Of a DNA stretch of 64,000 nt, positions 1 to 64,000 are shown in pieces (positions within the stretch are counted from its first letter, which is position 1; every line of letters starts with the position of its first letter). The translations under genes were made by a program, and so were the position numbers. This DNA comes from Fibrobacter sp. UWP2 (lineage in GTDB: Bacteria; Fibrobacterota; Fibrobacteria; Fibrobacterales; Fibrobacteraceae): positions 62,001 through 126,000 of the forward strand of contig NZ_FQYM01000003.1 in the NCBI RefSeq assembly GCF_900141705.1, read 5' to 3'. Under the pieces are notes generated by a model. That model did no database searches and was not told the origin of the DNA. It was given only the letters and a program-made list of their open reading frames with translations.

Positions 1-1
1 G

Positions 2-1087
2 AGCGGAGCCGAAAACTGGAACAACTGGGTGCTCGTCTTTAGGAACGGTGGCGACATGTGGTACCTGCGTGCCGACGGCTATTCCGTGGAAACGCTCGGT
101 GGCGAAAATACGGTGCACTACTGGAATGCCTGGGGTGAAAACTGGGATGCCTTCAAGAAGATGTACGACGGTGCAAAAGTCCGCCTACGTGCAGAAAAGG
201 ACGGCTACCTGATAAATGTGTATGCGTTCTTGCGCGGTGCGGCGAAGGATGGATCCGACTCGCTAGTGTATGCGGTTACGGCTACGGGGACACCGGTTGG
301 TGATTACGAAATATTGCTCGGTGCCGACGCGGCGTCGCTCGAGTTGAGCCGTGTTGCGTACGGGACGCTTGAAAATCGCATCGTGGCGGGTACGATAAAC
401 GACGGTGGCGAATACAATGTAGCGTTCAATGCGCAGAAGACGGCTGAATACAAGGTCTCGGGCGACTTTAGCGCAACATTCCGCTTTATGAATTACGGAA
501 ACAAGCCGGTCTATGGGCTTGCCGATGCGAACAAGGTGAACAACTGGGACAATTACATTGTGCGTGCGACTGCCGGCGGGGCGACGACGCTGTTGCGTGC
601 CGATGCCTTTGCGATGGATAACGCGGGGACGTTCGATTACGATTTCGACTGGAACTGGGACGATTTCGCTGGCATCATGCGCAACGCCGAAGTGGTGATG
701 GATGTCTCGCGCGAAAAGGATGTCGTTACCTACTCGGCCCGCATCACGGCGCAAGATGGCAAGGCGTATCACTACAAGGCGGTAAACAGGGGCGCATCGA
801 CTGCCGAGATGTCGCTCGGGTTTACTTGTGAGAAGAGTGTGGTCGACCTGCTTTCGGTTTCCGTGAATAGCGTGGCGGGCGACAGCACGCAAATCCAGGT
901 GGAAGATCCTGATTCTTCGACCACGTCTTTTGCGGTTCGCAATGGCGTTGAAACGGGACGCAGCCTGCAGGATATGCGTGGCGCGAAGGTTTACGATGTG
1001 CGCGGTCGCCTGTTGGGAACTGCGGACAGCCCGCGGGTAAAGGAAATGCGTTTGCGCAAGGCCCGACAGCCCGTTTTTGCGAAGTAA
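2..1087 (+). CDS. C-terminal part of an exported protein with two tandem beta-rich domains (5' end outside window)
   Basis: The reading frame is open from the first bases, so the N-terminus lies upstream of the window. The visible 362 residues hold two related domains. Equivalent stretches can be matched by eye: NWNNWVLVF with NNWDNYIVRA, WYLRADGYSVE with TLLRADAFAMD, ENWDAFKKMYDGAKVRLRAE with WNWDDFAGIMRNAEVVMDVS, then a strand and a closing beta segment. The tryptophan/aspartate-rich pattern suggests a beta-sandwich, perhaps carbohydrate-binding. A short Asp/Ser-rich linker leads to a C-terminal stretch (GAKVYDVRGRLLG) like a weak type IX sorting tail. The next two genes are pectin lyases, so I infer a secreted plant-cell-wall enzyme or its binding module. 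No catalytic domain is visible and I cannot name the family. Confidence 0.7.
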   Translation, partial: SGAENWNNWVLVFRNGGDMWYLRADGYSVETLGGENTVHYWNAWGENWDAFKKMYDGAKVRLRAEKDGYLINVYAFLRGAAKDGSDSLVYAVTATGTPVGDYEILLGADAASLELSRVAYGTLENRIVAGTINDGGEYNVAFNAQKTAEYKVSGDFSATFRFMNYGNKPVYGLADANKVNNWDNYIVRATAGGATTLLRADAFAMDNAGTFDYDFDWNWDDFAGIMRNAEVVMDVSREKDVVTYSARITAQDGKAYHYKAVNRGASTAEMSLGFTCEKSVVDLLSVSVNSVAGDSTQIQVEDPDSSTTSFAVRNGVETGRSLQDMRGAKVYDVRGRLLGTADSPRVKEMRLRKARQPVFAK

Positions 1088-1093
1088 CAAAAA

Positions 1094-1215
1094 GCACCGC
1101 AGGTGCCCACGAAGAAACTTGTTTTAACGCATACGCTCGCGTATGCGCGAGGCAAGCGTTGCTTGCCGAAGTTTTTTGTTGTGTTCCCGCCGTTGTCTAT
1201 GGACAACCGGAAGTA
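1094..1215. repeat. Intergenic repeat with nested hairpins
   Basis: This gap holds GCACCGCAGGTGCCC (1094-1108) and GGACAACCGGAA (1201-1212). The same two blocks reappear after the next gene at 4266-4280 and 4293-4304. Here they are separated by an extra stretch with an 8-bp stem (GCATACGC/GCGTATGC, 1129-1146), a 7-bp stem (GGCAAGC/GCTTGCC, 1151-1167) and outer arms AAACTT/AAGTTT (1115-1120 and 1169-1174) followed by T residues. The extra stretch may act as terminator for the upstream gene or be an inserted palindromic element. Confidence 0.55.
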
Positions 1216-1306
1216 TGGTGGTGAAGGTACTATTTGGAGTGCCGGAGATATATTATAGGTGCAGGTTCCCGGTGGTGCGGGGCCTGTAATTCAAAGAAAG
1301 GATTTG

Positions 1307-4216
1307 ATGATGAAAAAGTTGTGGATGTTTGGGCTTTCGCTCGCGCTTGGAGTGGGCATGTCGCAGGCGGCTCGCCAGATGGAATGGCTGAACCGCGGGC
1401 TTGTGGCGGTTAAGACCGGCGGGGGCGTGTTCCTCAGCTGGCGCGTCCTTGGGACCGAGGGCTCCGAGACGGGCTTTAACCTGTACCGCGATGGCGAGAA
1501 AATCGCGAGCCTCAGCGGGACACAGGCGAGCAACTATACCGACGCGAAAGGGACGGCCTCGAGCAGGTATTCCGTAAAGGCTGTCATAAACGGCAAGGAA
1601 CTTGCATCTGACGATGCCGTACCCGTGTGGGGCGAGCAGTTCTTGACAGTGAACCTGGACAGGCCTGCAGGCGGTAGCGACTACACCTACAGTCCCAACG
1701 ATATTGCCGTGGGCGATGTGGATGGTGATGGCGAGTTCGAGTTGGTTCTCAAGTGGGATCCGAGCAATTCCAAGGACAATTCCCAGAAGGGAAAGACGGG
1801 CAACGTCATCATTGACTGTTACAAGATGAGCGGCAAAAAACTTTGGCGCATCGATCTGGGCGTAAACATCCGTGCGGGGGCGCACTACACGCAGATGCTC
1901 GTGGGTGACTACGATGGCGACGGCAAGGCGGAACTTGCCGTAAAGACTGCGCCGGGAACGAAGGATGCCAGCGGAAAGTACCTGAGCAAGGGCGCAGCGG
2001 CCAATGCGGCACATACCAGCGATTACCGCAATTCGAGTGGATACATTCTGACCGGTGACGAATACCTCACGGTTTTCAACGGCGAAACGGGACTTGAAAT
2101 GGCGACAGTCGCCTATAATCCAGGGCGCGGTACGGTAAAGAGCTGGGGAGACAGTTACGGGAACCGCGTCGACCGCTTCCTTGCGACAAATGCCTATCTC
2201 GATGGCAAGAAACCGAGCATGGTTTTCCAGCGCGGTTACTACACCCGCATGGCGATTACCGCCTATGATTGGGACGGCAAAACCCTTTCGCAACGCTGGT
2301 ATTACAACGCAGCAACAAGCGGACAGGAATGTTACGGGCAAGGCAATCACAACATTTCCGCAGGCGACGTGGATGGCGACGGTTTCGATGAAATCATTGA
2401 AGGAAGTTGCGCCATTGACCACAACGGGAAATTCATGTACCGCACAGGCAAGGGTCACGGCGATGCAATCCACTTTGGCGATTTGGACCCCGACAACGAC
2501 GGCCTCGAGGTTTGGCAGGTCCACGAAGAAAAGCCCTACGGATACGATTTGCACGATGCCCGCACCGGCAAGTTGCTTTTTAGCGAAACGAGCTCCGGGG
2601 ACAACGGGCGCGGCGTCGCGGGCGATGTTGATTCCAACAGCCGCGGACATGAGCTTTGGTCTGCTGCAAACTGGAACACCTATACGGCTAAGGGAAAAAT
2701 CTGGAAGGCCGACAAGCGTCCCGCCTACAACTTCCGTATCTACTGGGATGGTGACCTGCTTGACGAATTGTTGGACAATACGACCATCAGCAAGTGGGAC
2801 CATGCAAAGCAACAGAGCAATACGCTTTTCCAGATGCAGGGCAACAGTTGCAATACCACCAAGGCGACACCGAATTTCAGCGGTGACATTCTGGGCGACT
2901 GGCGCGAGGAAGTCATCTTGCACGATGGAGCCTCCAAGCTTTACATTTACACAACGACCGCGCCTACCGAACATCGCATGTACACGCTTGCGCACGACCC
3001 GGTTTACCGCAATGGCATGAGCTGGCAGAATACCGCCTACAACCAGCCGCCGCATCTGGGCTTTTGGCTGCATGGCAACAAGGGCAAGTTCCCGAAGTCG
3101 GACATCGTGCTGATAGGCGACAACACGCCGAAGGCGGCCGCGATTGTCAAGCAGGGTGCAGGTAGTTCGAGCCAGGTGATTGTGAAGGGTGATTCGATTG
3201 TCCCGTTCACCTTCGCGATCCAGCATGCGGACGGGGCGAATGTTGACGGGCTCCCGGCAGGCGTGACGGCCGTGTGGAATGCGACGACATCATCGCTCTA
3301 TTTTAGCGGGACTCCCGTTGTCGAGGGCGAGTTTACCTATACGATTACGACGAAAGGCGGGAATGCTGACTTTGGCGAAGCGACTCGCAACGGAAAATTC
3401 ACCATCCTGAGTGTCGTGGAATCGGGGCCTGCTCCTCTTATGGTTCGGAGCGATATCGAGGCGGCGGTACCGACCGATGCAAAGGGAGCCTTTGCCGACA
3501 ACCACGAGAATTTCCGCGGCACGGGATTCTACGATTTCGAAAACAGTCTCGATAGCTACGGCATTTACCACCTGGTTTCGCCGAAGGAATACAAGAATGC
3601 AACGATGGTGCTGCGCTACGCCCACGGCAAAACGGATACGCGTCGCATTATGGTGAAGATGAATGAAGACCTGATCGGTTCGCTGACGTTCAAGCCCACT
3701 GCCGATTGGGATACCTGGGATAGCGTCTCGGTGGGTGTTTCGCTCCAGAAGGGGTTGAATGTACTTTATCTGAAATCGCTGGAAGAAGCGGGTGCACCGA
3801 ACGTCGACCAGATCGGTTTTGATGTCGAAGGCGTGGTGCTTTTTGAGGATTCGACGCAACTCTCGGCGATAGACTCCTTGAGCGCTGAAGTCGCGGGAGA
3901 CTCTTCGGGAACGACGGGGCTTACCCGTGGCGATTACACCGCAGAAGACGACTTTGCAGGTAACATTCGCATTGCTGCCGGAATACACCTGAATTTTGCA
4001 GATGGTACGCTGATTGCCCGCGAATCGGGGTATGCCCAGGTGGATTTCTTTGACATGACTGGCCACCAGGTGGCGCGCCTTGCAAGAAATGTTCCGGCAG
4101 GAGCGTCTGACTTGTCCCGCGAAATCAGGGCTCTCCCCGAGGGCGTCTACATGGTCCGTGTCAGGTTCAATGGTCGCATGATGCAGAATGCGGTGCAGGT
4201 AAGAGTCGAACGGTAG
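1307..4216 (+). CDS. Secreted rhamnogalacturonan lyase, polysaccharide lyase family 11, with carbohydrate-binding module and sorting tail
   Basis: 969 residues. The start at 1307 follows AGAAAGGA at a proper distance; an upstream GTG at 1259 is in frame but would hide the signal peptide. Residues 1-21 form a signal peptide. Residues about 22-115 are a fibronectin-III-like fold. The PL11 beta-propeller covers about 115-605 and carries several calcium-site motifs of the type GDVDGDG and GDYDGDG, as in YesW/YesX, which cleave the rhamnose-galacturonate backbone of pectin by beta-elimination. An Ig-like stretch (about 620-700) precedes a CBM35/CBM6-like module (about 710-850, with NFRGTGFYDF). 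Residues 892-969 (VDFFDMTGHQVARL...PEGVYMVRVRF) are a type IX (Por) secretion tail. Family assignment rests on residue patterns. It probably works with the PL1 lyase that follows on the same strand. Confidence 0.88.
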   Translation: MMKKLWMFGLSLALGVGMSQAARQMEWLNRGLVAVKTGGGVFLSWRVLGTEGSETGFNLYRDGEKIASLSGTQASNYTDAKGTASSRYSVKAVINGKELASDDAVPVWGEQFLTVNLDRPAGGSDYTYSPNDIAVGDVDGDGEFELVLKWDPSNSKDNSQKGKTGNVIIDCYKMSGKKLWRIDLGVNIRAGAHYTQMLVGDYDGDGKAELAVKTAPGTKDASGKYLSKGAAANAAHTSDYRNSSGYILTGDEYLTVFNGETGLEMATVAYNPGRGTVKSWGDSYGNRVDRFLATNAYLDGKKPSMVFQRGYYTRMAITAYDWDGKTLSQRWYYNAATSGQECYGQGNHNISAGDVDGDGFDEIIEGSCAIDHNGKFMYRTGKGHGDAIHFGDLDPDNDGLEVWQVHEEKPYGYDLHDARTGKLLFSETSSGDNGRGVAGDVDSNSRGHELWSAANWNTYTAKGKIWKADKRPAYNFRIYWDGDLLDELLDNTTISKWDHAKQQSNTLFQMQGNSCNTTKATPNFSGDILGDWREEVILHDGASKLYIYTTTAPTEHRMYTLAHDPVYRNGMSWQNTAYNQPPHLGFWLHGNKGKFPKSDIVLIGDNTPKAAAIVKQGAGSSSQVIVKGDSIVPFTFAIQHADGANVDGLPAGVTAVWNATTSSLYFSGTPVVEGEFTYTITTKGGNADFGEATRNGKFTILSVVESGPAPLMVRSDIEAAVPTDAKGAFADNHENFRGTGFYDFENSLDSYGIYHLVSPKEYKNATMVLRYAHGKTDTRRIMVKMNEDLIGSLTFKPTADWDTWDSVSVGVSLQKGLNVLYLKSLEEAGAPNVDQIGFDVEGVVLFEDSTQLSAIDSLSAEVAGDSSGTTGLTRGDYTAEDDFAGNIRIAAGIHLNFADGTLIARESGYAQVDFFDMTGHQVARLARNVPAGASDLSREIRALPEGVYMVRVRFNGRMMQNAVQVRVER

Positions 4217-4233
4217 TTTCCTAACTAAACGAT

Positions 4234-4265
4234 ACGTCCCGGCGGAAGCCGGGGCGTTTTTTTTT
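4234..4265 (+). terminator. Rho-independent terminator after the PL11 lyase gene
   Basis: CGTCCCGGC and GCCGGGGCG form a 9-bp stem (one G-U pair) around GGAA, followed by nine T residues. Confidence 0.88.
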
Positions 4266-4307
4266 GCACCGCAGGTGCCCGCCGTAGTCCGCGGACAACT
4301 GGAAATT
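4266..4307. repeat. Short form of the intergenic repeat
   Basis: GCACCGCAGGTGCCC at 4266-4280 and GGACAACTGGAA at 4293-4304 match the blocks at 1094-1108 and 1201-1212, here separated by only 12 bases. The first block is itself a small hairpin (GCACC GCA GGTGC). Confidence 0.5.
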
Positions 4308-4368
4308 TCTTTTACCCTACCCCCGGAGCAAATCCGAGGGTATTTTTGTGGGCAGAAAGGAGCTTTGT

Positions 4369-7191
4369 ATGGGATGTTTGAACTCTATTCGCGTATTGGG
4401 CCTCTCTGCGGCGCTTGCCTTTGCCGCATCGCCCGTTATCAAGGTCGATTTTGATATGAGCGGCCGCAATTCGAGCGAGGTTACGGAACCGAATTACGTG
4501 CCTTGGGTGGTTTCAGGTGTTTCCTCCAAGGACACGTCCCTTTCGGGGGTGAAGGTGAATGTTTCTGGTAGCGGAAATCTTAAGGCGAATTGGTACAAGG
4601 CCGGGGTGCAGTCCCCGAGCTATGCGCGCCTTGTGTGCGACGGCGTGATGGTCGAAGGCGGTGGGGCGATTACGCTCACCTTCTCGAATCTTGCGGCAGG
4701 GACGCACAGCCTCCTTTTGTACCTGAACAATGTCGATGGGACGGCGGTAAGCAACAGCATCGATGTCTATGTGAACAACTCGAAACAGGCATCGGTCAAG
4801 CCCACGAATCGTGCGCTCTCGACAGGCGAGGCGGCGATTGCCTACGTGACTTTTAATGTGGGTGGGACGGGTGCCTCGACCGCGATAAAGTTGAATACGG
4901 GTACGGTTACCCTGAACGGCTTTGAACTGAACGTGCCCAATGCGGCGGCACAGGCGACAGGGCCTTCGCCTGCAGATCTGGATTATCACGCGCCGCACGA
5001 CAATGGCGCTCTCACACTTTCGTGGACGGCGGCGAAGTCGGCCGTAAAGCATCGCATCTATTTCGGGACGGATTCGGCGGCTGTGCTTGCGGCAACGCCC
5101 TCGAGCACTGCGGTTTACAAGGGCGAACAATCTGGAAATTCGTATAAGGTGAGTGGTACGACTCCGCTCCAGACATACTACTGGCGCGTAGATGAGGTCG
5201 ATGCGAACGGAACGGTCACGGCAGGGAATGTCTGGTCGTTCAAGCCGGGGCGTTTGGCATTCGAGGGTGCCGAAGGTTATGGCCGCAACGCCCTGGGTGG
5301 CCGTGGCGGCAAGGTAGTGTACGTGACAAACCTGAACGATGACGGTGCAGGCTCCTTGCGCGAGGCGTGCACGGCAGAAATTGGCCCGCGCACCATCGTG
5401 TTCAAGGTGTCGGGAATGATCCAGCTGAAATCGCGCCTGGTCTGCAATCAGGATTACGTGACGATTGCGGGGCAGACGGCTCCCGGCAAGGGTATTACCA
5501 TCAAGAGCGCCCCCATCGGGTTCACGGGCAAGGATATGGTTATCCGCTTCATGCGCGTGCGCCTGGGTTACGGTGCCACTTACGACGGCATGGGGCTCAC
5601 CGGTGGCGACCACAGCATATTGGACCATGCGAGCATCAGCTGGACGATTGACGAAGCATTCAGTAGCCGAGGCGGCAAGAACCTTACGCTGCAGCGCACG
5701 CTGATTTCGGAAGCGCTGAACATTGCGGACCACCAGAATTACCCCGTCGGGACGGGACACGGGTATGCGGCGACTATCGGCGGCGATATCGGCAGTTTCC
5801 ACCACAACCTGCTTGCGCATAATGCGGGCCGCAACTGGAGCCTGGGCGGTGGCCTCGACGGGAATGGCTACTATGCGGGTCGCCTCGATATATTCAACAA
5901 CGTTGTCTATAACTGGGTGAGTCGCGTGACCGATGGCGGTGCGCACGAGGTAAACTTCGTGGGCAATTACTACAAGGAGGGCGCCGCCACTACCTTGCAC
6001 GGCTATACATTGCGCGCGCAGTTCGAAGGTACGGGCAAGGGCTCGCAGGCGTATTACTACCACAACAATATTCTCGAGGCTGCGGGCGGCAAGTTTACCT
6101 GCGACGGCACCAACGACAATTGCGGTCGCGAGTATTCGCTTTCAGGCGGGCAGGTGCTGGATTGGGAACCCTGGAACAGCAAGCCTTTCTTTGCCTCGTA
6201 TGCGACTGTCCAGAGTGCGAAGGCCGCCTACAAGGATGTGCTGAGCGATGTGGGCCAGCGCATGCCGGTACTTGACAATCACGATACACGCGTGATAAAC
6301 GAGACCAAGAACGGAACCTACAGCATGAAGGGTTCCGTGGGTGGCATGGCGGGCATTCCCGATCGCGAAACCGACGTGAAGGATACGGCGAACATCAAGG
6401 GTTGGGAACCGTATCCGAGTGTGAGCTGGGCGGACGATTACGATAGCGATTTCGATGGACTTCCCGACTGGTGGGAAAATATGTACGGGTACAATCCGAA
6501 GTCGAAGAGCGGTGACTTTAGCGAAGCGAACAGGGATCGCCTGGGCGATGGCTGGACGGAACTGGAGCGCTACCTGGAATGGATGGCCCGCGCGCACTAC
6601 ACCTTCGCGAAGGACGAAACCCAAGTGATAGACCTTTCGCAGTTTACCCGCGGTTACGACGGCGGGACCTACACCGTGTCGGCCCCGAGCGGCGTGACGG
6701 CGACCGTGAGCGGTTCCAGGTTGACGGTGAAACTCGCCGACAGTTTTGCGGGTGCGGGCTATGTGCAATTTACGCTGAAGGACAACGCGGGCGATACCTT
6801 TAGCCGCTACATCGGCGTGACGCAGGGACTTGCCGTGAACGCTTCGCAGGGCGGACAAGACGAAAACGATACGACATCTGTTGTCGCGGGTGATTCGACG
6901 GCAACGGATTCTTCGACGACTTCGATTGCGACGTTCTCTCCTGTGAAAATTTTCCACTACACTATTGCGGATAACATAGTGAGTCTTTATGGGATTCCCG
7001 CAAATGCTCAAATCCGCGTAACCGACTTGGGCGGCAGAAATCCGATGCTCAGCAAGAATGTACTGACCGCAGACGGAACCACTTCGGTGAATCTGCAACC
7101 CTTCGGCAGGGGCGTCTATATAGTGAACGTCCGCGGAATGGCCCGCGACGGTTCCCGTCTGAACAAGACCATCAAGGTCATGCGCAAGTAA
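4369..7191 (+). CDS. Secreted pectate lyase, polysaccharide lyase family 1, multidomain
   Basis: 940 residues. ATG at 4369 has AGGAG six bases upstream and gives a signal peptide (about residues 1-20); a GTG 21 bases earlier is less likely. Residues about 25-190 look like a beta-sandwich module, 199-294 a fibronectin-III-like fold (YYWRVDEVDANGTV). The PL1 right-handed beta-helix runs from about 297 (FEGAEGYGRNALGGRGGKVV, VTNLNDDGAGSLREA) to about 735, as in bacterial PL1 pectate and pectate-trisaccharide lyases, which cleave polygalacturonate using calcium. DSDFDGLPDWWE resembles a thrombospondin-type-3 calcium loop. A Thr/Ser-rich linker ends in a type IX-like tail (about 860-940, GRGVYIVNVRG). 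It is separated from the PL11 gene by a terminator, so it has its own transcript. Confidence 0.88.
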   Translation: MGCLNSIRVLGLSAALAFAASPVIKVDFDMSGRNSSEVTEPNYVPWVVSGVSSKDTSLSGVKVNVSGSGNLKANWYKAGVQSPSYARLVCDGVMVEGGGAITLTFSNLAAGTHSLLLYLNNVDGTAVSNSIDVYVNNSKQASVKPTNRALSTGEAAIAYVTFNVGGTGASTAIKLNTGTVTLNGFELNVPNAAAQATGPSPADLDYHAPHDNGALTLSWTAAKSAVKHRIYFGTDSAAVLAATPSSTAVYKGEQSGNSYKVSGTTPLQTYYWRVDEVDANGTVTAGNVWSFKPGRLAFEGAEGYGRNALGGRGGKVVYVTNLNDDGAGSLREACTAEIGPRTIVFKVSGMIQLKSRLVCNQDYVTIAGQTAPGKGITIKSAPIGFTGKDMVIRFMRVRLGYGATYDGMGLTGGDHSILDHASISWTIDEAFSSRGGKNLTLQRTLISEALNIADHQNYPVGTGHGYAATIGGDIGSFHHNLLAHNAGRNWSLGGGLDGNGYYAGRLDIFNNVVYNWVSRVTDGGAHEVNFVGNYYKEGAATTLHGYTLRAQFEGTGKGSQAYYYHNNILEAAGGKFTCDGTNDNCGREYSLSGGQVLDWEPWNSKPFFASYATVQSAKAAYKDVLSDVGQRMPVLDNHDTRVINETKNGTYSMKGSVGGMAGIPDRETDVKDTANIKGWEPYPSVSWADDYDSDFDGLPDWWENMYGYNPKSKSGDFSEANRDRLGDGWTELERYLEWMARAHYTFAKDETQVIDLSQFTRGYDGGTYTVSAPSGVTATVSGSRLTVKLADSFAGAGYVQFTLKDNAGDTFSRYIGVTQGLAVNASQGGQDENDTTSVVAGDSTATDSSTTSIATFSPVKIFHYTIADNIVSLYGIPANAQIRVTDLGGRNPMLSKNVLTADGTTSVNLQPFGRGVYIVNVRGMARDGSRLNKTIKVMRK

Positions 7192-7222
7192 ACCGCAAAA
7201 GAATACATCATGCACCTTCAAG

Positions 7223-7253
7223 GCCTAGGCTCAAGCGAGTCTAGGCTTTTTTT
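7223..7253 (+). terminator. Terminator after the PL1 lyase gene
   Basis: GCCTAGGCTC and GAGTCTAGGC form a 10-bp stem with one mismatch around AAGC, followed by seven T residues. The minus-strand gene that ends just beyond may share it. Confidence 0.85.
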
Positions 7254-7263
7254 AGGGCAAAGA

Positions 7264-8421
7264 TTACAGCCCCATCTCCTTCACTTCCTTAATCAAAAAG
7301 TTTTCTAACTGTTGTTTGTCGGGGAGCTGAAGCTTGTATGTCGAAACAAACAGTTTCTCGTCCATACCATTCAATACGTACTGGACCATTTTTGGTCCCT
7401 TTCCCGTACAGAGCAAAATTCCGATCGGGGGATTATCTCCGTCCACCATCTCGCAATCCTTGAAATAGGAGATGTAGGCATTCAATTGGGCTGCGTGCTC
7501 AATGCGGAACTTGCCAACCTTCAACTCCACAATCACATTGCAGTGCAGCAGACGATTGTAAAGCACCAAATCGATAAAGTAATACTCGTCGTCTATGATA
7601 ATGCGTTTTTGCCTGGCCTCGAAGCAGAATCCTTTGCCCATCTCCAATAGAAACTCTTGCAAGTGGTTCATGATTGCCTGTTCTAATTCAGTTTCGGAGA
7701 ACGCATCCTTGGCATCCAGATCTAAAAAATCAAGAGTATACGCATCTTTAACCGACAAAATTGCATTAACACCGCCCTTTTCTACCCTTTGCAGCACCAG
7801 TTCTGGCTTTTTGCTTATCCCGCTTCTGAAATAGAGTTTCGTGTCTATTTGCCGATGGAGTTCCTTCACGCTCCACGTGCCCTTGATACATTCCAGTTCA
7901 TAGAAGAACCTTTCCATTGGATCGTCGATGGAAAGAATTTCCCTAATATGGGAGAACGACAAATAAGTCAGTAGAACATCTGGTGGTGTTATGAATTTGT
8001 GATTCACTGAATCACAAATCTCGTCGTTGCGTTTCTTTTCGATATTCCTTATGCTCACGGTATTGATAGAATCCCTAGATCTGTCGATCATTTCCAATTT
8101 GTGAGACGCCGTCTCACAAATCTGTGGATATCTGATATAGAACAGCCGACAAACACTAAGCATTGAACGGTCTAGCCCCTTGATGGACAATTTATCCGCC
8201 AAATTCTGCAATAGGCGAGCCCCGTACTTGGCTCGGTCGCGCCCCTCTTGCTCATATTCGACTATATAGCAGCCGATAGCCCAATTTCGGATTGTCAGTA
8301 GCTGATTTACGGCACCCTTGGCAACAGAACTTGTCGCGTTATGGACATTTTTTACCCGTTCTGCAAGGTTTTCAAAAGTTGTTCCGTCAGCCTTACCAAT
8401 AGGCGACACTCGCTTATTCAT
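7264..8421 (-). CDS. YhcG/DUF1016-family PD-(D/E)XK nuclease
   Basis: 385 residues, a normal length for the family. The N-terminal half (about 15-170, with WAIGCYIVEYEQEGRDRAKY and LLQNLADKLSIKGLDRSML) is the DUF1016 N-terminal domain. The C-terminal half (about 215-370) has the nuclease pattern: FCFEARQKRIIIDDEYYFIDLVLYN then VIVELKVGKF, i.e. an acidic residue followed by ExK. Upstream is a strong ribosome site (GGAAGGAG). Such proteins are often found beside restriction-modification genes, and a restriction-modification enzyme lies about 2.3 kb away here. Its exact role is not established; a defence or genome-maintenance nuclease is the usual view. It is the first gene of the A+T-rich island and faces away from the RNA element. 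Confidence 0.87.
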   Translation of the reverse strand: MNKRVSPIGKADGTTFENLAERVKNVHNATSSVAKGAVNQLLTIRNWAIGCYIVEYEQEGRDRAKYGARLLQNLADKLSIKGLDRSMLSVCRLFYIRYPQICETASHKLEMIDRSRDSINTVSIRNIEKKRNDEICDSVNHKFITPPDVLLTYLSFSHIREILSIDDPMERFFYELECIKGTWSVKELHRQIDTKLYFRSGISKKPELVLQRVEKGGVNAILSVKDAYTLDFLDLDAKDAFSETELEQAIMNHLQEFLLEMGKGFCFEARQKRIIIDDEYYFIDLVLYNRLLHCNVIVELKVGKFRIEHAAQLNAYISYFKDCEMVDGDNPPIGILLCTGKGPKMVQYVLNGMDEKLFVSTYKLQLPDKQQLENFLIKEVKEMGL

Positions 8422-8603
8422 CGTTCGCTCCTTCCGCCTACAAGCATAAAAAGGCAGGACTTTTTGTTATTGGTGTTCTTTTGTGCACTACAAATATAAA
8501 CTTTCCTGGGGCGGATGTCAAGAGATTTTCGGAAAATTTCGCATTTTTCTCATGGACGGATGTGGCTGTCATCTTTTGCCATTCCAAAAATCTATATTGC
8601 GGT
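8422..8603. other. Spacer between the YhcG-type gene and RNA element copy 1
   Basis: This stretch holds the ribosome site and promoter region of the minus-strand nuclease (to about 8500) and, at its right end, a -10-like TATATT (8593-8598) just ahead of the RNA element. I see no reading frame worth calling. Confidence 0.5.
8593..8598 (+). promoter_or_regulatory. -10-like box ahead of RNA element copy 1
   Basis: TATATT ends five bases before the conserved RNA block begins at 8604, the distance expected between a -10 box and a transcription start. Copy 2 has TACTAT (10391-10396) in a comparable place. No convincing -35 box at standard spacing. Confidence 0.45.
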
Positions 8604-8811
8604 TGACATAGCCCCGTACCGAATGGTTCGGAGCGACCGGAAATTTTGAGATTCGTCTCTTATTCTCGAACCTGAAACTACCACTTTCAAACCATACGAG
8701 AGTAAGACGGACGCTCACGTCCCATTAGGTGCGTGGGTCGTTTGTGCTTATTGTATGGTAGGGTGTGGTAGCCCGCAGGTTCGGTAAGTGCATACGACAC
8801 CACGCTTTTTT
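8604..8811 (+). ncRNA. Structured RNA element, copy 1 (family not recognised)
   Basis: The first 63 bases (8604-8666) are identical to 10406-10468 and contain two hairpins, CCGAA-TGG-TTCGG and GAGA-TTCG-TCTC. Next comes a long irregular hairpin: CGAACCTG (8667-8674) with CAGGTTCG (8776-8783); CTACCAC (8678-8684) with GTGGTAG (8765-8771); ACCATAC (8691-8697) with GTATGGT (8753-8759); AGTAAG with CTTATT; ACGGAC with GTTTGT; and an apical CACGTCCC/GGTGCGTG around ATTA. The 3' segment CGAC-A-CCACGC (8795-8805) can instead pair with GCGTGGGTCG (8731-8740) and is followed by six T residues. Compared with copy 2, eight pairs in the outer stems change on both sides and stay paired. I read this as an RNA of about 205 nt with its own start and terminator, or a leader of the operon beginning at 8918. 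Confidence 0.85.
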
Positions 8812-8860
8812 GTTCCTAAAAATAATGTGTGGCAAGTTGCGAATAAGGGCCGATTCCCTG

Positions 8861-8885
8861 TTCACAACTATGGGCCAGTTGTGAA
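8861..8885. promoter_or_regulatory. Perfect 9-bp inverted repeat upstream of the DUF4417 operon
   Basis: TTCACAACT (8861-8869) and AGTTGTGAA (8877-8885) flank a 7-base spacer. It lies 32 bases before the small reading frame at 8918 and is not followed by a T-run, so an operator or a leader hairpin is more likely than a terminator. Confidence 0.5.
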
Positions 8886-8917
8886 TATGGAAAATATGGC
8901 CTAAACAAGGACGATTT

Positions 8918-9055
8918 ATGAAAATCAAGAATCTATATGAACTAGCTCTCTTGTTGAGAGCTAAACTAAAAATGGCGAAATGGCCATTTAACCGATACGG
9001 TTTTCCCGTATTTCCTAGGGAGGTCATTCTTGAAGAACCTCCTGCACTTCATTGA
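8918..9055 (+). CDS. Small reading frame (45 aa), probably the N-terminal piece of the DUF4417 protein in another frame
   Basis: ATG at 8918 has AAGGA seven bases upstream, so translation is plausible. The peptide starts MKIKNLYELALLL and ends GFPVFPREVILEEPPALH. From memory of the family, complete DUF4417 proteins begin with a stretch like GFPxxPRExxLxEEP just before the part encoded from 9030. The frame shifts relative to the downstream gene, with a 26-base overlap (9030-9055). Either the gene is split by a frameshift, or ribosomes shift or re-initiate here. The Shine-Dalgarno-like AGGGAGG at 9017-9023 inside this frame favours re-initiation at TTG 9030. Confidence 0.5.
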   Translation: MKIKNLYELALLLRAKLKMAKWPFNRYGFPVFPREVILEEPPALH

Positions 9056-9593
9056 ACCCATTCAAAGGATTCGTTGTTGCAAAAATCCGAAAGAGACTTT
9101 GCTCTGTTCTTTTGCCGATGATAAATTCATTCGGAGACGGTTGCAAAATCTATTTGATGAAATTGGCCTGTATCGGAATTACTATGGCTTTGGTGGTTTT
9201 GACTTGAGTCCACGGATTAATTGGCCACTTCAAAAGCAAAAATTCAACATTTGGCTTTCGCAGTTGGCTACAGCTTTTGTTGCTCTGTCAGGACAAAAGA
9301 TTCTTCCGAATTTCCGGGTGGGTTGTTTGCAGACTTTGTATGTGCTTGAATCATATCCGAAAAACATTCCTTATATTATTGGTACGTTAGGTTGTGCTAA
9401 ACGCTATAATCCTTTGCATGACTACATTTTTAAAGCGAAAATGTTAATTGCGAGACCGTCTTTTTTGATGATTTATGGAAGATTGAGGGGCGAATATGAA
9501 GAAATGCTTGAAAAATTAGACGTTCCTTACATGGTGGTTTCAGATTATAGAACTCGCTGTTACAAAGAATCTTTAGAAAGGAGTGCCGCATAA
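9030..9593 (+). CDS. DUF4417-family protein (main part)
   Basis: 187 residues from TTG at 9030, which has a very good ribosome site (AGGGAGG, six bases upstream). The family signature is clear: YGFGGFDLSPRINW, then FNIWLSQLATAFVALSG, ILPNFRVG and a GTLGCAKR segment. DUF4417 proteins are common on phages and mobile elements; their activity is unknown to me. The N-terminal part of the domain seems to lie in the overlapping frame at 8918-9055. The stop overlaps the ATG of the next gene by one base, so three genes (9030-10368) are translationally coupled. Base composition is A+T-rich compared with the genes outside the island, which suggests transfer. Confidence 0.75.
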   Translation: MKNLLHFIEPIQRIRCCKNPKETLLCSFADDKFIRRRLQNLFDEIGLYRNYYGFGGFDLSPRINWPLQKQKFNIWLSQLATAFVALSGQKILPNFRVGCLQTLYVLESYPKNIPYIIGTLGCAKRYNPLHDYIFKAKMLIARPSFLMIYGRLRGEYEEMLEKLDVPYMVVSDYRTRCYKESLERSAA

Positions 9594-10012
9594 TGGATTC
9601 CAAAGATACATACTCTAAATCTGTTCAAGAACAAAAAGATCTTGCTCAGATAAATGCTGATTTAATGAAGAATATTGTGCAAGGCAAGAACAGAAGTCTC
9701 GAGCATTCTGAAAAATGGATGTCTGTAAATATTAACGATATCGTAAATCAGTTTGCGCCTGGAGCACAGGCGGAAGTTCAAGGCAATAAAGTTGAATGGC
9801 GCGACAAAGAAGGTAAAGTCTCCATTGTGGCTGATATTGGGGGCGGGTATTTGCGTATTCAAGATTTGTCGAAACCCTTTAGAGCGTATTTTGACTTGAA
9901 GGGCGAGAGTGTCAATAACTATATTGATGCAAAAGGAAAGCAACATGGACGTCCTAAGGCGGAACGAGAGGCTCTGACCCACTTTAGGATAAAATACAGG
10001 AGCGAAATGTAA
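9593..10012 (+). CDS. Small basic protein resembling the C-terminal module of polymorphic toxins
   Basis: 139 residues, coupled to the DUF4417 gene (TAATG) and to the next gene (TAATG). The N-terminal half is a polar helix (MDSKDTYSKSVQEQKDLAQ). The C-terminal half reads as beta strands with VADIGGGYLRIQDL, a YIDAKG turn, and an ending THFRIKYRSEM. That Gly-Tyr-Leu-Arg ... Asp-Gly/Lys-Gly ... THF-(K/R)-I-K order recalls C-terminal toxin modules of contact-dependent systems, but I cannot name the family and see no catalytic residues I trust. The acidic protein that follows would fit as an immunity partner. An unrelated phage-type function is equally possible. Confidence 0.45.
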   Translation: MDSKDTYSKSVQEQKDLAQINADLMKNIVQGKNRSLEHSEKWMSVNINDIVNQFAPGAQAEVQGNKVEWRDKEGKVSIVADIGGGYLRIQDLSKPFRAYFDLKGESVNNYIDAKGKQHGRPKAEREALTHFRIKYRSEM

Positions 10013-10368
10013 TGGAACAGCATGAAATAATCCTTGTCCCCAAGCGGAATTTTGACGAGAATACGGACTGCTGGCAATCTTACGCTAATAGCGGAGAGTT
10101 TGACGATTTCGTTCAGTGGTGGCTGAAACTCCCGGAAAATGAAACTTTGTGGGATGTCTATATGGCTTTTAACGAAACGTTGGACTTGCTCATTGATCAC
10201 TATGAGGATGAGGAGATTCCTGCCGAAAAAGTGGATGCTGCAATAAACATTGCAGATACATTTCGGGAAAAGAAAACAGGTGAATTGGAAAAAATGGCTT
10301 TTGACAAGTTGATGCAGGCTTTAACAAAAGCTAAAGAACTCGGTCAACCGGTCTATTTCTGGTTCTAA
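10012..10368 (+). CDS. Small acidic protein, possible immunity partner
   Basis: 118 residues, strongly acidic (HYEDEEIPAEKVDAA), predicted mostly helical, with several tryptophans near the N-terminus (CWQSYAN, VQWWLKL). No signal peptide or membrane segment. It is the last gene of the coupled trio and ends 37 bases before RNA element copy 2. Small size, acidity and coupling to a basic toxin-like protein are typical of immunity proteins, but I recognise no family. Confidence 0.5.
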   Translation: MEQHEIILVPKRNFDENTDCWQSYANSGEFDDFVQWWLKLPENETLWDVYMAFNETLDLLIDHYEDEEIPAEKVDAAINIADTFREKKTGELEKMAFDKLMQALTKAKELGQPVYFWF

Positions 10369-10390
10369 TTGTCATTTCTCCTTGTTTTTT

Positions 10391-10396
10391 TACTAT
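10391..10396 (+). promoter_or_regulatory. -10-like box ahead of RNA element copy 2
   Basis: TACTAT, with TTGTCA sixteen bases upstream (starting at 10369) as a plausible -35. The conserved RNA block begins nine bases downstream at 10406. Confidence 0.45.
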
Positions 10397-10405
10397 CATT
10401 CCCCA

Positions 10406-10615
10406 TGACATAGCCCCGTACCGAATGGTTCGGAGCGACCGGAAATTTTGAGATTCGTCTCTTATTCTTGGCTCTAAAACTACCACTTTTAAGTCGTACG
10501 AGAATAAGACGAACGCTCACGTCCCAATCGGGGCGTGGGTTGTTTGTGCTTATTGTACGACAGGGTGTGGTAGCCCTTAGAGCCAGTAAGTGCTTGCAAC
10601 TCCACGCCTTTTTTT
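10406..10615 (+). ncRNA. Structured RNA element, copy 2
   Basis: Bases 10406-10468 are identical to copy 1. The long hairpin is rebuilt from different sequence: TGGCTCTAA (10469-10477) with TTAGAGCCA (10577-10585), and GTCGTAC (10493-10499) with GTACGAC (10555-10561), while the CTACCAC/GTGGTAG pair is unchanged. The apical stem CACGTCCC/GGGGCGTG is better paired than in copy 1. The terminator-type pairing is GGCGTGGGTTG (10532-10542) with CAAC-T-CCACGCC (10597-10608), then seven T residues (10609-10615). It sits 53 bases upstream of the restriction-modification gene, as copy 1 sits upstream of the DUF4417 operon. Confidence 0.85.
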
Positions 10616-10668
10616 ATTTGTGGAAATTGCGGCAAACAAGGAACGGCTCTCGCAACGTTGGAGCCGCC

Positions 10669-13600
10669 ATGGTCGATTTGGACAAGAGCAAGATTCAAGC
10701 CGTCGCACAGTACATCGACGAGGTCTCCAAGCAATTTTCTACGGGCAAGGCGACCGAACACAGTTACCGCCCTGCACTCGCGAAACTCCTTGGCGACTTG
10801 CTCCCCAAATTCACCATCACCAACGAACCGAGCCGAATCCAGTGCGGAGCGCCGGACTACATTATCGCGAAAGGGAAAGGCGCAACATCGATTCCGGTTG
10901 CGTTCGTAGAGGCAAAGGACATCGGCGATAGCGACCTGGATGGAAACCGCCAGCACAAGGAACAGTTCAACCGTTACAAGAACTCCCTAGACCATATCCT
11001 TTTCACAGATTACCTTGATTTCCATGCTTATGAAAACGGGATGCCAACTCAAAACATCCGCATTGCAGAAATCAAAGGGAACAAAATTGCGCTGATTGAT
11101 GCCAATGTCCCGATGTTTTTGGAAATGGTGGCGCACATTGCGGAATCAACACCGCAGAAGATTACAAGTTCTACAAAGCTGGCGCAGATGATGGCGGCCA
11201 AGGCGCGCCTCCTTGCCGAAGTGATAGAAAAAACTCTTGAAACCGATAGCGAGAAGACGGGCGAACTGGCGGGGCAATGGAAATCTTTTCAGAGAGTCTT
11301 GATTCACGATTTGACAGAACGTCAATTTGCAGACATTTATGCACAGACAATTTGCTATGGAATGTTTGCGGCAAGGCTCCATGACGACACTCCTGACACG
11401 TTCAGTCGAGAAGAAGCGGCGACACTCATTCCCAAGACAAATCCGTTCTTGCGCAAGGTTTTCCAGAATGTTGCCGCATTCGATGTAGATACAAGCATCG
11501 CATGGATTGTAGATGACCTGGCAGAAACATTCCGGGTGACGGACATGCCGAAGGTCATGAAGAATTTTGGAAAGGCTACGGGTCAAGCCGACCCCATGAT
11601 TCACTTCTACGAAGATTTTCTGCGCTATTACGACCCCAAGCAGAAAAAGGCCTGTGGTGTTTATTACACGCCAGAACCTGTTGTTTATTTTATCGTCAAT
11701 GCTGTCGATGAAATTCTGAAAACGCGCTTTGGTTTGAGCGATGGTCTCGCTGACACGAGTAAGGTGACGATTCGGCAGACTTCGAATCTGTATACGGACA
11801 ATCGCACCAAAGACCACAAGAAATACGAAACGCGAGAATACCATAAAGTTCAGATTCTCGACCCGGCAACCGGAACGGGAACATTCCTTGCCGAAGTGGT
11901 TCGCAAGATATATTCCGGTATGGAAAACCAAAAGGGCGCTTGGCAAAATTATGTGGAAGAACATCTGCTGCCGCGCCTGAACGGTTTTGAATTCATGATG
12001 GCTCCATACGCCGTTGCGCATTTGAAATTGGACATGGTGCTGGCGCAGACAGGCTACAAGGCAAGACAGGACAAACGACTTCGCATATTCCTTACCAATT
12101 CCCTTGAAGAATGTGACCACGACACGGGGACATTGTTTGCACAATGGCTTGCGCAAGAAGCGAACGAGGCAAACCTTGTCAAACGCGATACACCCGTAAT
12201 GGTAATGATTGGTAATCCGCCGTATAGCAATAGTAGTTCTAATAAAAGTAAATGGATTTTGGACCTTCTGAAAATATATAAACAAAATCTAAATGAGAAA
12301 AAAATAAATCTTGATGATGATTATATTAAATTCATTCGTTTAGGGCAACACTATGTAGAAAAGAATGGTGAAGGAATTCTTGCCTATATTTCAAACAACA
12401 GTTTCATTGATGGAATAACGCATCGGCAAATGAGACATTCATTGATGGATACTTTTGATGAAATCTACATTCTTGATTTACATGGAAGCCAAAAGAAGGG
12501 TGAAACTATTCAAAAAAATGACGAGAATGTCTTTGATATTACTTTAGGCGTAAGCATTAATATCTTTGTTAAGAGAAAACAGAGTGTCATCCTGAACGAT
12601 GCCCGCAAGGGCGAAGTCGAAGGATCTCTAGCCAGAGTATATCACTACGAGCTCTTCGGCAAACGCTATGAAAAATATGCATTTTTGACCAAAACATCGT
12701 TCAGCGATATTCCTTGGAAAGAACTTTCTCCACACACACCGCAATTTTTCTTTGTACCTAAAGATTTTTCTGTGCAGGAAGAATATAAAAAGGGGTTTAA
12801 ATTATCTGAATTAATAATTAACTATAATTCAGGTGTTCAAACAAAAAGAGATTATTTGAATATTTTTTATCAAAAAAAAGATGCTGATTCTTTGAAGAAT
12901 GATTTTGTTAATATGCCTATTCAAGAATTACAAAAAAAGTATCATGTGAAAGATGGAAGAGATTGGCAACTTGACTTGGCTAAAAATGATTTAATAAAAA
13001 ATAAAGTTCTAACGAATGAAATTGATTATAGACCATTTGACATTAGGTTTACAAATTACACTGGAAAAACAAAAGGGATAATGGGTTATCCAAGATATAA
13101 AACAAACTTTAATATTATTCAAAAAGAAAATATTTCTCTTGTTATATGTCGACAATTAAGTACGTTTGATTTTCAACATATTTTTGTGACGACGCATATT
13201 TCGGATTTAAATTCTATATCTTTGCAGTCAAAGGAACAGTCTTACGTTTTCCCGCTCTACCTTTACCCAACAGAAAGTGAAGAAAAGCTCGGCGAAACAC
13301 GCAAGCCCAATCTAGACGAAAAAATTTGGCACAAAATAGACAAGTGTGCAAAACTCAAAACAACTCCAGAGCAAGTCTTCGATTACATCTACGGCGTTCT
13401 CCACACTCCATCCTATCGTGAAAAATATAAGGAATTCCTTAAAATTGATTTTCCGCGAATTCCTTATCCCGAAAACAAGGAAGATTTTGAACGCATCGTT
13501 TCCATCGGCAACAAGCTCCGCAAATTGCACTTGATGGAAGAAATTCCTCCGCAGACAACCTCCTTCGACATCGAAGGCGACAATGCCGTAAGCGAAATTC

Positions 13601-13860
13601 GGTTTGAAAGGGAGATCCCCGACCAAGTCGGGGATGACAACTACGGCAAAGTTTTTATTAACAAGCAGCAATATTTCGGCAACGTCCCTGAACTAGCCTG
13701 GAACTTCTACATCGGTGGCTACCAACCCGCCCAGAAGTGGCTCAAGGACCGCAAGAACCGCACCCTTACCTTCGACGACATCTCGCATTACCGCAAAATC
13801 ATCGCCATCCTTATCGAAACTCACAAGTTGATGCAGAATCTTGATGAAATTGCGGGATAA
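10669..13860 (+). CDS. Single-chain restriction-modification enzyme (type IIG / type ISP-like)
   Basis: 1063 residues from ATG 10669, preceded by TTGGAG; the frame is open further upstream but that part overlaps RNA element copy 2. Order: an N-terminal nuclease domain with a PD-(D/E)XK pattern (GAPDYII about 60-66, then VEAK about 81-84); a helical linker; an N6-adenine methyltransferase with SAM motif LDPATGTGTF (about 396) and catalytic NPPY (516-519); a variable A+T-rich target-recognition region (about 525-870); and a C-terminal domain like the specificity domain of type ISP enzymes (about 870-1063, FGNVPELAWNFYIGGYQPAQ). No helicase motor is seen, unlike LlaBIII-type enzymes. It would methylate and cut its own site. 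Two short palindromic elements sit in frame (about residues 639-653 and 982-990). Confidence 0.85.
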   Translation: MVDLDKSKIQAVAQYIDEVSKQFSTGKATEHSYRPALAKLLGDLLPKFTITNEPSRIQCGAPDYIIAKGKGATSIPVAFVEAKDIGDSDLDGNRQHKEQFNRYKNSLDHILFTDYLDFHAYENGMPTQNIRIAEIKGNKIALIDANVPMFLEMVAHIAESTPQKITSSTKLAQMMAAKARLLAEVIEKTLETDSEKTGELAGQWKSFQRVLIHDLTERQFADIYAQTICYGMFAARLHDDTPDTFSREEAATLIPKTNPFLRKVFQNVAAFDVDTSIAWIVDDLAETFRVTDMPKVMKNFGKATGQADPMIHFYEDFLRYYDPKQKKACGVYYTPEPVVYFIVNAVDEILKTRFGLSDGLADTSKVTIRQTSNLYTDNRTKDHKKYETREYHKVQILDPATGTGTFLAEVVRKIYSGMENQKGAWQNYVEEHLLPRLNGFEFMMAPYAVAHLKLDMVLAQTGYKARQDKRLRIFLTNSLEECDHDTGTLFAQWLAQEANEANLVKRDTPVMVMIGNPPYSNSSSNKSKWILDLLKIYKQNLNEKKINLDDDYIKFIRLGQHYVEKNGEGILAYISNNSFIDGITHRQMRHSLMDTFDEIYILDLHGSQKKGETIQKNDENVFDITLGVSINIFVKRKQSVILNDARKGEVEGSLARVYHYELFGKRYEKYAFLTKTSFSDIPWKELSPHTPQFFFVPKDFSVQEEYKKGFKLSELIINYNSGVQTKRDYLNIFYQKKDADSLKNDFVNMPIQELQKKYHVKDGRDWQLDLAKNDLIKNKVLTNEIDYRPFDIRFTNYTGKTKGIMGYPRYKTNFNIIQKENISLVICRQLSTFDFQHIFVTTHISDLNSISLQSKEQSYVFPLYLYPTESEEKLGETRKPNLDEKIWHKIDKCAKLKTTPEQVFDYIYGVLHTPSYREKYKEFLKIDFPRIPYPENKEDFERIVSIGNKLRKLHLMEEIPPQTTSFDIEGDNAVSEIRFEREIPDQVGDDNYGKVFINKQQYFGNVPELAWNFYIGGYQPAQKWLKDRKNRTLTFDDISHYRKIIAILIETHKLMQNLDEIAG
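12585..12627. repeat. In-frame palindromic element inside the restriction-modification gene
   Basis: This stretch begins GTCATCCTGAACGA, has a GCCC-GCAA-GGGC hairpin in the middle, and ends TCGAAGGATCT. It resembles dispersed GTCATCCTGA...GGATC repeats of many bacteria. It is GC-rich inside an A+T-rich region and adds about 14 residues without breaking the frame. Confidence 0.5.
13612..13638. repeat. Second in-frame palindrome, sister of the element at 57404-57429
   Basis: ATCCCCGAC (13615-13623) and GTCGGGGAT (13627-13635) form a perfect 9-bp stem around CAA. The same arms occur at 57407-57427, where the palindrome has a T-run and acts like a terminator. Here it encodes residues such as EIPDQVGDD in frame. 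Confidence 0.7.
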
Positions 13861-13872
13861 ATTCGTCTTATC

Positions 13873-13895
13873 AAAAAAGGATGCGGCCCTTTTTT
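13873..13895. terminator. Bidirectional terminator between convergent genes
   Basis: AAAAAAGG (13873-13880) pairs with CCTTTTTT (13888-13895). It serves the restriction-modification gene on one strand and, read the other way, overlaps the last bases of the lipoprotein gene. Confidence 0.65.
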
Positions 13896-14952
13896 ATTCG
13901 CCGTAACTGTATGGGGCGTGCACGGTGATGACCAGGCTGTCGGTCTTGAACGAGCCCTGGTTCCCGAGACGGAACGTTGCTTGCCAGATGTTAAAGAATC
14001 TTGGGTCTGAGGCGCGGTAGGCTTTGTCGGCTTCGTAGTTGTTCTTGATGCGCGAACTCGAGAACATGTCGGCGATGGCGACGTCTTGGGGTAGGTCGGT
14101 CGCCGTGAAGTGCAGGCAGCCTATATCCTTATGCTCCCATCTTCTGGGGAGGATGTAGAGCGTGTCCCCGTTGCATTTTTCGGGTGATTCGGCCATGCGG
14201 AAAGGACAGTTGTTGTTCTTGAGTGCCTCGCGTCGGGTTGAATCGTCCATCCAATCGGGGCACGAGACGCATTTGTAGGCAGTGTCGAGATCGTAGTCGA
14301 ATTCGTAGCTTGCGATAGAACATTTTTCGATGGTCTCGAACTCGGTGTCGTCTGGAAGTTGCGACCTGTCGAAGTTCGTGTCGAGCGTGTAGCCCTCTAG
14401 CGTGTCAAGCCCCTCGGGGAACGAGAAGTAGGCCGTATCGTGGTCGCCGGCAGAAACCTTATGGTATATCTTTGCGTATAAATTAAGGTCTATGTCAAAT
14501 TTTTTCTCTTCGCCTTTTATGTCGACGAGGGCGAATCGTAAGTGGTTGTCGCTATCGGGGGCAAAGCTTATGCCGTAATTGTAATGCCTGTTGTAGTAAT
14601 CAAAAGGCGGCATGTTTCTAATGGAATCGCTGTCACCCACCTTGATTTTCGTGACGCATGCGGGGTGTACCGAATCCGCGCTCTCGTTCTCGAGCAGCTT
14701 GCAATCGAGCGTTTCCAGGTACACGCTCGTGATGGTGTCTGTTGCGGTGAACGAAATCTGGAGTGTCGTTGGACGGTGCAACATTTCGGCTGCGGGGAGG
14801 CAAACATGGTCTTCGCAGTAGTTGTAGACCGGGTCCATTCCCAAAAAGCGGCCTTCATCGTCTACGAGAATGAAGTCCCCGTTGGAGTCGCAGGCCCCGA
14901 GAGTGATGGCGGCGATTGCGACCGCTGAAAATATGGCGATGTTCTTGCGCAT
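13894..14952 (-). CDS. Lipoprotein of unknown function
   Basis: 352 residues. The N-terminus (MRKNIAIFSAVAIAAITLGAC) is a lipoprotein signal with the lipid-carrying Cys at 21. The mature part is acidic, rich in Asp and Thr, with several cysteines (YNYCEDHVCLP, YKCVSCPDW, NNNCPFR) that could form disulfides outside the cytoplasm. No family recognised. The gene is flanked by a terminator and a leaderless-type promoter, so it is probably transcribed alone. Confidence 0.7.
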   Translation of the reverse strand: MRKNIAIFSAVAIAAITLGACDSNGDFILVDDEGRFLGMDPVYNYCEDHVCLPAAEMLHRPTTLQISFTATDTITSVYLETLDCKLLENESADSVHPACVTKIKVGDSDSIRNMPPFDYYNRHYNYGISFAPDSDNHLRFALVDIKGEEKKFDIDLNLYAKIYHKVSAGDHDTAYFSFPEGLDTLEGYTLDTNFDRSQLPDDTEFETIEKCSIASYEFDYDLDTAYKCVSCPDWMDDSTRREALKNNNCPFRMAESPEKCNGDTLYILPRRWEHKDIGCLHFTATDLPQDVAIADMFSSSRIKNNYEADKAYRASDPRFFNIWQATFRLGNQGSFKTDSLVITVHAPYSYGE

Positions 14953-14956
14953 ATCA

Positions 14957-14964
14957 GAAAATTA
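14957..14964 (-). promoter_or_regulatory. TAnnTTTn box for the lipoprotein gene
   Basis: Read on the minus strand it is TAATTTTC, four bases before the ATG at 14952, with no ribosome site between. This fits a leaderless transcript. Confidence 0.45.
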
Positions 14965-15190
14965 ACAAAATGGGGGCAACGACGGCCGTAATTGCGCCAG
15001 ACACCTGACAAGGCGCAAGAATGCGGGATGGAATGGCTCCTGTGCGGGTTCTTTTGTCAGTTCTTTTGCTATCTTTTGGGCGAAAAAGGGCGCAGGGAAG
15101 TTCCCCGCGTTGCAATTTCGTGTTTTAACAGCAATCGACCCGCGGGCTGCCCGCCAAGGCTTTGCTCCGGGTCACAAAAACGAAGGATAT

Positions 15191-16495
15191 ATGGCAAATC
15201 GTGTTGTAATCGGCTCCCAGTGGGGCGATGAAGGTAAGGCGAAGGTTGTTGATTTTTTGACGCTCGATGCGGATATCATCGTGCGTTTCCAGGGCGGCGC
15301 GAACGCGGGCCACACCGTTGAGGTGGGCGACCAGAAGTTCGTGTTCCACCTGATTCCCTCGGGCATCATGCACAAGGACAAGATTTGCGTCATCGGTAAC
15401 GGTGTCGTGCTCGACCCCATCCAGACGCTCGCCGAGATTGCCGACCTGCACACGAAGGGCATCAACCCCGAAGGCCGCCTGTTCATTGCGAACAACGCCC
15501 ACGTGGTGCTCCCGTACCACTCCACGCTCGACAAGGCTAAGGAGAAGAAGGCGGGCAAGGCTGCCATCGGTACGACGGGCCGCGGCATTGGCCCCTGCTA
15601 CAGCGACAAGGTGAACCGCATCGGCGTGCGCGTGGGTGACCTCATGGACGAGCGCGAACTGCGCCCCCGCGTCGAGGCTATGGCCAAGGTCCACAACGAA
15701 GAATTTACCGTGATGTACGACGTCCCGGCGATTGACCCCGAAGTGGTCATCAAGGACTACCTCGAACTCGGCCAGAAGATCAAGCCGTTCGTCACCGACG
15801 TGAGCGAGATGCTCTACAAGGCCGTGAAGGCCGGCAAGCGCCTTGTGTTCGAGGGCGCCCAGGGCACCATCCTCGACGTGGACCAGGGTACCTACCCGTT
15901 CGTGACCTCGAGCAACACGGTCGCGGGCTACGCAAGCTGCGGCGCAGGTGTCGGACCTACGGCCCTGGACGAAGTCTGGGGCGTGGTGAAGGCGTACACG
16001 ACTCGCGTGGGTAACGGCCCCTTCCCGACGGAACTTTTGGACGAGACGGGCGACACGCTCCGCAAGATCGGTAACGAATATGGCGCCACCACGGGCCGCA
16101 ACCGCCGTTGCGGCTGGTTCGATGCCCCGGTCGTCCGCAAGGCTGCCGTGGTGAACGGCCTCACGCACCTCGCCATCACCAAGCTCGACGTGCTCGACTC
16201 GTTCGATACGGTGAAAATCTGCACCCATTACGAATGCGACGGCGAAAAGCTCGACTTTATCCCGAACCAGCTCTCGAAGGTGGGCCGCTGCACTCCGGTG
16301 TACGAGGAAATGCCCGGCTGGAAGCAGGACACGACCAAATGTCGCAGTTACGACGAGCTCCCGGAGAATGCAAAGAAATATTTGCAGAGAATGGCGGAAC
16401 TGGTCGATGTAAAAATTGGTATGATTTCTATTGGAGCCAAGCGAGACCAGAGTATCGTCATTGATGCGGGTCTTGCTGCCGGGTTGAAACTTTAA
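15191..16495 (+). CDS. purA: Adenylosuccinate synthetase
   Basis: 434 residues, the usual length. It joins IMP and aspartate using GTP in the first step from IMP to AMP. Start at ATG 15191 after CGAAGGAT; the frame is open upstream but the protein begins at MANRVVIGSQWGDEGK. Family hallmarks: GSQWGDEGKAKVVDFL, NAGHTVEVG, IGTTGRGIGPCYSDKVNRIG, FEGAQGTILDVDQGTYPFVTS, TRVGNGPFPTEL and GRNRRCGWFDA. The phosphate-loop sequence is GDEGKAK rather than the common GDEGKGK. The next gene starts 27 bases on and may be cotranscribed. A TATCTTTTG box (about 15068-15076) upstream could be the promoter. Confidence 0.96.
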   Translation: MANRVVIGSQWGDEGKAKVVDFLTLDADIIVRFQGGANAGHTVEVGDQKFVFHLIPSGIMHKDKICVIGNGVVLDPIQTLAEIADLHTKGINPEGRLFIANNAHVVLPYHSTLDKAKEKKAGKAAIGTTGRGIGPCYSDKVNRIGVRVGDLMDERELRPRVEAMAKVHNEEFTVMYDVPAIDPEVVIKDYLELGQKIKPFVTDVSEMLYKAVKAGKRLVFEGAQGTILDVDQGTYPFVTSSNTVAGYASCGAGVGPTALDEVWGVVKAYTTRVGNGPFPTELLDETGDTLRKIGNEYGATTGRNRRCGWFDAPVVRKAAVVNGLTHLAITKLDVLDSFDTVKICTHYECDGEKLDFIPNQLSKVGRCTPVYEEMPGWKQDTTKCRSYDELPENAKKYLQRMAELVDVKIGMISIGAKRDQSIVIDAGLAAGLKL

Positions 16496-16522
16496 AAAAC
16501 AAAAAAAAGAAGGAATGAGAAT

Positions 16523-17233
16523 ATGGACGCATCAACTGTTGGATTGCTGAAAGGCGTTGAACTTTTCTCGGAACTGAACGAGGAACAATTGGGCATGCTT
16601 GCCAATTTGGTGGTGGCCCAGAACTTCAATCGTGACGAAACGGTGGTGTTGGAAGGCGACGACTCCGTGCAGGCCTTGTACCTCATCGCTTCTGGCTCCG
16701 TGCAGGTCTATATGACTGGCGTCGACGGTCGCGAGACGATTCTCAGCTTCCTGGAACGCGGGGACTTCTTCGGCGAGATGTCGCTGATTGACGGTGAGCC
16801 GAGGTCTGCCTCGGTGCGTACGGTGACGGACGCCCAGTTGCTCATTATCCACCGCGAATCCTTTTTGCAGCTCATTCGCCAGTCCCCGGAAATAGCCATG
16901 GGCCTGTTGAGCGAGATGAGCAAACGCTTGCGCAAGGCGAACCGCCAGATCGGCTCTCTCTCCACAATGAGTGTGAGCGGTCGCGTGGCGGGGACGCTCC
17001 TGAACCTCATGCAGGAACGCGGCGTCCGCATCCACACGGACGGCGGCAAGATGGTGACGGTCATCCACAATCGTCCCACGCAGCAGCAGTTGGCCGACAT
17101 GTCGGGTACGACCCGCGAGACGGTGAGCCGCATTTGCTCCCTTTTGGTGCGTACTGGCGCCATTGCCATGACAGGCAAGGATATTGTGATCTTTGACGAA
17201 AACGCCCTGCAAGAAAGAGCCACCAAGGGCTAA
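16523..17233 (+). CDS. Crp/Fnr-family transcription regulator
   Basis: 236 residues. Residues about 10-130 are a cyclic-nucleotide-binding fold (LIASGSVQVYM, ERGDFFGEMSLIDGEPRSAS, with the phosphate-cassette-like FFGEMSLIDGEPRSASV, so cAMP or a similar ligand is plausible). A long helix joins it to a winged helix-turn-helix (about 165-225, RPTQQQLADMSGTTRETVSR). No cysteine cluster of the Fnr type is seen. Ribosome site AAGGAATGA. It lies between purA and a PASTA protein; its targets cannot be told from here. Confidence 0.9.
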   Translation: MDASTVGLLKGVELFSELNEEQLGMLANLVVAQNFNRDETVVLEGDDSVQALYLIASGSVQVYMTGVDGRETILSFLERGDFFGEMSLIDGEPRSASVRTVTDAQLLIIHRESFLQLIRQSPEIAMGLLSEMSKRLRKANRQIGSLSTMSVSGRVAGTLLNLMQERGVRIHTDGGKMVTVIHNRPTQQQLADMSGTTRETVSRICSLLVRTGAIAMTGKDIVIFDENALQERATKG

Positions 17234-17255
17234 TTCTAACAGACTAAGGGTTTGT

Positions 17256-18017
17256 ATGAACAAATTAAAGTCCGCCCTGACGAGGGTGAAAAAAAGTCCC
17301 ATCGTCAAGGCTGTTGTGATTTGGGTCGTTGCACTGGTTGTGCTCGCCTTTGTTGTCGATAAACTTTTGATGCCGCTCTTTGCGGGCGAGTTCGCTAAGA
17401 CTGGCCCGGTGCCCAATTTGGAGGGCATGTCGCAGGAGGCGGCGGAGGCCGCCTTGACCGAGGCTGGCTTCAAGTACGAATGGCTTGAAGAGGGACGCTA
17501 CAATTCGCAGATTCCTGCTGGGATGGTGCTGGTGCAAATGCCCGCCGCTGGCCGTACGGCTAAGTTGGGCCGTACCGTGAAGTTGACAAAGAGCCTTGGC
17601 CTTCGCGAAGTGAAGATCCCGGACTTGCGCGGCAAGAGCCAGAAGCAGGCGGAAATTTCTTTGTCTCGCGCGGGCCTGGTCCAGGGCGAAATTGTGAAGG
17701 GCGCCCACCAGAGTATTCCGCGCGGCGTTGTAATCCGTACCATCCCTATGGCGGGCAAGATGGCTCGCGTGGGTGACACCGTGAAGGTTGTGATTTCGGC
17801 GGGCGTGACTACGGGTAAGGTGCTGCTCCCGGATTTTTCTGGCGAGGTTATAGACAACGTTTATCCTAAGTTGGAAAAGCTCGGCTTCAAGGTGGGGGAT
17901 ATCAAGCGAGTTAAGGGCGAAAACGGCGAAGCTCCCGGGACGGTCATCGAAACCGCCCCCAAGCATGGCGATTACCTGCCCCCCGATACCAAGATTGACT
18001 TTGTGATTGCCGACTAG
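17256..18017 (+). CDS. Membrane-anchored protein with three PASTA domains
   Basis: 253 residues. Start at ATG 17256 (AAGGG upstream); an earlier in-frame ATG lies inside the previous gene. A short positively charged N-terminus is followed by one membrane helix (about 18-38, VKAVVIWVVALVVLAFVV). The rest is three PASTA repeats (about 50-115, 118-183, 187-253) with the usual VPNLEGMSQEAAEAALTEAG pattern. PASTA domains bind peptidoglycan or muropeptides. There is no kinase or transpeptidase domain, so it is probably a cell-wall-binding scaffold in the periplasm. The next gene starts seven bases after the stop. Confidence 0.88.
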   Translation: MNKLKSALTRVKKSPIVKAVVIWVVALVVLAFVVDKLLMPLFAGEFAKTGPVPNLEGMSQEAAEAALTEAGFKYEWLEEGRYNSQIPAGMVLVQMPAAGRTAKLGRTVKLTKSLGLREVKIPDLRGKSQKQAEISLSRAGLVQGEIVKGAHQSIPRGVVIRTIPMAGKMARVGDTVKVVISAGVTTGKVLLPDFSGEVIDNVYPKLEKLGFKVGDIKRVKGENGEAPGTVIETAPKHGDYLPPDTKIDFVIAD

Positions 18018-18024
18018 GTTTTTT

Positions 18025-19935
18025 ATGCGTGTTGTGGGATGCTTTTTTGCAGTGCTTGCCTTGACGCTCTGTATGGGCGCTTGCAGTTCTGCTCCCCACA
18101 AACAAGATTCTGCGAATAATCCCAATGCTTTGACCGCGGCTGATAGCGCGGCCATCAAGGCCATTGTGGGTGCCAAGAAAGACAATCGCAACTTGGATGT
18201 GGCGCACGAGTCGTTTATCCGTGCGCAAGAGATGGAACTGCGTGGCGAAAAGCAGTTGGCCGAGGTGTTTTGGCAGCGCGCTTACGACGCGGATCCCGAG
18301 AACCGCTACCTGGCTTTTGTCGTGGCCGAGCGCCTGTTTGCCCAGGGGAACGATTCCGCCTCGATGGCACTGGCGAACAAGGCGATTCACTTTAAGGGCA
18401 AGGCGACTGCCAAGCAGTACGAACTGATGGCACGGCTCTACCTGAAGGTGGGCGTCGCCGATTCGGCCCGCCGTTATTTTAAGCTGGCCCTGGATTCGGC
18501 CCGAGGCCAGGACATGACGCTCCTTTACGACTACAGCCTTTTTTTGGAAGCGGTCCAGGACAAAAAGGAACTGGTGAAGGTCTATGACCAACTGCTGCCG
18601 CAGGTGAATTACATCCAGACGCTTTTTGCAAGGCAGCTGAACCTGCTCTTGGAATTGCACGAGGATTCCGCCGTGGTGGAACTCTTTGGGAAGGCGCACG
18701 AGGCGACCGGCGACAAGGAGATGCTGGTGAAGATGGTCCAGGGACTCGCCATGCAAAAGCGCAACGTGGAACTGCGGGCGATTGCCGACACTATTACGGG
18801 TTCTACCGAGCAGGACGAGGAAATTGTCAACCTGGCTTTGCTGACCTTCAAGGACAACGACCAGGCGAACGCGTTGAAGTTCCTCAAAAAGAAGTATTAC
18901 ACCGACAATATCCGTACCGCGGTCGTGCAGTATTATTTGGGCAGCTACGAATACTTTGTAGGCGAGAGGGACAGCGCCAAGGTCCATTTGGGACAGGTCT
19001 ACCTGAAGCTTGACGGCAAGCCCGCTTACGGAGCACAGGCCTGCCGGGCGCTTGCAGGGATTGCCTTTGCCGACAACAAAAAGAAGGACGGCGTCAGGTA
19101 TGCGGAAATTGCCGACTCTTTGCAGGTGGGCGGCGACAAGAACTTTTTGGCGGTATCTTACGGTTATGCCGGGATGTACAAGAAGGCGTATGCCCTATTG
19201 GATTCGTTGATGAATCTGTGGAGCCATTGGACTCCCATGGCAGGGATTGCCGACTCGGCGACAATGGACTTGATGAAGAAAAAGGCGGACTTGGCTCACC
19301 GCCAGTTGCAAAACACCTATGCCCGCGTTTTGATTACAGAAGCCCGTGAAATCGAGGACGATGGCAAGTCTGATTCCCTCAAGCTGGTCCATGCCAAGGA
19401 GGCGCGAACCCGTGCCGAGCTGTTCTGGGAGAGCATGCTGATTGCCGATTCCACGGACTTGTTCGTGCGCTTTGCCATGGCGATGAATTTGGAGCGCATG
19501 GAGCGTTACGACGAATCGTTCCAGATGTTTGAATACCTGATTAAGTTCTACGGGGATCCCCGATTGGATTGGCCTGAGTTGCTGAACTACTATGGCTATT
19601 CGCTTGTGGATGTGAACCGCACTCCCGAAGAAACGGAAAAGGGCTACAATCTCATTTTGATGGCGCTGAATGCAGACGCCGATCATCCTTCGGAAGCGTA
19701 CCTCGATTCCAAGGCTTGGGGCTTGTACCGCAAGGGACAATACGAGGACGCCCTCGCCGTGATGCTGCAAATCAAGAGCAAGTCGTTCCAAGAGGACTAC
19801 GTTTATTGGGAACACCTGGGCGCCATCTATGCGGCGCTCGGCAAAAAAGTCGAGGCACACAAGGCTTACAAGAAAGTACTCAAGCTGTATCCTCGTTCCA
19901 AGGCCGCTAAGGAATACCTGGGCAAAAAGAAGTAG
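18025..19935 (+). CDS. TPR-repeat lipoprotein
   Basis: 636 residues with a lipoprotein signal (LTLCMGAC, Cys20). Helical repeats of the TPR type run through most of the chain (for example AEVFWQRAYDADPENRYLAF, ARRYFKLALDSARG, YEDALAVMLQIKS, VEAHKAYKKVLKLYPRSKAA). Such proteins are protein-protein scaffolds on the inner face of the outer membrane. It begins seven bases after the PASTA gene and is followed six bases later by a LolB-like lipoprotein, so an envelope-assembly operon is likely. Ribosome site is weak. Confidence 0.85.
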   Translation: MRVVGCFFAVLALTLCMGACSSAPHKQDSANNPNALTAADSAAIKAIVGAKKDNRNLDVAHESFIRAQEMELRGEKQLAEVFWQRAYDADPENRYLAFVVAERLFAQGNDSASMALANKAIHFKGKATAKQYELMARLYLKVGVADSARRYFKLALDSARGQDMTLLYDYSLFLEAVQDKKELVKVYDQLLPQVNYIQTLFARQLNLLLELHEDSAVVELFGKAHEATGDKEMLVKMVQGLAMQKRNVELRAIADTITGSTEQDEEIVNLALLTFKDNDQANALKFLKKKYYTDNIRTAVVQYYLGSYEYFVGERDSAKVHLGQVYLKLDGKPAYGAQACRALAGIAFADNKKKDGVRYAEIADSLQVGGDKNFLAVSYGYAGMYKKAYALLDSLMNLWSHWTPMAGIADSATMDLMKKKADLAHRQLQNTYARVLITEAREIEDDGKSDSLKLVHAKEARTRAELFWESMLIADSTDLFVRFAMAMNLERMERYDESFQMFEYLIKFYGDPRLDWPELLNYYGYSLVDVNRTPEETEKGYNLILMALNADADHPSEAYLDSKAWGLYRKGQYEDALAVMLQIKSKSFQEDYVYWEHLGAIYAALGKKVEAHKAYKKVLKLYPRSKAAKEYLGKKK

Positions 19936-19941
19936 GACAAA

Positions 19942-20688
19942 ATGAGATCGCTTTGGATTTTTTTCTTTGCCTGTTTGTTTTTTGCTTTTGCAGGATGCGC
20001 CGGCAACAAGCCTGCGGTTTCGACCGAGTCCCCTGCCGGTGCGGAACCGGCGGCTGTCCGTGACAGCCTTCGTGCTAAGTTCGTCTTGACGCTTGTGGAT
20101 ACGGCGGGCAAGACACAAGAATTGGACGCGGTCTTGTTCTCGGTTCCTGGCAAGCGCTACCGCATGGAACTGACGGGACCGATGGGCGTGGGCGTCGCCT
20201 CGTTGCTTTGGACCGAGAGCGGCTGGGACGTCGTGTTCCCCACCGAAAAGAAGTTTTTGCACGGGGTTGGCTACATGGTTGGCGTATTGAACAACGACGG
20301 AGTGCTGATGGTGCCCATCCACCAGGTGGCAGACTTGTTCGATGGAATCCTGGTGCCGGAACGCATGTCGGTGCTTGAGGAATTGGATTCCGCGGGTTTC
20401 CATGTGGTTAAGGGGAAGGCGACGAGCGGGATGAACTTTACATATGGTCAAAAAGATGGGCAAGTGGCGTGGCTTTCGCGTGCCGGAGTGGACGGCCGTC
20501 CCGAGATACTCCGGTATAGCGACTTTAGAACGTTCGAGAACGTGCCGACTCCCGAATTCATCGTGTTTGAACGTGACGGGAAGATGTTCCTGAAGATTAG
20601 GATCAAGAAGGTGACTCGCGGAAAGGCCTTTAGTCCGGGGACATGGCGCCTGAATATCCCGAAATCCTATAAATCTATTGAAGGCTAG
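19942..20688 (+). CDS. LolB/DUF4292-like outer-membrane lipoprotein
   Basis: 248 residues, lipoprotein signal with Cys19 (FFAFAGC). The mature part follows the order of LolA/LolB-type half-barrels: a strand with VLTLVDTAGKTQELDAVLFS, YRMELTGPMGVGVASLLW, then FPTEKKFLHG and later YGQKDGQVAWLSRAG and PEILRYSDF. LolB proteins receive lipoproteins at the outer membrane; the fold match is by pattern only. It is the third gene of the PASTA-TPR-lipoprotein group. A new promoter-like box precedes the next gene. Confidence 0.65.
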   Translation: MRSLWIFFFACLFFAFAGCAGNKPAVSTESPAGAEPAAVRDSLRAKFVLTLVDTAGKTQELDAVLFSVPGKRYRMELTGPMGVGVASLLWTESGWDVVFPTEKKFLHGVGYMVGVLNNDGVLMVPIHQVADLFDGILVPERMSVLEELDSAGFHVVKGKATSGMNFTYGQKDGQVAWLSRAGVDGRPEILRYSDFRTFENVPTPEFIVFERDGKMFLKIRIKKVTRGKAFSPGTWRLNIPKSYKSIEG

Positions 20689-20713
20689 GCGTTTTGCCGA
20701 GCCGTTGTTTTTG

Positions 20714-20720
20714 TACATTG
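20714..20720 (+). promoter_or_regulatory. TACATTG box ahead of the M6-like gene
   Basis: TACATTG lies eight bases before ATG 20729, with no ribosome site; matches the leaderless pattern seen at other genes here. Confidence 0.4.
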
Positions 20721-20728
20721 AATATGGT

Positions 20729-23700
20729 ATGAAGAGTTTTAGCGGTATCTTTTTAAGTGTGTTGCTTGCACTGTTGCTGTCTGCGCCGGTTATGGCGCTG
20801 GATACGCTTGAAGTGTTTGTTTTGCGCGTCCAGTTTGCCGAAGAAAAACCGGATAATTCCTTGACGACGGGTAACGGGACCTTCGGCACGATTCCCGACA
20901 AAAAATATAGCCTGGACCCGACCAAGGAGAGTGGCAAGGTGCCGTACTGGCAAAAGCATTTGGATTTTGCCAACGCCTATTACCAGGCTGCGAGCGGTGG
21001 CAAGCTTGCCATCAAGACCAGGATTTTTTCTGTTAGCAAGCTTAAAAAACAGATTATCGATTACAACAGAACCACCAAGATGGAAGGCGAAAAGACGGCG
21101 GAGTTCGATGAGGCCCGCAGTCGTGATTACCTCACCTTTGTGTACGACGCCATTGCCGAGGTGGCCAAGGATACATCGGCAGAGTCCCCTTTCCGCATCC
21201 CGCTTTCAAAGGACATCTCCCGCGTCAAGCGAGCCTACATGATTGTACACGCCGGTGCGAGCCGCCTTGTGGATGGTGGCAGCATGGGTACCGATGGGGC
21301 CGACACTCCGGCGGATTTTATGGATATCTACATCTCTCGCGATGCTTGGGAGTACCTGATGCCGGACTCTGCACAGAATGCCGCTGTAAAGCCCGCCTTT
21401 GGGGTGAACGACAAGGGCGATTCGGTGGTGAATGGCCTCTTGATCCCAGGCTCGGTACTGGACACTTTGCGTACGGTAATGGTGGTCAGCGAGGCGGCTT
21501 CGCAGGACGGCCTCAATTGGGGTGTGAACGGAATTGTGGTGAACCAGATTGGACGCGAACTCGGGCTCCCGAATACTTATGACGTGGTCAAGGGGATTTC
21601 TCGCCTTGGCTACTATGATGCGATGGATTTTGCTGGCTATTGCGCGGGCAACGGCTTTATGCCCGCTCTCCCTGCGGCGTGGGAACGCCAATACATGGGT
21701 TGGGCGAACGTGAGGGAAGTGCGCCCGATGGCAGGGAAACCGGTGACGGTTGAAATTGCCGCGGCAGGAAGTGGATTGGGGACGGAAATTGTGAAGGTGC
21801 CGCTCAACGGCAGCGAATACTTGCTCATTGAAAACCGCCAGCGTTCGTGGGATAAGGACGGCTCGGTGAGCGTGGTGCTTGGTTCGACGGGTGAGGATTC
21901 CGCTACCACCATGCGTACAGTCCCGGTCGATAGTCTGAGTCGCGTTTTTGAAGACAGCATTTGCGTGAAGGGCAAGTGCAATGAGAACAATTCCAAAGCC
22001 AAGGGCCTGATTGTGGGGATGAGCAGCTACGATGCGGGCATCCCGGCGAGCGGTATTGTGGTGTGGAAAGTGAACGACTGGTACTTGCGTGAAACTTTGC
22101 AGTATGGCATAGCGAACTTTTGGGGCGGCGACACCTTGCGCGACCACCAGTTTGGCATCAGCCTTGTAGAAGCCGACGGCGTTTTGAGTATTGGCAAAAC
22201 CTTCAAGAACGCCCTTGGCGAAGACACCTATGATTACGGCAGTGGTACAGATTTGCTGCCGCATTTGCGGATTCCCGAAAAGGATTCCAAGACGAAGTTC
22301 GATACGGTCAAGACGATTGGCCCTAAGGGATACGCCAATACCGCGACGACGATGGGTGGCTACACGGGCTTGAAAATTACGGCGGCCGTGCCGAAGGACG
22401 CCCGCAAAGAAAAAACGTCGAACGCCTTTATGGGCGATAGCGTGGTGAATTTTGCGGCTCTCAAGATTTCGGTGACCATCAGCATTGATGACGGGAGTAT
22501 TGAGGGAAGCCTGTTCCCGCGCGAACTCGGCCTGAATTCGGCGGTTCGTGGCGCCGTGCTTGTTGATGATCCCGAAAAGGCGGGAAACAAGATTATCGTA
22601 GTTGGCTCGGTGGACGGAACCCTGCAGGCGTTCAATGCTTTAGGCGATACGCTTTACGTGGCCGATACGTCCGTTATGCGCAACACCTTGACCCGCGACA
22701 GCGCAAAGGTCGAAGTCCCGCTGTACCGCGTGGGCGCGAGCTATGGTCCGCTGGTGGGCATGGCGAGCGACGGCAAGGACGTTTACAGCCTGCATAAGAA
22801 AAAACTCGTGAAGACGAGTTTTGCAGGTGGACTCCCGACGCAGCAGGAAATTGATATTGATTCCGCGACGGCGGGGCCGATGGTGCTCAAGGGATATTCC
22901 TGGTTTGCGAGCAAGGGCAAGCTTTGGCGGAATGGACAATGGCAGAAGTTGCAGGACGATTTTGTCGCCCGTGATATGGCTTACTGTGGCGATCCTGCAA
23001 AGGATGATAGGCGAGGAGAAGATGCGAACGGCAATAAGTTCAGTGCTCCGAACGGAAACAAGTTCGTTTTGGTGGGAGATGATGGACGTATTGTTCTTGT
23101 AACGGATTTCTTCCGCTCCAAGGCTGGCGACGAACTCACGACGGGATGGAGTAGCTGGACCATCAACTCTCTCGACAAGCAAAGGCTCAGGGTGGCCTGC
23201 ACCGACATGGATCGCGATGGAACGGATGAAATCATTGTTGTTGGAAGCCGCGGGGCTGTCGCTGTCCTTAGGGAAACAGCCAAGGGGCTGGAATCTGTGT
23301 GGACCAAGAAGACCTACAAACGCGGCGCAGCAGGTGCGAGCGGCCTGAAGGACGAAACTTCCGGCATTGCCATCGGTGACATCAACGGAGATGGCTATCC
23401 TGAAATTGTTTTCCTGGGCGATAACCTCGTGTATGCGCTCGACCGCTCGGGGCTCCCCATTGCTGGATTCCCGGTGAAGATTTCCCGCGGTACGCCCGTG
23501 GTCGGGTTCATGAGCGACCCGCTCCTTGTGGATGTGACGGGCGACGACGTTCCCGAAATTCTTGTTCCGAGCAGCGACGGTCTGGTGTACGCCTATACGG
23601 GCAAGGGCAAGCCGGTGGCGGATCAGTTCCCGCTTGCCGCAGGCAGTTTTGAATACCAGGATACGCTCGGGACAATCTACCCGATGAGCATCTTTGTCGC

Positions 23701-24190
23701 CGATGCTGTTCCGGACAAAAAATCCGCGGGTCCAGAAATTTACGCCCTGCACCGCAGTAGCATTTCCGCATTCCGCCTGCGCCAGGCGAACGGGTCTGCT
23801 GTGGAGTCGCCTGCGGCGTGGACGCTCCCCGCAGGAGGCAACGAACGCGCTGGATACTTTGACGCATCGAAACTCGGTGACGTTGAGAAGCGGGTCGCGA
23901 AGGACGAAATTACCGAATTCTTTGTGTACCCGAACCCGGTGCGCGGCGGTGTGGCAAAATCCCGATTTGAGATTGGCGCCGCGGCTCAGTGGGCGACTCT
24001 CGAGTTCTACGACATTACGGGTCTTTGCGTGTTCAAAAAGAAATTGAGCGATGTGGTGGCAGGCCGCAACGAGTTCGGTACGCTGGACCTTAAAAAACTG
24101 GGGAGCGACGTCTATACCGCTCGCCTCAAGGTGAAGTTCAAGAGCGGCAAGACCAAGCAGAAATTGTACCGCGTCGGTGTGGTGAAGTAG
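20729..24190 (+). CDS. Secreted M6-metalloprotease-like protein with lost zinc site, FG-GAP-like repeats and sorting tail
   Basis: 1153 residues, signal peptide 1-23. Residues about 25-480 follow the M6 (immune-inhibitor-A) fold: LRVQFAEEKPDN, YYQAASGGKL, and a segment NQIGRELGLPNTYD (272-285) with YYDAMDF and AWERQYMGW downstream. In active M6 enzymes the equivalent reads HExxHxxGLPDLYD; here both His and the Glu are replaced (Asn272, Gln273, Arg276), so the zinc site is gone. Residues about 600-1020 hold FG-GAP-like calcium repeats (CTDMDRDGTDEIIVVG, IGDINGDGYPEIVFLG, VDVTGDDVPEILVP). The last about 90 residues (FFVYPNPVRGG...) are a type IX sorting tail. It is probably a surface binding or structural protein. 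Confidence 0.82.
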   Translation: MKSFSGIFLSVLLALLLSAPVMALDTLEVFVLRVQFAEEKPDNSLTTGNGTFGTIPDKKYSLDPTKESGKVPYWQKHLDFANAYYQAASGGKLAIKTRIFSVSKLKKQIIDYNRTTKMEGEKTAEFDEARSRDYLTFVYDAIAEVAKDTSAESPFRIPLSKDISRVKRAYMIVHAGASRLVDGGSMGTDGADTPADFMDIYISRDAWEYLMPDSAQNAAVKPAFGVNDKGDSVVNGLLIPGSVLDTLRTVMVVSEAASQDGLNWGVNGIVVNQIGRELGLPNTYDVVKGISRLGYYDAMDFAGYCAGNGFMPALPAAWERQYMGWANVREVRPMAGKPVTVEIAAAGSGLGTEIVKVPLNGSEYLLIENRQRSWDKDGSVSVVLGSTGEDSATTMRTVPVDSLSRVFEDSICVKGKCNENNSKAKGLIVGMSSYDAGIPASGIVVWKVNDWYLRETLQYGIANFWGGDTLRDHQFGISLVEADGVLSIGKTFKNALGEDTYDYGSGTDLLPHLRIPEKDSKTKFDTVKTIGPKGYANTATTMGGYTGLKITAAVPKDARKEKTSNAFMGDSVVNFAALKISVTISIDDGSIEGSLFPRELGLNSAVRGAVLVDDPEKAGNKIIVVGSVDGTLQAFNALGDTLYVADTSVMRNTLTRDSAKVEVPLYRVGASYGPLVGMASDGKDVYSLHKKKLVKTSFAGGLPTQQEIDIDSATAGPMVLKGYSWFASKGKLWRNGQWQKLQDDFVARDMAYCGDPAKDDRRGEDANGNKFSAPNGNKFVLVGDDGRIVLVTDFFRSKAGDELTTGWSSWTINSLDKQRLRVACTDMDRDGTDEIIVVGSRGAVAVLRETAKGLESVWTKKTYKRGAAGASGLKDETSGIAIGDINGDGYPEIVFLGDNLVYALDRSGLPIAGFPVKISRGTPVVGFMSDPLLVDVTGDDVPEILVPSSDGLVYAYTGKGKPVADQFPLAAGSFEYQDTLGTIYPMSIFVADAVPDKKSAGPEIYALHRSSISAFRLRQANGSAVESPAAWTLPAGGNERAGYFDASKLGDVEKRVAKDEITEFFVYPNPVRGGVAKSRFEIGAAAQWATLEFYDITGLCVFKKKLSDVVAGRNEFGTLDLKKLGSDVYTARLKVKFKSGKTKQKLYRVGVVK

Positions 24191-24209
24191 TTTTGCAAAG
24201 GGTTGTGTT

Positions 24210-25109
24210 ATGAAGGCAGGAAGTCTCTACACCGTTTTGGGAATGGTTCTGGCACTAATCTTGGCGGGTTGTACTGCTTCGGGGGACGAATCCGTCATAG
24301 AGCCCAACTACAAGTCGAATGACTCCGCAAAATATTCCAGCGCTGAAGGAGGCTCTACGGAAGTTTCCTCTTCTTCGCGTGGCGATGATGACCCCGTTGA
24401 CCTTTACATGGGGCTGGAATGGGTTGGCATCAAAGGAGCTTTCATTACCCGTGGGAATGCGAAATTCAATGTGGGGCGTTTTTGGATTTCTGCGACCGAG
24501 GTCACGCAAGATGTTTACACCGAAATCATGGAGGATTTGCCTACGCAAAGCAAGATGGGCGACAGCCTCCCTGTGACCAACGTGTCTTGGTACGATGCAG
24601 TGCTCTTTTGCAACGCCCTCTCTAAAAAGCAGGGACTGGATACGGCATACGTATATGAGTCCGTGGGCTCCAAGAATTTTTTGAATAAACTTTCTATTGA
24701 CTATGATGTTGCGGGTTATCGCTTGCCCACAGAGAATGAGTGGGAAATTGCTGCCCACGGTGGCACTTCGACTACCTATTATTGGGGTACGGACGAAGCG
24801 AAAAAATACGCAAATTACGCACAAAATAACAACGGGGTCGTCAATGTAGCGAGCTTCGTTGCAAACGCCTACGGGCTTTACGATATGGCGGGCAATGTGG
24901 CGGAGTGGGTCAACGACTGGTATGACCTGTACCCGTCCACGCCTGTGGACGATTACGCAGGACCGGAGAAAGGCTCTTTCCGCGGTGTACGAGGGGGAAG
25001 CTGGAGTGACGTGGCCAAGGACATTGCCCCCGATGTTCGCGATAAAAAGGACCCGCTGACGGCAGATTCTAAACTGGGCTTCCGAATTGTGTATACGGAC
25101 GGGATTTAG
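24210..25109 (+). CDS. Lipoprotein with formylglycine-generating-enzyme (SUMF1)-like domain
   Basis: 299 residues, lipoprotein signal (ALILAGC, Cys21) and a Ser/Asp-rich linker. Residues about 70-295 are the FGE-sulfatase fold: ISATEVTQDVYTEIM, PVTNVSWYDAVLFCNALSKK, YRLPTENEWEIAAHGG, YDMAGNVAEWVNDWY, RGVRGGSWSD and LGFRIV. True sulfatase activators need a catalytic cysteine pair; I see no such pair here, so it is more likely a structural or binding member, as often found on surface lipoproteins. Ribosome site AAAGGG. It follows the M6-like gene by 19 bases, probably in one transcript. Confidence 0.85.
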   Translation: MKAGSLYTVLGMVLALILAGCTASGDESVIEPNYKSNDSAKYSSAEGGSTEVSSSSRGDDDPVDLYMGLEWVGIKGAFITRGNAKFNVGRFWISATEVTQDVYTEIMEDLPTQSKMGDSLPVTNVSWYDAVLFCNALSKKQGLDTAYVYESVGSKNFLNKLSIDYDVAGYRLPTENEWEIAAHGGTSTTYYWGTDEAKKYANYAQNNNGVVNVASFVANAYGLYDMAGNVAEWVNDWYDLYPSTPVDDYAGPEKGSFRGVRGGSWSDVAKDIAPDVRDKKDPLTADSKLGFRIVYTDGI

Positions 25110-25143
25110 CGCCCGCTTTACTCAAGAGAGTTCTTAATTTTTA

Positions 25144-25151
25144 TACATTTG
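25144..25151 (+). promoter_or_regulatory. TACATTTG promoter box ahead of the NlpE-like gene
   Basis: A perfect TAnnTTTG, five bases before ATG 25157 and with no ribosome site. This is the -7 element of Bacteroidota-type promoters, so the transcript would begin at or next to the start codon. Confidence 0.5.
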
Positions 25152-25156
25152 TCGGT

Positions 25157-25642
25157 ATGAAGAAACTGTGCCTTTTAGCGATAGCGATGGGCATCCTTTT
25201 TGTGGGGTGCTCCAAAGAAGAACCTGCTCCGTTGCCGCCTTTGAAGCCCGTAGAATTACCCAAGGGAACGGCTGGGCTTTACTCTGGCCGTATGCCGTGC
25301 GACAACTGCAAGGCTCTCATGGTTCGTTTGACTCTTGGCGAGGACAGTTCTGCGACTGCCGTCAAGACCTTGGTTACCGATTCCATGAAGGTCGATTCGT
25401 TGAAGGGTTCGTATTCTGTTTTGAATGAGACCTTGTCGGTGGCTTTGTCAGAGGGTTCGGTGAAGTGGAACTTCAAGTTGGACGCGACAGGCAACCTGGT
25501 GATGCTCACGAGTGCGGGGACGGTTTACGAAGATGCCGATGGTGTTAAAATAGAGCTCATCCGCATTTACACAAAGCCCAAGGTCAAAGTCGCCGATACG
25601 ACTTCGGCGAATCCAGCCCCCGCCGCTTCTGGAGAGAACTAA
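25157..25642 (+). CDS. NlpE-like copper-resistance/envelope lipoprotein
   Basis: 161 residues with lipoprotein signal (ILFVGC, Cys18). The pattern GLYSGRMPCDNCKALMVRLTL (Cys48 and Cys51 in CxxC) followed by a small beta barrel is that of the NlpE N-terminal domain. In E. coli NlpE sits in the outer membrane and reports surface contact or redox trouble. The stop overlaps the ATG of a LytTR-type response regulator by one base, which suggests a shared envelope-signalling role. Confidence 0.75.
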   Translation: MKKLCLLAIAMGILFVGCSKEEPAPLPPLKPVELPKGTAGLYSGRMPCDNCKALMVRLTLGEDSSATAVKTLVTDSMKVDSLKGSYSVLNETLSVALSEGSVKWNFKLDATGNLVMLTSAGTVYEDADGVKIELIRIYTKPKVKVADTTSANPAPAASGEN

Positions 25643-26412
25643 TGCAGTGCAAGGCCCTTGTTGTTGATGATGAACCGCTCGCCCGTGTGCGCATGAAGTC
25701 TTTGCTCGAAGCTTATGCTTCGGAGATTGCTGTCATAGGGGAGGCCGGTTCTGGAGTGCAGTGCATCGATAAGGTCCAGGAACTGGATCCCGATGTGATT
25801 TTCCTTGACATCCAGATGCCCGATATGGACGCCTTCGAGGTCCTCAAGAACATAGGCGAAGACGATATGCCGCTCATTATCTTTACGACGGCGTACGAGA
25901 ACTTTGCCCTGCGTGCCTACGAAGAGAATACGGTTGATTACTTGCTCAAGCCGGTCGACCCGGAACGTTTGGAAGTCGCCATCGAGAAATTGCGCAAGCG
26001 CATTCCCGATGTGGCGGAACAGCAGCAGATGCCGGCAGACTTCTCGTGGGAAAAATTCCGCGAGATGTTCAACGCCCGCGAGAACTACCTGCAGCGAATC
26101 CAGGTGAAAATCGGCGACCGCATTTTGCTGGTGAACGTGGACGAGGTCATTCGATTCCACAGCGAAGAAAAATACACGACAGTCTACACGCTCACGAACC
26201 AGTACATTATCGATACGCCGCTCGTTGACCTTGAAAAGATGCTGGACCCGTGCCAGTTTGTGCGCATCCATAGGGCGCACCTGGTGGCAATAGACTACAT
26301 TGCCGAGATCCGCAAGTCCGACATGAGTCGTTTGAGCGTGGTGTTGCGCGACAAGAACCACACACAGTTGGTGGTCAGTAGAAATTTTGTGAAGAAGGTG
26401 CGTAGCCTGTGA
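25642..26412 (+). CDS. LytTR-family response regulator
   Basis: 256 residues. Residues 1-120 are a receiver domain with acidic pocket Asp9/Asp10, phospho-acceptor Asp56 (VIFLDIQMPD) and the KP pair (YLLKPVD). Residues about 150-256 are a LytTR DNA-binding domain (IQVKIGDRILLVNVDEVI, FVRIHRAHLVAIDYI, VSRNFVKKV). No histidine kinase of the LytS type is nearby. Translationally coupled to the NlpE-like gene upstream and to signal peptidase downstream (4-base overlap). Confidence 0.92.
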   Translation: MQCKALVVDDEPLARVRMKSLLEAYASEIAVIGEAGSGVQCIDKVQELDPDVIFLDIQMPDMDAFEVLKNIGEDDMPLIIFTTAYENFALRAYEENTVDYLLKPVDPERLEVAIEKLRKRIPDVAEQQQMPADFSWEKFREMFNARENYLQRIQVKIGDRILLVNVDEVIRFHSEEKYTTVYTLTNQYIIDTPLVDLEKMLDPCQFVRIHRAHLVAIDYIAEIRKSDMSRLSVVLRDKNHTQLVVSRNFVKKVRSL

Positions 26413-27758
26413 AAAAGTTTTTGAAATCCTTCACACGCGAAATCATCGTCCCGATCGCGCTTGCGCTGGTGGTTATCCAGTACGTGATCCAGGCGTTCCA
26501 GATTCCGAGTGGCTCCATGGAAGATTCGCTTTTGACGGGGGACTTTTTGCTGGGCCTCAAGTTTACCTATGGCTCTCCGATTCCGTTCACGAACCAGCAT
26601 TTCCCTGGTTACGCCGACCCCAAGGTGGGCGATGTTGTGATATTCCGCTACCCAGGTGAGCCGGAATACCCCGATAACAACCCGAGACGCTACACGCATT
26701 TGTTCAATGCGCTTATGTTCGGCAACTTCTATTGGGATCATGAGCCCGAAGAAGGCCAGCCGCATCTGGTACACTATGCGCTCGGCCCCAAGGACTACAT
26801 CAAGCGTTGCGTCGCCAAAAGCGGTGATACCATCGCTGTACACCAAGGCAAGCTCTACTTTAATGGGGAGCGTCAGGATGTACTCCCAGGCCATGGCAAA
26901 TGGACGGCGTCCAGGCGTTCCCAGTCGGCCCGCGATGAATTGGCGACTTTTGTAGTGCCATCTGTGGGCGACACATTGTATGTGGATTCGCTTTCGCTGG
27001 ATCGTCTTTGGTGGATGCGCTCAATTGTGGTGCAAGAGAATCCGGATTCCCATGTGGAACTGGACTTGAGCCTGTTCGAAGACGGCCGCGAGAACAACGG
27101 TTATGACTTTGAAAACTTTATGCTCCCGGTCGAAAATGACCGCGGTATAGCGATTGACGCCATGTTCCGCAGGAACCACATGGTGATCCAGCAGGCGCTG
27201 CGTCAAGGCGATACGGTTACAGGGGCAATGAACTTTGGCTACTTCAAGCAGCTTGCGTCCATGGCGTTTTTGCCTATGCTAGATCCGCACCAAAAGGGTG
27301 GGTTGGTCAGGAACATTGACTACGTGAGTTTTGAAGGGGCTTTGCTCAAAGACCTGGAGGGCAATGTGGCACACTTGAATGCGGAGGCCGCCGAAGCCGT
27401 CCAGGCTGCCGACTCCTCGGCCGGGAACGATTCCACCGTCGTGGATTCCGCCGCCAAACCGGTATCGCCCAAGTTCGAGATCCGCCGCAGGCTTTTGATT
27501 GATGGCAATCCCATAGACCGCTATGTGGTGCAAACCCCGCAGTACTTTATGATGGGTGACAACCGCGACAATTCTGCCGACAGCCGTTACTGGGGTACGG
27601 TCAACCTGCGCAACATTCGTGCCAAGGCCTTTGTCATCTATTTCTCGTTCGAGAACGAAAATCAAAAGTTTGCGCTTGCGAATCCGTTCACGTGGTGGAG
27701 AATTCCGTTCTGCATTCGTTGGACACGATTGGGGAAGGTGATTCCGCTTATTGACTAA
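26409..27758 (+). CDS. lepB: Signal peptidase I, long form
   Basis: 449 residues, start GTG at 26409 overlapping the previous stop. It removes signal peptides from exported proteins. One N-terminal membrane helix (about 11-30) precedes the catalytic Ser36 (QIPSGSMEDSLLTGD) and Lys132 (DYIKRCVAKSGDTI); box E is MGDNRDNSADSRYWG (about 380-395). Between the last two lies an insertion of over 200 residues compared with compact enzymes, as in several Bacteroidota proteins. The next gene overlaps by one base. Confidence 0.93.
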   Translation: MKKFLKSFTREIIVPIALALVVIQYVIQAFQIPSGSMEDSLLTGDFLLGLKFTYGSPIPFTNQHFPGYADPKVGDVVIFRYPGEPEYPDNNPRRYTHLFNALMFGNFYWDHEPEEGQPHLVHYALGPKDYIKRCVAKSGDTIAVHQGKLYFNGERQDVLPGHGKWTASRRSQSARDELATFVVPSVGDTLYVDSLSLDRLWWMRSIVVQENPDSHVELDLSLFEDGRENNGYDFENFMLPVENDRGIAIDAMFRRNHMVIQQALRQGDTVTGAMNFGYFKQLASMAFLPMLDPHQKGGLVRNIDYVSFEGALLKDLEGNVAHLNAEAAEAVQAADSSAGNDSTVVDSAAKPVSPKFEIRRRLLIDGNPIDRYVVQTPQYFMMGDNRDNSADSRYWGTVNLRNIRAKAFVIYFSFENENQKFALANPFTWWRIPFCIRWTRLGKVIPLID

Positions 27759-29557
27759 TGGGTAAGGGTGTGAAAAAAAGTCGTTGGGCATACGCTGTGT
27801 TGACGGGCTTGGTGCTGCTTTGCATTGGGCTGGTGGCTTGTGCTACCCAGGTGGCGCCCGGTGGCGGCCCCGAAGACAAGTTACCGCCGCGCGTGGCTGC
27901 GGTATACCCGGCACCCAATTCGACCAACCACCCCAACGAGCTTTACGTCAAGCTGGAATTTGATGAATGGATCAACGCGAGCGTACCCCGCAGCGCCGTT
28001 TCGATTTCGCCCCCTATTGAAAAGAAGATGAAATTCGAAGTCAGCGGAAAGACCTTGGAATTGACATCGCGGGCAGAACTGGACGAGAACACGACTTACA
28101 CGGTCACGTTTGCTGGAGGCATCAAGGATTTGCACGGCAATGCCCTGGCGACGCCTTTCCAGGTGGTTTTCTCCACGGGTCCAGTTATTGATACGCTCTC
28201 CTTGACGGGGCGAATCTTGGTGAACGACACCATGTACCGGAAGTCGATGTTCCCGAGCATCGGCCTTTACCTGATGGGACCAGAACGTGAACAACGCAAG
28301 TACTTGAACAAGTACCGTGACACGACAACCAAAGCCTTGGATTCGCTGCCGATGCTTGCCAAGGAGCCGCCGCTCTTCTTGACGCGCGCTGACAGTGCAG
28401 GCAACTTTACACTCTCGGGTCTCAAACCGGGCCGTTACCGAGTCATCGCCTTTGTGGATGCCAATGGAAACCAGCGCTTGGAACCGTCGTCGGAGTTGGC
28501 GGGTGTGTGGACGCAAGATTTGACCTTGGATGCTAACACCAAGGATACAGTCTGGGTCGCCTTGGCGGATCACGACTCGACGCACTTGGAACTGGAATCG
28601 GTCAGCCAGCCTTTTGCGAATGTGCTCGAAGCCAAGTTTACGCGCCCGGTATTTTTTGATTCCGCCTTTGCCGACACGTCGAACTGCTACTTGACATCTC
28701 CCGAGGGGAAGGTCTCTTACCCGAACATGGTCTATTTGGGGGCAAACTCCCGCAACCCGCAATTCTTCTTCAAGCCGACGCCTAAAAAAGAAGTCCTCTA
28801 CAAGTTTGCGTGCAAGGCGGGCAAGGATTCGTTGCTCCGAACGCTGGACACCCTCCGTGCCGAGGTGGAATGGGAATGGGCGGAAATGGCTTCAGATACA
28901 ATGCCGCCTTCCATTGCCAGCACAAAGGTGCGTGCTAGGGCAAAGACGGTTTTCCCCGACGACTCGTTGGTTTTTGCCTACAACAAGCCCGCTCCCGATT
29001 CTCTCGAGAACACGTTCTACGTGGTGATGAACAAGGATACGGCGCAGGTTGAAGTCAAGCGCCTTGACCCGATTCGCTTTATGGTTTTGAACAAGGAACC
29101 TTGGCCGACCGATACCAAGGTACACTTTTTGATGGGCTACCAGGATACGACTTTAGCGAAGGCCGACAGCAACGGCGTTCGCGATACGGTGATAGAGCTC
29201 AAGTATAAACAGCTGGTGCAGTTCGAGACGGTTCCCAAGTTGAAACTGGCGAGCCTCAAGGGCGCGATTCCCGGAGCCACGGCGGGCGCCTATGTGCGTC
29301 TTAAGGAATTGGAGACTTCCATGTACTATTACGCGGTTTGTGATGCCGCTGGCGGTTTTGAGTTCAAGGATATTGTGGAAGGGAATTACTTTGTGGATTA
29401 CTATTACGCGGAACAAGGCAAAAAGGATCCCGATGCGGGAAGCCTGGAACCGTTCCGTTATGGGGCATCTTGGCGCGCCCCGAACGATACAGTGAAGGTG
29501 GCCAACGGGGAAAATGACTTGTCAAAGTTGATTCCCAATTTGCCTGCGCTTAAATAA
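27758..29557 (+). CDS. Lipoprotein with Ig-like (SbsA/Big_5) domain
   Basis: 599 residues, lipoprotein signal (IGLVAC, Cys28). Residues about 38-140 are a Big_5/SbsA Ig-like domain (PPRVAAVYPAPNSTNHPNEL, FDEWINAS, ELDENTTYTVTFAGGIKDLH). Residues about 205-265 resemble a prealbumin-like module (FTLSGLKPGRYRVIAFVDAN), and a second one lies near the C-terminus (GGFEFKDIVEGNYFVDYYYA). Family members are common in Bacteroidota and Fibrobacterota, with unknown function. It overlaps lepB by one base. Confidence 0.8.
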   Translation: MGKGVKKSRWAYAVLTGLVLLCIGLVACATQVAPGGGPEDKLPPRVAAVYPAPNSTNHPNELYVKLEFDEWINASVPRSAVSISPPIEKKMKFEVSGKTLELTSRAELDENTTYTVTFAGGIKDLHGNALATPFQVVFSTGPVIDTLSLTGRILVNDTMYRKSMFPSIGLYLMGPEREQRKYLNKYRDTTTKALDSLPMLAKEPPLFLTRADSAGNFTLSGLKPGRYRVIAFVDANGNQRLEPSSELAGVWTQDLTLDANTKDTVWVALADHDSTHLELESVSQPFANVLEAKFTRPVFFDSAFADTSNCYLTSPEGKVSYPNMVYLGANSRNPQFFFKPTPKKEVLYKFACKAGKDSLLRTLDTLRAEVEWEWAEMASDTMPPSIASTKVRARAKTVFPDDSLVFAYNKPAPDSLENTFYVVMNKDTAQVEVKRLDPIRFMVLNKEPWPTDTKVHFLMGYQDTTLAKADSNGVRDTVIELKYKQLVQFETVPKLKLASLKGAIPGATAGAYVRLKELETSMYYYAVCDAAGGFEFKDIVEGNYFVDYYYAEQGKKDPDAGSLEPFRYGASWRAPNDTVKVANGENDLSKLIPNLPALK

Positions 29558-29572
29558 AAAAGAGGAATGAGA

Positions 29573-32296
29573 ATGAGGAACATACCTGATTTTGTTGCTG
29601 TGGATTTGGAAACCACAGGCCTTGATTTCGAAAAAGACGAAATCATTGAAGTCGCCCTGGTGCGTTTTGTCGCCGGGCAGCCGGCGGAATCTGTCGATTA
29701 CCTGGTGAAGCCGACCGCGGCTAAGCTCAGGCCCTTCATTGAATCCTTGACGGGCATTAGCCAGGCCGATGTGGACGCTGCCGAAGAATTTGCCTCTGTG
29801 GCAGGAAAGATTTGCGCCTTTGTGGGCGACCTTCCTCTTGTGGCGCACAATGCCGTTTTTGATTCCAAGTTCCTCAAGCAGACTCTGGGCAAGGTCGGGA
29901 TTGCTTATGACGATCACGTGTTCTGGGATTCGCTGACCTTCTCGAGAATCGCCTATCAAGATGTGGTGAACCACCGCCTTGATACGTTGACCCAGACTTT
30001 GAATATTGAACGCAGCCGTGCGCACAGGGCGCTCCCCGATGCCGATGCTTGCGGACGCTTGTTTGTGATGGCATACGAAAAAATTTCCAAGATGGACCCG
30101 TGGCTGATTGACGCCCTCGCTCGTGTTGCCACCGACACCGATATGAGCTCCCTTTTTGACAAAGCGGATGTCGACAAAAAGTTGGATGCCCCCAAATACG
30201 CTTTGCCAGAGGAACCTACGAATGTCGAAGCGCCTCCCAAGACGATGGCGCCGCGCGTGAGCGAATTCTTTAAGGAAGGCGGTCTCCTTTCTTTTGCCAT
30301 GGAGGGATTCCTGCCCCGAGAAGGCCAGCAGGACTACGCCTCGGTGGTGGAGCGCAACATGCACAAGGGAGGCCTCTGTGTGTTGGAAGCCCCGACCGGG
30401 TCCGGCAAGACTCTTGCTTACTTGGTGTCTGCAGCGAACAAGGCCGTTTCGGGTGAGCGTGTTTTGATTAGCACGGCGACCCGCGCTTTGCAGGAACAGC
30501 TTTGGAATCACGACATTCCGCAGGTGGCGCAAATCTATAACGGCTTTTTGAAACCGGCGCTTTTGAAGGGTCGAGACAACTACCTTTGCCTCCGAAAGTT
30601 TGAGGATGTGCTTAACGCTCCGGCGAATCTTTTGTTGCCCGAAGAAAAGGACTCGTTCATGGCGCTCATCCCGTGGGTCATGTCGACCCAGAGCGGCGAC
30701 ATCAACGAATGCGCTTCGTTTAGCCAGGCGCGCAATCGCGTTCTTTGGTCCAAGCTCTCTAGCAGTGCGGCTTCTTGCCAAGGCGAAAAGTGCCCGCATT
30801 ACGCCAAGTGCCCGGCCTTGTGCGCCAAGCGTCGTGCCATGGCGGCAAACCTGGTGCTGGTGAACCATTCCCTGTTTTTGGCGGACCTTGCCTTGGATTT
30901 TGCGCTGTTGCCGTCTTACGAACACATTGTGTTCGACGAAGCGCATCGCCTGCCCGAAATCAGCAGCCAGTCCTTGGGACGTGCTGTCTCGTTCTTTAGC
31001 TTCCGCAATGTGGCCAAGACCTTAGTCCCCTCCCGTGGCAAGCAGGACGGCCTTATCCATGAAATGGAATCCCGCTTGGCCCCTGACGATACCGCCCACA
31101 GGGAAGAATGTGAACAGCTCATTTTTGAACTGAATGAAACCGAAAAGGCTTTGCATCGGTTCTTTATGAAGATTGGCAAGAAGGTCTCCCGCCAAAAGAA
31201 CGGCCGCGGAGGCTACGTTTATACCAAGGGCATTTTGGCGGAATACGAAGTGGACCCGAAGGGTGTCATGGATCAGTTCGCGACAGCCAAGGAACGAGCC
31301 GATAAACTCTTTGCGGCGCTTGCCTGTTACGAAGCCAACCGCGGTTTGGTGAAGGACGCCTACGGTTGCATGGAAGAACTTTCCCGCTTCATTTCGGATT
31401 TTGAATTTGCGGTAAAGGCGGGGCGCCCCGACTGGGTGTTCTACCTTGAGGAACCTTTCAACCCGCATACGATCAAGATGCATGCCTACCCGCTCCATAG
31501 CGGTAGCATGTGGAGGGAAAAATTCTACCCGTGGATCAAGTCGGCCACGTTTACTTCGGCGACACTCGCCGTGCAGGGCGACCTCAACTACTTTGTGAAA
31601 AAGATGGGCATGGCGACCTTGACGGGTGGCAAGCGCCCGTTCCTGCGCCTGTACAACGACGACAAGCCTGTGGATGAGCGCCGCTTGGTCATGATTACGC
31701 GTTACCTGCCCAAGCCTTCTCTTCCGGAATTCAGCGACGCCTTGAACGACTGCCTGGTGAAAATTTTGCCTGATGTCGAAGAGAACACCCTGGTGCTCTT
31801 TACGAGTGTCGCCATGATGATGAAGGCGCAGGCGGCTCTGGCCCCTGCGTTTGCGGCGAAGAACAAACTGCTCTTGTGCCAGCATGTCGACGGGGTGCTC
31901 GACGGCCTTGTGTCCATGTTCCGCAAGTCTCGCGGCGCATGCCTCCTGGGTTGTCAAAGTCTATGGGAGGGCGTGGACTTCCCGGGCGATGCCCTCAAGC
32001 TCCTTGTGATAACCAAACTCCCGTTCCCGAATCCGTCCGACCCGCTGGTGGCGGGAATCTCTGCCGAGATGAAGGCGCGTAACGAGAATACCTTCAAGGA
32101 CTTCTTTGTGCCCGAAGCCTACATGGAAATGCGCCAGGGATTGGGCCGCCTCCTTCGTGGTGATGAAGATTCTGGGAAGGTGCTGATATGCGACAATCGC
32201 GTGGTGACGGAATCCTACGGCAAGACGTTTGCCCGCATTTGGAACTTCAAACACAAGCAGGCCAATTCGGTCGACGACATCAAACGCTTCCTGTAG
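29573..32296 (+). CDS. dinG: Fusion of a DNA polymerase III epsilon-type 3'-5' exonuclease with a DinG-type helicase
   Basis: 907 residues. ATG 29573 is well placed behind AGAGGA; ATG 29567 is too close to it. Residues 1-165 are a DEDDh exonuclease (VAVDLETTGLDFEKDEIIEV, AHNAVFDSKFL, HRALPDADACG). Residues about 240-907 are an XPD/DinG superfamily-2 helicase: Walker A APTGSGKT (about 272), four cysteines of an iron-sulfur site (CQGEKCPHYAKCPALC), DEAH (about 456), and C-terminal QGLGRLLRGDEDSG. This arrangement is known from Bacillus DinG. It probably acts on DNA repair intermediates. Confidence 0.92.
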   Translation: MRNIPDFVAVDLETTGLDFEKDEIIEVALVRFVAGQPAESVDYLVKPTAAKLRPFIESLTGISQADVDAAEEFASVAGKICAFVGDLPLVAHNAVFDSKFLKQTLGKVGIAYDDHVFWDSLTFSRIAYQDVVNHRLDTLTQTLNIERSRAHRALPDADACGRLFVMAYEKISKMDPWLIDALARVATDTDMSSLFDKADVDKKLDAPKYALPEEPTNVEAPPKTMAPRVSEFFKEGGLLSFAMEGFLPREGQQDYASVVERNMHKGGLCVLEAPTGSGKTLAYLVSAANKAVSGERVLISTATRALQEQLWNHDIPQVAQIYNGFLKPALLKGRDNYLCLRKFEDVLNAPANLLLPEEKDSFMALIPWVMSTQSGDINECASFSQARNRVLWSKLSSSAASCQGEKCPHYAKCPALCAKRRAMAANLVLVNHSLFLADLALDFALLPSYEHIVFDEAHRLPEISSQSLGRAVSFFSFRNVAKTLVPSRGKQDGLIHEMESRLAPDDTAHREECEQLIFELNETEKALHRFFMKIGKKVSRQKNGRGGYVYTKGILAEYEVDPKGVMDQFATAKERADKLFAALACYEANRGLVKDAYGCMEELSRFISDFEFAVKAGRPDWVFYLEEPFNPHTIKMHAYPLHSGSMWREKFYPWIKSATFTSATLAVQGDLNYFVKKMGMATLTGGKRPFLRLYNDDKPVDERRLVMITRYLPKPSLPEFSDALNDCLVKILPDVEENTLVLFTSVAMMMKAQAALAPAFAAKNKLLLCQHVDGVLDGLVSMFRKSRGACLLGCQSLWEGVDFPGDALKLLVITKLPFPNPSDPLVAGISAEMKARNENTFKDFFVPEAYMEMRQGLGRLLRGDEDSGKVLICDNRVVTESYGKTFARIWNFKHKQANSVDDIKRFL

Positions 32297-32298
32297 AG

Positions 32299-32323
32299 GA
32301 ATTGCCAATTCGCGTTTTTTTTT
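32299..32323 (+). terminator. Weak terminator after dinG
   Basis: GAATT-GCC-AATTC stem, then GCG and nine T residues. The stem is short. A TATCTTG box at 32325-32331 just after could start the next transcript. Confidence 0.5.
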
Positions 32324-32354
32324 CTATCTTGCACTCCCCAATCAAGGAAGGAAG

Positions 32355-34250
32355 ATGTTAGGATTACGTGAATTTTTTGAGGGGATGTCCAAGACCATGT
32401 TGCGCGACGTACACGCTCGCGCCTACGGCAAAAAAGGTCTTTTGAACAACGCCCTGATTCAGTCGGAAGTACAGGATTTTTATAGCAATAGCGAAAGAGT
32501 TGTTTCTTTATTTGCCCGTTTGGAACCATGGCAGCGTCGTTGCCTGAATCTTATTTATCATAGCGCCAACAGAGGGCTTTCTTTTACTGAACTCCGCCTG
32601 GCGGTCCCCGTGAGCAAGAATGGCGAACTGCAGTCTTTTTTGCTTTCGATGTGCCGTGAGTTTGTTTTGTGGCGTTCCAATGTGTCGGGTGTCGCCCTCT
32701 ACCTGGGCTTCAAGAATTTTATAGGTTGCTTTGACATGGAACTTGCGGGGGATGTCGATTTGTCGAAGCCCGCATTGAGCTATGGAAACCTTTTGGATTT
32801 CCATATTTGTACGGTACTCGCCCTCGCAAAAAAGGGGGAACTCCATGTGAACTCCAATGGCGGGCTCCACCGCCGCAGTCGTCAGCTTTGTACAGACGCT
32901 TTCTCGTCGGCATTGCGTCTCTCTTCCAAAGCGCCCGAGAACGAAGTCTCCCTCATCTTTAGTTTTTTGACGCAGAATGGTTGGCTTGAACAAGAGGACA
33001 GTTCCCTCTTGCCGTCCGAAACCTCGATGGATTTTTTGCGCAAGAACGGCTTCCGTCTTCATCAGGATGTTTTGAACTGGTGGATCAAGGCGCGCTTCCA
33101 TGGTGATTCCAACCACTGCAGGCAATTGTTGCGTTGCCTGGTTCCGGGCTTGCCGGTGTCGGATGCGGCCTATCTCTTTTGGGTAATGGACCCGTCCTAC
33201 CGAATTTTGGACGAGCACAAGCATTTGGCTTGGGACTACATGCCCCGTCCGCTTCGTGAACTTTGGCTTTTGGGCATTGTGAACTTCCAGACGGCAGGAG
33301 ACAAGAAGCTGGAAAAGATCACGACGGTTTCCCTGACCGAGGCCGGCAAGGAATGGATTAGCACGGGAGTCATGCCGCTTCCGGAATCCAGTGTTTCCGC
33401 CTTGCCAAATTTTGACCTGGTCGCCACGACGGGTACTTCGCCTCGTGTTCTTTTCATTCTCGCTTGCCTCGCCACGGTCAAGAACGACGATACGTATCTC
33501 TGCTTCAACTTGAGCAAGGAAACGTATTTGGCGGGCCTCAAGAGAGGTTTCCCGGAATCCGAGATAGAGCATTTCCGCAATTGGATCAACCCGCCGGCCA
33601 ACGTGGGTTCTTCGTTGGACGAGTGGAATGCGGCATTCTATGGCGCCCGGGTGCGTACAGTCCGCCTGCTCAAAATCGACAACAAGGATATTCTCGCCGA
33701 ACTTTCGCAGTTCCCGCACTTTACCGAGTGTACCGAAGAGTACATACCCGGCTATGGGTTTGTGCTGAAACAAGAATTGGAGAAGCGCGCTTTCGAGATT
33801 CTCGAGAACTTCGGCTACAATCCCTATGTAGACTGCACTCCCGAAAATCGCAAGCCCGCCCCTACAGATGAATGGCGCAAGGATTTCAATGTCGCGTGGC
33901 CGCAGTCGGGCGCGGTGGATTACGACTTGAAGGACGAAGTGGACGAAGCCACTATCCAAACGGCTTTGAATACAACGAAGTACGGCAGTATGTACCAGAA
34001 GCTTGATACATTTGACCTGGTGAAAGTGCTGCGCTACGTAAAGACAACCGGCACGCTGGTTTCGGCGCAGGTGAAAGACCCCGCCAAGCGCATGGATAAA
34101 GAGAAGGAAATCACCTTCTTTGTGCATTCACTGCACTTGAACAAGGCTCCGTTCAATATCGAAATCCAGGAGTTCGGTTCCGAGGACAAACACCCGTTGG
34201 CACTCTCGTTTATCCAGCAGGTGAAGTTGCTTCACAAAAAGGCGATTTAG
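32355..34250 (+). CDS. Helicase-associated (XPB/Ssl2 N-terminal-like) protein
   Basis: 631 residues. The start at 32355 has AAGGAAGGAAG upstream; the open frame before it overlaps dinG. The protein has no ATP-binding motif. It is built of helical winged segments (LEPWQRRCLNLIYHSANRGLS, RPLRELWLLGIVNF, ISTGVMPLP) and a middle part (PNFDLVATTGTSPRVLFILA) like the helicase-conserved C-terminal domain 3 of XPB-like proteins, which also occurs in motor-less bacterial proteins. Its role is unknown; the place behind an XPD/DinG-type helicase suggests DNA repair. The 3' end overlaps the convergent cytochrome gene by four bases. Confidence 0.6.
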   Translation: MLGLREFFEGMSKTMLRDVHARAYGKKGLLNNALIQSEVQDFYSNSERVVSLFARLEPWQRRCLNLIYHSANRGLSFTELRLAVPVSKNGELQSFLLSMCREFVLWRSNVSGVALYLGFKNFIGCFDMELAGDVDLSKPALSYGNLLDFHICTVLALAKKGELHVNSNGGLHRRSRQLCTDAFSSALRLSSKAPENEVSLIFSFLTQNGWLEQEDSSLLPSETSMDFLRKNGFRLHQDVLNWWIKARFHGDSNHCRQLLRCLVPGLPVSDAAYLFWVMDPSYRILDEHKHLAWDYMPRPLRELWLLGIVNFQTAGDKKLEKITTVSLTEAGKEWISTGVMPLPESSVSALPNFDLVATTGTSPRVLFILACLATVKNDDTYLCFNLSKETYLAGLKRGFPESEIEHFRNWINPPANVGSSLDEWNAAFYGARVRTVRLLKIDNKDILAELSQFPHFTECTEEYIPGYGFVLKQELEKRAFEILENFGYNPYVDCTPENRKPAPTDEWRKDFNVAWPQSGAVDYDLKDEVDEATIQTALNTTKYGSMYQKLDTFDLVKVLRYVKTTGTLVSAQVKDPAKRMDKEKEITFFVHSLHLNKAPFNIEIQEFGSEDKHPLALSFIQQVKLLHKKAI

Positions 34251-34690
34251 GGAAGCGTCTTGGCGAAGGCGGCGATGTCCCGCATTTCGTCTAGGCTGAT
34301 TTCGTCGTAGTAGGCTTCCATGTTGCGGTCTTCGTCGCCAAAGTTCATTTGATACCAAAAAGTAGGCATGTCGTTGCGGGCACGGATTCCAATGAACTCC
34401 GGCTTGCCGCCCGGGTTGAAGTTGATGCGCATGCCGTCTTCGCCGTGGCAGGGTCTGCAGTTTTGGAAAAAGAGTTTGTCCCCGCGCTTGAGGTCGGCGC
34501 CGATGATGTTCCCGTCCTTGTCGAGCAGCTTGTAAACCAGGTAGGCCATCCGGGCGTCTTCGCGAGTGAGGGTGTCGCCTTCGGAGCCTGGAAGCGGTTT
34601 GATGTCGTTCGGTTTTTGTGCCGATGCCACGCCAAGGACCAGCGCATAGAGCGCTAGCACAAATATTATCTTGTTCCGCCACATCTGCAT
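34247..34690 (-). CDS. Small exported c-type cytochrome
   Basis: 147 residues, signal peptide 1-24 (ALVLGVASA). One heme-binding motif CRPCH (Cys78, Cys81, His82) and downstream methionines (DMPTFWYQM) that could be the sixth ligand. Residues about 60-145 fit a monoheme cytochrome c. Electron partner unknown. Divergent from the esterase gene; only 26 bases separate the starts. An alternative start is the ATG two codons in. Confidence 0.8.
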   Translation of the reverse strand: MQMWRNKIIFVLALYALVLGVASAQKPNDIKPLPGSEGDTLTREDARMAYLVYKLLDKDGNIIGADLKRGDKLFFQNCRPCHGEDGMRINFNPGGKPEFIGIRARNDMPTFWYQMNFGDEDRNMEAYYDEISLDEMRDIAAFAKTLP

Positions 34691-34696
34691 ATCGCA

Positions 34697-34710
34697 GAAT
34701 ATATATATTG
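34697..34710. promoter_or_regulatory. Shared divergent promoter core
   Basis: On the plus strand TATATTG (34704-34710) lies six bases before ATG 34717. On the minus strand TATATTC (34703-34697) lies six bases before ATG 34690. Both genes lack ribosome sites, so the two leaderless-type promoters meet back to back in one short A+T run. Confidence 0.5.
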
Positions 34711-34716
34711 TTGACT

Positions 34717-35790
34717 ATGAAAAAATGTGTGTGTGTTCTAGCCATGCTGGCTTTTGCCGCCAGCGCCTTTGGGGGTGAAGCCTTGGATCCGTCGTTAAAG
34801 TCTCATCTTTATTTTTTGGGTCGCTGGGACCATCGGGCTACGGGCTCCTATGCCAGTGCCCCTAACGCTAACGTCCAGTTCAACGCCAATGCCAAGTCCA
34901 TTGTGTTTGACTTGGAAGGATATTCCCGCTGGCGTTTTGATGTGGACGGGAAACCCATGAGCTATTTTGAGACCAAGGGTCACAAGATTACCAAGAAACT
35001 GGGTGCCGTGGGCGACGGCAAGGACCACCGCTACCGCCTGATCAAGATTAGCGAAAGTAATCCGGGGGAAGTCTGCCTGCACAACATCACCTTGGACGCC
35101 TCGGGCAAGTTCGGCCCTGCTCCGGCGCCCTCGAACCGCCGTATTGAGTTTGTTGGCGATTCCTATACCGTGGGTTTTGGCAACGAGGGGACTAACCAGG
35201 ATCCTGCCGAAATGGAATTCGAAAAGACGGATGCATCCAAGAGCTATGCCTTTTTGCTTTCTGAAAGTTTAAAGGCGGATTTTCAGGTGAATGCGGTCAG
35301 TGGCCGCGGCTTAGTGCGTAACTATGCGAACATCGCCCCGGGCTGGAACCTTGTTAAGCTCTACAATTACACCGTTGCCGGCGTCGCTTCAACCAGCACC
35401 GATACGGTGCAGTGGGACTTGAACCAGTTCCACCCGCAAGTCATAGTCATCTTTGTGGGGATTAACGATTTCCAGGGCGAACCTCCCTATGCAGACAAGC
35501 GTGTGTTCAGTGCCGCCTACGCACGTTTTTTGGACAAACTACGTGCTGCACACCCCAATGTAAAGTTCCTGTTACTTTCTACGAAAGTCTGGCCCAACGA
35601 CGACCTGACTCCCACGGTCCAGGCTATTTATGACGAACAAATTGCCCAAGGGCACCGCGATGTGGAGTTCAAGGTTCTCCAGACCGAAAATGTCGGACTT
35701 TTGGGTCATCCCGATGTCCGGGCCCACCAGGAGATGGCGAATACCATAAGGCCAATTGTGGCTAGACTGGGCGGTTGGCTCTCCCGTTAA
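34717..35790 (+). CDS. Secreted carbohydrate esterase, family CE2-like (SGNH hydrolase)
   Basis: 357 residues, signal peptide 1-19. Residues about 25-125 are a beta-sandwich (HLYFLGRWDHR, YSRWRFDVDG) and about 130-357 an SGNH hydrolase: RRIEFVGDSYTVGFGN with nucleophile Ser149, GRGLVRNY, VGINDFQGEP and GHPDVRAH near the end with the catalytic His. This two-domain layout is that of CE2 deacetylases, which remove acetyl groups from xylan or glucomannan. It fits the plant-fibre lifestyle. Confidence 0.85.
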   Translation: MKKCVCVLAMLAFAASAFGGEALDPSLKSHLYFLGRWDHRATGSYASAPNANVQFNANAKSIVFDLEGYSRWRFDVDGKPMSYFETKGHKITKKLGAVGDGKDHRYRLIKISESNPGEVCLHNITLDASGKFGPAPAPSNRRIEFVGDSYTVGFGNEGTNQDPAEMEFEKTDASKSYAFLLSESLKADFQVNAVSGRGLVRNYANIAPGWNLVKLYNYTVAGVASTSTDTVQWDLNQFHPQVIVIFVGINDFQGEPPYADKRVFSAAYARFLDKLRAAHPNVKFLLLSTKVWPNDDLTPTVQAIYDEQIAQGHRDVEFKVLQTENVGLLGHPDVRAHQEMANTIRPIVARLGGWLSR

Positions 35791-35839
35791 AAATCTTTTT
35801 TATATATTTTTCTCCATATATTAGGTCAGGAATACTAAA

Positions 35840-37165
35840 ATGTCCCGGATAATGGAAAAGATCTATGCTCTGTTCAGGATGAACATCCTGATATTTGCGT
35901 TGTTGGCTGCGACGGTTATAGCCCTTTTTGCATATCAGAACGGTCTTGACGACATTGAGTTCCTGAACCTTTCCGATTATCCCTATGTGCTGGCCCAGTC
36001 TGATTCTGCCGATGGCGGCTCCTCTGCCATTGCCATGGAACGCACGGACTCTTCCATCATTGTGGACTATGAACTCAAGGAAGGCTACGCCTACCCGTAC
36101 GCCGGCGTCAAGATTTTCTTGGGCGATGGTAAGATCCGCGGCAAGGACCTTTCCCATTACGACAGCATTTTCGTGTGGATCAAGCCCCGTGGCGAAGGAA
36201 CGGTGCGCCTCTATATGCGTGCCTATGATTCCACGTTCTACCGCCAGGATGACGAGACCTCGCTCAAGTTCAACGAGATTGAATTCTTCCCGCTTGAGGA
36301 GACCTATCCGGCAGTGTTCGTCCCCCAGGAATTCCGCGTGGCGAGCTGGTGGGTGGCGCAGAACGAAATCAACGTACACAAGGCCCGCGTAGACCTTTCC
36401 AACATCCCGCTCATCGAAATCCAGACCGGTACCAACGCTCCGCTGGGTTATGGAACTCTCGAGATCAAGGGCCTTTGCTTCAAGGGCAAAAAGATTGCCA
36501 AGGTGGACTTGGTGACATTCCTTGTCGCAGTTTGGTTCGTGACCTTCCTTATCATTTTGGTGATCCGCTTCTTTGACTACAGCCGCGAACGTGCCGCCAA
36601 CAAAAAGAAGCAGGAAGAACTGGAGAAGAACCTGGCTGCCTTGCAGATCGAGAAGAGTGAGTACGAGAAGTCCAGCAAGGAGGACCCGCTCACGGGTTGT
36701 CTCAATCGTGCGGGCTTCAGCAGCATCCTTTTGCGCGAGCAGGAGAACCTGAGCAAAAATGGCAGTCCGGTTTCGTTCGTGATGCTCGACATCGACCACT
36801 TCAAGCTGGTGAACGACACTTACGGCCATAGCGTGGGTGACGAAGTCCTGGTGAACCTCACCAAGCTCATCCAGGGCAAGATCCGTAACACCGATGCCTT
36901 GGTGCGTTGGGGTGGCGAAGAGTTTGTAATCCTCTGCGGCGATACGCCTATCCAGAATGCGCAGTTCCTGGCTGAAAAGCTTCGTGTCGCCATCGAGAAC
37001 ACCGCGCTCATCAAGCAGCAACAGGTGACCTGCTCCTTCGGTATTGCCGAGATGATCCCGAACGAGGATCCCAAGAAGCTGTTCGAGCGCGCCGACAAGG
37101 CCCTCTATGCGGCCAAGGAAGGCGGACGTAACCGCGTGGTCAGCGCTACGTTCAAACGTCGCTAG
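35840..37165 (+). CDS. Membrane diguanylate cyclase with a carbohydrate-module-like periplasmic sensor
   Basis: 441 residues. Helix 1 (about 13-31), an external domain (about 35-222), helix 2 (about 225-246), a coiled coil (about 250-283) and a GGDEF domain (about 285-441). The active site is GGEEF (358-362); an inhibitory site RNTD (349-352) lies five residues before it, so the enzyme should make c-di-GMP with product inhibition. The external domain (VKIFLGDGKIRGKDLSHYDS, IFVWIKPRGEGTVRLYMRAY) resembles galactose-binding-like folds of the CBM11/CIA30 type. The same pattern occurs at the end of the lipoprotein at 38490-40139. Confidence 0.88.
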   Translation: MSRIMEKIYALFRMNILIFALLAATVIALFAYQNGLDDIEFLNLSDYPYVLAQSDSADGGSSAIAMERTDSSIIVDYELKEGYAYPYAGVKIFLGDGKIRGKDLSHYDSIFVWIKPRGEGTVRLYMRAYDSTFYRQDDETSLKFNEIEFFPLEETYPAVFVPQEFRVASWWVAQNEINVHKARVDLSNIPLIEIQTGTNAPLGYGTLEIKGLCFKGKKIAKVDLVTFLVAVWFVTFLIILVIRFFDYSRERAANKKKQEELEKNLAALQIEKSEYEKSSKEDPLTGCLNRAGFSSILLREQENLSKNGSPVSFVMLDIDHFKLVNDTYGHSVGDEVLVNLTKLIQGKIRNTDALVRWGGEEFVILCGDTPIQNAQFLAEKLRVAIENTALIKQQQVTCSFGIAEMIPNEDPKKLFERADKALYAAKEGGRNRVVSATFKRR

Positions 37166-37174
37166 GGGCGTGAC

Positions 37175-37561
37175 ATGCATTCAAAAATCCTGATTTTGAC
37201 AAGCGGTCTTTTGACGGCTTGCCTTGTTTTGTGGGCATGTGCGTCGAGTAAGCCGGACCTAGACCCCGAGTTCAAACCTATCCAGCTGCATTGGAAGGCG
37301 GACTCGGGGGAGGCCGAAAACCACCCGTCCAAAGACATGTGCGTGATACAAATCACGGCCCAACTGATGCAAGAGAAGGCGGTTCTTCAGTCGAAGACCG
37401 AGGACCTGGAGTACGACGTCAGGTACGACTTAAATGGCAAAAACCTTGTTTTTGAGGGAATTGAGGGCAATAAAGCACATGAATCCGCCCCCGAATACCA
37501 TTGGACGGCGACCTGCGGCGAGGGCGAAAAAATTGTTGTAAAATTCCACAACGGACAGTGA
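37175..37561 (+). CDS. Small lipoprotein of unknown function
   Basis: 128 residues, lipoprotein signal (CLVLWAC, Cys22). The mature part is short, polar and mostly beta-stranded by eye, with two further cysteines (DMCVIQI, TATCGEG) that may form a disulfide. It starts nine bases after the cyclase gene, so cotranscription is likely. No family recognised. Confidence 0.65.
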   Translation: MHSKILILTSGLLTACLVLWACASSKPDLDPEFKPIQLHWKADSGEAENHPSKDMCVIQITAQLMQEKAVLQSKTEDLEYDVRYDLNGKNLVFEGIEGNKAHESAPEYHWTATCGEGEKIVVKFHNGQ

Positions 37562-37656
37562 CACCAAGGTATACTTTTTTGAACATTCCGGTTTTATCTT
37601 TATATATGATAAAGACTTGGGCGTGTTGTCGCCTGATTGCATAAAGGAATTAGATA

Positions 37657-38493
37657 GTGGAACCGATATTCGAATATACCGACTACAGGGAATGGTTGCG
37701 GGATGCTTTTGACGATTTTAAAAAGCGCAAGTCCGTGATCTCCTGGCGCTATATGGCGATGAAGCTCGGGGCGGACCCGGGCAATCTGCTCCGCGTATCC
37801 CAGGGGAAGATTCACCTGACGCTTTCCCTTGTGGAGCCCATGGCGGAGTTCTTCGAGTTGAACGAGAAGGAATCCGCCTATTGGACCGAACTGGTGTATT
37901 TTGGCCGTGCCAAAACCGATGCCGAAGCGCTGAACCATTACGAAAAGATGCAGATGCTCAAGGGCATCCCGCTGAAGCGCCTTGCCAAGAAGGAATTGGA
38001 ATTCTACCGTCATTGGTATTGCAACGCCATCCGCTCCATTATTGGCATTTGCAAGTTCAAGGACGATTACGAAGGCTTGGCGGAGAGCTGTACGCCGGCA
38101 ATTACGGTTGACGAGGCAAAAAATGCCGTCAAACTTTTGTATGATTTAAACATGATTTCGAAGGACAGGGATGGTTTTTGGAAGGTCAACGACACCTTCG
38201 TGAGCACCGGTGGAAACTGGCGTTCCGAGGCGGTTCGTGCTTTCCAAAAGGAGACTATCCGTTTGGCCGGGGAATCGCTGGAACGTCATGCACCGCCTCT
38301 GCGCGATATCAGTACGGTCACAATGACCTTCAACATGAATGACATTGCCTTGATCCGCGAAAAGATCAAGGAATTCCGTAGCGAGCTTTTGCGCATGTCC
38401 CAGGAAGGTTCCGGTGACGACACCGTGTTCCAGCTGAATGTGCAGTTGTTCCCGATTGGCTTTGCCAAAAAACTCCAGGAGGAAGCGAAATGA
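37657..38493 (+). CDS. TIGR02147-family (DUF4423-type) regulator-like protein
   Basis: 278 residues from GTG 37657 (AAGGAATTAGATA upstream). Residues about 1-70 contain the family opening (IFEYTDYREWLRDAFDDFKK, WRYMAMKLGADPGNLLRV), which looks like a helix-turn-helix; the rest is the conserved domain (KRLAKKELEFYRHWYCNAIR, AVKLLYDLNMISKDRDGFW, LRDISTVTMTFNMNDIALI). The family is expanded in Fibrobacter. The gene overlaps the start of a lipoprotein gene by four bases, so it may control that surface protein. Confidence 0.85.
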   Translation: MEPIFEYTDYREWLRDAFDDFKKRKSVISWRYMAMKLGADPGNLLRVSQGKIHLTLSLVEPMAEFFELNEKESAYWTELVYFGRAKTDAEALNHYEKMQMLKGIPLKRLAKKELEFYRHWYCNAIRSIIGICKFKDDYEGLAESCTPAITVDEAKNAVKLLYDLNMISKDRDGFWKVNDTFVSTGGNWRSEAVRAFQKETIRLAGESLERHAPPLRDISTVTMTFNMNDIALIREKIKEFRSELLRMSQEGSGDDTVFQLNVQLFPIGFAKKLQEEAK

Positions 38494-40139
38494 AACGTTT
38501 AGCTTTACTCCTGCCCGGACTGTTCTTGGTCTGGGGCTGCTCTAGCAGCGAAGTCGCTGGAGGTCCTGGCAGCGAGACCACGAACGGTCTTGCCTTGATA
38601 GACGGAAAGCCCGCCTCGTATGCGACGGTTGCCTTGCGCAAGGTCGATTTCAAGGCGGATAAGGCGGTCGAAGAAAATGCCCTGATTGTGGCCGACCTCT
38701 ACGCCAATGCGGATGGCTTTTTCGATGTGGATATCCCGAAGGACGGCGAGTATCGCCTGACGGTACTCCACGACGGTGCCGCCTATTCTAGGATTGTCAC
38801 CCGTGCCGACTTTGCCGAGCCTGGCCATGCCAAGACTCCCGATACATTGAACCTCGCTCCGACCGCCATGATGGCGGGCGTGGTGGATGTTCCCGAAGGA
38901 GAGTCTTCTGTGTGGGTTGGTGTGCAGGGCGCCGACGTCCTTGTCAAGACCGATTCAAACGGCTGGTTCGCTTTGCCGGTCCTCCCCGCAAACGATTCCC
39001 TGCAGTTGTATTTTGTGAACGAAGACTTTGAGCGCTCGCTCGGTGAAAAGACCTTGTTCGTGAACCCGAGGGAATCTGTTATAAAGGATTACCGCGATAC
39101 GACAAAGGATGAAACCCAGAAGGTGACCGTACTTTTGGCCGACGGGACTCCCGCCGCCTATGCAACAGTCGCCCTCCGTGCGGCAGACGCGATGGCCGAG
39201 AAATTCGCCGTCCAAAATGCGATGGTCGAGTCGGATGTGCGCACTGACGCCTTGGGCAGGTTTACCATGGAATGGCCTGCGACGGGCGATTTCCGCTTGA
39301 CTGTCGTCTCGGAAGGTTTCTCGTTCTCAAAGGTCTATAGTGCCGCGGATTTTGCGGACCTTGACACACTCCGCCTTAAGGCGACAACGTCAATTTCGAG
39401 TAAAGTAACGCTGCGCTCGACCGATGAATTCCTTTGGGTAGGCGTCTATGGTCTCGATGTCATGGTAAAGACGAATGACGTTGGTTCTTACGTATTGCCG
39501 AGTGTTCCTGCGGATGAATCTCTCTCCATTTACTTTGTGACTGCCGATAGCTTGAACGCCCTCTATACAGAATGGTCGACCATGGCGTCGTCTGGCGGAA
39601 CTCAGTTCTTGACTCCCGTGAAGGTGTTGCAGGATTTTGAAAATGCCGTTGATGACTGGTACCTGAATATTGACTCGCTCAAGTTGGGCACGAGCATTAC
39701 GCCTGCAAAGAACGTCAAGGATGGAGTCGTTTACGATTCGACCCGCAAGTCGAAGGTGTTCCACGCCACGTATAAACTGGCCATGGACGACTATGCTTGG
39801 GCGCTGGTAGGAACGTCGTTTGAGTCCTACATGAATTTTGCCGAGATAGACTCTGTTGTGTTCTATGCGAAGGGTGACGGAAATATTAGGCTTTCGCTAG
39901 AAAATTATATCGACAAGACCAAGAACCTGAAGGCTGCAACCGAATGGATCGCCCTTACCAAGGATTGGCAACGCATCAGCGTGAATCCGGCGGAGCTTTG
40001 CGTTGGCATTGCTACGAACGAATCGTGCTTCACCTCCTGGAGTGGTGTCAAGAACTGGGTCAAGCAATTCCACATTTTTGTGGAGGGTGGAACGGAGTTT
40101 TATGTTGACGATGTGATGCTTTACGGAGCACTTTTCTAG
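38490..40139 (+). CDS. Lipoprotein with two carboxypeptidase-regulatory-like domains and a C-terminal galactose-binding-like domain
   Basis: 549 residues, lipoprotein signal (LFLVWGC, Cys17) followed by GGPGSETTNG. Two repeats match each other (about 30-195 and 210-365): DGKPASYATVALRKVDF with DGTPAAYATVALRAADA, YRLTVLHDG with FRLTVVSEG, VWVGVQGADVLVKTDSNGWF with LWVGVYGLDVMVKTNDVGSY. The C-terminal part (about 380-549, SVVFYAKGDGNIRLSLENY, EFYVDDVMLYG) looks like a CBM11/CIA30-type fold. Translationally coupled to the TIGR02147 gene. It is probably a surface binding protein. Confidence 0.75.
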   Translation: MKRLALLLPGLFLVWGCSSSEVAGGPGSETTNGLALIDGKPASYATVALRKVDFKADKAVEENALIVADLYANADGFFDVDIPKDGEYRLTVLHDGAAYSRIVTRADFAEPGHAKTPDTLNLAPTAMMAGVVDVPEGESSVWVGVQGADVLVKTDSNGWFALPVLPANDSLQLYFVNEDFERSLGEKTLFVNPRESVIKDYRDTTKDETQKVTVLLADGTPAAYATVALRAADAMAEKFAVQNAMVESDVRTDALGRFTMEWPATGDFRLTVVSEGFSFSKVYSAADFADLDTLRLKATTSISSKVTLRSTDEFLWVGVYGLDVMVKTNDVGSYVLPSVPADESLSIYFVTADSLNALYTEWSTMASSGGTQFLTPVKVLQDFENAVDDWYLNIDSLKLGTSITPAKNVKDGVVYDSTRKSKVFHATYKLAMDDYAWALVGTSFESYMNFAEIDSVVFYAKGDGNIRLSLENYIDKTKNLKAATEWIALTKDWQRISVNPAELCVGIATNESCFTSWSGVKNWVKQFHIFVEGGTEFYVDDVMLYGALF

Positions 40140-40156
40140 AACCCAAGGAAATAGTG

Positions 40157-40183
40157 AAAAAAGCCCCTGCCAGGGGCTTTTTT
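40157..40183. terminator. Terminator after the lipoprotein gene
   Basis: AAAAAAGCCCCT and AGGGGCTTTTTT form a 12-bp stem around GCC; works in both directions. Confidence 0.9.
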
Positions 40184-40231
40184 AATTGTTATTTGGAGGG
40201 TGTAACCATTGTTTGGTGGCCCTTTTTTAAG

Positions 40232-40239
40232 TATCTTTG
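40232..40239 (+). promoter_or_regulatory. TATCTTTG promoter box for the isoprenoid operon
   Basis: A perfect TAnnTTTG, six bases before ATG 40246. A TTG triplet at 40209 lies at the distance expected for the -33 element. Confidence 0.5.
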
Positions 40240-40245
40240 GTAGGT

Positions 40246-41133
40246 ATGCAATCTATTGAAAAAGAAGCGGTTATTGCTCAAGAATATCTTGCCCGCATCG
40301 CCAAAGAAGCGGAAGCTAAATTTGATGAACATCTCCCTCCGGTAGAGGACCGTCCGTGCCGTTTGCACGAGGCTATGCGCTATTCCATGTTTGCCGGTGG
40401 CAAGCGTTTGCGCCCCGGTCTTGTCAAGGCGACTTTTGACATGTTTGGTGGTAAGGGCGATTCCGTTTGGTACGCGACCAGTGCCCTTGAGATGCTCCAC
40501 ACCTTTAGCCTTATTCACGACGACCTCCCGTGCGTCGATAACGACGACTACCGCCGTGGCAAGCTTACGAGCCATAAAAAGTTTGGCGAGGCTACCGCTG
40601 TGATGGCGGGGGACGCCCTCTGCGTACAGGCGTTTGAACTGATTGCCAAAACGGGCAATGCCAGGGCCATCGAGACTTTGGCGCACCTCCTTGGGACTTA
40701 CGGCATGATCGGTGGAGAAATGACCGACATTGAATGCGAAGGCAAAGAGGTGAGCCTCGAAATCGTCGACTACATCCATTACCACAAGACTGCGGCCCTG
40801 ATCGAGGCCTCGCTTTTGGTGGGCTCCCTGCTTGCAGGCGCTAGCGAGAAGGACATGGAGATTATCCGCAATTACGGCCGCTCCATTGGGCTTGCCTTCC
40901 AGATTGTGGACGACATTTTGGACATCGTCTCTACGACCGAGGAACTGGGCAAGGACGCCGGTTCCGATATCGAGAAGGGTAAGGCGACTTACCCCTCCAT
41001 CGTGGGTCTCGAAAAGTCGAGGGAACGCGCCAAGGAACTTTATGACGAGTCCATCCGCGTTTTGGATGGCCTCAGCTGCGATACGGGCATCCTTCGTGCA
41101 ATCGCCGCGTTTATCATTACCAGGGTTAAGTAA
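40246..41133 (+). CDS. ispA: Polyprenyl (geranyl/farnesyl) diphosphate synthase
   Basis: 295 residues from ATG 40246. It condenses isopentenyl diphosphate with allylic diphosphates to make C15 or C20 chains. Both aspartate-rich motifs are present: DDLPCVDNDDYRRGKLTSHK (first, of the bacterial IspA type with two residues inserted) and FQIVDDILDIV (second). GGKRLRPGLV and MIGGEMTDIE are also typical. The stop overlaps the ATG of dxs by one base, which joins precursor making and chain building in one operon. Confidence 0.92.
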   Translation: MQSIEKEAVIAQEYLARIAKEAEAKFDEHLPPVEDRPCRLHEAMRYSMFAGGKRLRPGLVKATFDMFGGKGDSVWYATSALEMLHTFSLIHDDLPCVDNDDYRRGKLTSHKKFGEATAVMAGDALCVQAFELIAKTGNARAIETLAHLLGTYGMIGGEMTDIECEGKEVSLEIVDYIHYHKTAALIEASLLVGSLLAGASEKDMEIIRNYGRSIGLAFQIVDDILDIVSTTEELGKDAGSDIEKGKATYPSIVGLEKSRERAKELYDESIRVLDGLSCDTGILRAIAAFIITRVK

Positions 41134-43001
41134 TGGAACTCAAAAACGTAAAGAGTCCCCAGGACATAAAGCACTGCTCGGTCGAGGAACTGTATGACCT
41201 CGCCTCGCAAGTGCGCGAGACAATTATTGGCCAGGTCGCCAAGCACGGCGGTCACTTGGCCTCTAGCCTTGGTGTCGTGGAGTTGACGCTTGCGCTCCAT
41301 TATGTGTTCAATGCTCCCGACGACAAGATTGTGTGGGATGTGGGTCACCAGGCGTATGTGCACAAGCTTTTGACAGGCCGCTATGACCGCTTTGACACCC
41401 TACGCCAGCAGAACGGCATCTCGGGTTTTTTAAAGCGCCACGAGAGCGAATACGACTGCTTTGGCGCGGGGCATGCCACCACTTCCATTTCTGCGGCGCT
41501 CGGCTTTGCTGTGGCCCGCAACCACTTTGACCGCAAGAACAACGTGGTGGCGGTCATTGGTGACGGTTCTATGACTGGTGGTATGGCCTACGAAGCCCTC
41601 AACAATGCAGGCCTTGCCAAGCAGAACATGACCATCATCTTGAACGACAACAAGATGAGCATCGCCCCGAACGTGGGCGGATTCAGCAAGTACCTGAACC
41701 GCGTGATTTCGGACCCCGTCTACAACAAGATGCGCTCTGACCTGGACCGCCTCATGACACGCCTACCGGGCGTGTTGGGAATGCGTTTCCGCGACCTGTT
41801 TTTGCAGGTCGAGAAAGCCGCCAAGAACGCCGTGAAGCCGGGGGCGTTCTTCGAAGATTTGGGCATTCGTTACTTTGGACCTATCGACGGTCACGACATC
41901 AACGAGCTGATTATGATATTGCAGCGCGTGAAGTCCCAACCGGGTCCGTGCATTGTGCATGTGCTGACCGAGAAGGGGCGCGGTCTTGATGCCGCCGAAA
42001 AGAACCCAACCAAGTTCCATGGTACAGGTCCGTTCGACCCCGAGAGCGGTCTTCCGCTGGCGCCGGGAAAAAAGAACCCGTCGCTCACGAGCGTGTTCGG
42101 TACGACGCTTTTGGAACTTGCGAAAAAGGACAAGCGCATTATGGGCATCACAGCCGCCATGCCTACTGGCTGCGGCATGGATATTGTGGCGAAGGAATTG
42201 CCCGACCGCGTGATTGACGTGGGTATTGCCGAGGAACATGCGGTGACGTTTGCCGCGGGGCTTGCCTGCGATGGCGTGGTGCCTGTGGTCGCCATCTACT
42301 CGTCGTTCATGCAGCGCGCCTATGACCAGATTATACACGACATCGCTTTGCAGAACTTGCACGTGGTGCTGGTGCTGGACCGCGCCGGCTTGGTGGGTGC
42401 CGATGGTCCCACGCACCATGGCGCTTTTGACTTGTCGTTCTTGCGTACTGTTCCTGGGCTTACCCTCATGGCGCCCAGCAACGAAAACGAACTTAGGGAT
42501 ATGATAACAGCCTCCATCGACATGGAAGGCCCTGTCGCTATCCGCTATCCCCGCGGCACGGCTTTGGCCGAGGAACTCGCCGCACCGTCTGGAGCCTTTG
42601 ATGCCAAGTGTCCGAAGGTTCTGGAACAGGGCAAAGACATCCTGCTGCTTGGCGCAGGCTTTATGACGAACGAATTGAAGAAGACGGCAAAGGTCTTGAA
42701 AGAAAACGGATACAGCCCGACGCTCGTGGATGCCCGCTTTATCAAGCCCCTGGATGAGGATTGCTACCGCCACCTCTTTGATTCCCACAAGGTGATTGTC
42801 ACTCTGGAAGACAACACCCGTATCGGCGGCTACGGATCCGCCGTTCTGGATCTTTTGACCGACCTCGGTTACACCGACAAGAAGTTGTTCCGTTTCGGTC
42901 TCCCAGACAGTTTTGTGGAACAGGGCAATATCCAGGATTTGTACAAACTCTTGAAAATTGACGGCGAGTCCGTCGCAAAACAATTATTGGAAAAACTATG
43001 A
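41133..43001 (+). CDS. dxs: 1-deoxy-D-xylulose-5-phosphate synthase
   Basis: 622 residues, full length. It makes DXP from pyruvate and glyceraldehyde 3-phosphate with thiamine diphosphate, the first step of the MEP isoprenoid pathway. Motifs: VWDVGHQAYVHKLLTGR, FGAGHATTSISAALG, cofactor site GDGSMTGGMAYEALNNAG, GPIDGHDI, and the transketolase-like half with GIAEEHAVTFAAGLA and DRAGLVGADGPTHHG. Overlaps both neighbours. Confidence 0.97.
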   Translation: MELKNVKSPQDIKHCSVEELYDLASQVRETIIGQVAKHGGHLASSLGVVELTLALHYVFNAPDDKIVWDVGHQAYVHKLLTGRYDRFDTLRQQNGISGFLKRHESEYDCFGAGHATTSISAALGFAVARNHFDRKNNVVAVIGDGSMTGGMAYEALNNAGLAKQNMTIILNDNKMSIAPNVGGFSKYLNRVISDPVYNKMRSDLDRLMTRLPGVLGMRFRDLFLQVEKAAKNAVKPGAFFEDLGIRYFGPIDGHDINELIMILQRVKSQPGPCIVHVLTEKGRGLDAAEKNPTKFHGTGPFDPESGLPLAPGKKNPSLTSVFGTTLLELAKKDKRIMGITAAMPTGCGMDIVAKELPDRVIDVGIAEEHAVTFAAGLACDGVVPVVAIYSSFMQRAYDQIIHDIALQNLHVVLVLDRAGLVGADGPTHHGAFDLSFLRTVPGLTLMAPSNENELRDMITASIDMEGPVAIRYPRGTALAEELAAPSGAFDAKCPKVLEQGKDILLLGAGFMTNELKKTAKVLKENGYSPTLVDARFIKPLDEDCYRHLFDSHKVIVTLEDNTRIGGYGSAVLDLLTDLGYTDKKLFRFGLPDSFVEQGNIQDLYKLLKIDGESVAKQLLEKL

Positions 43002-44251
43002 GCGAAGAAAACAAACCGCAGCGCACTGTGCGTAGCACTTTTGACCGTAAGTTCGGCGTGAGCGAAAAGAAGGACGAACGTCGCCCTCGTGAAGACCGTG
43101 AACGCCGTGATGATCGTCGTGAAGAGGGTCGTACTTTTGGGGACCGTCCCCGTCGTGATGACCGTCCGTTCCGTGGCGATCGCCCGCGTGGTTCGTATGG
43201 CCTGCGCGAAGATGGCAGCCGTCGTGAAGGCGATGGCCGCTTTGACCGCGAACGCCGTCCGCGCCGTTTTGGCGACAAGCCGTTTGGTGGCCGCGGAGGC
43301 CGCTTTGGCCGTGGCGGGGACCGCCCGTTCCGCAGCTTCAACCCTGAGGAGCACGCTCCGGTTTACCGCCAGCGTCCCGAGCAAAAGGCCGAAGTCGTTG
43401 CCGACGAAGCTTTGGACGAAGCCGCCCTTGAAGCACGCGCCGCCCAGGCGGAGAGCAATGCCGACCCTGTTTCGAATCCGCCCTGGTTCCGCAAGCTTTT
43501 GGCGCTCACGACCGAAAAGGGCCGCGAACGTGAAGGTTGTTTCCTTGGCGAAGGCATCCACGTGGTGTACGAACTGGTGACCAAGCATCGCGAAGTCGTC
43601 ATCTCTGTTTACGCTGTCGAAGGCTTTGAGAACGAAGAGCTCATCGAAAAAATCAACGATGCTGAAATCACCATCCACATGCTGACGGCAGAGCAAATGA
43701 AACAGCTGTCGTCTACGGTGACGCCGCAGGGCATCATTGCCTACTGCCGCATCGCCAACACCAAGCCTGTTTATGAATCCAGCCGCAGCGTGATTACGCT
43801 GGTGGACGCCGTGCAGGATCCGGGTAACCTCGGGACGCTCTTCCGCACGAGTCTCGGTTTTGATTCCGATGGCATGGTCCTCGGCAGTGGTACGGTGAGC
43901 CCGTTCAACCCCAAGGTGGTTCGCGGTTCCAGTGGCACCTTCCTTCGTGTGCCGTTCGAGTTCGATATCGATATGGTGGACCACATCAACTTCCTCCACA
44001 GCAAGGGATATACCGTGATTGCGACGGACTTGCACGCCAAGCAGAGTCTTCGCGATATTCCGGCGCACAAGCTCCGCAAAATGGCCTTCCTCGTGGGTAA
44101 CGAGGGCGCCGGTACCAACCCGCGCCTCATTGAACTTGCCGACGAAACGGTCAAGATCCCGATGAGCAGCGAACTGGAATCTCTCAATGTGTCTGTGGCC
44201 CATGGAATTCTCTCCTATGAGGCCGCCCAGATCCAGAAGGAACTCAAGTAA
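42998..44251 (+). CDS. TrmH/SpoU-family RNA methyltransferase with Arg/Gly/Asp-rich N-terminal extension
   Basis: 417 residues, start overlapping dxs by four bases. Residues about 1-125 are a low-complexity tail rich in Arg, Asp, Gly and Phe (repeats such as RRDDRPFRGDRPRG and GGRGGRFGRGG), likely disordered and RNA-binding. Residues about 160-240 are the substrate-binding domain. The SPOUT methyltransferase follows with its knot motifs VDAVQDPGNLGTLFRTSLGF, FLVGNEGAGTNPRL and IPMSSELESLNVSVAHGILS, as in 2'-O-ribose methylation of rRNA or tRNA. The exact target is not known. Confidence 0.88.
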   Translation: MSEENKPQRTVRSTFDRKFGVSEKKDERRPREDRERRDDRREEGRTFGDRPRRDDRPFRGDRPRGSYGLREDGSRREGDGRFDRERRPRRFGDKPFGGRGGRFGRGGDRPFRSFNPEEHAPVYRQRPEQKAEVVADEALDEAALEARAAQAESNADPVSNPPWFRKLLALTTEKGREREGCFLGEGIHVVYELVTKHREVVISVYAVEGFENEELIEKINDAEITIHMLTAEQMKQLSSTVTPQGIIAYCRIANTKPVYESSRSVITLVDAVQDPGNLGTLFRTSLGFDSDGMVLGSGTVSPFNPKVVRGSSGTFLRVPFEFDIDMVDHINFLHSKGYTVIATDLHAKQSLRDIPAHKLRKMAFLVGNEGAGTNPRLIELADETVKIPMSSELESLNVSVAHGILSYEAAQIQKELK

Positions 44252-45135
44252 TGAACTTCCACGAACGTCTCGAGACTCGTATTGCCAAGTGCGGTAACCC
44301 GGTTTGCCTGGGCATGGACCCTGTGCTCAAGCTCATTCCGGTCGAAGGGAGCGCCGAAGAAAAAATCAAGCGTTTTTACCTCGATATTTTGGAATGCGCC
44401 CTCAAGCGCAATGTGACTCCCGCCGTGGTGAAACCGAACAGCGCTTATTACGAAAGTGTTAGCGTGCAGGCTTTACTTGTGTTGCAGGAACTCATCGAGG
44501 CCTACAAAAGCGCCGGCATCCCGGTGATTCTCGATGCCAAGCGCGGTGACATCGGCAAGTCGAGTGCTGCCTACGCCGCTGCCGCTTACGACGTTTACAA
44601 GGCCGACGCGGTGACGGTTTCCCCGTGGATGGGTGCCGATTCCGTTGGCCCATTCATTCGCGAGAATTCCGAGAACGGCGCCTATGTGCTGCTCCGCACG
44701 AGCAACAAGGGCGCCCACGACTTCCAGGACATGCCGGTCATCCGTAGCGATGACCCGCGCGATGTGGCGCAGGCGTTCTACTCGGTGGCAGACAAGATTA
44801 TGGAATGGGACGGTAGCCTTGGTTACCTCGGTGCCGTAGTGGGTGCAACCCACCCCGAAGAACTGGAACAGATCACAGCCTACTGTGCCGCCAAGGGGCA
44901 CGAGATACCGTTCCTCATCCCTGGCGTTTCGATTCCGGGCGTGCCCGGTGGCCAGGGCGGTGACGCCAAGACTGTCTTGACGGCGATTGCAAACGGCGGC
45001 GGCAAGCACAAGTTCCATGTGCTCAACAGCTCGAGCGGTTTGAATTTTGCCTGGCAGCGCAACAATACGCCGGCGAACTACGCCAACGATTGCATTGACG
45101 CGTTGGAGCGTTTGGCCGAGGCTTGCACCCTTTAG
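44251..45135 (+). CDS. pyrF: Orotidine-5'-phosphate decarboxylase (type 2)
   Basis: 294 residues. It decarboxylates OMP to UMP, the last step of pyrimidine synthesis. Catalytic motif VILDAKRGDIGKSSAAYA; VCLGMDP and PAVVKPNSAYYE at the start; DAVTVSPWMGADSVGPF and FLIPGVSIPGVPGGQGGD further on. The length and sequence suit the longer group 2 enzymes. One-base overlap with the methyltransferase gene. Confidence 0.95.
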   Translation: MNFHERLETRIAKCGNPVCLGMDPVLKLIPVEGSAEEKIKRFYLDILECALKRNVTPAVVKPNSAYYESVSVQALLVLQELIEAYKSAGIPVILDAKRGDIGKSSAAYAAAAYDVYKADAVTVSPWMGADSVGPFIRENSENGAYVLLRTSNKGAHDFQDMPVIRSDDPRDVAQAFYSVADKIMEWDGSLGYLGAVVGATHPEELEQITAYCAAKGHEIPFLIPGVSIPGVPGGQGGDAKTVLTAIANGGGKHKFHVLNSSSGLNFAWQRNNTPANYANDCIDALERLAEACTL

Positions 45136-45150
45136 TAGCAAGAGGTTCCT

Positions 45151-46020
45151 ATGAGGTTTCTTGCTTGCATCTTGTTCGCCATTACCGTGATTGCGGTCGC
45201 CTTCCATTTTGCGAAGCCGCTCCCCAGCACGAACTTTGACGAATCGTTCTTGCCCAAGGTTTCTTCGGTCAAGTACATTGCTGCAGGCAACAACGCCTCC
45301 GTGGCGGGGCTCTTTTGGATTAAGGGCCTTACCGAACTGGGCGATAGTTTCCTTTCGGGCAAGGAGTACAACTACCTGAGCCATGTGGCGAATATCTGCA
45401 CCGAACTCGATAGCCTGTTCTACACGCCCTATTACTTTGTCGGTAGCATTACCCCGATAGATACGCAGGACACGACCGACTTTATTGTGATGCGCCGAGC
45501 CCTCAGGAATTTCCCGGACCACTGGCGCCTTGCTGTGGGGTTTGCGCTCCGCCTCTCAAAGGGACCTTACCCCGACCCGCATGCGGCTGCCGATGTGATG
45601 CGTCCCTATTTCGATAGTCCCGACACGACTATTCCCCAGCATATCCGCCTGATGTACCGCACGTTCGAGCTTGATGCCGAGCAGACTGAGACTGCGCTCG
45701 AGATGATCATGAACGACGTGATGCAGCCCCGCTTCAAGAAGTTCCGTGAAAGTTTCTACAACAAGACCTTTCGCGTACTGGGGTACCGCGGGGTAGGTTC
45801 ACGAACAGGGGCCGATTCTACGGTGTACAACGACGTGAAGGCGACCATCGACGCCTTTGCCGACGGTAAGGTTTACCCGCGCTACGCCTTTGCACACCTG
45901 CTTTCATTGAAAAAGGTCGAGAAAAAGGCAGAAGAAGCGCCTGCCGATACAACCGCGACTGAGGCGGTCGTAGTCGAAACTCCCGCAGAGAATGCAACGG
46001 GAACTCCCGCCAACAACTAA
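45151..46020 (+). CDS. Membrane-anchored TPR-like protein, function unknown
   Basis: 289 residues. An N-terminal hydrophobic helix (MRFLACILFAITVIAVAFHF) could be an anchor or an uncleaved signal. The rest is helical with pairs recalling TPRs (SVAGLFWIKGLTELGDSFLS, ALRNFPDHWRLAVGFALRLS). The C-terminus is an Ala/Thr/Glu/Pro tail. It follows pyrF by 15 bases with a ribosome site (AAGAGG), so it closes the operon. No family recognised. Confidence 0.6.
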   Translation: MRFLACILFAITVIAVAFHFAKPLPSTNFDESFLPKVSSVKYIAAGNNASVAGLFWIKGLTELGDSFLSGKEYNYLSHVANICTELDSLFYTPYYFVGSITPIDTQDTTDFIVMRRALRNFPDHWRLAVGFALRLSKGPYPDPHAAADVMRPYFDSPDTTIPQHIRLMYRTFELDAEQTETALEMIMNDVMQPRFKKFRESFYNKTFRVLGYRGVGSRTGADSTVYNDVKATIDAFADGKVYPRYAFAHLLSLKKVEKKAEEAPADTTATEAVVVETPAENATGTPANN

Positions 46021-46030
46021 TAACTTGTAA

Positions 46031-46801
46031 CTATTCCCCGCAGCGCTTGGCGTTGTTGGGGAGCCCCATCAGCTCAAATGCGTTTTTGCAACGCAGTTTC
46101 AAGTCTTCCTTTTCGTCGTTAGGCGTGCTCTTGAGCTTGGAACGCTTGTACAGGATGGTCGCCGTTGTGTAGGGCTTGTTGCCCTGGATGGATTTAGCCT
46201 CGGCGACGCGGTAGAGCGAGTCGGCCTCGCTGATGTTCCCGTTCAATTCGGCCATTTGTGCCGCCGTGTAGGCGTAAAAGCCGCCTTTTTTGCTGGTGGC
46301 CTTGCCTGCCAACTTCAAGTATTCCTGGGCGTCGTCATTATGGCGGACACCCGCGCTGGCGATGGCGCATTCGCCATAAAAAGCTCCACGGGTGTTCTCG
46401 TCGGACTTTTTGACGGAATCGGCGTTTGCGGAACTGCAAAGCTTGGCGGCGTCGCTGTAGTTTTCACGCGCGTTAGCGAGGGCGACTTTGGCCTTGGTAA
46501 AACTGGTGCTGGTGTTCTTGTCCAGAACCTCTTTGCGCACAATGGAAAGCAGGGAGTCGGCGAAGTCCAAGTCCAAACTGATGGTGCGGATTTGCGCCAT
46601 GGCAATGAGCACGCGGCCTTCTGAGAGGAGGTCCGATTCTTTGCGGCTGGCGAGCAGAGCGCGTTCCAGCTGACCGTAACCCTTGGCGAACTTGCCTGCG
46701 TTGAATGACCGTTGTGCCCTTGCCGAGAGCGTTCCCGATTCGGAGGCGCTAGCCAAGGCGGACAAGCCCAGCAAAGTGAGTATGGCGAGACGTTTTACCA
46801 T
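46031..46801 (-). CDS. Exported TPR-like helical protein
   Basis: 256 residues with a signal peptide (about 1-19, LTLLGLSALASA). Helical repeats of the TPR type (SARAQRSFNAGKFAKGYGQL, ARENYSDAAKLCSSA, AAQMAELNGNISEADSLYRV). The start overlaps the end of the Mce-type gene upstream on the same strand by seven bases, so the two are cotranscribed and the product probably works with it in the periplasm. Confidence 0.65.
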   Translation of the reverse strand: MVKRLAILTLLGLSALASASESGTLSARAQRSFNAGKFAKGYGQLERALLASRKESDLLSEGRVLIAMAQIRTISLDLDFADSLLSIVRKEVLDKNTSTSFTKAKVALANARENYSDAAKLCSSANADSVKKSDENTRGAFYGECAIASAGVRHNDDAQEYLKLAGKATSKKGGFYAYTAAQMAELNGNISEADSLYRVAEAKSIQGNKPYTTATILYKRSKLKSTPNDEKEDLKLRCKNAFELMGLPNNAKRCGE

Positions 46802-47802
46802 AGAGTCTCCACCATGAACGGGACGGAATCCTTTTTAGGCATGGATCTGCGGACTATCCACATGTTTGAGATGCCGTCCATCAAGTCGTCTGCGTTTTGC
46901 AGGGTGCCTTCGGTCGTTTCGATAAAGTCGCCGAGACCGGTGAGCATTTTGCCTGCATCACCCAAGAGGTTGTCGACGCGCCCCATGGTAGAGTCAACCG
47001 ATCCCATGAGCCCGTCCACGTTGGCAAGGAGGGTGTCCACCTTTTGCGGGAGTGGCTTGAATTCGGTGACCATGGTCGAAAGGTCTGTGGTTATCCCGTC
47101 GACGCGGTTCAGCAGGGGAGGAACCGCCACATTGAGCGTATCGAGCAGGTTGCTCGTCTTGACAAGGGCGTTCTTTCCGGCGTAGGTAATCATGTCGAGG
47201 CGGTTGAGCTGCCTGTTGAGGTTGTCGTAAAGCGTGCGGGAACCGAATACGGCGCCAATGGTCGTACTTGTGTCCATGGTCATGGCGACCAGTGTGTCGG
47301 CGGCGTCAATGAGCTTGTTTACGCGGCCCAGTAGTTCGTTGGCTGTTTCAAGGACGGTCTCGATGTCTTGCGCCTTGCCTGCGGGCAGGTAGTCGCCTTC
47401 TTCAAGAACACGCCCTTTGCCACGGCGGCAGTCGATGGTAATCACACGAGCCGAGATCACGTTCTGGTCGCGGATGGCGTAAACAGTGGCGCTGTCGGTA
47501 ATCCAGTTCTGGAATTCTTTGCGGATGGTGAACTCCATGAACACGCCATCGCCTTCGATTTTCATGTCAGAAATTTGTCCGACGTCCACGCCGCTGATTT
47601 GGACGCGGGTGCCAGGACGGAGGCCCATGGCCTTTTCGAAGGAGCTGTGGAGTTTGTACTCCTCGACGCCGATCATGCCGCTGTTAAAAAGCTTTGTATA
47701 GAGGACAAGCCCAAAGATCAGGACTGCAGCTGTAAAGAAGATGCCGACTAAAAGTCCGGACATTTCCATCCAGTTGATATGTTTAATAGGCTTGAGTCTC
47801 AT
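46795..47802 (-). CDS. MlaD/Mce-family membrane protein
   Basis: 335 residues. One N-terminal helix (about 13-37) anchors it; residues about 40-125 are the Mce domain (YKLHSSFEKAMGLRPGTRVQ, ISGVDVGQISDMKI, VYAIRDQNVISARVITI). A long helical tail with repeated DTLLANVDGLMGSVDS-type segments follows, able to form a coiled-coil tube. Such proteins form lipid channels between the membranes, normally with an MlaE permease and MlaF ATPase; neither is in this window. Confidence 0.87.
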   Translation of the reverse strand: MRLKPIKHINWMEMSGLLVGIFFTAAVLIFGLVLYTKLFNSGMIGVEEYKLHSSFEKAMGLRPGTRVQISGVDVGQISDMKIEGDGVFMEFTIRKEFQNWITDSATVYAIRDQNVISARVITIDCRRGKGRVLEEGDYLPAGKAQDIETVLETANELLGRVNKLIDAADTLVAMTMDTSTTIGAVFGSRTLYDNLNRQLNRLDMITYAGKNALVKTSNLLDTLNVAVPPLLNRVDGITTDLSTMVTEFKPLPQKVDTLLANVDGLMGSVDSTMGRVDNLLGDAGKMLTGLGDFIETTEGTLQNADDLMDGISNMWIVRRSMPKKDSVPFMVETLW

Positions 47803-47807
47803 AGTGC

Positions 47808-47815
47808 GAAATATA
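47808..47815 (-). promoter_or_regulatory. TATATTTC box for the Mce-type operon
   Basis: On the minus strand TATATTTC lies five bases before ATG 47802, without a ribosome site. Confidence 0.45.
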
Positions 47816-47901
47816 TATAAATATTACGTAGCAAAAATACCCATAAAATGCGGTTTTAGGATAAATCCTTTTCTATTTTGAAGTTTGAAACAGGAGTTTA
47901 T

Positions 47902-49179
47902 ATGAATTTTTTGGAGTTTTTGAACTATTCGGTAACCCCCTACCATACGGTCGAATTTTTGCGCAGGGAGTTCTCCCTGGCAGGGTTCGAGTGCATGGAT
48001 GCGGCTTTGGGTACGCCCCTGGCGTCGGGAAAGGCGTGTTTTGTGGAGCGTTGCGGCGCCCTGGTCGCTTTCCGCATGCCGCGAAACTTTACGACGAAGA
48101 CCCGTTTTAGGCTGGCCCTGGCCCATACGGATTTCCCGGCGCTAAAAATCACGCCGAACCCCGACAAGGTGTCGGGTGGCGTGCTCAAACTCCATGCCGA
48201 AGTGTATGGGAGCCCTCTCTATACCAGTTGGCTCGACCGCGACCTGGGCTATGCCGGCATGCTTGCCTACGAAAAGGGAGGCCGGGTACAAACGAAGCTG
48301 GTGCGTGGCCAGGCACTGCTCCGCATCCCGCAGTTGGCGGTGCACCTGAACCGTAGCGTGAACCAGGATGGGCTCAAGGTGAACTCGCAAACCGATTTTG
48401 ACGCCTTGTTTACGGCGAATCAAACGACGAAGTTTGTGAATGTGTTGCGGTCCGAGCTCGCCGAGGGGGAGCGCCTGCTGGATTTCGATGTACAGCTCTT
48501 TGACTCCCAGGTGGCCATATATGGTGGCCTTGAAAACGAATGGGTGTACTCGGGCAGGCTCGATAACCTCTCCAGCTGCCACGCCATTGCCGAGGCTTTG
48601 CTGACGGCAGAACCGGCGGCGGACGATGTTTGCGTTGCCTGCTTTGTGAACAACGAAGAGGTGGGCAGCGTGAGTCGCGACGGCGCTGCAGGCAATTTTG
48701 TGCGTTCGACGCTTGAGGCGGTTTGGTCGGCTTGCCGCCAAACGGAATCCGTTGGTGCAGTCGCGCTCCCGGTGGATTTCCCCCTAGAGTCCTCCTTCGC
48801 GCTCTCTGTTGACATGGCCCATGCGGTACACCCGAACCACCCCGAAAAGCACGAAGAGAACCATGCGCCTGTTTTGGGCGGCGGCGTTGTGCTCAAGACA
48901 AATTCGCAAAAGAAGTACGCAAGCGACTTGTTGAGTTCCGCGAAACTCCGAAGGCTTTGCGAGGTGGCGAAAGTTCCGTTGCAGGTTTTTGTGACGCGCG
49001 GCGATATGCCGTGCGGCAGCACCGTGGGCCCCACGGTTTCGGCTTCGCTTGGAATCCCGACGGTCGATGTTGGTGAACCCATGCTCAGCATGCACAGTAT
49101 TCGCGAGATGATGGCCGTGGCTGACCATCAGAGCATGACTGCTTTAGTGAAGGCTCTTTTTTCTGTAGAAGTCGGGTAG
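47902..49179 (+). CDS. apeB: M18-family aminopeptidase
   Basis: 425 residues from ATG 47902 (CAGGAG six bases before). Zinc aminopeptidase of the M18 type, cytoplasmic, cutting N-terminal residues from peptides. Motifs: YHTVEFLRREFSLAGFE, LALAHTDFPALKI (metal-binding His-Thr-Asp), YSGRLDNLSSCHAIAEAL, CFVNNEEVGSVSRDGAAGNF (catalytic Glu pair), SVDMAHAVHPNHPEKHE and PCGSTVGPTVSASLGIPTVDVG. The 3' end overlaps the convergent acyltransferase gene by 36 bases. Confidence 0.93.
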   Translation: MNFLEFLNYSVTPYHTVEFLRREFSLAGFECMDAALGTPLASGKACFVERCGALVAFRMPRNFTTKTRFRLALAHTDFPALKITPNPDKVSGGVLKLHAEVYGSPLYTSWLDRDLGYAGMLAYEKGGRVQTKLVRGQALLRIPQLAVHLNRSVNQDGLKVNSQTDFDALFTANQTTKFVNVLRSELAEGERLLDFDVQLFDSQVAIYGGLENEWVYSGRLDNLSSCHAIAEALLTAEPAADDVCVACFVNNEEVGSVSRDGAAGNFVRSTLEAVWSACRQTESVGAVALPVDFPLESSFALSVDMAHAVHPNHPEKHEENHAPVLGGGVVLKTNSQKKYASDLLSSAKLRRLCEVAKVPLQVFVTRGDMPCGSTVGPTVSASLGIPTVDVGEPMLSMHSIREMMAVADHQSMTALVKALFSVEVG

Positions 49180-50079
49180 AGGCTGGTTCACTATTAGGCT
49201 CAAGGGAGAGTACTTGAGTAAAAAGTGGATGGCCGCCGAGAGTGCGATGGCAAAGGCGGTCGCGGTCAATACGTATGCCAAAAATCGGGGGTCGGTCGTG
49301 GGCAGAGACCACACGGCAATCCACCAGTCCTTGGCGATGAAGTTCATAAAGAGCGGGAATGCCAATACCTGATGGAACGCGAGCAGGGCGAGGTTTATTT
49401 CGACCGGCTTTGCCAAGACTGGGTTTGTGATGCCTCTGCACAAAAGCGTGAAACCGAAACACCCAATTAAGGCGCAGGGGAGGGTGATATAGGCTGCCCT
49501 GTAAATGCGGGAAAACATCTCTAGGTGGGCGATTTGCGTAGTGTAGTTGTAAACGCTTAGGAGGTAGGTGACGTACATGAGGCAGAGCCCCACAATGAAG
49601 CCGACCATCCGCCTGCGAGTGAGTAGGTTGTACACCTTGGTGCATTTGGGGTGGTGGAACGCATAGCCGAAGTACGTGAAAATGAGCCCGAACAGCATCA
49701 GGTCCACAAAGAAGAGTGCGGTCAGGAACCAAATGGCGTATGCCCTTGTTTGGTTGATAATTCTGGAGAAACCGTATAAAATATCGTGGTCGGTAAGATG
49801 TGTGTTGGTGAGCGAACGGATGAGGTAGTCAAATAAGACGCATAATATGCCTAGCCCGAACATGGGCAACACGTAGCGCTTGAGTTTTTTCACCAAAAAA
49901 TCGGCAAAGGTCTGGTTTCCGATTTTAAGCGTCATCCCGTTGAGAAAAAAGAATACAGGCAGGTGGAACGAAAAGAGGAAGGCGATTAGGTTCCCTTCCT
50001 TGGCACCGTGCGAGAATACAATCAGTATCATGGCCAAAAACTTGGCGGTGTCAATATATTCGATTCTTTTTGATTCCAT
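49144..50079 (-). CDS. Acyltransferase 3 family membrane protein
   Basis: 311 residues with about nine or ten membrane helices. The opening RIEYIDTAKFLAMILIVFSH with FHLPVFFFLNGMTLK is typical of acyltransferase-3 proteins that O-acetylate or succinylate surface sugars. The active His is in the VFSH segment. Given the glycan operon diverging next to it, its substrate may be the same surface polysaccharide. Confidence 0.85.
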   Translation of the reverse strand: MESKRIEYIDTAKFLAMILIVFSHGAKEGNLIAFLFSFHLPVFFFLNGMTLKIGNQTFADFLVKKLKRYVLPMFGLGILCVLFDYLIRSLTNTHLTDHDILYGFSRIINQTRAYAIWFLTALFFVDLMLFGLIFTYFGYAFHHPKCTKVYNLLTRRRMVGFIVGLCLMYVTYLLSVYNYTTQIAHLEMFSRIYRAAYITLPCALIGCFGFTLLCRGITNPVLAKPVEINLALLAFHQVLAFPLFMNFIAKDWWIAVWSLPTTDPRFLAYVLTATAFAIALSAAIHFLLKYSPLSLIVNQPLPDFYRKKSLH

Positions 50080-50114
50080 AAAAGTTCCGGGGCGATATTA
50101 GACAACAAATTTAT

Positions 50115-50122
50115 TATTTTTC
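50115..50122 (+). promoter_or_regulatory. TATTTTTC box for the glycan operon
   Basis: TAnnTTTn motif four bases before the GTG start at 50127; no ribosome site. Leaderless pattern. Confidence 0.4.
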
Positions 50123-50126
50123 AAAC

Positions 50127-50594
50127 GTGGAAAAGGAATTATCGTCCAAAGGAAAACTTAGATCCAGCCTGCCGCCGCGGCAGACTCTTTTGGGGCAGTT
50201 CATCCGTTACGTGGTGACGGGCGGTCTTGCCTTTTTTGTCGACTTTGGACTCTTCGCCCTGTTCTTGTATGGTTTTGGTTGGCACTACCTGCTGGCGAAT
50301 TTGATGGGCCTCCTGGGCGGTCTAGCCATCAACTATTACATCAGCATTGTCTGGGTGTTTTCGGCATGCAAAAGGAATGTGCAGAACCGCGCTGCCGAGA
50401 TTTCCATTTTTTCGATTATCGGTTTTGCGGGGGTCGGTCTCAACCAACTCACAATGTTCCTGCTGGTCGATTTTGCCGAGCTCAACGAGATGCTTTCCAA
50501 GATGGTGGCGGCAGCCCTTGTTTTTATGTGGAATTTTGGTGCCCGCAAGGTGATTCTCTTTCGCGGGAAAAAAATAGAAGAAGGAAGCGTTTAG
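50127..50594 (+). CDS. GtrA-family membrane protein
   Basis: 155 residues, GTG start, four membrane helices. The opening [20 protein letters not shown] and [12 protein letters not shown] near the end are the family pattern. GtrA proteins are thought to flip or handle lipid-linked sugars for surface glycan synthesis. First gene of a run of four; the next starts after a one-base gap. Confidence 0.88.
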
Positions 50595-50595
50595 A

Positions 50596-52236
50596 ATGGT
50601 CTCTGAAGATTCAAAGATTGCCGTTATTGCCGGTGCAGGTCCCGCTGGGCTTACCGCGGCATTGGAACTGCTCCGTACCACCGATGTTAAACCGGTTGTT
50701 TTTGAAGCCGAAGACGTGCTAGGCGGCATTTCCCGCACGGCCCGCTACAACGGTAACCGCATGGACATTGGCGGCCACCGCTTCTTTAGCAAGAGTGACG
50801 CCGTGATGGACTGGTGGCAGGGAATTTTGCCGTTGCAGGGGAGCGCCTCCCGTGACGATATCGCCATTGGCAGAAGTGTCCCTCTTGCCGCGGGCGGTCC
50901 CGATCCCGAAAAGAGCGACCGCGTGATGCTTTGCCGCAGCCGCCTCAGCCGCATCCTCTTTTTGCGCAAGTTGTTTGACTACCCGGTGAGCCTGAACGGG
51001 GCGACCATCAAGGGCCTTGGGCTTTGGCGCATGTTCAAGATAGGCATGAGCTACCTCAAGGTGAAGGTGACGCCCAAGCGCAAGGAAAAGAGCCTCGAAG
51101 ATTTTATGATCAACCGCTTTGGCGTGGAACTCTACCGCACGTTCTTCCGCGACTATACCGAGAAGGTGTGGGGTGTGCCGTGCAGCGAAATCAGCCCCGA
51201 CTGGGGTGGCCAGCGTATCAAGGGCCTCTCCATTACCAAGACGGTGCTCCACGCGCTGCGCCAAATTTTTGCAGGTTCCGCCAAGGGGGCGGACTCCGCG
51301 AACGGTGCGGACATCCGTCAAAAAAATACCGAGACGAGCCTCATTGGGCAGTTCCTTTATCCGAAGCTAGGCCCGGGTGAACTTTGGGAAACCGTCGCCG
51401 ACGAAGTGAAAAGGCTGGGCGGCGAAATCCACATGAATTCAACGGTTGTGAAGGTGAACCGCGAAGGCCGGCGCATCGCAAGCGTTGTTGTGGAATCCCG
51501 CGCGGCAGATGGGAACGGCGCCGCCACTACCGAGACGATCCCCTGTGACTACTTCCTCTCGACCATGCCGGTGAAGGACCTGGTGAACGCCATGGACGGC
51601 GAAAAGGATCCCGTGCCTGCCGAAGTCAAGCGCGTCTCCGAGGGCCTCGTGTATCGCGACTTCATAACCGTAGGGCTCCTCCTTGACAAGCTCCTTATCA
51701 GGAATCCTGCCGCTCCGGGCTCTCCTGAGAGCAAGCTCAAGTTCGTCGCCGACAACTGGATTTACGTGCAGGAGAGCGACGTGAAACTCGGCCGCATTCA
51801 GGTGTTCAACAACTGGAGCCCCTACCTAGTGGCCGACCCCGAAAAGGTTTGGATTGGCCTCGAGTATTTTGCCAACGAGGGCGACGAAATGTGGAACATG
51901 AAGGACGAGGACTTTATCAAGTTCGCCATTTCGGAACTCGACAAAATCGATGTCGCCCGCCCCGGGGACGTGCGCGACTCCGTGTGCTTCCACATCAAGA
52001 AGGCGTACCCCGCCTACTTTGGCACCTACGGCGAATTCGGCAAGGTCCGCGAATACGTGGACGGCTTCGAGAACCTGTTCCTCATGGGCCGTAACGGCAT
52101 GCACCGCTACAATAACATGGACCACAGCATGCTCACCGCTATGGAGACTGTCAAGTGCATTCGCGAGGGCAAAACCGACAAGCGCGACTGCTGGAATGTG
52201 AACAGCGAAGAAGAATACCACGAGGACAAAAAATGA
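50596..52236 (+). CDS. FAD-dependent oxidoreductase of the amine-oxidase/UDP-galactopyranose-mutase-like type
   Basis: 546 residues. N-terminal dinucleotide fold [18 protein letters not shown] and [19 protein letters not shown], followed by [19 protein letters not shown], a pattern of NAD(P)/FAD oxidoreductases in polysaccharide loci. [21 protein letters not shown] and the ending [20 protein letters not shown] are also typical. It is either a mutase-like enzyme acting on a nucleotide sugar or a polyprenyl-linked sugar oxidoreductase; the sequence does not decide. Lies between GtrA and two glycosyltransferases; overlaps the next gene by four bases. Confidence 0.82.
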
Positions 52237-53978
52237 AGTTCGTCAAGAAGTTCCCAGAGATAGTGATTGCCCTTGCTATGGTCGTGATGGCCGTCCTCCA
52301 GTATGCGGGCGGTTCTTCGATTTCGAACGTCCTGTTCCATCGTGGCGGTTCCACCACCAACGAACTTCTTCCCATCAGCACTCCCATGCAAACGGGTGAG
52401 CCCTTCACGGTCGAGATGGACTTGAATCTTGGCCTTGCAGGAACCTTTGAACTGAACGTGCACCCCGACGACTGCGTCACGGGCATGACGGTGAACGGCG
52501 TCGTATTCCCGCACACGAACTATCCCGGCTACTGCAGCTGGAACCAGGGCTTTACAGTGGGGAGTGACGAGTTTAAACGCGTTTTGGGCCCCAAGAGCTC
52601 GGGCAAGTACCATGTGGTTTTCGAGATGCACAACAACTCGGGTCTGGGCGGCATCACCGCCGCGCTCAGCACCCACGGGGTCCTTCCGGCGATTCTCTCG
52701 GTGGCGTTCTATGCGCTGCTTGGTTTGTTGGTGTTTATGGTGGGGGCGCGCCTTCGCATTGACAAGCGCCTGTTGTTCTGTTTCTTCTTGGGCCTCCTTT
52801 TGCGAGTCGGGTATACACAGAACACTTTTTACGACGAGCGCGGTCACGACGTGGGCGGCCATATCGCCTACATCCAGACCATTGCCGAAAAGCACCACAT
52901 CCCCGGCGACAAGGAATGTTGGAGCTGCTACCACCCGCCGGTTTATTACGTGCTCTCGGCGGGCTCATGGAGCCTGGCCAAGTTCCTGAACGCATCGCCC
53001 TTCTCGTTTGTGCAGTGGCTCGACTTTATATTCTCGCTGGTGGCGCTCGGTTTTGGCCTTGCGTGCATCAAGGCGCTCCTCTACGGGAACTCGCGACTTA
53101 TCGCCGGGCTCTTGTGGAGCGTGTGGCCCTCGTTCTTGTTGGCGTCGCCACGGGTGGGTAACGATATCCTGCTCTACGCCTTCTATGCGGTAAGTCTCTG
53201 GGGCGTTTTGAACTACCTAAAGACGAGCAAGGGGCAGTTCCTCATCACGGCTGTGGTCGCGGCGACGCTCGCCTACTGGACCAAAACCTCGGGCGCCATC
53301 GCCTTTGCGGCAATCGGGGTCGCCGTCCTGGTGCATTTTGTGCCGCGCGTCTTTACGGCAAAGCCGCGCAAGCTCGAGTGGGTCTCCATCGGGCTCCTCG
53401 TGGTGCTTGGCGGTTGGATCGCTTTCTTAACGCTCACCAATAGCGTGGTCGCCAACGCGGCGGGCAACGATAACACAGTGCTCGTCACGAACAGCCCTGG
53501 CAACTTCTTGTACTTCGACTTGCAAAAGTTTCTCACGAACCCCTACATTGACCCGTGGCACGATGAACTCGGCCGCCAGTATTTTTGGAATTACCTCGCC
53601 AAAACTTCGCTGTTCGGCGAATTCACGCTTTTGAATACCGACGCGGGCAAGTGGTTTGCATGCCTTGCGAGTTTCTGCTTTGTAATCCTCGTCGGCTTTA
53701 CGATGGCGGGTCTCTGGCGCAAAAAGTGGAACAGGGTCGATGTGGTTTTGGTTACGCAGATGCTCGCCTTTTTTGTATCGATGATCGCGCTCCGCCTCAA
53801 GTACCCGTTCTCGTGCAGCAACGATTTCCGCTACATTGTGCCGGTGCTCCTCAGTGTGCTTCCGTTTACCGCCGAGGGCATTTGCGGTGATGGCGCCAGC
53901 GTCAAGCGCCGGGTGTGCGGGTGGACCGCCGTTGTTATTTTTGCGGTGAGCGCGTCGATTGTCGTTTTGGGGGCGTAA
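52233..53978 (+). CDS. Membrane glycosyltransferase (GT39/ArnT-like)
   Basis: 581 residues from ATG 52233. One N-terminal helix, an external segment (about 35-160), then about ten membrane helices. Near the start of the transferase part: [16 protein letters not shown] and [16 protein letters not shown], the Asp/Glu and His-Pro-Pro pattern of lipid-sugar-using GT-C enzymes. It would move a sugar from a polyprenyl carrier on the outer face of the inner membrane. Acceptor unknown. Confidence 0.82.
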
Positions 53979-53990
53979 GGGTATAGACTC

Positions 53991-55727
53991 ATGCTAGATT
54001 ATGTAAAAAGAACGCGTTTTTTTGTTTTTTGGGGAGTCGTTTGCCTGCTTGCGAATTTCTTCTGCACCTATGCCGAGGGCTATGACGGCGACCAAAGTTT
54101 TTGGGTCGGCTGGACGCAGCAGCTGGTGGACGGCGGTTTCGGAAACTTCAGGGGCAACTACCCGCCGGTCTACGTCTTTTGGCTCTGGGTGGTGGCGCAT
54201 ATCCATAGCTTGTTTGGTATCGGCATCGGCAAGACGTTTTTTTTGAAGTTCATGTGCCTGTGGCCCGTGTATTTTTCGCACCTGCTTTTGCTCGACGGCC
54301 TTTGCCGCTTTATGGACCGTTTCCTATACCCCGAGTGGAAACGCCACGCGCTGGCGGGCTTTATTGCGCTGAACCCGGCGATTTTGATTGCGGGCCCCAT
54401 TTGGGGACAGGTGGACTTGGTTCCGGTGGTGTTCGCGATTGCTGCCATGTACTGCATGTGCTTCCGCCGTACCACAAAGTTCGGACCCATGTTCTACGTG
54501 CTCTCGCTCCTCGCCAAGTTCCAGATGATCCTCTTTTTGCCGGTGTTTGGCGGGCTGTTCCTCAAGCATTGGCGCCGTTCCTGGAAAGGACTTGCACTCA
54601 TTGTGCCTGCGGCGCTGGTGGTGCTTTTGCCGTTTGCCATTGGCGGGAACTTGCTCGACATGCTCTCCCGTGCCTACGTCAAGACTACGGAACAGTACCC
54701 CTATGCGACGTTCAATGCCGCCAACCTGTGGTACCTGTGGGTGGGCAACGCCGTCCCCGACACTGTACTCGTATGGGGATTCTCTGAACAGGGACTCGGG
54801 TTTATTTTCAAGCCGGGCATTCTGGGCAAGTTGCTTTTCATCCTGGTGTCGATTTTTACTTTGGTCAAAACTATCTTGAGTAAGAACGTGCGCACCGTGT
54901 GGGCGCTCGCCTTTTTGAACGCGGTCGCCTTTTTTGCCGTGCTCCCGGGCATGCACGAACGCTACCTGCTCTACGCCATCCCGGTGGGACTTTGCTGGCT
55001 CGTGTGGGACTCGCGCCGCGCCGTTGTTTGGGTTGCGCTAGCGACATTCGCTGCGATGACGAACATTTCGCTGATTGTCCCCTTCAAGGGACCCAGCGTT
55101 TGGAATTTCGCTTCGTTTACGGCATGTGCTGTTCTTGTGCTTACCATGGTTTCGCTCGCGTTCCCCAAGGTTTGGGGCAAAATTTTTGAGCTGGCTTCCC
55201 GTGTCAAGTGGCGCCGCTTTGTGCCTTATGTTTTGCTCTTGGTGATTCTCCTTGTTTCTATGACCAATCTTTTGATTAGGATGCAGCCCAGTTCCGCCCC
55301 CACAGGAGACAACATCGTGTTGTTGACCAAGATGCCCATGGACGTGCTTAAGCAAGATTACAAGAGCCCGCAAAGGAACCGCTCTGTGGAGGAGCGCCCC
55401 ATCCAGGTGAACAACCGCATTTACCGCGACGGCATTGGCACACACGCTAGCTCCAGGCTCCTGTTCCAGTTGCCCGAGAATGCTGATTCCCTGTACATTG
55501 GTGCCGCCATTGACGACGAGACTTATTCACATGGCGATTGCGAGTTTTCTATTAGGCTGGACGGCAATGACGTGTGGAGCAGTGGCCGGGTCGCCGGCGG
55601 GGACCGCGCCAAGTTCACAGCCTTGTCGGTTCGCGGCTTTAGCACCTTGGAACTCGTGACGGATGCGCTGGGCTCGAACACCAGCGACCATGCCGATTGG
55701 CTGCTGCCATACATTAAGCTGAAGTGA
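53991..55727 (+). CDS. Membrane GT-C-type glycosyltransferase fused to a C-terminal NPCBM domain
   Basis: 578 residues. About eleven membrane helices (to about 430) with YAEGYDGDQSFWVGW and NYPPVYVFWLWVV in the first external loop, the pattern of GT-C mannosyltransferase-like enzymes. The last about 138 residues (440-578) are an NPCBM-type beta-sandwich: NNRIYRDGIGTHASSRLLFQ, FSIRLDGNDVWSSGRVAG, LELVTDALGSNTSDHADWL. NPCBM normally occurs on secreted glycoside hydrolases. A carbohydrate-binding domain on a membrane transferase could hold the acceptor glycan. Twelve bases after the previous gene. Confidence 0.83.
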   Translation: MLDYVKRTRFFVFWGVVCLLANFFCTYAEGYDGDQSFWVGWTQQLVDGGFGNFRGNYPPVYVFWLWVVAHIHSLFGIGIGKTFFLKFMCLWPVYFSHLLLLDGLCRFMDRFLYPEWKRHALAGFIALNPAILIAGPIWGQVDLVPVVFAIAAMYCMCFRRTTKFGPMFYVLSLLAKFQMILFLPVFGGLFLKHWRRSWKGLALIVPAALVVLLPFAIGGNLLDMLSRAYVKTTEQYPYATFNAANLWYLWVGNAVPDTVLVWGFSEQGLGFIFKPGILGKLLFILVSIFTLVKTILSKNVRTVWALAFLNAVAFFAVLPGMHERYLLYAIPVGLCWLVWDSRRAVVWVALATFAAMTNISLIVPFKGPSVWNFASFTACAVLVLTMVSLAFPKVWGKIFELASRVKWRRFVPYVLLLVILLVSMTNLLIRMQPSSAPTGDNIVLLTKMPMDVLKQDYKSPQRNRSVEERPIQVNNRIYRDGIGTHASSRLLFQLPENADSLYIGAAIDDETYSHGDCEFSIRLDGNDVWSSGRVAGGDRAKFTALSVRGFSTLELVTDALGSNTSDHADWLLPYIKLK

Positions 55728-55866
55728 TTCTGCGTAAATCCCTAAAAAGGTCATTTTTCAAAACAGATAATATGATAAATATGCCGTTTTTTTTTAGAAA
55801 ACGGCGGTACTTTTCGGCAGGCGAATTTCGTATATTTTGGGGCGAAAAGGATTTTGAAGCGACTTT

Positions 55867-56622
55867 ATGATGCGATTGAATATACGTGGATTGATTTTTT
55901 TGATTGGCGCGGTTCTTGTCGCAGGGACGTTTGCCCGGCCCATCAACGACGGGAATAAGCTTTTTGCCGCCGGAGATTACGAAGGCGCCCTCAAAAAGTA
56001 CATGGAGGCCCGCGAGGCAGAACCCGCGAACCCCATGCTCTTCTACAACATTGGAACTTGCCAGTACAAGCTGGGCAACTTTGAAGAGGCCAAAAAGGAG
56101 TTGGAGAGTGCCGTGCGTATGCCCGACAAGAAGATGGCCGCGAAGGCCGCCTACAACCTGGCGAACACGCATTTCCGCATGGGCGAGAAGGCCGCCGAAG
56201 GCAGCGAACGCATTGCGGCCTGGCGTGAGTCGGTTGCTTATTTGAAAAAGGCCATCGACCTCGACAACAATTTCGAGAACGCGAAGAAGAATGTGGAAAT
56301 TGTCCAGCGCAAGCTGAAGGAAGAACTCGACAAGCAGAAAGAGAACAAGGACCAGAATCAGGACCAGAACAACGACCAGAAACAGCCGCCGCTTTCCGAG
56401 AAGGCGAAGGAGGTTCTGGCGCGCGCATTGCAACTTTGCAAGGACGGCAAGTATGCCGAAGCGAAGGAGATGCTCGAGAACCTGATTGCCGAAGACGAGA
56501 CTGCGGGCCAGCTGAGCGGCCACGTGCAGCGCATCGACGACGTCATCGAAATCAAGGCGGGCCGCAAGCCCAAGGCGAAGATTGACGCCAGCAACACCGA
56601 CAACGACCTGGAGGTAATCTGA
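55867..56622 (+). CDS. TPR protein of the Bat (aerotolerance) type
   Basis: 251 residues with an N-terminal signal or anchor (about 1-22). TPRs at about 28-160 (NDGNKLFAAGDYEGALKKYM, PMLFYNIGTCQYKLGNFEEA, AAYNLANTHFRMGEKA), a charged linker with a short NQDQN run, then a helical end. TATATTTTG near 55831 could be its promoter. One-base overlap with the next gene, a related protein; the pair resembles BatC/BatE of Bacteroidota and spirochaetes, but the VWA partners BatA/BatB are absent here. Confidence 0.72.
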   Translation: MMRLNIRGLIFLIGAVLVAGTFARPINDGNKLFAAGDYEGALKKYMEAREAEPANPMLFYNIGTCQYKLGNFEEAKKELESAVRMPDKKMAAKAAYNLANTHFRMGEKAAEGSERIAAWRESVAYLKKAIDLDNNFENAKKNVEIVQRKLKEELDKQKENKDQNQDQNNDQKQPPLSEKAKEVLARALQLCKDGKYAEAKEMLENLIAEDETAGQLSGHVQRIDDVIEIKAGRKPKAKIDASNTDNDLEVI

Positions 56623-57290
56623 TGAAAAAGATTATGCTTACAGTCGCGGTGATGTTCCTTGCGGTGGCAGCCTTTGCGGCGCCCAAGTCGGCGAGCGCTT
56701 ACTACAGCGATGCCGCCTTCCAGTACATCGAGAACCGTCTGCCGTCTGCAGAAATCACCTGCAACGAGGGCCTGCAATACTACCCGAACGACCAAAAGTT
56801 GCAAATGCTCCTTGACCGCATTAAAGAGGCCAAGGACGAGCAGAAGAACGAGAACAAGAAGAACGACAAGAACCAGGATAACAACCAGGACCAGAATCAG
56901 GATCAGAACCAAGATCAGAATCAGGACCAAAATAAGGACCAGCAGAACCAGGACCAGAACGGCGATGGCAATTCCAGCGGGTCCGAGAGTTCTTCGAGCC
57001 AGGGCGATGACCAGAATCAAGACCAGCAGGGCGGCGGCCAGTCCAGCAGCAGCCAGGGCGGTGAAAGTTCCGACAGCAATGGCGGGCAGCAGCCCGAGCC
57101 GCAACCCGAACAACCGCAGGAAAATTCCAGCGACAGCCAGGGCGAAGAACCCCAGGAACAGCCCGTGCAGATGGGTGAGATGACTCCCGAAGAGGCGGCG
57201 CAGCTCCTGAAGGACTTTGACGAGCAGAACGGCGAACGCAAACCCTGGAAACCTATCCGCGGGCAGGCTAGGCCGGCCAAAGACTGGTAA
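56622..57290 (+). CDS. BatC-like TPR protein with long Asn/Gln/Asp low-complexity linker
   Basis: 222 residues, signal peptide 1-19. One or two TPR-like helices (YYSDAAFQYIENRLPSAEI), then a low-complexity stretch (about 68-185) dominated by repeated NQDQ units and Ser/Gln/Gly runs, then a helix MTPEEAAQLLKDFDEQNGE and ...KDW at the end. The terminal helix is like that of BatC. The repeat DNA (imperfect 12-mers such as CAGGACCAGAAT) is prone to length change. It probably binds partners in the periplasm. Confidence 0.72.
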   Translation: MKKIMLTVAVMFLAVAAFAAPKSASAYYSDAAFQYIENRLPSAEITCNEGLQYYPNDQKLQMLLDRIKEAKDEQKNENKKNDKNQDNNQDQNQDQNQDQNQDQNKDQQNQDQNGDGNSSGSESSSSQGDDQNQDQQGGGQSSSSQGGESSDSNGGQQPEPQPEQPQENSSDSQGEEPQEQPVQMGEMTPEEAAQLLKDFDEQNGERKPWKPIRGQARPAKDW

Positions 57291-57385
57291 GCCGAGTGTC
57301 GCGACGGCAAGCTTGCTTGCCGGCATGACCGAGGCGCCGAGTCTTGCGCTCGAAGAGCGCAATGATTGGTAAGCCGAGAGTCGCG
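57282..57385 (+). repeat. Duplicated 3' end and dispersed palindrome
   Basis: The last codons and stop of the BatC-like gene with downstream bases (57282-57303) recur at 57364-57385 with two mismatches. Between them lies a GGCAAGC-TT-GCTTGCC palindrome (57306-57321) with the same arms as one at 1151-1167. Confidence 0.6.
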
Positions 57386-57403
57386 CGAAATCGACCTCAG
57401 TAT

Positions 57404-57434
57404 GTCATCCCCGACCTGGTCGGGGATCTTTTTT
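57404..57434 (+). terminator. Palindromic repeat acting as terminator
   Basis: ATCCCCGAC (57407-57415) and GTCGGGGAT (57419-57427) form a 9-bp stem around CTG, followed by C and six T residues. The same arms are found in reverse orientation inside the restriction-modification gene (13615-13635). Confidence 0.8.
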
Positions 57435-57440
57435 ATATTG
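57434..57440 (+). promoter_or_regulatory. TATATTG box ahead of the expansin gene
   Basis: Six bases before ATG 57447, no ribosome site. It directly follows the terminator T-run. Confidence 0.42.
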
Positions 57441-57446
57441 TATTAC

Positions 57447-58643
57447 ATGAGACTTCATGTACTTGTTTTTTTATGTGCGCTTTTGACTGCGGCGTTTGTC
57501 GCCTGCGGTGACGATTCCAGTTCCGGTACGGATGCCTCAGTTACGGAAAGTTCTTCGGAGCAGGCTCTGTCGAGTTCCGCGCAGTCGCCTGAACGTTCGT
57601 CTTCGAGTGTCGCGCCGGTATCGAGTTCCGCGCAGTCGCCTGAACGTTCCTCTTCGAGTGTCGCGCCGGTATCGAGTTCCGCCGAGGTCGAGTCGTCGAG
57701 TTCGGTAGCTCCCGTGTCGAGTGATACTCCGGAATCCAGTGCCGGCGACGTTTCCAGCTCCAGCGCGGCTCCGGCTTCTTCGGCAACCCCCGGCTCGTCC
57801 GAAAACATCGTAAGCTCTTCCAGCGTTTTGCCTGCATCCAGTTCCAGCGAAACGGGGCCCGAATCTAGCAGCAGCGAAACTGCTCCGGAATCTTCCGAAG
57901 ATGACGGCGATGATGGCAAGTGCACCGACTGCGATAGCTATACGGCAGCCGACCCGGAACTTACTGAAAACGGCGGCAAGGGCTCCGTTACCACTTACGG
58001 GAGCATTACCGCCAAAGAGACTAGCTTGGGTGGCGCCTGTAATTATGGACAAACTAATATCCAGTATTACGCGGCTATCCACGTGAACGTTTCTCCGGGT
58101 GACGAAAAGGGTCCGTGGAATGGCGGTGCGGCCTGCGGCGGCTGCGTGCGCGTAAAGGCGCGGACCCCCGATGGCTGGAAGCGTGTGACGGTGCGCATTA
58201 CCGACCGCTGCCCCGATGCCAACTGCGGTGTGGACCTGGGCGGTGCCCCGGCTGCCGACATCATGGGCAACCGCGTGGGCCGTTACTATGGCGAATGGGA
58301 ATTCGTGAGCTGCGAGGGCGTCGACGGCGTGTGGGGCGATTCTACGTCGATCTGGGTCAAAGAAGGCGCGAGTACTTTTTGGAGTATTATCCAGGTGCGC
58401 AACCCGAAGGACATGGTGGATTCCATCACGATTTATGGTGTAGATACTCGCGACTTTTACGGGCTCGAGATGGTCGTGGGTACCGAGAATTTCTGGACCG
58501 TGCCTCAGGCCGTCTTGCAGACGGACAACCGTTACCGCGTCGTAGTGAAGTACCGCACCGGCAAGGATGACGAGTGGCATATCAAGGGGTCTGAACTTGC
58601 CGTGCCCGAGGCGAACTTGTACCTGTACGAACACAGGGAATAG
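57447..58643 (+). CDS. Lipoprotein expansin (EXLX-like) on a serine-rich linker
   Basis: 398 residues, lipoprotein signal (TAAFVAC, Cys18). A long Ser/Pro/Ala/Glu linker (about 20-150) contains a 51-bp tandem repeat (57570-57620 and 57621-57671). Residues about 160-300 are the double-psi-beta-barrel domain of expansins (VTTYGSITAKETSLGGACNY, ACGGCVRVKA, ITDRCPDANCGVDLGGAPAA), and about 300-398 a CBM63-like second domain. Expansins loosen cellulose networks without hydrolysis. A cell-anchored form would act where the cell touches fibre. Confidence 0.88.
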   Translation: MRLHVLVFLCALLTAAFVACGDDSSSGTDASVTESSSEQALSSSAQSPERSSSSVAPVSSSAQSPERSSSSVAPVSSSAEVESSSSVAPVSSDTPESSAGDVSSSSAAPASSATPGSSENIVSSSSVLPASSSSETGPESSSSETAPESSEDDGDDGKCTDCDSYTAADPELTENGGKGSVTTYGSITAKETSLGGACNYGQTNIQYYAAIHVNVSPGDEKGPWNGGAACGGCVRVKARTPDGWKRVTVRITDRCPDANCGVDLGGAPAADIMGNRVGRYYGEWEFVSCEGVDGVWGDSTSIWVKEGASTFWSIIQVRNPKDMVDSITIYGVDTRDFYGLEMVVGTENFWTVPQAVLQTDNRYRVVVKYRTGKDDEWHIKGSELAVPEANLYLYEHRE

Positions 58644-58645
58644 AA

Positions 58646-58653
58646 TATATTTT
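58646..58653 (+). promoter_or_regulatory. TATATTTT box ahead of the Y-family polymerase gene
   Basis: Four bases before ATG 58658, without a ribosome site; leaderless pattern. Confidence 0.4.
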
Positions 58654-58657
58654 CCAT

Positions 58658-60043
58658 ATGGACCGCACTTACGCTGCCATTGACCTCAAGTCATTCTTCG
58701 CCTCGGTGGAATGTATCCTCCGGGACTTGGATCCGTTGAAGGCAAAGCTCGTGGTGGCCGACGAGAGCCGTACCGAGAAGACGATTTGCCTTGCGGTGAC
58801 GCCTGCGCTCAAGGCCTACGGGATTCCGGGGCGTGCCCGCCTTTTCGAGGTGAACCAGAAGGTGCGCGAGGTGAAACAGAGGACGGGTGAGACCATCGAG
58901 TTCATTATCGCGAAGCCGCAGATGGCCAAGTACGTGGAGTATTCCACGAAGGTCTACAATGTTTATCTCAAGTACGTGAGCGCTGAAGATATTCACGCCT
59001 ATTCCATCGACGAATGCTTCTTGGATTTGACACGTTACCTTAAGTTGTACAAAAAATCGGCACGGGAACTGGTGAAGACGATTATCCAGGACGTTTTCAC
59101 GACAACAGGGATTACGGCCACGGGCGGCATCGGCACGAACCTGTACCTTTGCAAGATTGCGATGGATATCATGGCGAAGCACGTGGATGCCGACGAAGAT
59201 GGTGTGCGCATTGCGGAACTTGACGAGATGAGCTACCGCAGGCAACTGTGGGCGCACCAGCCGATAACGAGCTTTTGGCAGGTGGGGCGCGGGATTGCGG
59301 CGCGCCTGGAAAAGTGCTACCTGAACGGTGGCCGGGGAATCCGCACGATGGGGGACCTTGCTCGCGCAAGCGTCAAGAATCCCGAGGCGCTGTACAAGAT
59401 GTTCGGCGTGAATGCGGAAATCCTGATTGACCATGCCTGGGGTTATGAACCCTGCACTATAGCCGATATCAAGAAGGCGAAACCCCGGAGCCGCAGTACC
59501 GGCGAGGGCCAGGTGTTGCAGGACCCGTACAGTTTCGAGAAGGCGCGACTCGTGGTACGCGAGATGGTCGATACTGTCTCGATGTCGTTGGTCGAGCATA
59601 ATTTGGTCGCGAAGGGCATGGTGCTTACGGTGGGTTACGACCGCGAGAACGTGGACAAGGGAATATACCATGGCGAAACCGTTGTGGATTTTTACGGGCG
59701 CACGATTCCGAAGCCCGCTCACGGTACGGCAGCCCTCGGGCATTATTCCAGTTCGCAGTCGGCGTTTGCCGATGTGGTGATGAAGCTCTTTGACCGCATC
59801 GTGAACCCGGAGCTGACGGTGCGCCGCCTGAACCTGGTGGCATTCGACGTGGTAGACGAAGGCAACGAAGGTTTTGACCTGTTCACCGACGTGAAGAAGC
59901 AGGAACGCGAGAAAAAGCGCCTGAAGGCGGAACTCATGATAAAGAAGCGTTTTGGAAAGAACGCCATCGTGAAGGGCATGGACTTGCAGGAAGGTGCTAC
60001 TACGGTTGAACGCAACGGACAGATTGGAGGGCACAGGGCTTGA
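58658..60043 (+). CDS. Y-family DNA polymerase (DinB/UmuC type)
   Basis: 461 residues. Translesion polymerase. Opening YAAIDLKSFFASVECILRDL with the first acidic residue; catalytic SIDECFLDLT; GIGTNLYLCKIAMDIMAKH; helix-hairpin-helix and little-finger domains follow (VGRGIAARLEKCYL, SRSTGEGQVL). The pattern (AIDLKSFFASVEC rather than a DinB-type HVDMDAFFAAVE) suits the UmuC-like group of Firmicutes-type genes that come with a small partner. No LexA-like operator recognised in the short promoter region. The stop overlaps the next start. Confidence 0.92.
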   Translation: MDRTYAAIDLKSFFASVECILRDLDPLKAKLVVADESRTEKTICLAVTPALKAYGIPGRARLFEVNQKVREVKQRTGETIEFIIAKPQMAKYVEYSTKVYNVYLKYVSAEDIHAYSIDECFLDLTRYLKLYKKSARELVKTIIQDVFTTTGITATGGIGTNLYLCKIAMDIMAKHVDADEDGVRIAELDEMSYRRQLWAHQPITSFWQVGRGIAARLEKCYLNGGRGIRTMGDLARASVKNPEALYKMFGVNAEILIDHAWGYEPCTIADIKKAKPRSRSTGEGQVLQDPYSFEKARLVVREMVDTVSMSLVEHNLVAKGMVLTVGYDRENVDKGIYHGETVVDFYGRTIPKPAHGTAALGHYSSSQSAFADVVMKLFDRIVNPELTVRRLNLVAFDVVDEGNEGFDLFTDVKKQEREKKRLKAELMIKKRFGKNAIVKGMDLQEGATTVERNGQIGGHRA

Positions 60044-60258
60044 TTGATAATTATAAAGACATAATCGATTTGCCGTACCCTCAGAATGATTGGAACTTCC
60101 TCATGAAGCACCCGCGCATGGCTGTGGTGGACCGCGCGAAGATTTTTCATCCGTTTGCAGCGTTACGGGGACATGCGGAGGCGCTGGACGCTACCGCCGA
60201 AAAGAAACTGGATGCCGTGGAAAACGAGTTCGGCTACGAGGACGATTTCGGGGCATGA
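60040..60258 (+). CDS. Small partner protein of the Y-family polymerase
   Basis: 72 residues from TTG 60040, overlapping the polymerase stop by four bases. The core IIDLPYPQNDWNFLMKHPRM and VDRAKIFHPFAALRGHAEAL is like small YolD-type proteins found beside UmuC-like polymerases in Firmicutes, with a DRAxxFxPFAAL-type motif. Function unknown; a regulator or processivity partner of the polymerase is plausible. Confidence 0.7.
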   Translation: MIDNYKDIIDLPYPQNDWNFLMKHPRMAVVDRAKIFHPFAALRGHAEALDATAEKKLDAVENEFGYEDDFGA

Positions 60259-60266
60259 ATACTTTT

Positions 60267-60291
60267 TTGTTATAGTCTAAAAATATAACAA
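60267..60291. promoter_or_regulatory. 8-bp inverted repeat upstream of the permease gene
   Basis: TTGTTATA (60267-60274) and TATAACAA (60284-60291) around a 9-base spacer. Could be an operator or a weak terminator for the preceding gene. Confidence 0.4.
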
Positions 60292-60382
60292 GCTATAAGA
60301 ATATGGTATTGACTTTGGCCTTGTATGCTCAAGTCTTTATTTCTATTTTTGCGCCGTCTTTAACCCCGCTCGGAGGTGCAGC

Positions 60383-61594
60383 ATGGAAAAACGCACAGGT
60401 CTGTTTTCGAATGGAATTATCTGGTTCGGTGTCGCCATATCGGTTTCCGAAATCGAGGCGGGTATCGAAATCGGTGCCGCCTCTGCGCCGGGTTCTCTTT
60501 GGCTCCCGCTGGTGCTCGGCCACCTGTTGGGCGGAATCCTGCTCTTTTTCGTGGGCCTTATTGGAGCCCGCGTCCGCTTAAATGCAATGGAGACGACGTC
60601 TTCTACGTTCGGTAAGTATGGCTCCAATTTTTTTGCTGCGCTGAATGTTTTCCAACTGCTCGCTTGGGTGGCGGTGCTGAATGCGCAGGGCGCGTCTGCC
60701 TTGGCGGGGCTCAACTTGCCTATTTCTTTCCCGTTCACGTGTGTTATTCTTGCTGTGCTTATTGCCATCTGGGTTTTTGTGGGCCTCAAACGTTCTGCGA
60801 ACGTGACTACGGTCGTGATGGCGGCACTCGCTATTTTGCTCGCCGTGTTGACGGTTAAGTTGTTCAGTGTCGGTGCGTCTGGCGCACTTACTGCAGGGGC
60901 TGCAACTTCTGCCGCACTGCTCGGCTTCTGGAACATTTTCGAGATTTCCATTGCCATGCCCATCTCCTGGCTGCCGGTGATTTCGGACTACACGAAGGAT
61001 GTGGAAAAGCCTGTGAAGGCGACTGCGGTTTCCGCGGCGGCCTACACGTTCGCAAGTCTTTGGATGTACATCATCGGCGTCGAGATTTCTGGGCTCGGTG
61101 CGGGTAACAACATTGCGCAGGCTATTCTCCTCGCGGGTCTCGGCATCCCGGGCATCGTCATTGTGGTGCTTTCTACCGTCACGACAAACTTCCTTGCGGC
61201 AAATTCCGCAGGCGAATCCTCGAAGGCGATTTATGGCAAGATCAACCCGAAAATTGCGGGCGTTATTGTGAGCCTTCTGAGTGCGGCCCTCGCCATTTCG
61301 GGAATCATGGAACATTACATCAGCTTCCTGTACTTGATTGCCTCGGTATTTGCTCCCATGGCGGCTGTGTTGCTCGTTTCGTTCTACTTCGGGAAGGGTG
61401 ATGCGGATACACGCGGCGGATCTCTCGGATTCTGGCTCTGGAACCTTTTCTCTTGGCTTGCAGGCTTTATTGTGTATCAGGTGGCCGAACGCCTCGATTC
61501 CGTGCCGCTCGGCCCAACGCTCCTTGCCGTTATCGTATCCGCGGCCTTCGCCTATGCCCGCGTGCTATTCCGCGGCATCCATAGCAGGCAATAA
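60383..61594 (+). CDS. cytX: CytX-type permease (nucleobase/hydroxymethylpyrimidine transporter family)
   Basis: 403 residues, about twelve membrane helices, NCS1/codB-like. The start (GLFSNGIIWFGVAISVSEIE) and SWLPVISDYTKDVEKP are typical of CytX, the putative uptake protein for the thiamine pyrimidine. Ribosome site GGAGGTG five bases before ATG 60383. It is followed 20 bases on by a pyridoxamine-type kinase, which suggests import and phosphorylation of a pyrimidine or pyridine vitamin precursor. I find no TPP riboswitch in the leader. Confidence 0.8.
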   Translation: MEKRTGLFSNGIIWFGVAISVSEIEAGIEIGAASAPGSLWLPLVLGHLLGGILLFFVGLIGARVRLNAMETTSSTFGKYGSNFFAALNVFQLLAWVAVLNAQGASALAGLNLPISFPFTCVILAVLIAIWVFVGLKRSANVTTVVMAALAILLAVLTVKLFSVGASGALTAGAATSAALLGFWNIFEISIAMPISWLPVISDYTKDVEKPVKATAVSAAAYTFASLWMYIIGVEISGLGAGNNIAQAILLAGLGIPGIVIVVLSTVTTNFLAANSAGESSKAIYGKINPKIAGVIVSLLSAALAISGIMEHYISFLYLIASVFAPMAAVLLVSFYFGKGDADTRGGSLGFWLWNLFSWLAGFIVYQVAERLDSVPLGPTLLAVIVSAAFAYARVLFRGIHSRQ

Positions 61595-61614
61595 TTTCTA
61601 AATTATAGCCCGCT

Positions 61615-62445
61615 ATGCCCCAGAAAAAAATTGCCCTCATCAACGATATCACCGGATTTGGCCGCTGCTCGGTTGCCGTTATGGCGCCTGTCATCTCGGC
61701 CATGAAAATCCAGGCGGTGGCCATCCCCACGGCAATCCTTTCGACGCATACGCAGTTCCCCAAGTATTTCTTCGACGATTACACCTCCAAGATGCGCGAC
61801 TACATCCAGACCTACAAGGATCTGGACATGAGTTTCGACGCTATTGCGACCGGGTTTCTCGGTTCCGAAGAGCAGGTGGACATCGTCATCGACTTCATCA
61901 AGACTTTCAAGAAGAAGGGCGTGTTCACGCTGGTCGACCCGGTGATGGGCGACTACGGCAGGCTTTACCAGACGTATACGCCGGACCTGTGCGAAAAGAT
62001 GAAGGCGCTCGTGCACTACGCGGATATCCTGACGCCGAACCTCACCGAACTCTGCACGCTCACGGATTCGGACTACCGCGACGGGAATCTCACGACTGTC
62101 GAAATCGAGAACATGTGCAGGACGCTTGCCGAGCAGGGCCCGGAACACATCGTGGTCACGGGAATCCGTTACAGCGGTACGCAGATCATGAACTACGTGT
62201 ACAGCAAGGGCGAAGAGGCTAAAATCGTGATGGTGGACCGTATCGGCGGCGACCGCAGCGGAACGGGCGACGTCATCAGCGCGGTGATTGCCGGCATGTA
62301 CCTGAACGGGCACGGTTTTTACGACTCCGTGAAGAAGGCAGCGGAATTCGCGTCCAAGTGCATCCGCTACTGCGAAGAGAATAAGGTTCCCATGCACTGG
62401 GGCCTGAGCGTCGAGATGTACCTTCGCGACCTCATCGAAGACTAA
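61615..62445 (+). CDS. Pyridoxamine/pyridoxal kinase family protein
   Basis: 276 residues, ribokinase fold. IALINDITGFGRCSVAVMAP, the LSTHTQFP region, VDPVMGDYGRLYQTYTPDLC, LTPNLTEL and the anion-hole/catalytic GGDRSGTGDVISAVI (catalytic Asp in GTGD). Such kinases phosphorylate B6 vitamers; some also act on hydroxymethylpyrimidine. The CytX gene next to it makes both substrates plausible. Confidence 0.88.
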   Translation: MPQKKIALINDITGFGRCSVAVMAPVISAMKIQAVAIPTAILSTHTQFPKYFFDDYTSKMRDYIQTYKDLDMSFDAIATGFLGSEEQVDIVIDFIKTFKKKGVFTLVDPVMGDYGRLYQTYTPDLCEKMKALVHYADILTPNLTELCTLTDSDYRDGNLTTVEIENMCRTLAEQGPEHIVVTGIRYSGTQIMNYVYSKGEEAKIVMVDRIGGDRSGTGDVISAVIAGMYLNGHGFYDSVKKAAEFASKCIRYCEENKVPMHWGLSVEMYLRDLIED

Positions 62446-62454
62446 GGGGGCAAA

Positions 62455-63114
62455 ATGATAGTTTATACCGTTACAGGGACCGTCGGTCAGGCTGGATATT
62501 TGGATATCGCGAACAGCGGCGACATTGCGGGCAAGAACATTTACGTGAACATGACGAACCGCTGCCCGTGCAACTGCGTGTTTTGCCTGCGCCAGACCAA
62601 GAAGATGATGGAAGGCAACACGCTCTGGCTCAAGGAAGGCGAACCGAGCGTCGAGAAGGTCATGGAAATCTTTGACGCTTACGACCTCTCCGTCATCAAC
62701 GAACTGATTTTCTGCGGATACGGTGAGCCGCTCGAGCGTCTTTACGACGTGTGCAAGGTCATAGACCTGCTCAAGGCGAAGTATCCGAACTTGAAGGTGC
62801 GCCTCAACACGAACGGCCTTGCGAACCTGATTCACGGCAAGGACGTTACCCCTGAACTCGAGGGGCGCTTCGACACCGTTTCCATTTCGCTGAATGCCGC
62901 GGATGCCGAGGAATTCCTGGCACTAACCCGTTCCAAGTTCGGCATCAAGTCTTACGATGCCCTCAAGGAATTCGCCGTGCTCGCGAAGGGTCACGTGAAG
63001 AACGTGGTGATGACGGTTGTCGAGAAGGTGATGCCCGAAGAAAAAATCGAGATTTGCCGCAAGTTGTGCAACGATTTGGGTGTCACGTTGCGAGTCCGCC
63101 CGTTTGAATCGTAA
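62455..63114 (+). CDS. TatD-associated radical SAM protein
   Basis: 219 residues. The 4Fe-4S motif CPCNCVFCLRQ gives CxxxCxxC (with one extra cysteine), after YVNMTNR. ELIFCGYGEPLERLYDVCKV and VRLNTNGLANL are conserved SAM-binding stretches. The small size and the MIVYTVTGTVGQAGYLDI start match the TatD-linked radical SAM family; its reaction is unknown. No tatD gene lies in the window. A terminator follows. Confidence 0.85.
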   Translation: MIVYTVTGTVGQAGYLDIANSGDIAGKNIYVNMTNRCPCNCVFCLRQTKKMMEGNTLWLKEGEPSVEKVMEIFDAYDLSVINELIFCGYGEPLERLYDVCKVIDLLKAKYPNLKVRLNTNGLANLIHGKDVTPELEGRFDTVSISLNAADAEEFLALTRSKFGIKSYDALKEFAVLAKGHVKNVVMTVVEKVMPEEKIEICRKLCNDLGVTLRVRPFES

Positions 63115-63131
63115 ACGCCTGCTCTCGGATG

Positions 63132-63163
63132 AAGGGACCCTTCCGCTTGGCCGGGCCCTTTTT
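63132..63163 (+). terminator. Terminator after the radical SAM gene
   Basis: AAGGGACCC (63132-63140) and GGGCCCTTT (63153-63161) pair with one mismatch around a 12-base loop, followed by T residues. Confidence 0.75.
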
Positions 63164-63210
63164 GCTAAATTAAAAGGGAAGGTGAAGGTCCCCTTTTCCC
63201 CGAGGTGATT

Positions 63211-63558
63211 ATGAATCTTGATGAAGAATGTATCCGCGAACTCCAGCGCAAAGACAAGGAACACGATGCCCGCCTGGACATGCAGAAGGAAAAGGATTAC
63301 GAACACGATGTCCGCATAGATGCCCTTTATTCCAAGGGCCGTGAACAGGCTTTCAAGATCAAGGCCCAGGCCGCCAAGGATGCAGAGCATGACTTCCGCC
63401 TGAATTCTGTTGATTCTATTAATGAGCAGCAGGATTCTGAATTGCATCGCCAGTCCGAAAAGGACCGTGAGCATGATGCTCGCCTAGAAAAGCTTGAAAA
63501 ACTTTGTGCGGAACTATCCGAACGTATTAGCGCTCTTGAATCCCAGCTGAGAAAGTAG
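63211..63558 (+). CDS. Coiled-coil protein of six 14-residue repeats
   Basis: 115 residues from ATG 63211 (GAGGTG upstream). Six units of exactly 14 residues begin at positions 14, 28, 42, 56, 70 and 84: KDKEHDARLDMQKE, KDYEHDVRIDALYS, KGREQAFKIKAQAA, KDAEHDFRLNSVDS, INEQQDSELHRQSE, KDREHDARLEKLEK. Units 3 and 5 have drifted. Fourteen residues equal two heptads, so a long alpha-helical coiled coil is expected. No signal peptide. A final leucine-heptad part closes it. Function unknown; it starts its own transcript after a terminator. Confidence 0.8.
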   Translation: MNLDEECIRELQRKDKEHDARLDMQKEKDYEHDVRIDALYSKGREQAFKIKAQAAKDAEHDFRLNSVDSINEQQDSELHRQSEKDREHDARLEKLEKLCAELSERISALESQLRK

Positions 63559-63563
63559 GGGTA

Positions 63564-64000
63564 ATGCCACAGTCCATTCGCAACATCGCTATCTTGGCGC
63601 ACGTTGATGCAGGTAAAACGACGCTCTCGGAGCGCATTTTGTTTACTGCGGGCGAGGTGCGCCGCCCGGGCAAGGTCGAGGAAGGCCTTGCGACGATGGA
63701 CTACATGCCCGAAGAAAAGGAACGCGGCATTACCATCGAGAGCGGTGTGGCGCATTTTGAATGGAAGAACACCTGGTTTAACTTTATCGATACCCCGGGC
63801 CATGTGGATTTTGGCGCCGAGGTCGACATGGCGCTCTCGGCCGTGGAAGGCGCAGTGCTGGTGGTGAGTGCCGCCAGCGGCGTCGAGACGCAGACGGTGG
63901 CCGCCTTTAAAAAACTGCGCGCCGCCGGCGTGCGCACTATTTTGTTTGTGAACAAGCTCGACAATGCCGACTACTCGCTCGACGAGACGCTTATTAACAT
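63564..64000 (+). CDS. EF-G/TetM-type translational GTPase (3' end outside window)
   Basis: 145 residues visible from ATG 63564, five bases after the previous stop. G1 AHVDAGKTT, G2 region RGITIESG, G3 DTPGHVDF and G4 NKLD are all present. The opening SIRNIAILAHVDAGKTTLSE and the phrase MDYMPEEKERGITIESG resemble ribosome-protection proteins and EF-G-like paralogues more than the main EF-G. The C-terminal domains that would decide between them are not in the window. Confidence 0.85.
   Translation, partial: MPQSIRNIAILAHVDAGKTTLSERILFTAGEVRRPGKVEEGLATMDYMPEEKERGITIESGVAHFEWKNTWFNFIDTPGHVDFGAEVDMALSAVEGAVLVVSAASGVETQTVAAFKKLRAAGVRTILFVNKLDNADYSLDETLIN

Follow-up and report, generated by a model that had tools for sequence, protein, structure and literature searches.

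The window analysed here, a 64,000 nt stretch of the genome of Fibrobacter sp. UWP2, carries on its + strand two copies of a structured RNA of about 205 bases (copy 1, 8606-8811; copy 2, 10408-10614), both members of one multicopy family. It is almost certain that the family represents a conserved, structured leader RNA. It has two alternative folds that share one strand, and we judge it likely that the leader acts in cis, controlling the next gene by transcription attenuation, with restriction-modification (R-M) genes, which serve in phage defence, as its main targets in Fibrobacter. It would thus be a switch that probably turns R-M genes on and off.

Results

A leader RNA present in many copies

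The two copies lie at an offset of +1802 and share 86% identity over 208 nt. Upstream of copy 1, a -10-like box (TATATT, 8593-8598) can be read from the sequence, a TA-rich box typical of the copies, and the predicted transcript runs from 8606 to the T-run. For copy 2, the box is TACTAT (10391-10396), within the arrangement TTGTCA-16-TACTAT (10369-10396). Folding of the whole leader was better than that of 200 out of 200 shuffled sequences in each case, with z-scores of -4.33 (copy 1) and -5.28 (copy 2).

When copy 1 was used as a BLAST query, 36 of the 61 genomes searched contained relatives, all 36 being of the genus Fibrobacter. A covariance model built from 33 copies, R1, matched 79 of 80 Fibrobacter genomes, with 1 to 17 copies per genome. 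Ten copies were found in the Fibrobacter sp. UWP2 genome, and those of the window score 185.1 bits (copy 1) and 182.7 bits (copy 2). The BLAST result suggested an element confined to the genus, which proved incorrect, as other Fibrobacteraceae and Bacteroidota are also matched by covariance models and a pattern scan. The loci that we fetched contain 117 copies, among which 109 distinct ones were used for covariation.

An ACATAG-like start is present in 106 of the 117 copies, and in 103 of these 106 a TA-rich box is found just 5' of it, at a near-fixed spacing. The hairpin that follows the start (8611-8634 in copy 1) is exchangeable between copies, differing sequences giving the same small hairpin. 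At the other end, a T-run is found in nearly all copies. Some copies of the Fibrobacter sp. UWP2 genome (L074-L078) are variants in which the hairpin apex bears an additional long arm, of tens of nt.

The possibility of a mainly phage-borne element was rejected, INPHARED giving no match and IMG/VR no match with the Fibrobacter pattern. A single IMG/VR contig matched the Bacteroidota pattern; there, a Bacteroidota-type copy (L344, 10540-10760) is placed 5' of a lipoprotein gene, and the contig may come from a host whose DNA was binned as viral. Among plasmid records, the element was present in one, from Phocaeicola. Two model matches on the antisense strand (L321, L325) correspond to the palindromic reverse complement, and were excluded.

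No Rfam family was recognised in the window at gathering score (Rfam 15, 4227 models), nor did any family match the element in the Bacteroidota copies, where one unrelated tRNA was the only hit. Two matches at relaxed threshold, Phe_leader (copy 2 only, 20.7 bits against a cut-off of 55) and a Tetrahymena snoRNA, were at chance level and were discarded. Other repeats are present in the window. The segments 13613-13639 and 57403-57429 form a 27-nt inverted-repeat pair, 96% complementary, each being nearly palindromic (GATCCCCGACC...GTCGGGGAT), which looks like a dispersed short repeat. At 56320-56960, 12-nt repeats lie in coding sequence and are rich in codons for Asn, Asp and Gln.

Two mutually exclusive folds

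Four segments, s1 to s4, account for the two folds. In fold A, s2 (8697-8719 in copy 1, 10499-10521 in copy 2) pairs with s3 (8731-8753; 10533-10555) to form the apex of one long hairpin, closed by three stems: P1 (8667-8674 with 8776-8783), P2 (CTACCAC, 8678-8684, with 8765-8771) and P3 (8692-8699 with 8751-8758). In fold B, s1 (8657-8668; 10459-10470) pairs with s2, and s3 pairs with s4 (8782-8805; 10584-10608, with the T-run next). This last helix, of about 21 bp, has a GC-rich base and abuts the T-run, TTTTTT at 8806-8811 in copy 1. At the 5' edge of s1, fold predictions give a small hairpin, GAGA-UUCG-UCUC (8648-8659), of which covarying variants such as GAGU/ACUC exist. In copy 2, s1 and s2 are supported by the R1 match and by covariation, and s3 by the covariation of both folds.

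Among the 109 distinct copies, 97.6% of cells are paired in fold A, with 28 pairs changed on both sides, and 93.1% in fold B, with 15 pairs changed on both sides against a shuffle mean of 7.8. None of 500 shuffles reached the observed level for either fold, and sliding the partner strand by 1 to 3 columns lowered pairing to 33-55%. Because the alignment was fitted to fold A only, it does not favour the fold B count. Taken by helix, s3 is paired with s2 in 98.3% of cells and with s4 in 94-96%, and s1 with s2 in 90%, with 6 pairs changed on both sides. The closing stems P1-P3 vary from copy to copy, yet they covary: 8 of the 9 P1 pairs have changed on both sides, P2 is 99.4% paired and exists in three alternative sequence types, and P3 is likewise a covariation helix.

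The original prediction held that GCGTGGGTCG (8731-8740) can pair either with the apical 5' arm CACGTCCC (8716-8723) or with CGACACCACGC (8795-8805), just before the T-run. These positions are correct, and so are the corresponding strands of copy 2, GGCGTGGGTTG (10532-10542) and CAACTCCACGCC, which ends at 10608 and is followed by the T-run. The change from GTCG/CGAC to GTTG/CAAC between the two copies, proposed as compensatory, is real, and more such changes occur in further copies. At one tetramer pair of s3:s4, U-A is found in 93 copies, C-G in 9, U-G in 6 and another combination in 1; at the next tetramer pair, the counts are 100 C-G, 5 U-G and 4 U-A (109 distinct copies in both cases). 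Further along, A-U is replaced by G-C in seven copies. Loss of the 3' pairing in additional copies would have refuted the proposal; the outer ten s3:s4 pairs are instead kept in 99-100% of cells. The analysis also extends the prediction: the 3' pairing is longer, joining 8731-8753 to 8782-8805 by about 21 pairs, s1 was added as a partner of s2, and the element is a multicopy leader whose commonest Fibrobacter targets are R-M genes.

Duplex energies agree with the s3:s4 pairing. The best duplex between the 3' 24-mer and the rest of the leader was -31.5 kcal/mol for copy 1 and -29.0 kcal/mol for copy 2, and none of 1000 dinucleotide shuffles was as good, in either copy. The own s3:s4 duplex was stronger than the mean cross-copy duplex for 86 of 109 Fibrobacter copies and 33 of 35 Bacteroidota copies, the pairing being kept between the phyla despite differing sequences.

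Since both folds use s3, they are mutually exclusive, and very likely they are true alternatives. A switch resembling an attenuator or, as the other option, a pseudoknot had been envisaged at first. The switch is supported, both folds covarying while sharing s3. The pseudoknot, in which the 3' tail would pair while the long hairpin stays intact, was rejected on geometry, and we give it virtually no credit: s3:s4 needs the very s3 bases engaged in s2:s3, so that the two cannot coexist. Inside s2:s3, 107 of 109 copies share a conserved U-G wobble, the corresponding pair of s3:s4 being G-C. We infer that this fits a selection keeping fold A weak, or displaceable.

Wobble pairs also bear on the nature of the folding molecule. 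G-U cells are far commoner than A-C cells, by 657:33 (fold A) and 422:18 (fold B), which is what folding of the + strand as RNA would produce. The excess does not by itself exclude a single DNA strand. The element might indeed be a DNA site for recombination or insertion, attC-like or at the boundary of a mobile cassette, and act as a folded single strand. Copies are found between blocks of accessory genes, some of them arranged in tandem, and modules have been shuffled from copy to copy. In L017 (G006:C170:44632-44843), for example, the P1 halves derive from distinct copy types, a sign that leaders may have recombined. However, a DNA site would account poorly for a conserved promoter-like box, a T-run placed exactly at the helix end, a consistent 5' position on the same strand and the conservation of two exclusive folds. 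We therefore regard it as very improbable, even if G-U tolerance does not fully exclude it.

Energies and direction of the switch

Because the T-run touches only the s3:s4 helix, fold B was taken as the terminator and fold A as the antiterminator. Judged by sequence alone, s3:s4 qualifies as an intrinsic terminator, being a GC-rich hairpin directly followed by a U-run. When each fold was forced, median energies were -69.5 kcal/mol for fold A and -59.8 kcal/mol for fold B, B being lower in 7 of 109 copies. In copy 1, the values were closer (-64.8 versus -60.9 kcal/mol). The minimum-energy structure of the full-length leader was fold B for copy 1 and fold A for copy 2.

The following sequence of events can be proposed for attenuation. 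RNA polymerase would start at the -10-like box, and s1 would be made first, then s2. In the OFF state, s1 would hold s2, leaving s3 free to form s3:s4 with U6 next to it, and transcription would stop before the gene. In the ON state, a free s2 would pair with s3 and P1-P3 would close beneath, so that s4 would remain unpaired, the T-run would lack its hairpin, and polymerase would read through. As fold A is usually the more stable one at full length, the OFF state would require a signal that stabilises s1:s2 or blocks s2, or else be a kinetic outcome. Candidates for the signal would be a protein, a metabolite, an RNA acting in trans or the speed of transcription. Termination, the order of events, the default state and the signal-set choice are all inferred, in the absence of transcript, 3'-end or probing data.

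Some observations speak against attenuation. Fold A is about 10 kcal/mol more stable in most copies, so that the terminator might rarely form. Typical terminators are also compact, whereas the loop here is long, with about 28 nt and an inner hairpin in addition. An alternative is that the element is a constitutive partial terminator, or acts on translation or processing, the folds tuning a fixed level or operating at the start codon without any sensed signal. Consistent with this, no leader peptide was found, nor any known ligand-binding family, and start codons of Bacteroidota copies are often no more than about 6-20 nt from the T-run, where the fold could affect ribosome entry. In Fibrobacter, however, the gene usually starts 30-120 nt past the T-run, and a fixed terminator would not require conserved wobbles together with four exclusive segments. 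This alternative appears unlikely, and a signal-controlled attenuator remains our preferred reading.

Genes located downstream of the leader

For 105 of 113 copies, the leader shares its strand with the next gene (counting genes of at least 100 aa), which mostly lies 4-124 nt 3' of the T-run. The orientation of the upstream gene is mixed (64 divergent, 45 parallel). Genes for R-M systems or DNA methyltransferases make up 58 of 99 downstream targets, versus 2 of 91 upstream neighbours, with labels spread from Pfam-scanned members through BLAST clusters. When 40 non-redundant targets were analysed with Pfam one by one, 27 were DNA methyltransferases or R-M enzymes, and two more were SNF2 helicases like those of defence systems. 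The R-M targets belong to types I, II, IIG/MmeI, III and ISP. About 40% of Fibrobacter targets were not recognised as R-M; the remaining targets include an 800-aa family, a TPR protein family, DUF4417-like operons and lipoproteins.

This arrangement weighs on another explanation, that of a stand-alone small RNA of about 205 nt, acting in trans and merely sited before genes. It would have its own promoter and terminator, in keeping with the promoter-like box at one end and the terminator at the other, and the copies within one genome are alike. Such an RNA would not be expected to have a close downstream gene on the same strand so regularly, nor one target class so strongly enriched, and since each copy has its own P1 and P3, no shared antisense seed exists there. 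We hold it to be improbable, less so than a DNA site, and retain the cis-acting leader.

As for the window itself, a DUF4417-like operon follows copy 1, and the gene after copy 2 encodes a type ISP R-M enzyme (10669-13860, + strand; Pfam Type_ISP_C 9.7e-78, and N6_Mtase). The first gene after copy 1 (8918-9593, + strand) matches Pfam DUF4417 weakly, and the match reaches 1.2e-37 in another leader-linked gene (L087). Comparison with intact relatives of 224 aa places a frameshift near residue 44 of the Fibrobacter sp. UWP2 gene, which could reflect phase variation, a pseudogene or an error in sequencing. Two further genes of the operon, encoding 139 and 118 aa (9593-10368, + strand), have no family match, and most of the eight loci that contain this gene family show the same order.

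A block made of a leader, the DUF4417-like gene and the 139 aa and 118 aa genes, then a second leader with a different target, was observed in seven genomes (window 8604-13860, L082, L085, L087, L093, L097, L108). The targets of the second leader are ISP, EcoRI-type, type III or unknown genes, as if cassettes had been swapped behind the leader. A similar, diverged block is found at L177.

Relatives in Bacteroidota

A pattern scan of GTDB contigs detected the element in records of Fibrobacter, Prevotella and other Bacteroidales. Most Bacteroidales copies look endogenous rather than contaminating, as they have a consensus of their own. A broader model, R2, found it in 90 of 121 genomes of the family of one Prevotella record, and in 19 of 198 genomes drawn across the phylum of that record; the filters used lose weak matches.

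Read by eye, a signal peptide or lipoprotein signal opens many of the Bacteroidaceae targets, which start some 6-26 nt 3' of the T-run, and the targets there are apparently secreted-protein genes. Six Bacteroidaceae copies (L306, L307, L309, L317, L319, L320) are directly 5' of a small HTH-like protein starting with MVHIG or MIHIG, a context that thus recurs.

With about 40% of Fibrobacter targets outside R-M, and Bacteroidaceae targets that look different, no single signal follows from gene function. A broader proposal, which we put forward only tentatively and hold somewhat less probable than not, is that of an attenuator class spanning the phyla Fibrobacterota and Bacteroidota, with one conserved four-segment switch, stems acting as a private barcode for each copy and a common, unknown signal. 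Such a module would be portable and would serve to control accessory genes that have been acquired: in Fibrobacter, those for R-M and other defence functions, and in Bacteroidaceae, those for secreted proteins.

Discussion

In the literature, we found neither an attenuator leader for R-M genes nor a description of a Fibrobacter leader RNA. An automated survey of structured-RNA candidates from human microbiomes and gut bacteria (PMC8040213) may include an unnamed Bacteroidota member; from the part of that survey available to us, a prior listing as an unnamed candidate is not excluded.

It has long been asked how the balance between restriction enzymes and methyltransferases is kept, above all upon arrival of a new R-M system, and the answers so far are mostly protein regulators. 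If the attenuator proposed here is confirmed, a single RNA switch serving unrelated R-M types across a genus would amount to a level of control new to these systems, and would point to one signal acting on many defence systems at once. As gut Bacteroidaceae have the fold too, it can be tested in strains amenable to genetics.

The closest known architecture is that of the trp, his and phe leaders (Rfam Phe_leader, RF01859), in which 1:2 and 3:4 helices, the latter a terminator with its U-run, oppose a 2:3 antiterminator, 5' of the controlled gene. The exclusive 1:2 plus 3:4 versus 2:3 helices are met here, as is the U-run directly after 3:4. The Fibrobacter leader differs by its sequence, by the additional stems P1-P3 closing the 2:3 hairpin and by its R-M targets. 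A translated leader peptide was not supported, no reading frame being conserved; among the 244 short frames of 106 copies, only 5 are preceded by a Shine-Dalgarno-like site. Targets in amino-acid biosynthesis or tRNA synthetase genes were not found either, the genes being R-M, other defence-like, unknown or lipoprotein ones. As both of these features were tested and not met, we did not class the element as a trp-type attenuator.

The 5' leaders of riboswitches and protein-responsive attenuators likewise contain a terminator and an antiterminator helix that exclude each other, whereas our element has no Rfam match and no separate aptamer is apparent. With intrinsic (Rho-independent) terminators, it shares a GC-rich helix followed by U6, but its loop is large and an upstream partner competes for the helix. 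Finally, R-M systems are known to be controlled mostly by DNA-binding C proteins and in some cases by antisense RNA; the likeness to these would be that R-M gene expression is regulated.

Follow-up and report, generated by a model that had tools for sequence, protein, structure and literature searches.

Palindromic elements within a restriction-modification gene

The window, i.e. the whole 64-kb stretch of DNA analysed here, belongs to a 3.23-Mb genome of 72 contigs, assigned to Fibrobacter by its Fib_succ_major domains and by named relatives, and encodes a single-chain restriction-modification enzyme whose gene carries two palindromic elements, a third copy being found elsewhere (Table 1). 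The open reading frame (10468-13860, 1130 aa) is unbroken, with the ATG at 10669 as its likely start. The product matched methyltransferase domains and, at residues 716-1055 (numbered from the codon after the ATG), the Type ISP specificity domain (Pfam, E 9.7e-78); its solved relatives are LlaGI, LlaBIII and 7lo5, which we take to be DrdV.

Table 1. Host gene and palindromic elements of the window
Feature	Position	Strand	Basis
Host gene, single-chain restriction-modification enzyme (methyltransferase + Type ISP C-terminal specificity domain)	10669..13860	+	Pfam PF18135, N6_Mtase, Eco57I
Element A (long type), insertion site 1; in-frame reading VILNDARKGEVEGS	12586..12627	+	Family pattern, homologue comparison
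Element B (short type), insertion site 2; host-strand in-frame reading (E)IPDQVGDD	13613..13638	-	Pattern counts; empty sites in relatives
Third copy, type B, outside annotated domain, followed by a T run	57404..57429	+	Pattern counts, fold

The initial annotation had recognised two palindromes lying in frame within an uninterrupted coding sequence, one of them sharing its 9-bp arms with an intergenic terminator then placed at 57407-57427. Both observations held: element A starts on a codon boundary (GTC ATC CTG), and the arms of element B, ATCCCCGAC/GTCGGGGAT, are identical in the third copy. Element B folded clearly better than shuffled sequences (z -3.8), with a z of -4.6 for the intergenic copy. 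Element A is a weaker palindrome, its DNA folding no better than shuffles (z -1.06), and it was recognised by family membership; by energy alone it is not a strong hairpin. No Rfam match was obtained anywhere in the whole 64 kb.

With the insert sites masked, dN/dS between the host gene and its relatives ranged from 0.10 to 0.22 in the 11 unsaturated comparisons out of 15 (dS exceeding 2.5 in 2 of the 11), indicating purifying selection and therefore an enzyme kept by selection despite its inserts. A poor AlphaFold model of the enzyme (mean pLDDT 54, pTM 0.34) places each insert in a stretch of low confidence that separates predicted strands, a weak hint of loops.

Dispersal of the elements through the genome

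Counting the palindromes genome-wide, with the same pattern read backwards as control, revealed 35 matches of GTCATCC..GGATCT (control 0), 80 of the half-site TCATCCTGAGCGNAG, two mismatches at most being allowed (control 3) and 14 of the short type, hereafter type B (control 0). Since the control itself gives 3, a few of the 2-mismatch TCATCCTGAGCGNAG matches are expected to be chance. From 117 raw rows, and after exclusion of 46 G rows (mostly overlapping A or B rows) and 15 partial H rows, 56 full elements were retained in the genome stretches read, 42 of type A and 14 of type B.

Counted by eye, 16 of these 56 lie inside Pfam-supported open reading frames: the restriction-modification gene (2), an HrpA-like helicase, an ABC transporter (2), a CoaBC-like flavoprotein, an RlmL-like methyltransferase, a TonB-receptor-like protein, the DNA ligase LigA, TilS (2), a LysE-type transporter, a glycosyltransferase (2), a Fib_succ_major protein and UvrB. 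This count leaves aside one element possibly upstream of the start codon of its gene (L087) and six in reading frames without a Pfam match (L107, L028, L085, L010, L125, L024). In the Pfam-supported genes the elements are read in five of the six possible frames, as judged by their first codons (VIL, CHP/CHS, DPS, RSF and EIL/EIP); the sixth contains a TGA in type A. A topoisomerase III gene also contains an in-frame half element, TCATCCTGAGCGGCGA (L092:1500-1515), at the edge of the part aligned to solved structures.

Beyond this genome, 200 element matches were counted in G035, a genome of the same genus (control 3), about five times as many as in G003 (38, control 2) or in the genome of the window. 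The 10 outgroup genomes searched contained 0-16 matches each, except G051 (40, control 1).

Filled and empty sites in related enzymes

We compared the enzyme with its relatives in two sets. The first, of 16 rows from the genus and the phylum, revealed contrasted states at site 1, with type A in 7 rows, type B in 2, a nested type B in 1, three A-like copies in 1 and an empty site in 5; where type B occupies site 1, it is read in another frame than type A. Site 2 holds a type B element or a remnant of it in 12 rows, is empty in 3 and carries a longer non-palindromic loop in 1 (L051). At a third site near 13360, which is empty in the window gene, 8 relatives have type A, type B or a different palindrome; on the enzyme tree of the 16 rows, the site states form a patchwork. 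Nested palindromes were seen in the enzymes of L044, L053 and L042, where one element apparently sits in the loop of another with the frame kept.

The wider set comprised 80 rows, 14 of the Fibrobacter group (the window included, and one labelled Treponema) and 66 others; one locus with a short open reading frame (L270) was dropped from the 80 fetched, and several loci lie on contigs of another locus set. The loop at site 1 measures 7-12 residues, without any element, in all 66 homologues from outside the Fibrobacter group, and within the group 9-13 residues where an element is absent (5 rows) and 21-30 where one is present (9 rows). Since the insertion lengthens the loop by about 10 residues, fewer than the 14 or so encoded by element A, residues of the loop must also have been lost or replaced at this site. 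At site 2, 42 of the 66 outside homologues have a loop of 12 residues and 23 a longer one, the loop being uncovered in 1 (L261); it spans 12 to 50 residues where covered and, given these 23 longer loops, is intrinsically variable. The element peptide is absent at site 2 from all 66. At the DNA level, filled (L199) and empty (L221 or L202) versions of site 2 differ by 33 nt, clean empty sites 33 nt shorter being found in L196, L202 and L221, and no target duplication was visible in the filled and empty DNA compared. The contig of L202 (JAILQA010000077.1), labelled Treponema, encodes a 76% identical enzyme with neither insert, and may be a misbinned Fibrobacter contig or result from a transfer.

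These alignments identify the element residues as true insertions, relatives without the element having shorter loops, and a search for relatives with the same residues but no repeat left this reading standing. That the residues would instead have belonged to the protein from the start, with palindromes due to chance or a codon-level coincidence, could draw on the unremarkable fold of element A, but it is already contradicted by genome counts far above the control and by filled and empty sites among close relatives, and we give it practically no credence.

The initial annotation had further suggested that the inserts could alter target specificity, and a stronger form of this proposal would place them under selection for tuning how the enzyme recognises its target. 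Site 2 indeed lies within the Pfam specificity domain and remains occupied in those 12 of 16 rows. By contrast, site 1 lies past the last conserved methyltransferase strand and ahead of that domain, and holds different elements, different frames or nothing; site 2, in a loop of variable length, is missing in rows closely related to filled ones; and the same elements are found in unrelated genes. The altered specificity is unsupported and, with frames and types differing among relatives in this way, a selected role in recognition appears very unlikely. The elements have many host genes besides that of the restriction enzyme, and none of our findings supports a role in specificity.

Insertions in other genes

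Alignments of LigA, TilS and the RlmL-like protein to their solved relatives display a gap facing the element, and in UvrB the element falls in the linker joining two segments aligned to solved relatives. For LigA and UvrB, the best 30 matching genus loci each were compared. A recognisable element was present in the LigA loop of 8 of the 30 loci, in three frames by codon offset. In UvrB, at least 7 of the 30 linkers, as read from the alignment, contained an element, and two further reading frames carried one elsewhere or with ambiguous placement. The insert peptide looks tolerated rather than selected, since the elements in the loops of the restriction enzyme, LigA and UvrB vary in identity and in frame from species to species.

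Anatomy of the elements

Type A consists of a 5-bp outer stem, a mismatched stretch and an inner stem of 4-5 bp. Alignments of eight 41-nt and nine 39-nt copies (17 of the 42 A copies, picked for equal length) showed that pairing is kept at 100%, although both sides had changed in 17 of 88 and 11 of 90 cells, respectively; neither value was reached in any of 500 shuffles, and slid controls were much lower. The search pattern itself partly determines the outer motif but leaves the inner stem free. Orthologous copies at site 1 vary on one side only (L046, L196, L221), and stem diversity therefore seems to be generated before or during insertion. Maintenance of the hairpin in place was considered but is not claimed here: stems covary between loci among these 17 of 42 copies, but the orthologous copies change one-sidedly.

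Type B carries at one end an unpaired TGTC tag (window copies read TGTCATCC.., and other listed copies GTCATCC..), followed by a stem of 8-9 bp that starts with AT and encloses a loop of 4-5 bases (ATCCCCGA-5-TCGGGGAT or ATCCCCGC-4-GCGGGGAT). Its tail reads CT(C); one search pattern required this CT and may have overlooked copies with another tail, and the pattern without it gave the same copies plus two.

Relation to known palindromic elements

The best-known carriers of translated palindromic elements are Rickettsia and Wolbachia, bacteria of intracellular life and reduced genome size. In-frame insertions of this kind in Rickettsia have been reviewed (available text of PMC10969869), and the likeness to them put forward in the initial annotation is well supported here by insertions, read in frame, across many functionally unrelated genes. 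According to the consulted parts of a comparative study (PMC3767692), the Rickettsia and Wolbachia elements likewise occur in frame in housekeeping genes, different element types occupy the equal place in orthologues (its Table 1), as in Fibrobacter, and the ATGAC end motif is common to the Fibrobacter elements, RPE-4, RPE-6, RPE-7 and the Wolbachia palindromic elements. The inserts differ in length, 68-192 bp in Rickettsia and mostly 26-43 bp in Fibrobacter (same parts of PMC3767692).

The short type resembles another group, the CGTC-tagged palindromes, described in the accessible text of a survey (PMC3733652) from five phyla, including dRS3 of Neisseria and RPE-4/RPE-6 of Rickettsia conorii. 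As far as this text goes, these share with type B the TGTC tag, the 8-9 bp stem starting with AT and the short loop, and with the Fibrobacter elements in general the presence of some intragenic copies, repair genes being among the hosts (often so in the survey), and the lack of an associated transposase; they differ from type B in their usual, unpaired CCA tail. Judged by description and shared motifs, type B fits the CGTC superfamily except for its tail. Type A does not have the single 8-9 bp stem and 4-5 base loop described there (PMC3733652, text available): it exceeds them in length, its outer stem being followed by a stretch that looks unpaired and by an inner stem specific to each copy, and is either a longer relative of the CGTC palindromes or a separate type.

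The gut bacterium Fibrobacter and its phylum were not found in the searched text of this survey (PMC3733652). Literature searches on Fibrobacter combined with palindromic repeats or repetitive insertions gave no paper on the topic among the matches listed, and the element sequences used as search text gave none on bacterial repeats, judged by title among the matches listed. The Fibrobacter elements are of a known kind, working like those of Rickettsia and Wolbachia, in a phylum for which our searches found no report; new are this phylum, the longer element type with its copy-specific inner stems, and the repeated re-invasion of the same loops.

Origin and implications of the insertions

The elements are demonstrably dispersed, inserted in frame and in several frames, and different from species to species in the same loops, and the host enzyme is demonstrably under purifying selection. 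Very probably, they form a family of hairpin DNA that inserts in both intergenic DNA and genes of Fibrobacter, of which the in-frame insertions in tolerant loops survive and are translated. Short hairpins, moved as DNA by an enzyme, would insert alike into both kinds of target; in genes, the survivors would be those that keep the frame within tolerant loops, presumably at the protein surface, where they would be read as extra, selectively near-neutral loops, a translation suggested by the reading frames. Several findings speak against this explanation, namely that no mover was found in the genome of the window, that site 1 gained fewer residues than element A encodes, that no target duplication is visible at site 2, and that L051 keeps its long non-palindromic loop at site 2, where the 23 longer outside homologues also lack the element peptide.

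Beyond this, recurrent in-frame invasion by hairpins might be a leading source of loop-length change in Fibrobacter proteins, even in essential ones, with independent re-invasion of the same loops of LigA and UvrB in many species; we advance this only tentatively. As part of the same proposal, the inner hairpin of type A differs from copy to copy, so the copying process would generate palindrome arms anew instead of reproducing existing ones. DNA elements, and not adaptation, may have given rise to hypervariable loops in Fibrobacter proteins, which deserves attention during annotation. The relatives with clean empty sites make insertion length, target choice and tolerance directly measurable.

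As for the enzyme that would move the elements, a REP-associated tyrosine transposase (RAYT), as held for GTAG-type repeats, could be considered, as 20 of the 61 genomes of the genus encode Y1 transposase domains. Most of these matches look like plain IS200, to judge from their strong scores, and PF01797 has no match in the genome of the window, given as 100% complete. Moreover, the Fibrobacter elements have no GTAG tag, and no transposase was found in association with CGTC palindromes according to the accessible text of their survey (PMC3733652), making mobilisation by a RAYT very unlikely. The GTAG repeats do resemble the Fibrobacter elements in being short dispersed palindromes, and some of the elements of G035 stand in adjacent pairs of opposite orientation.
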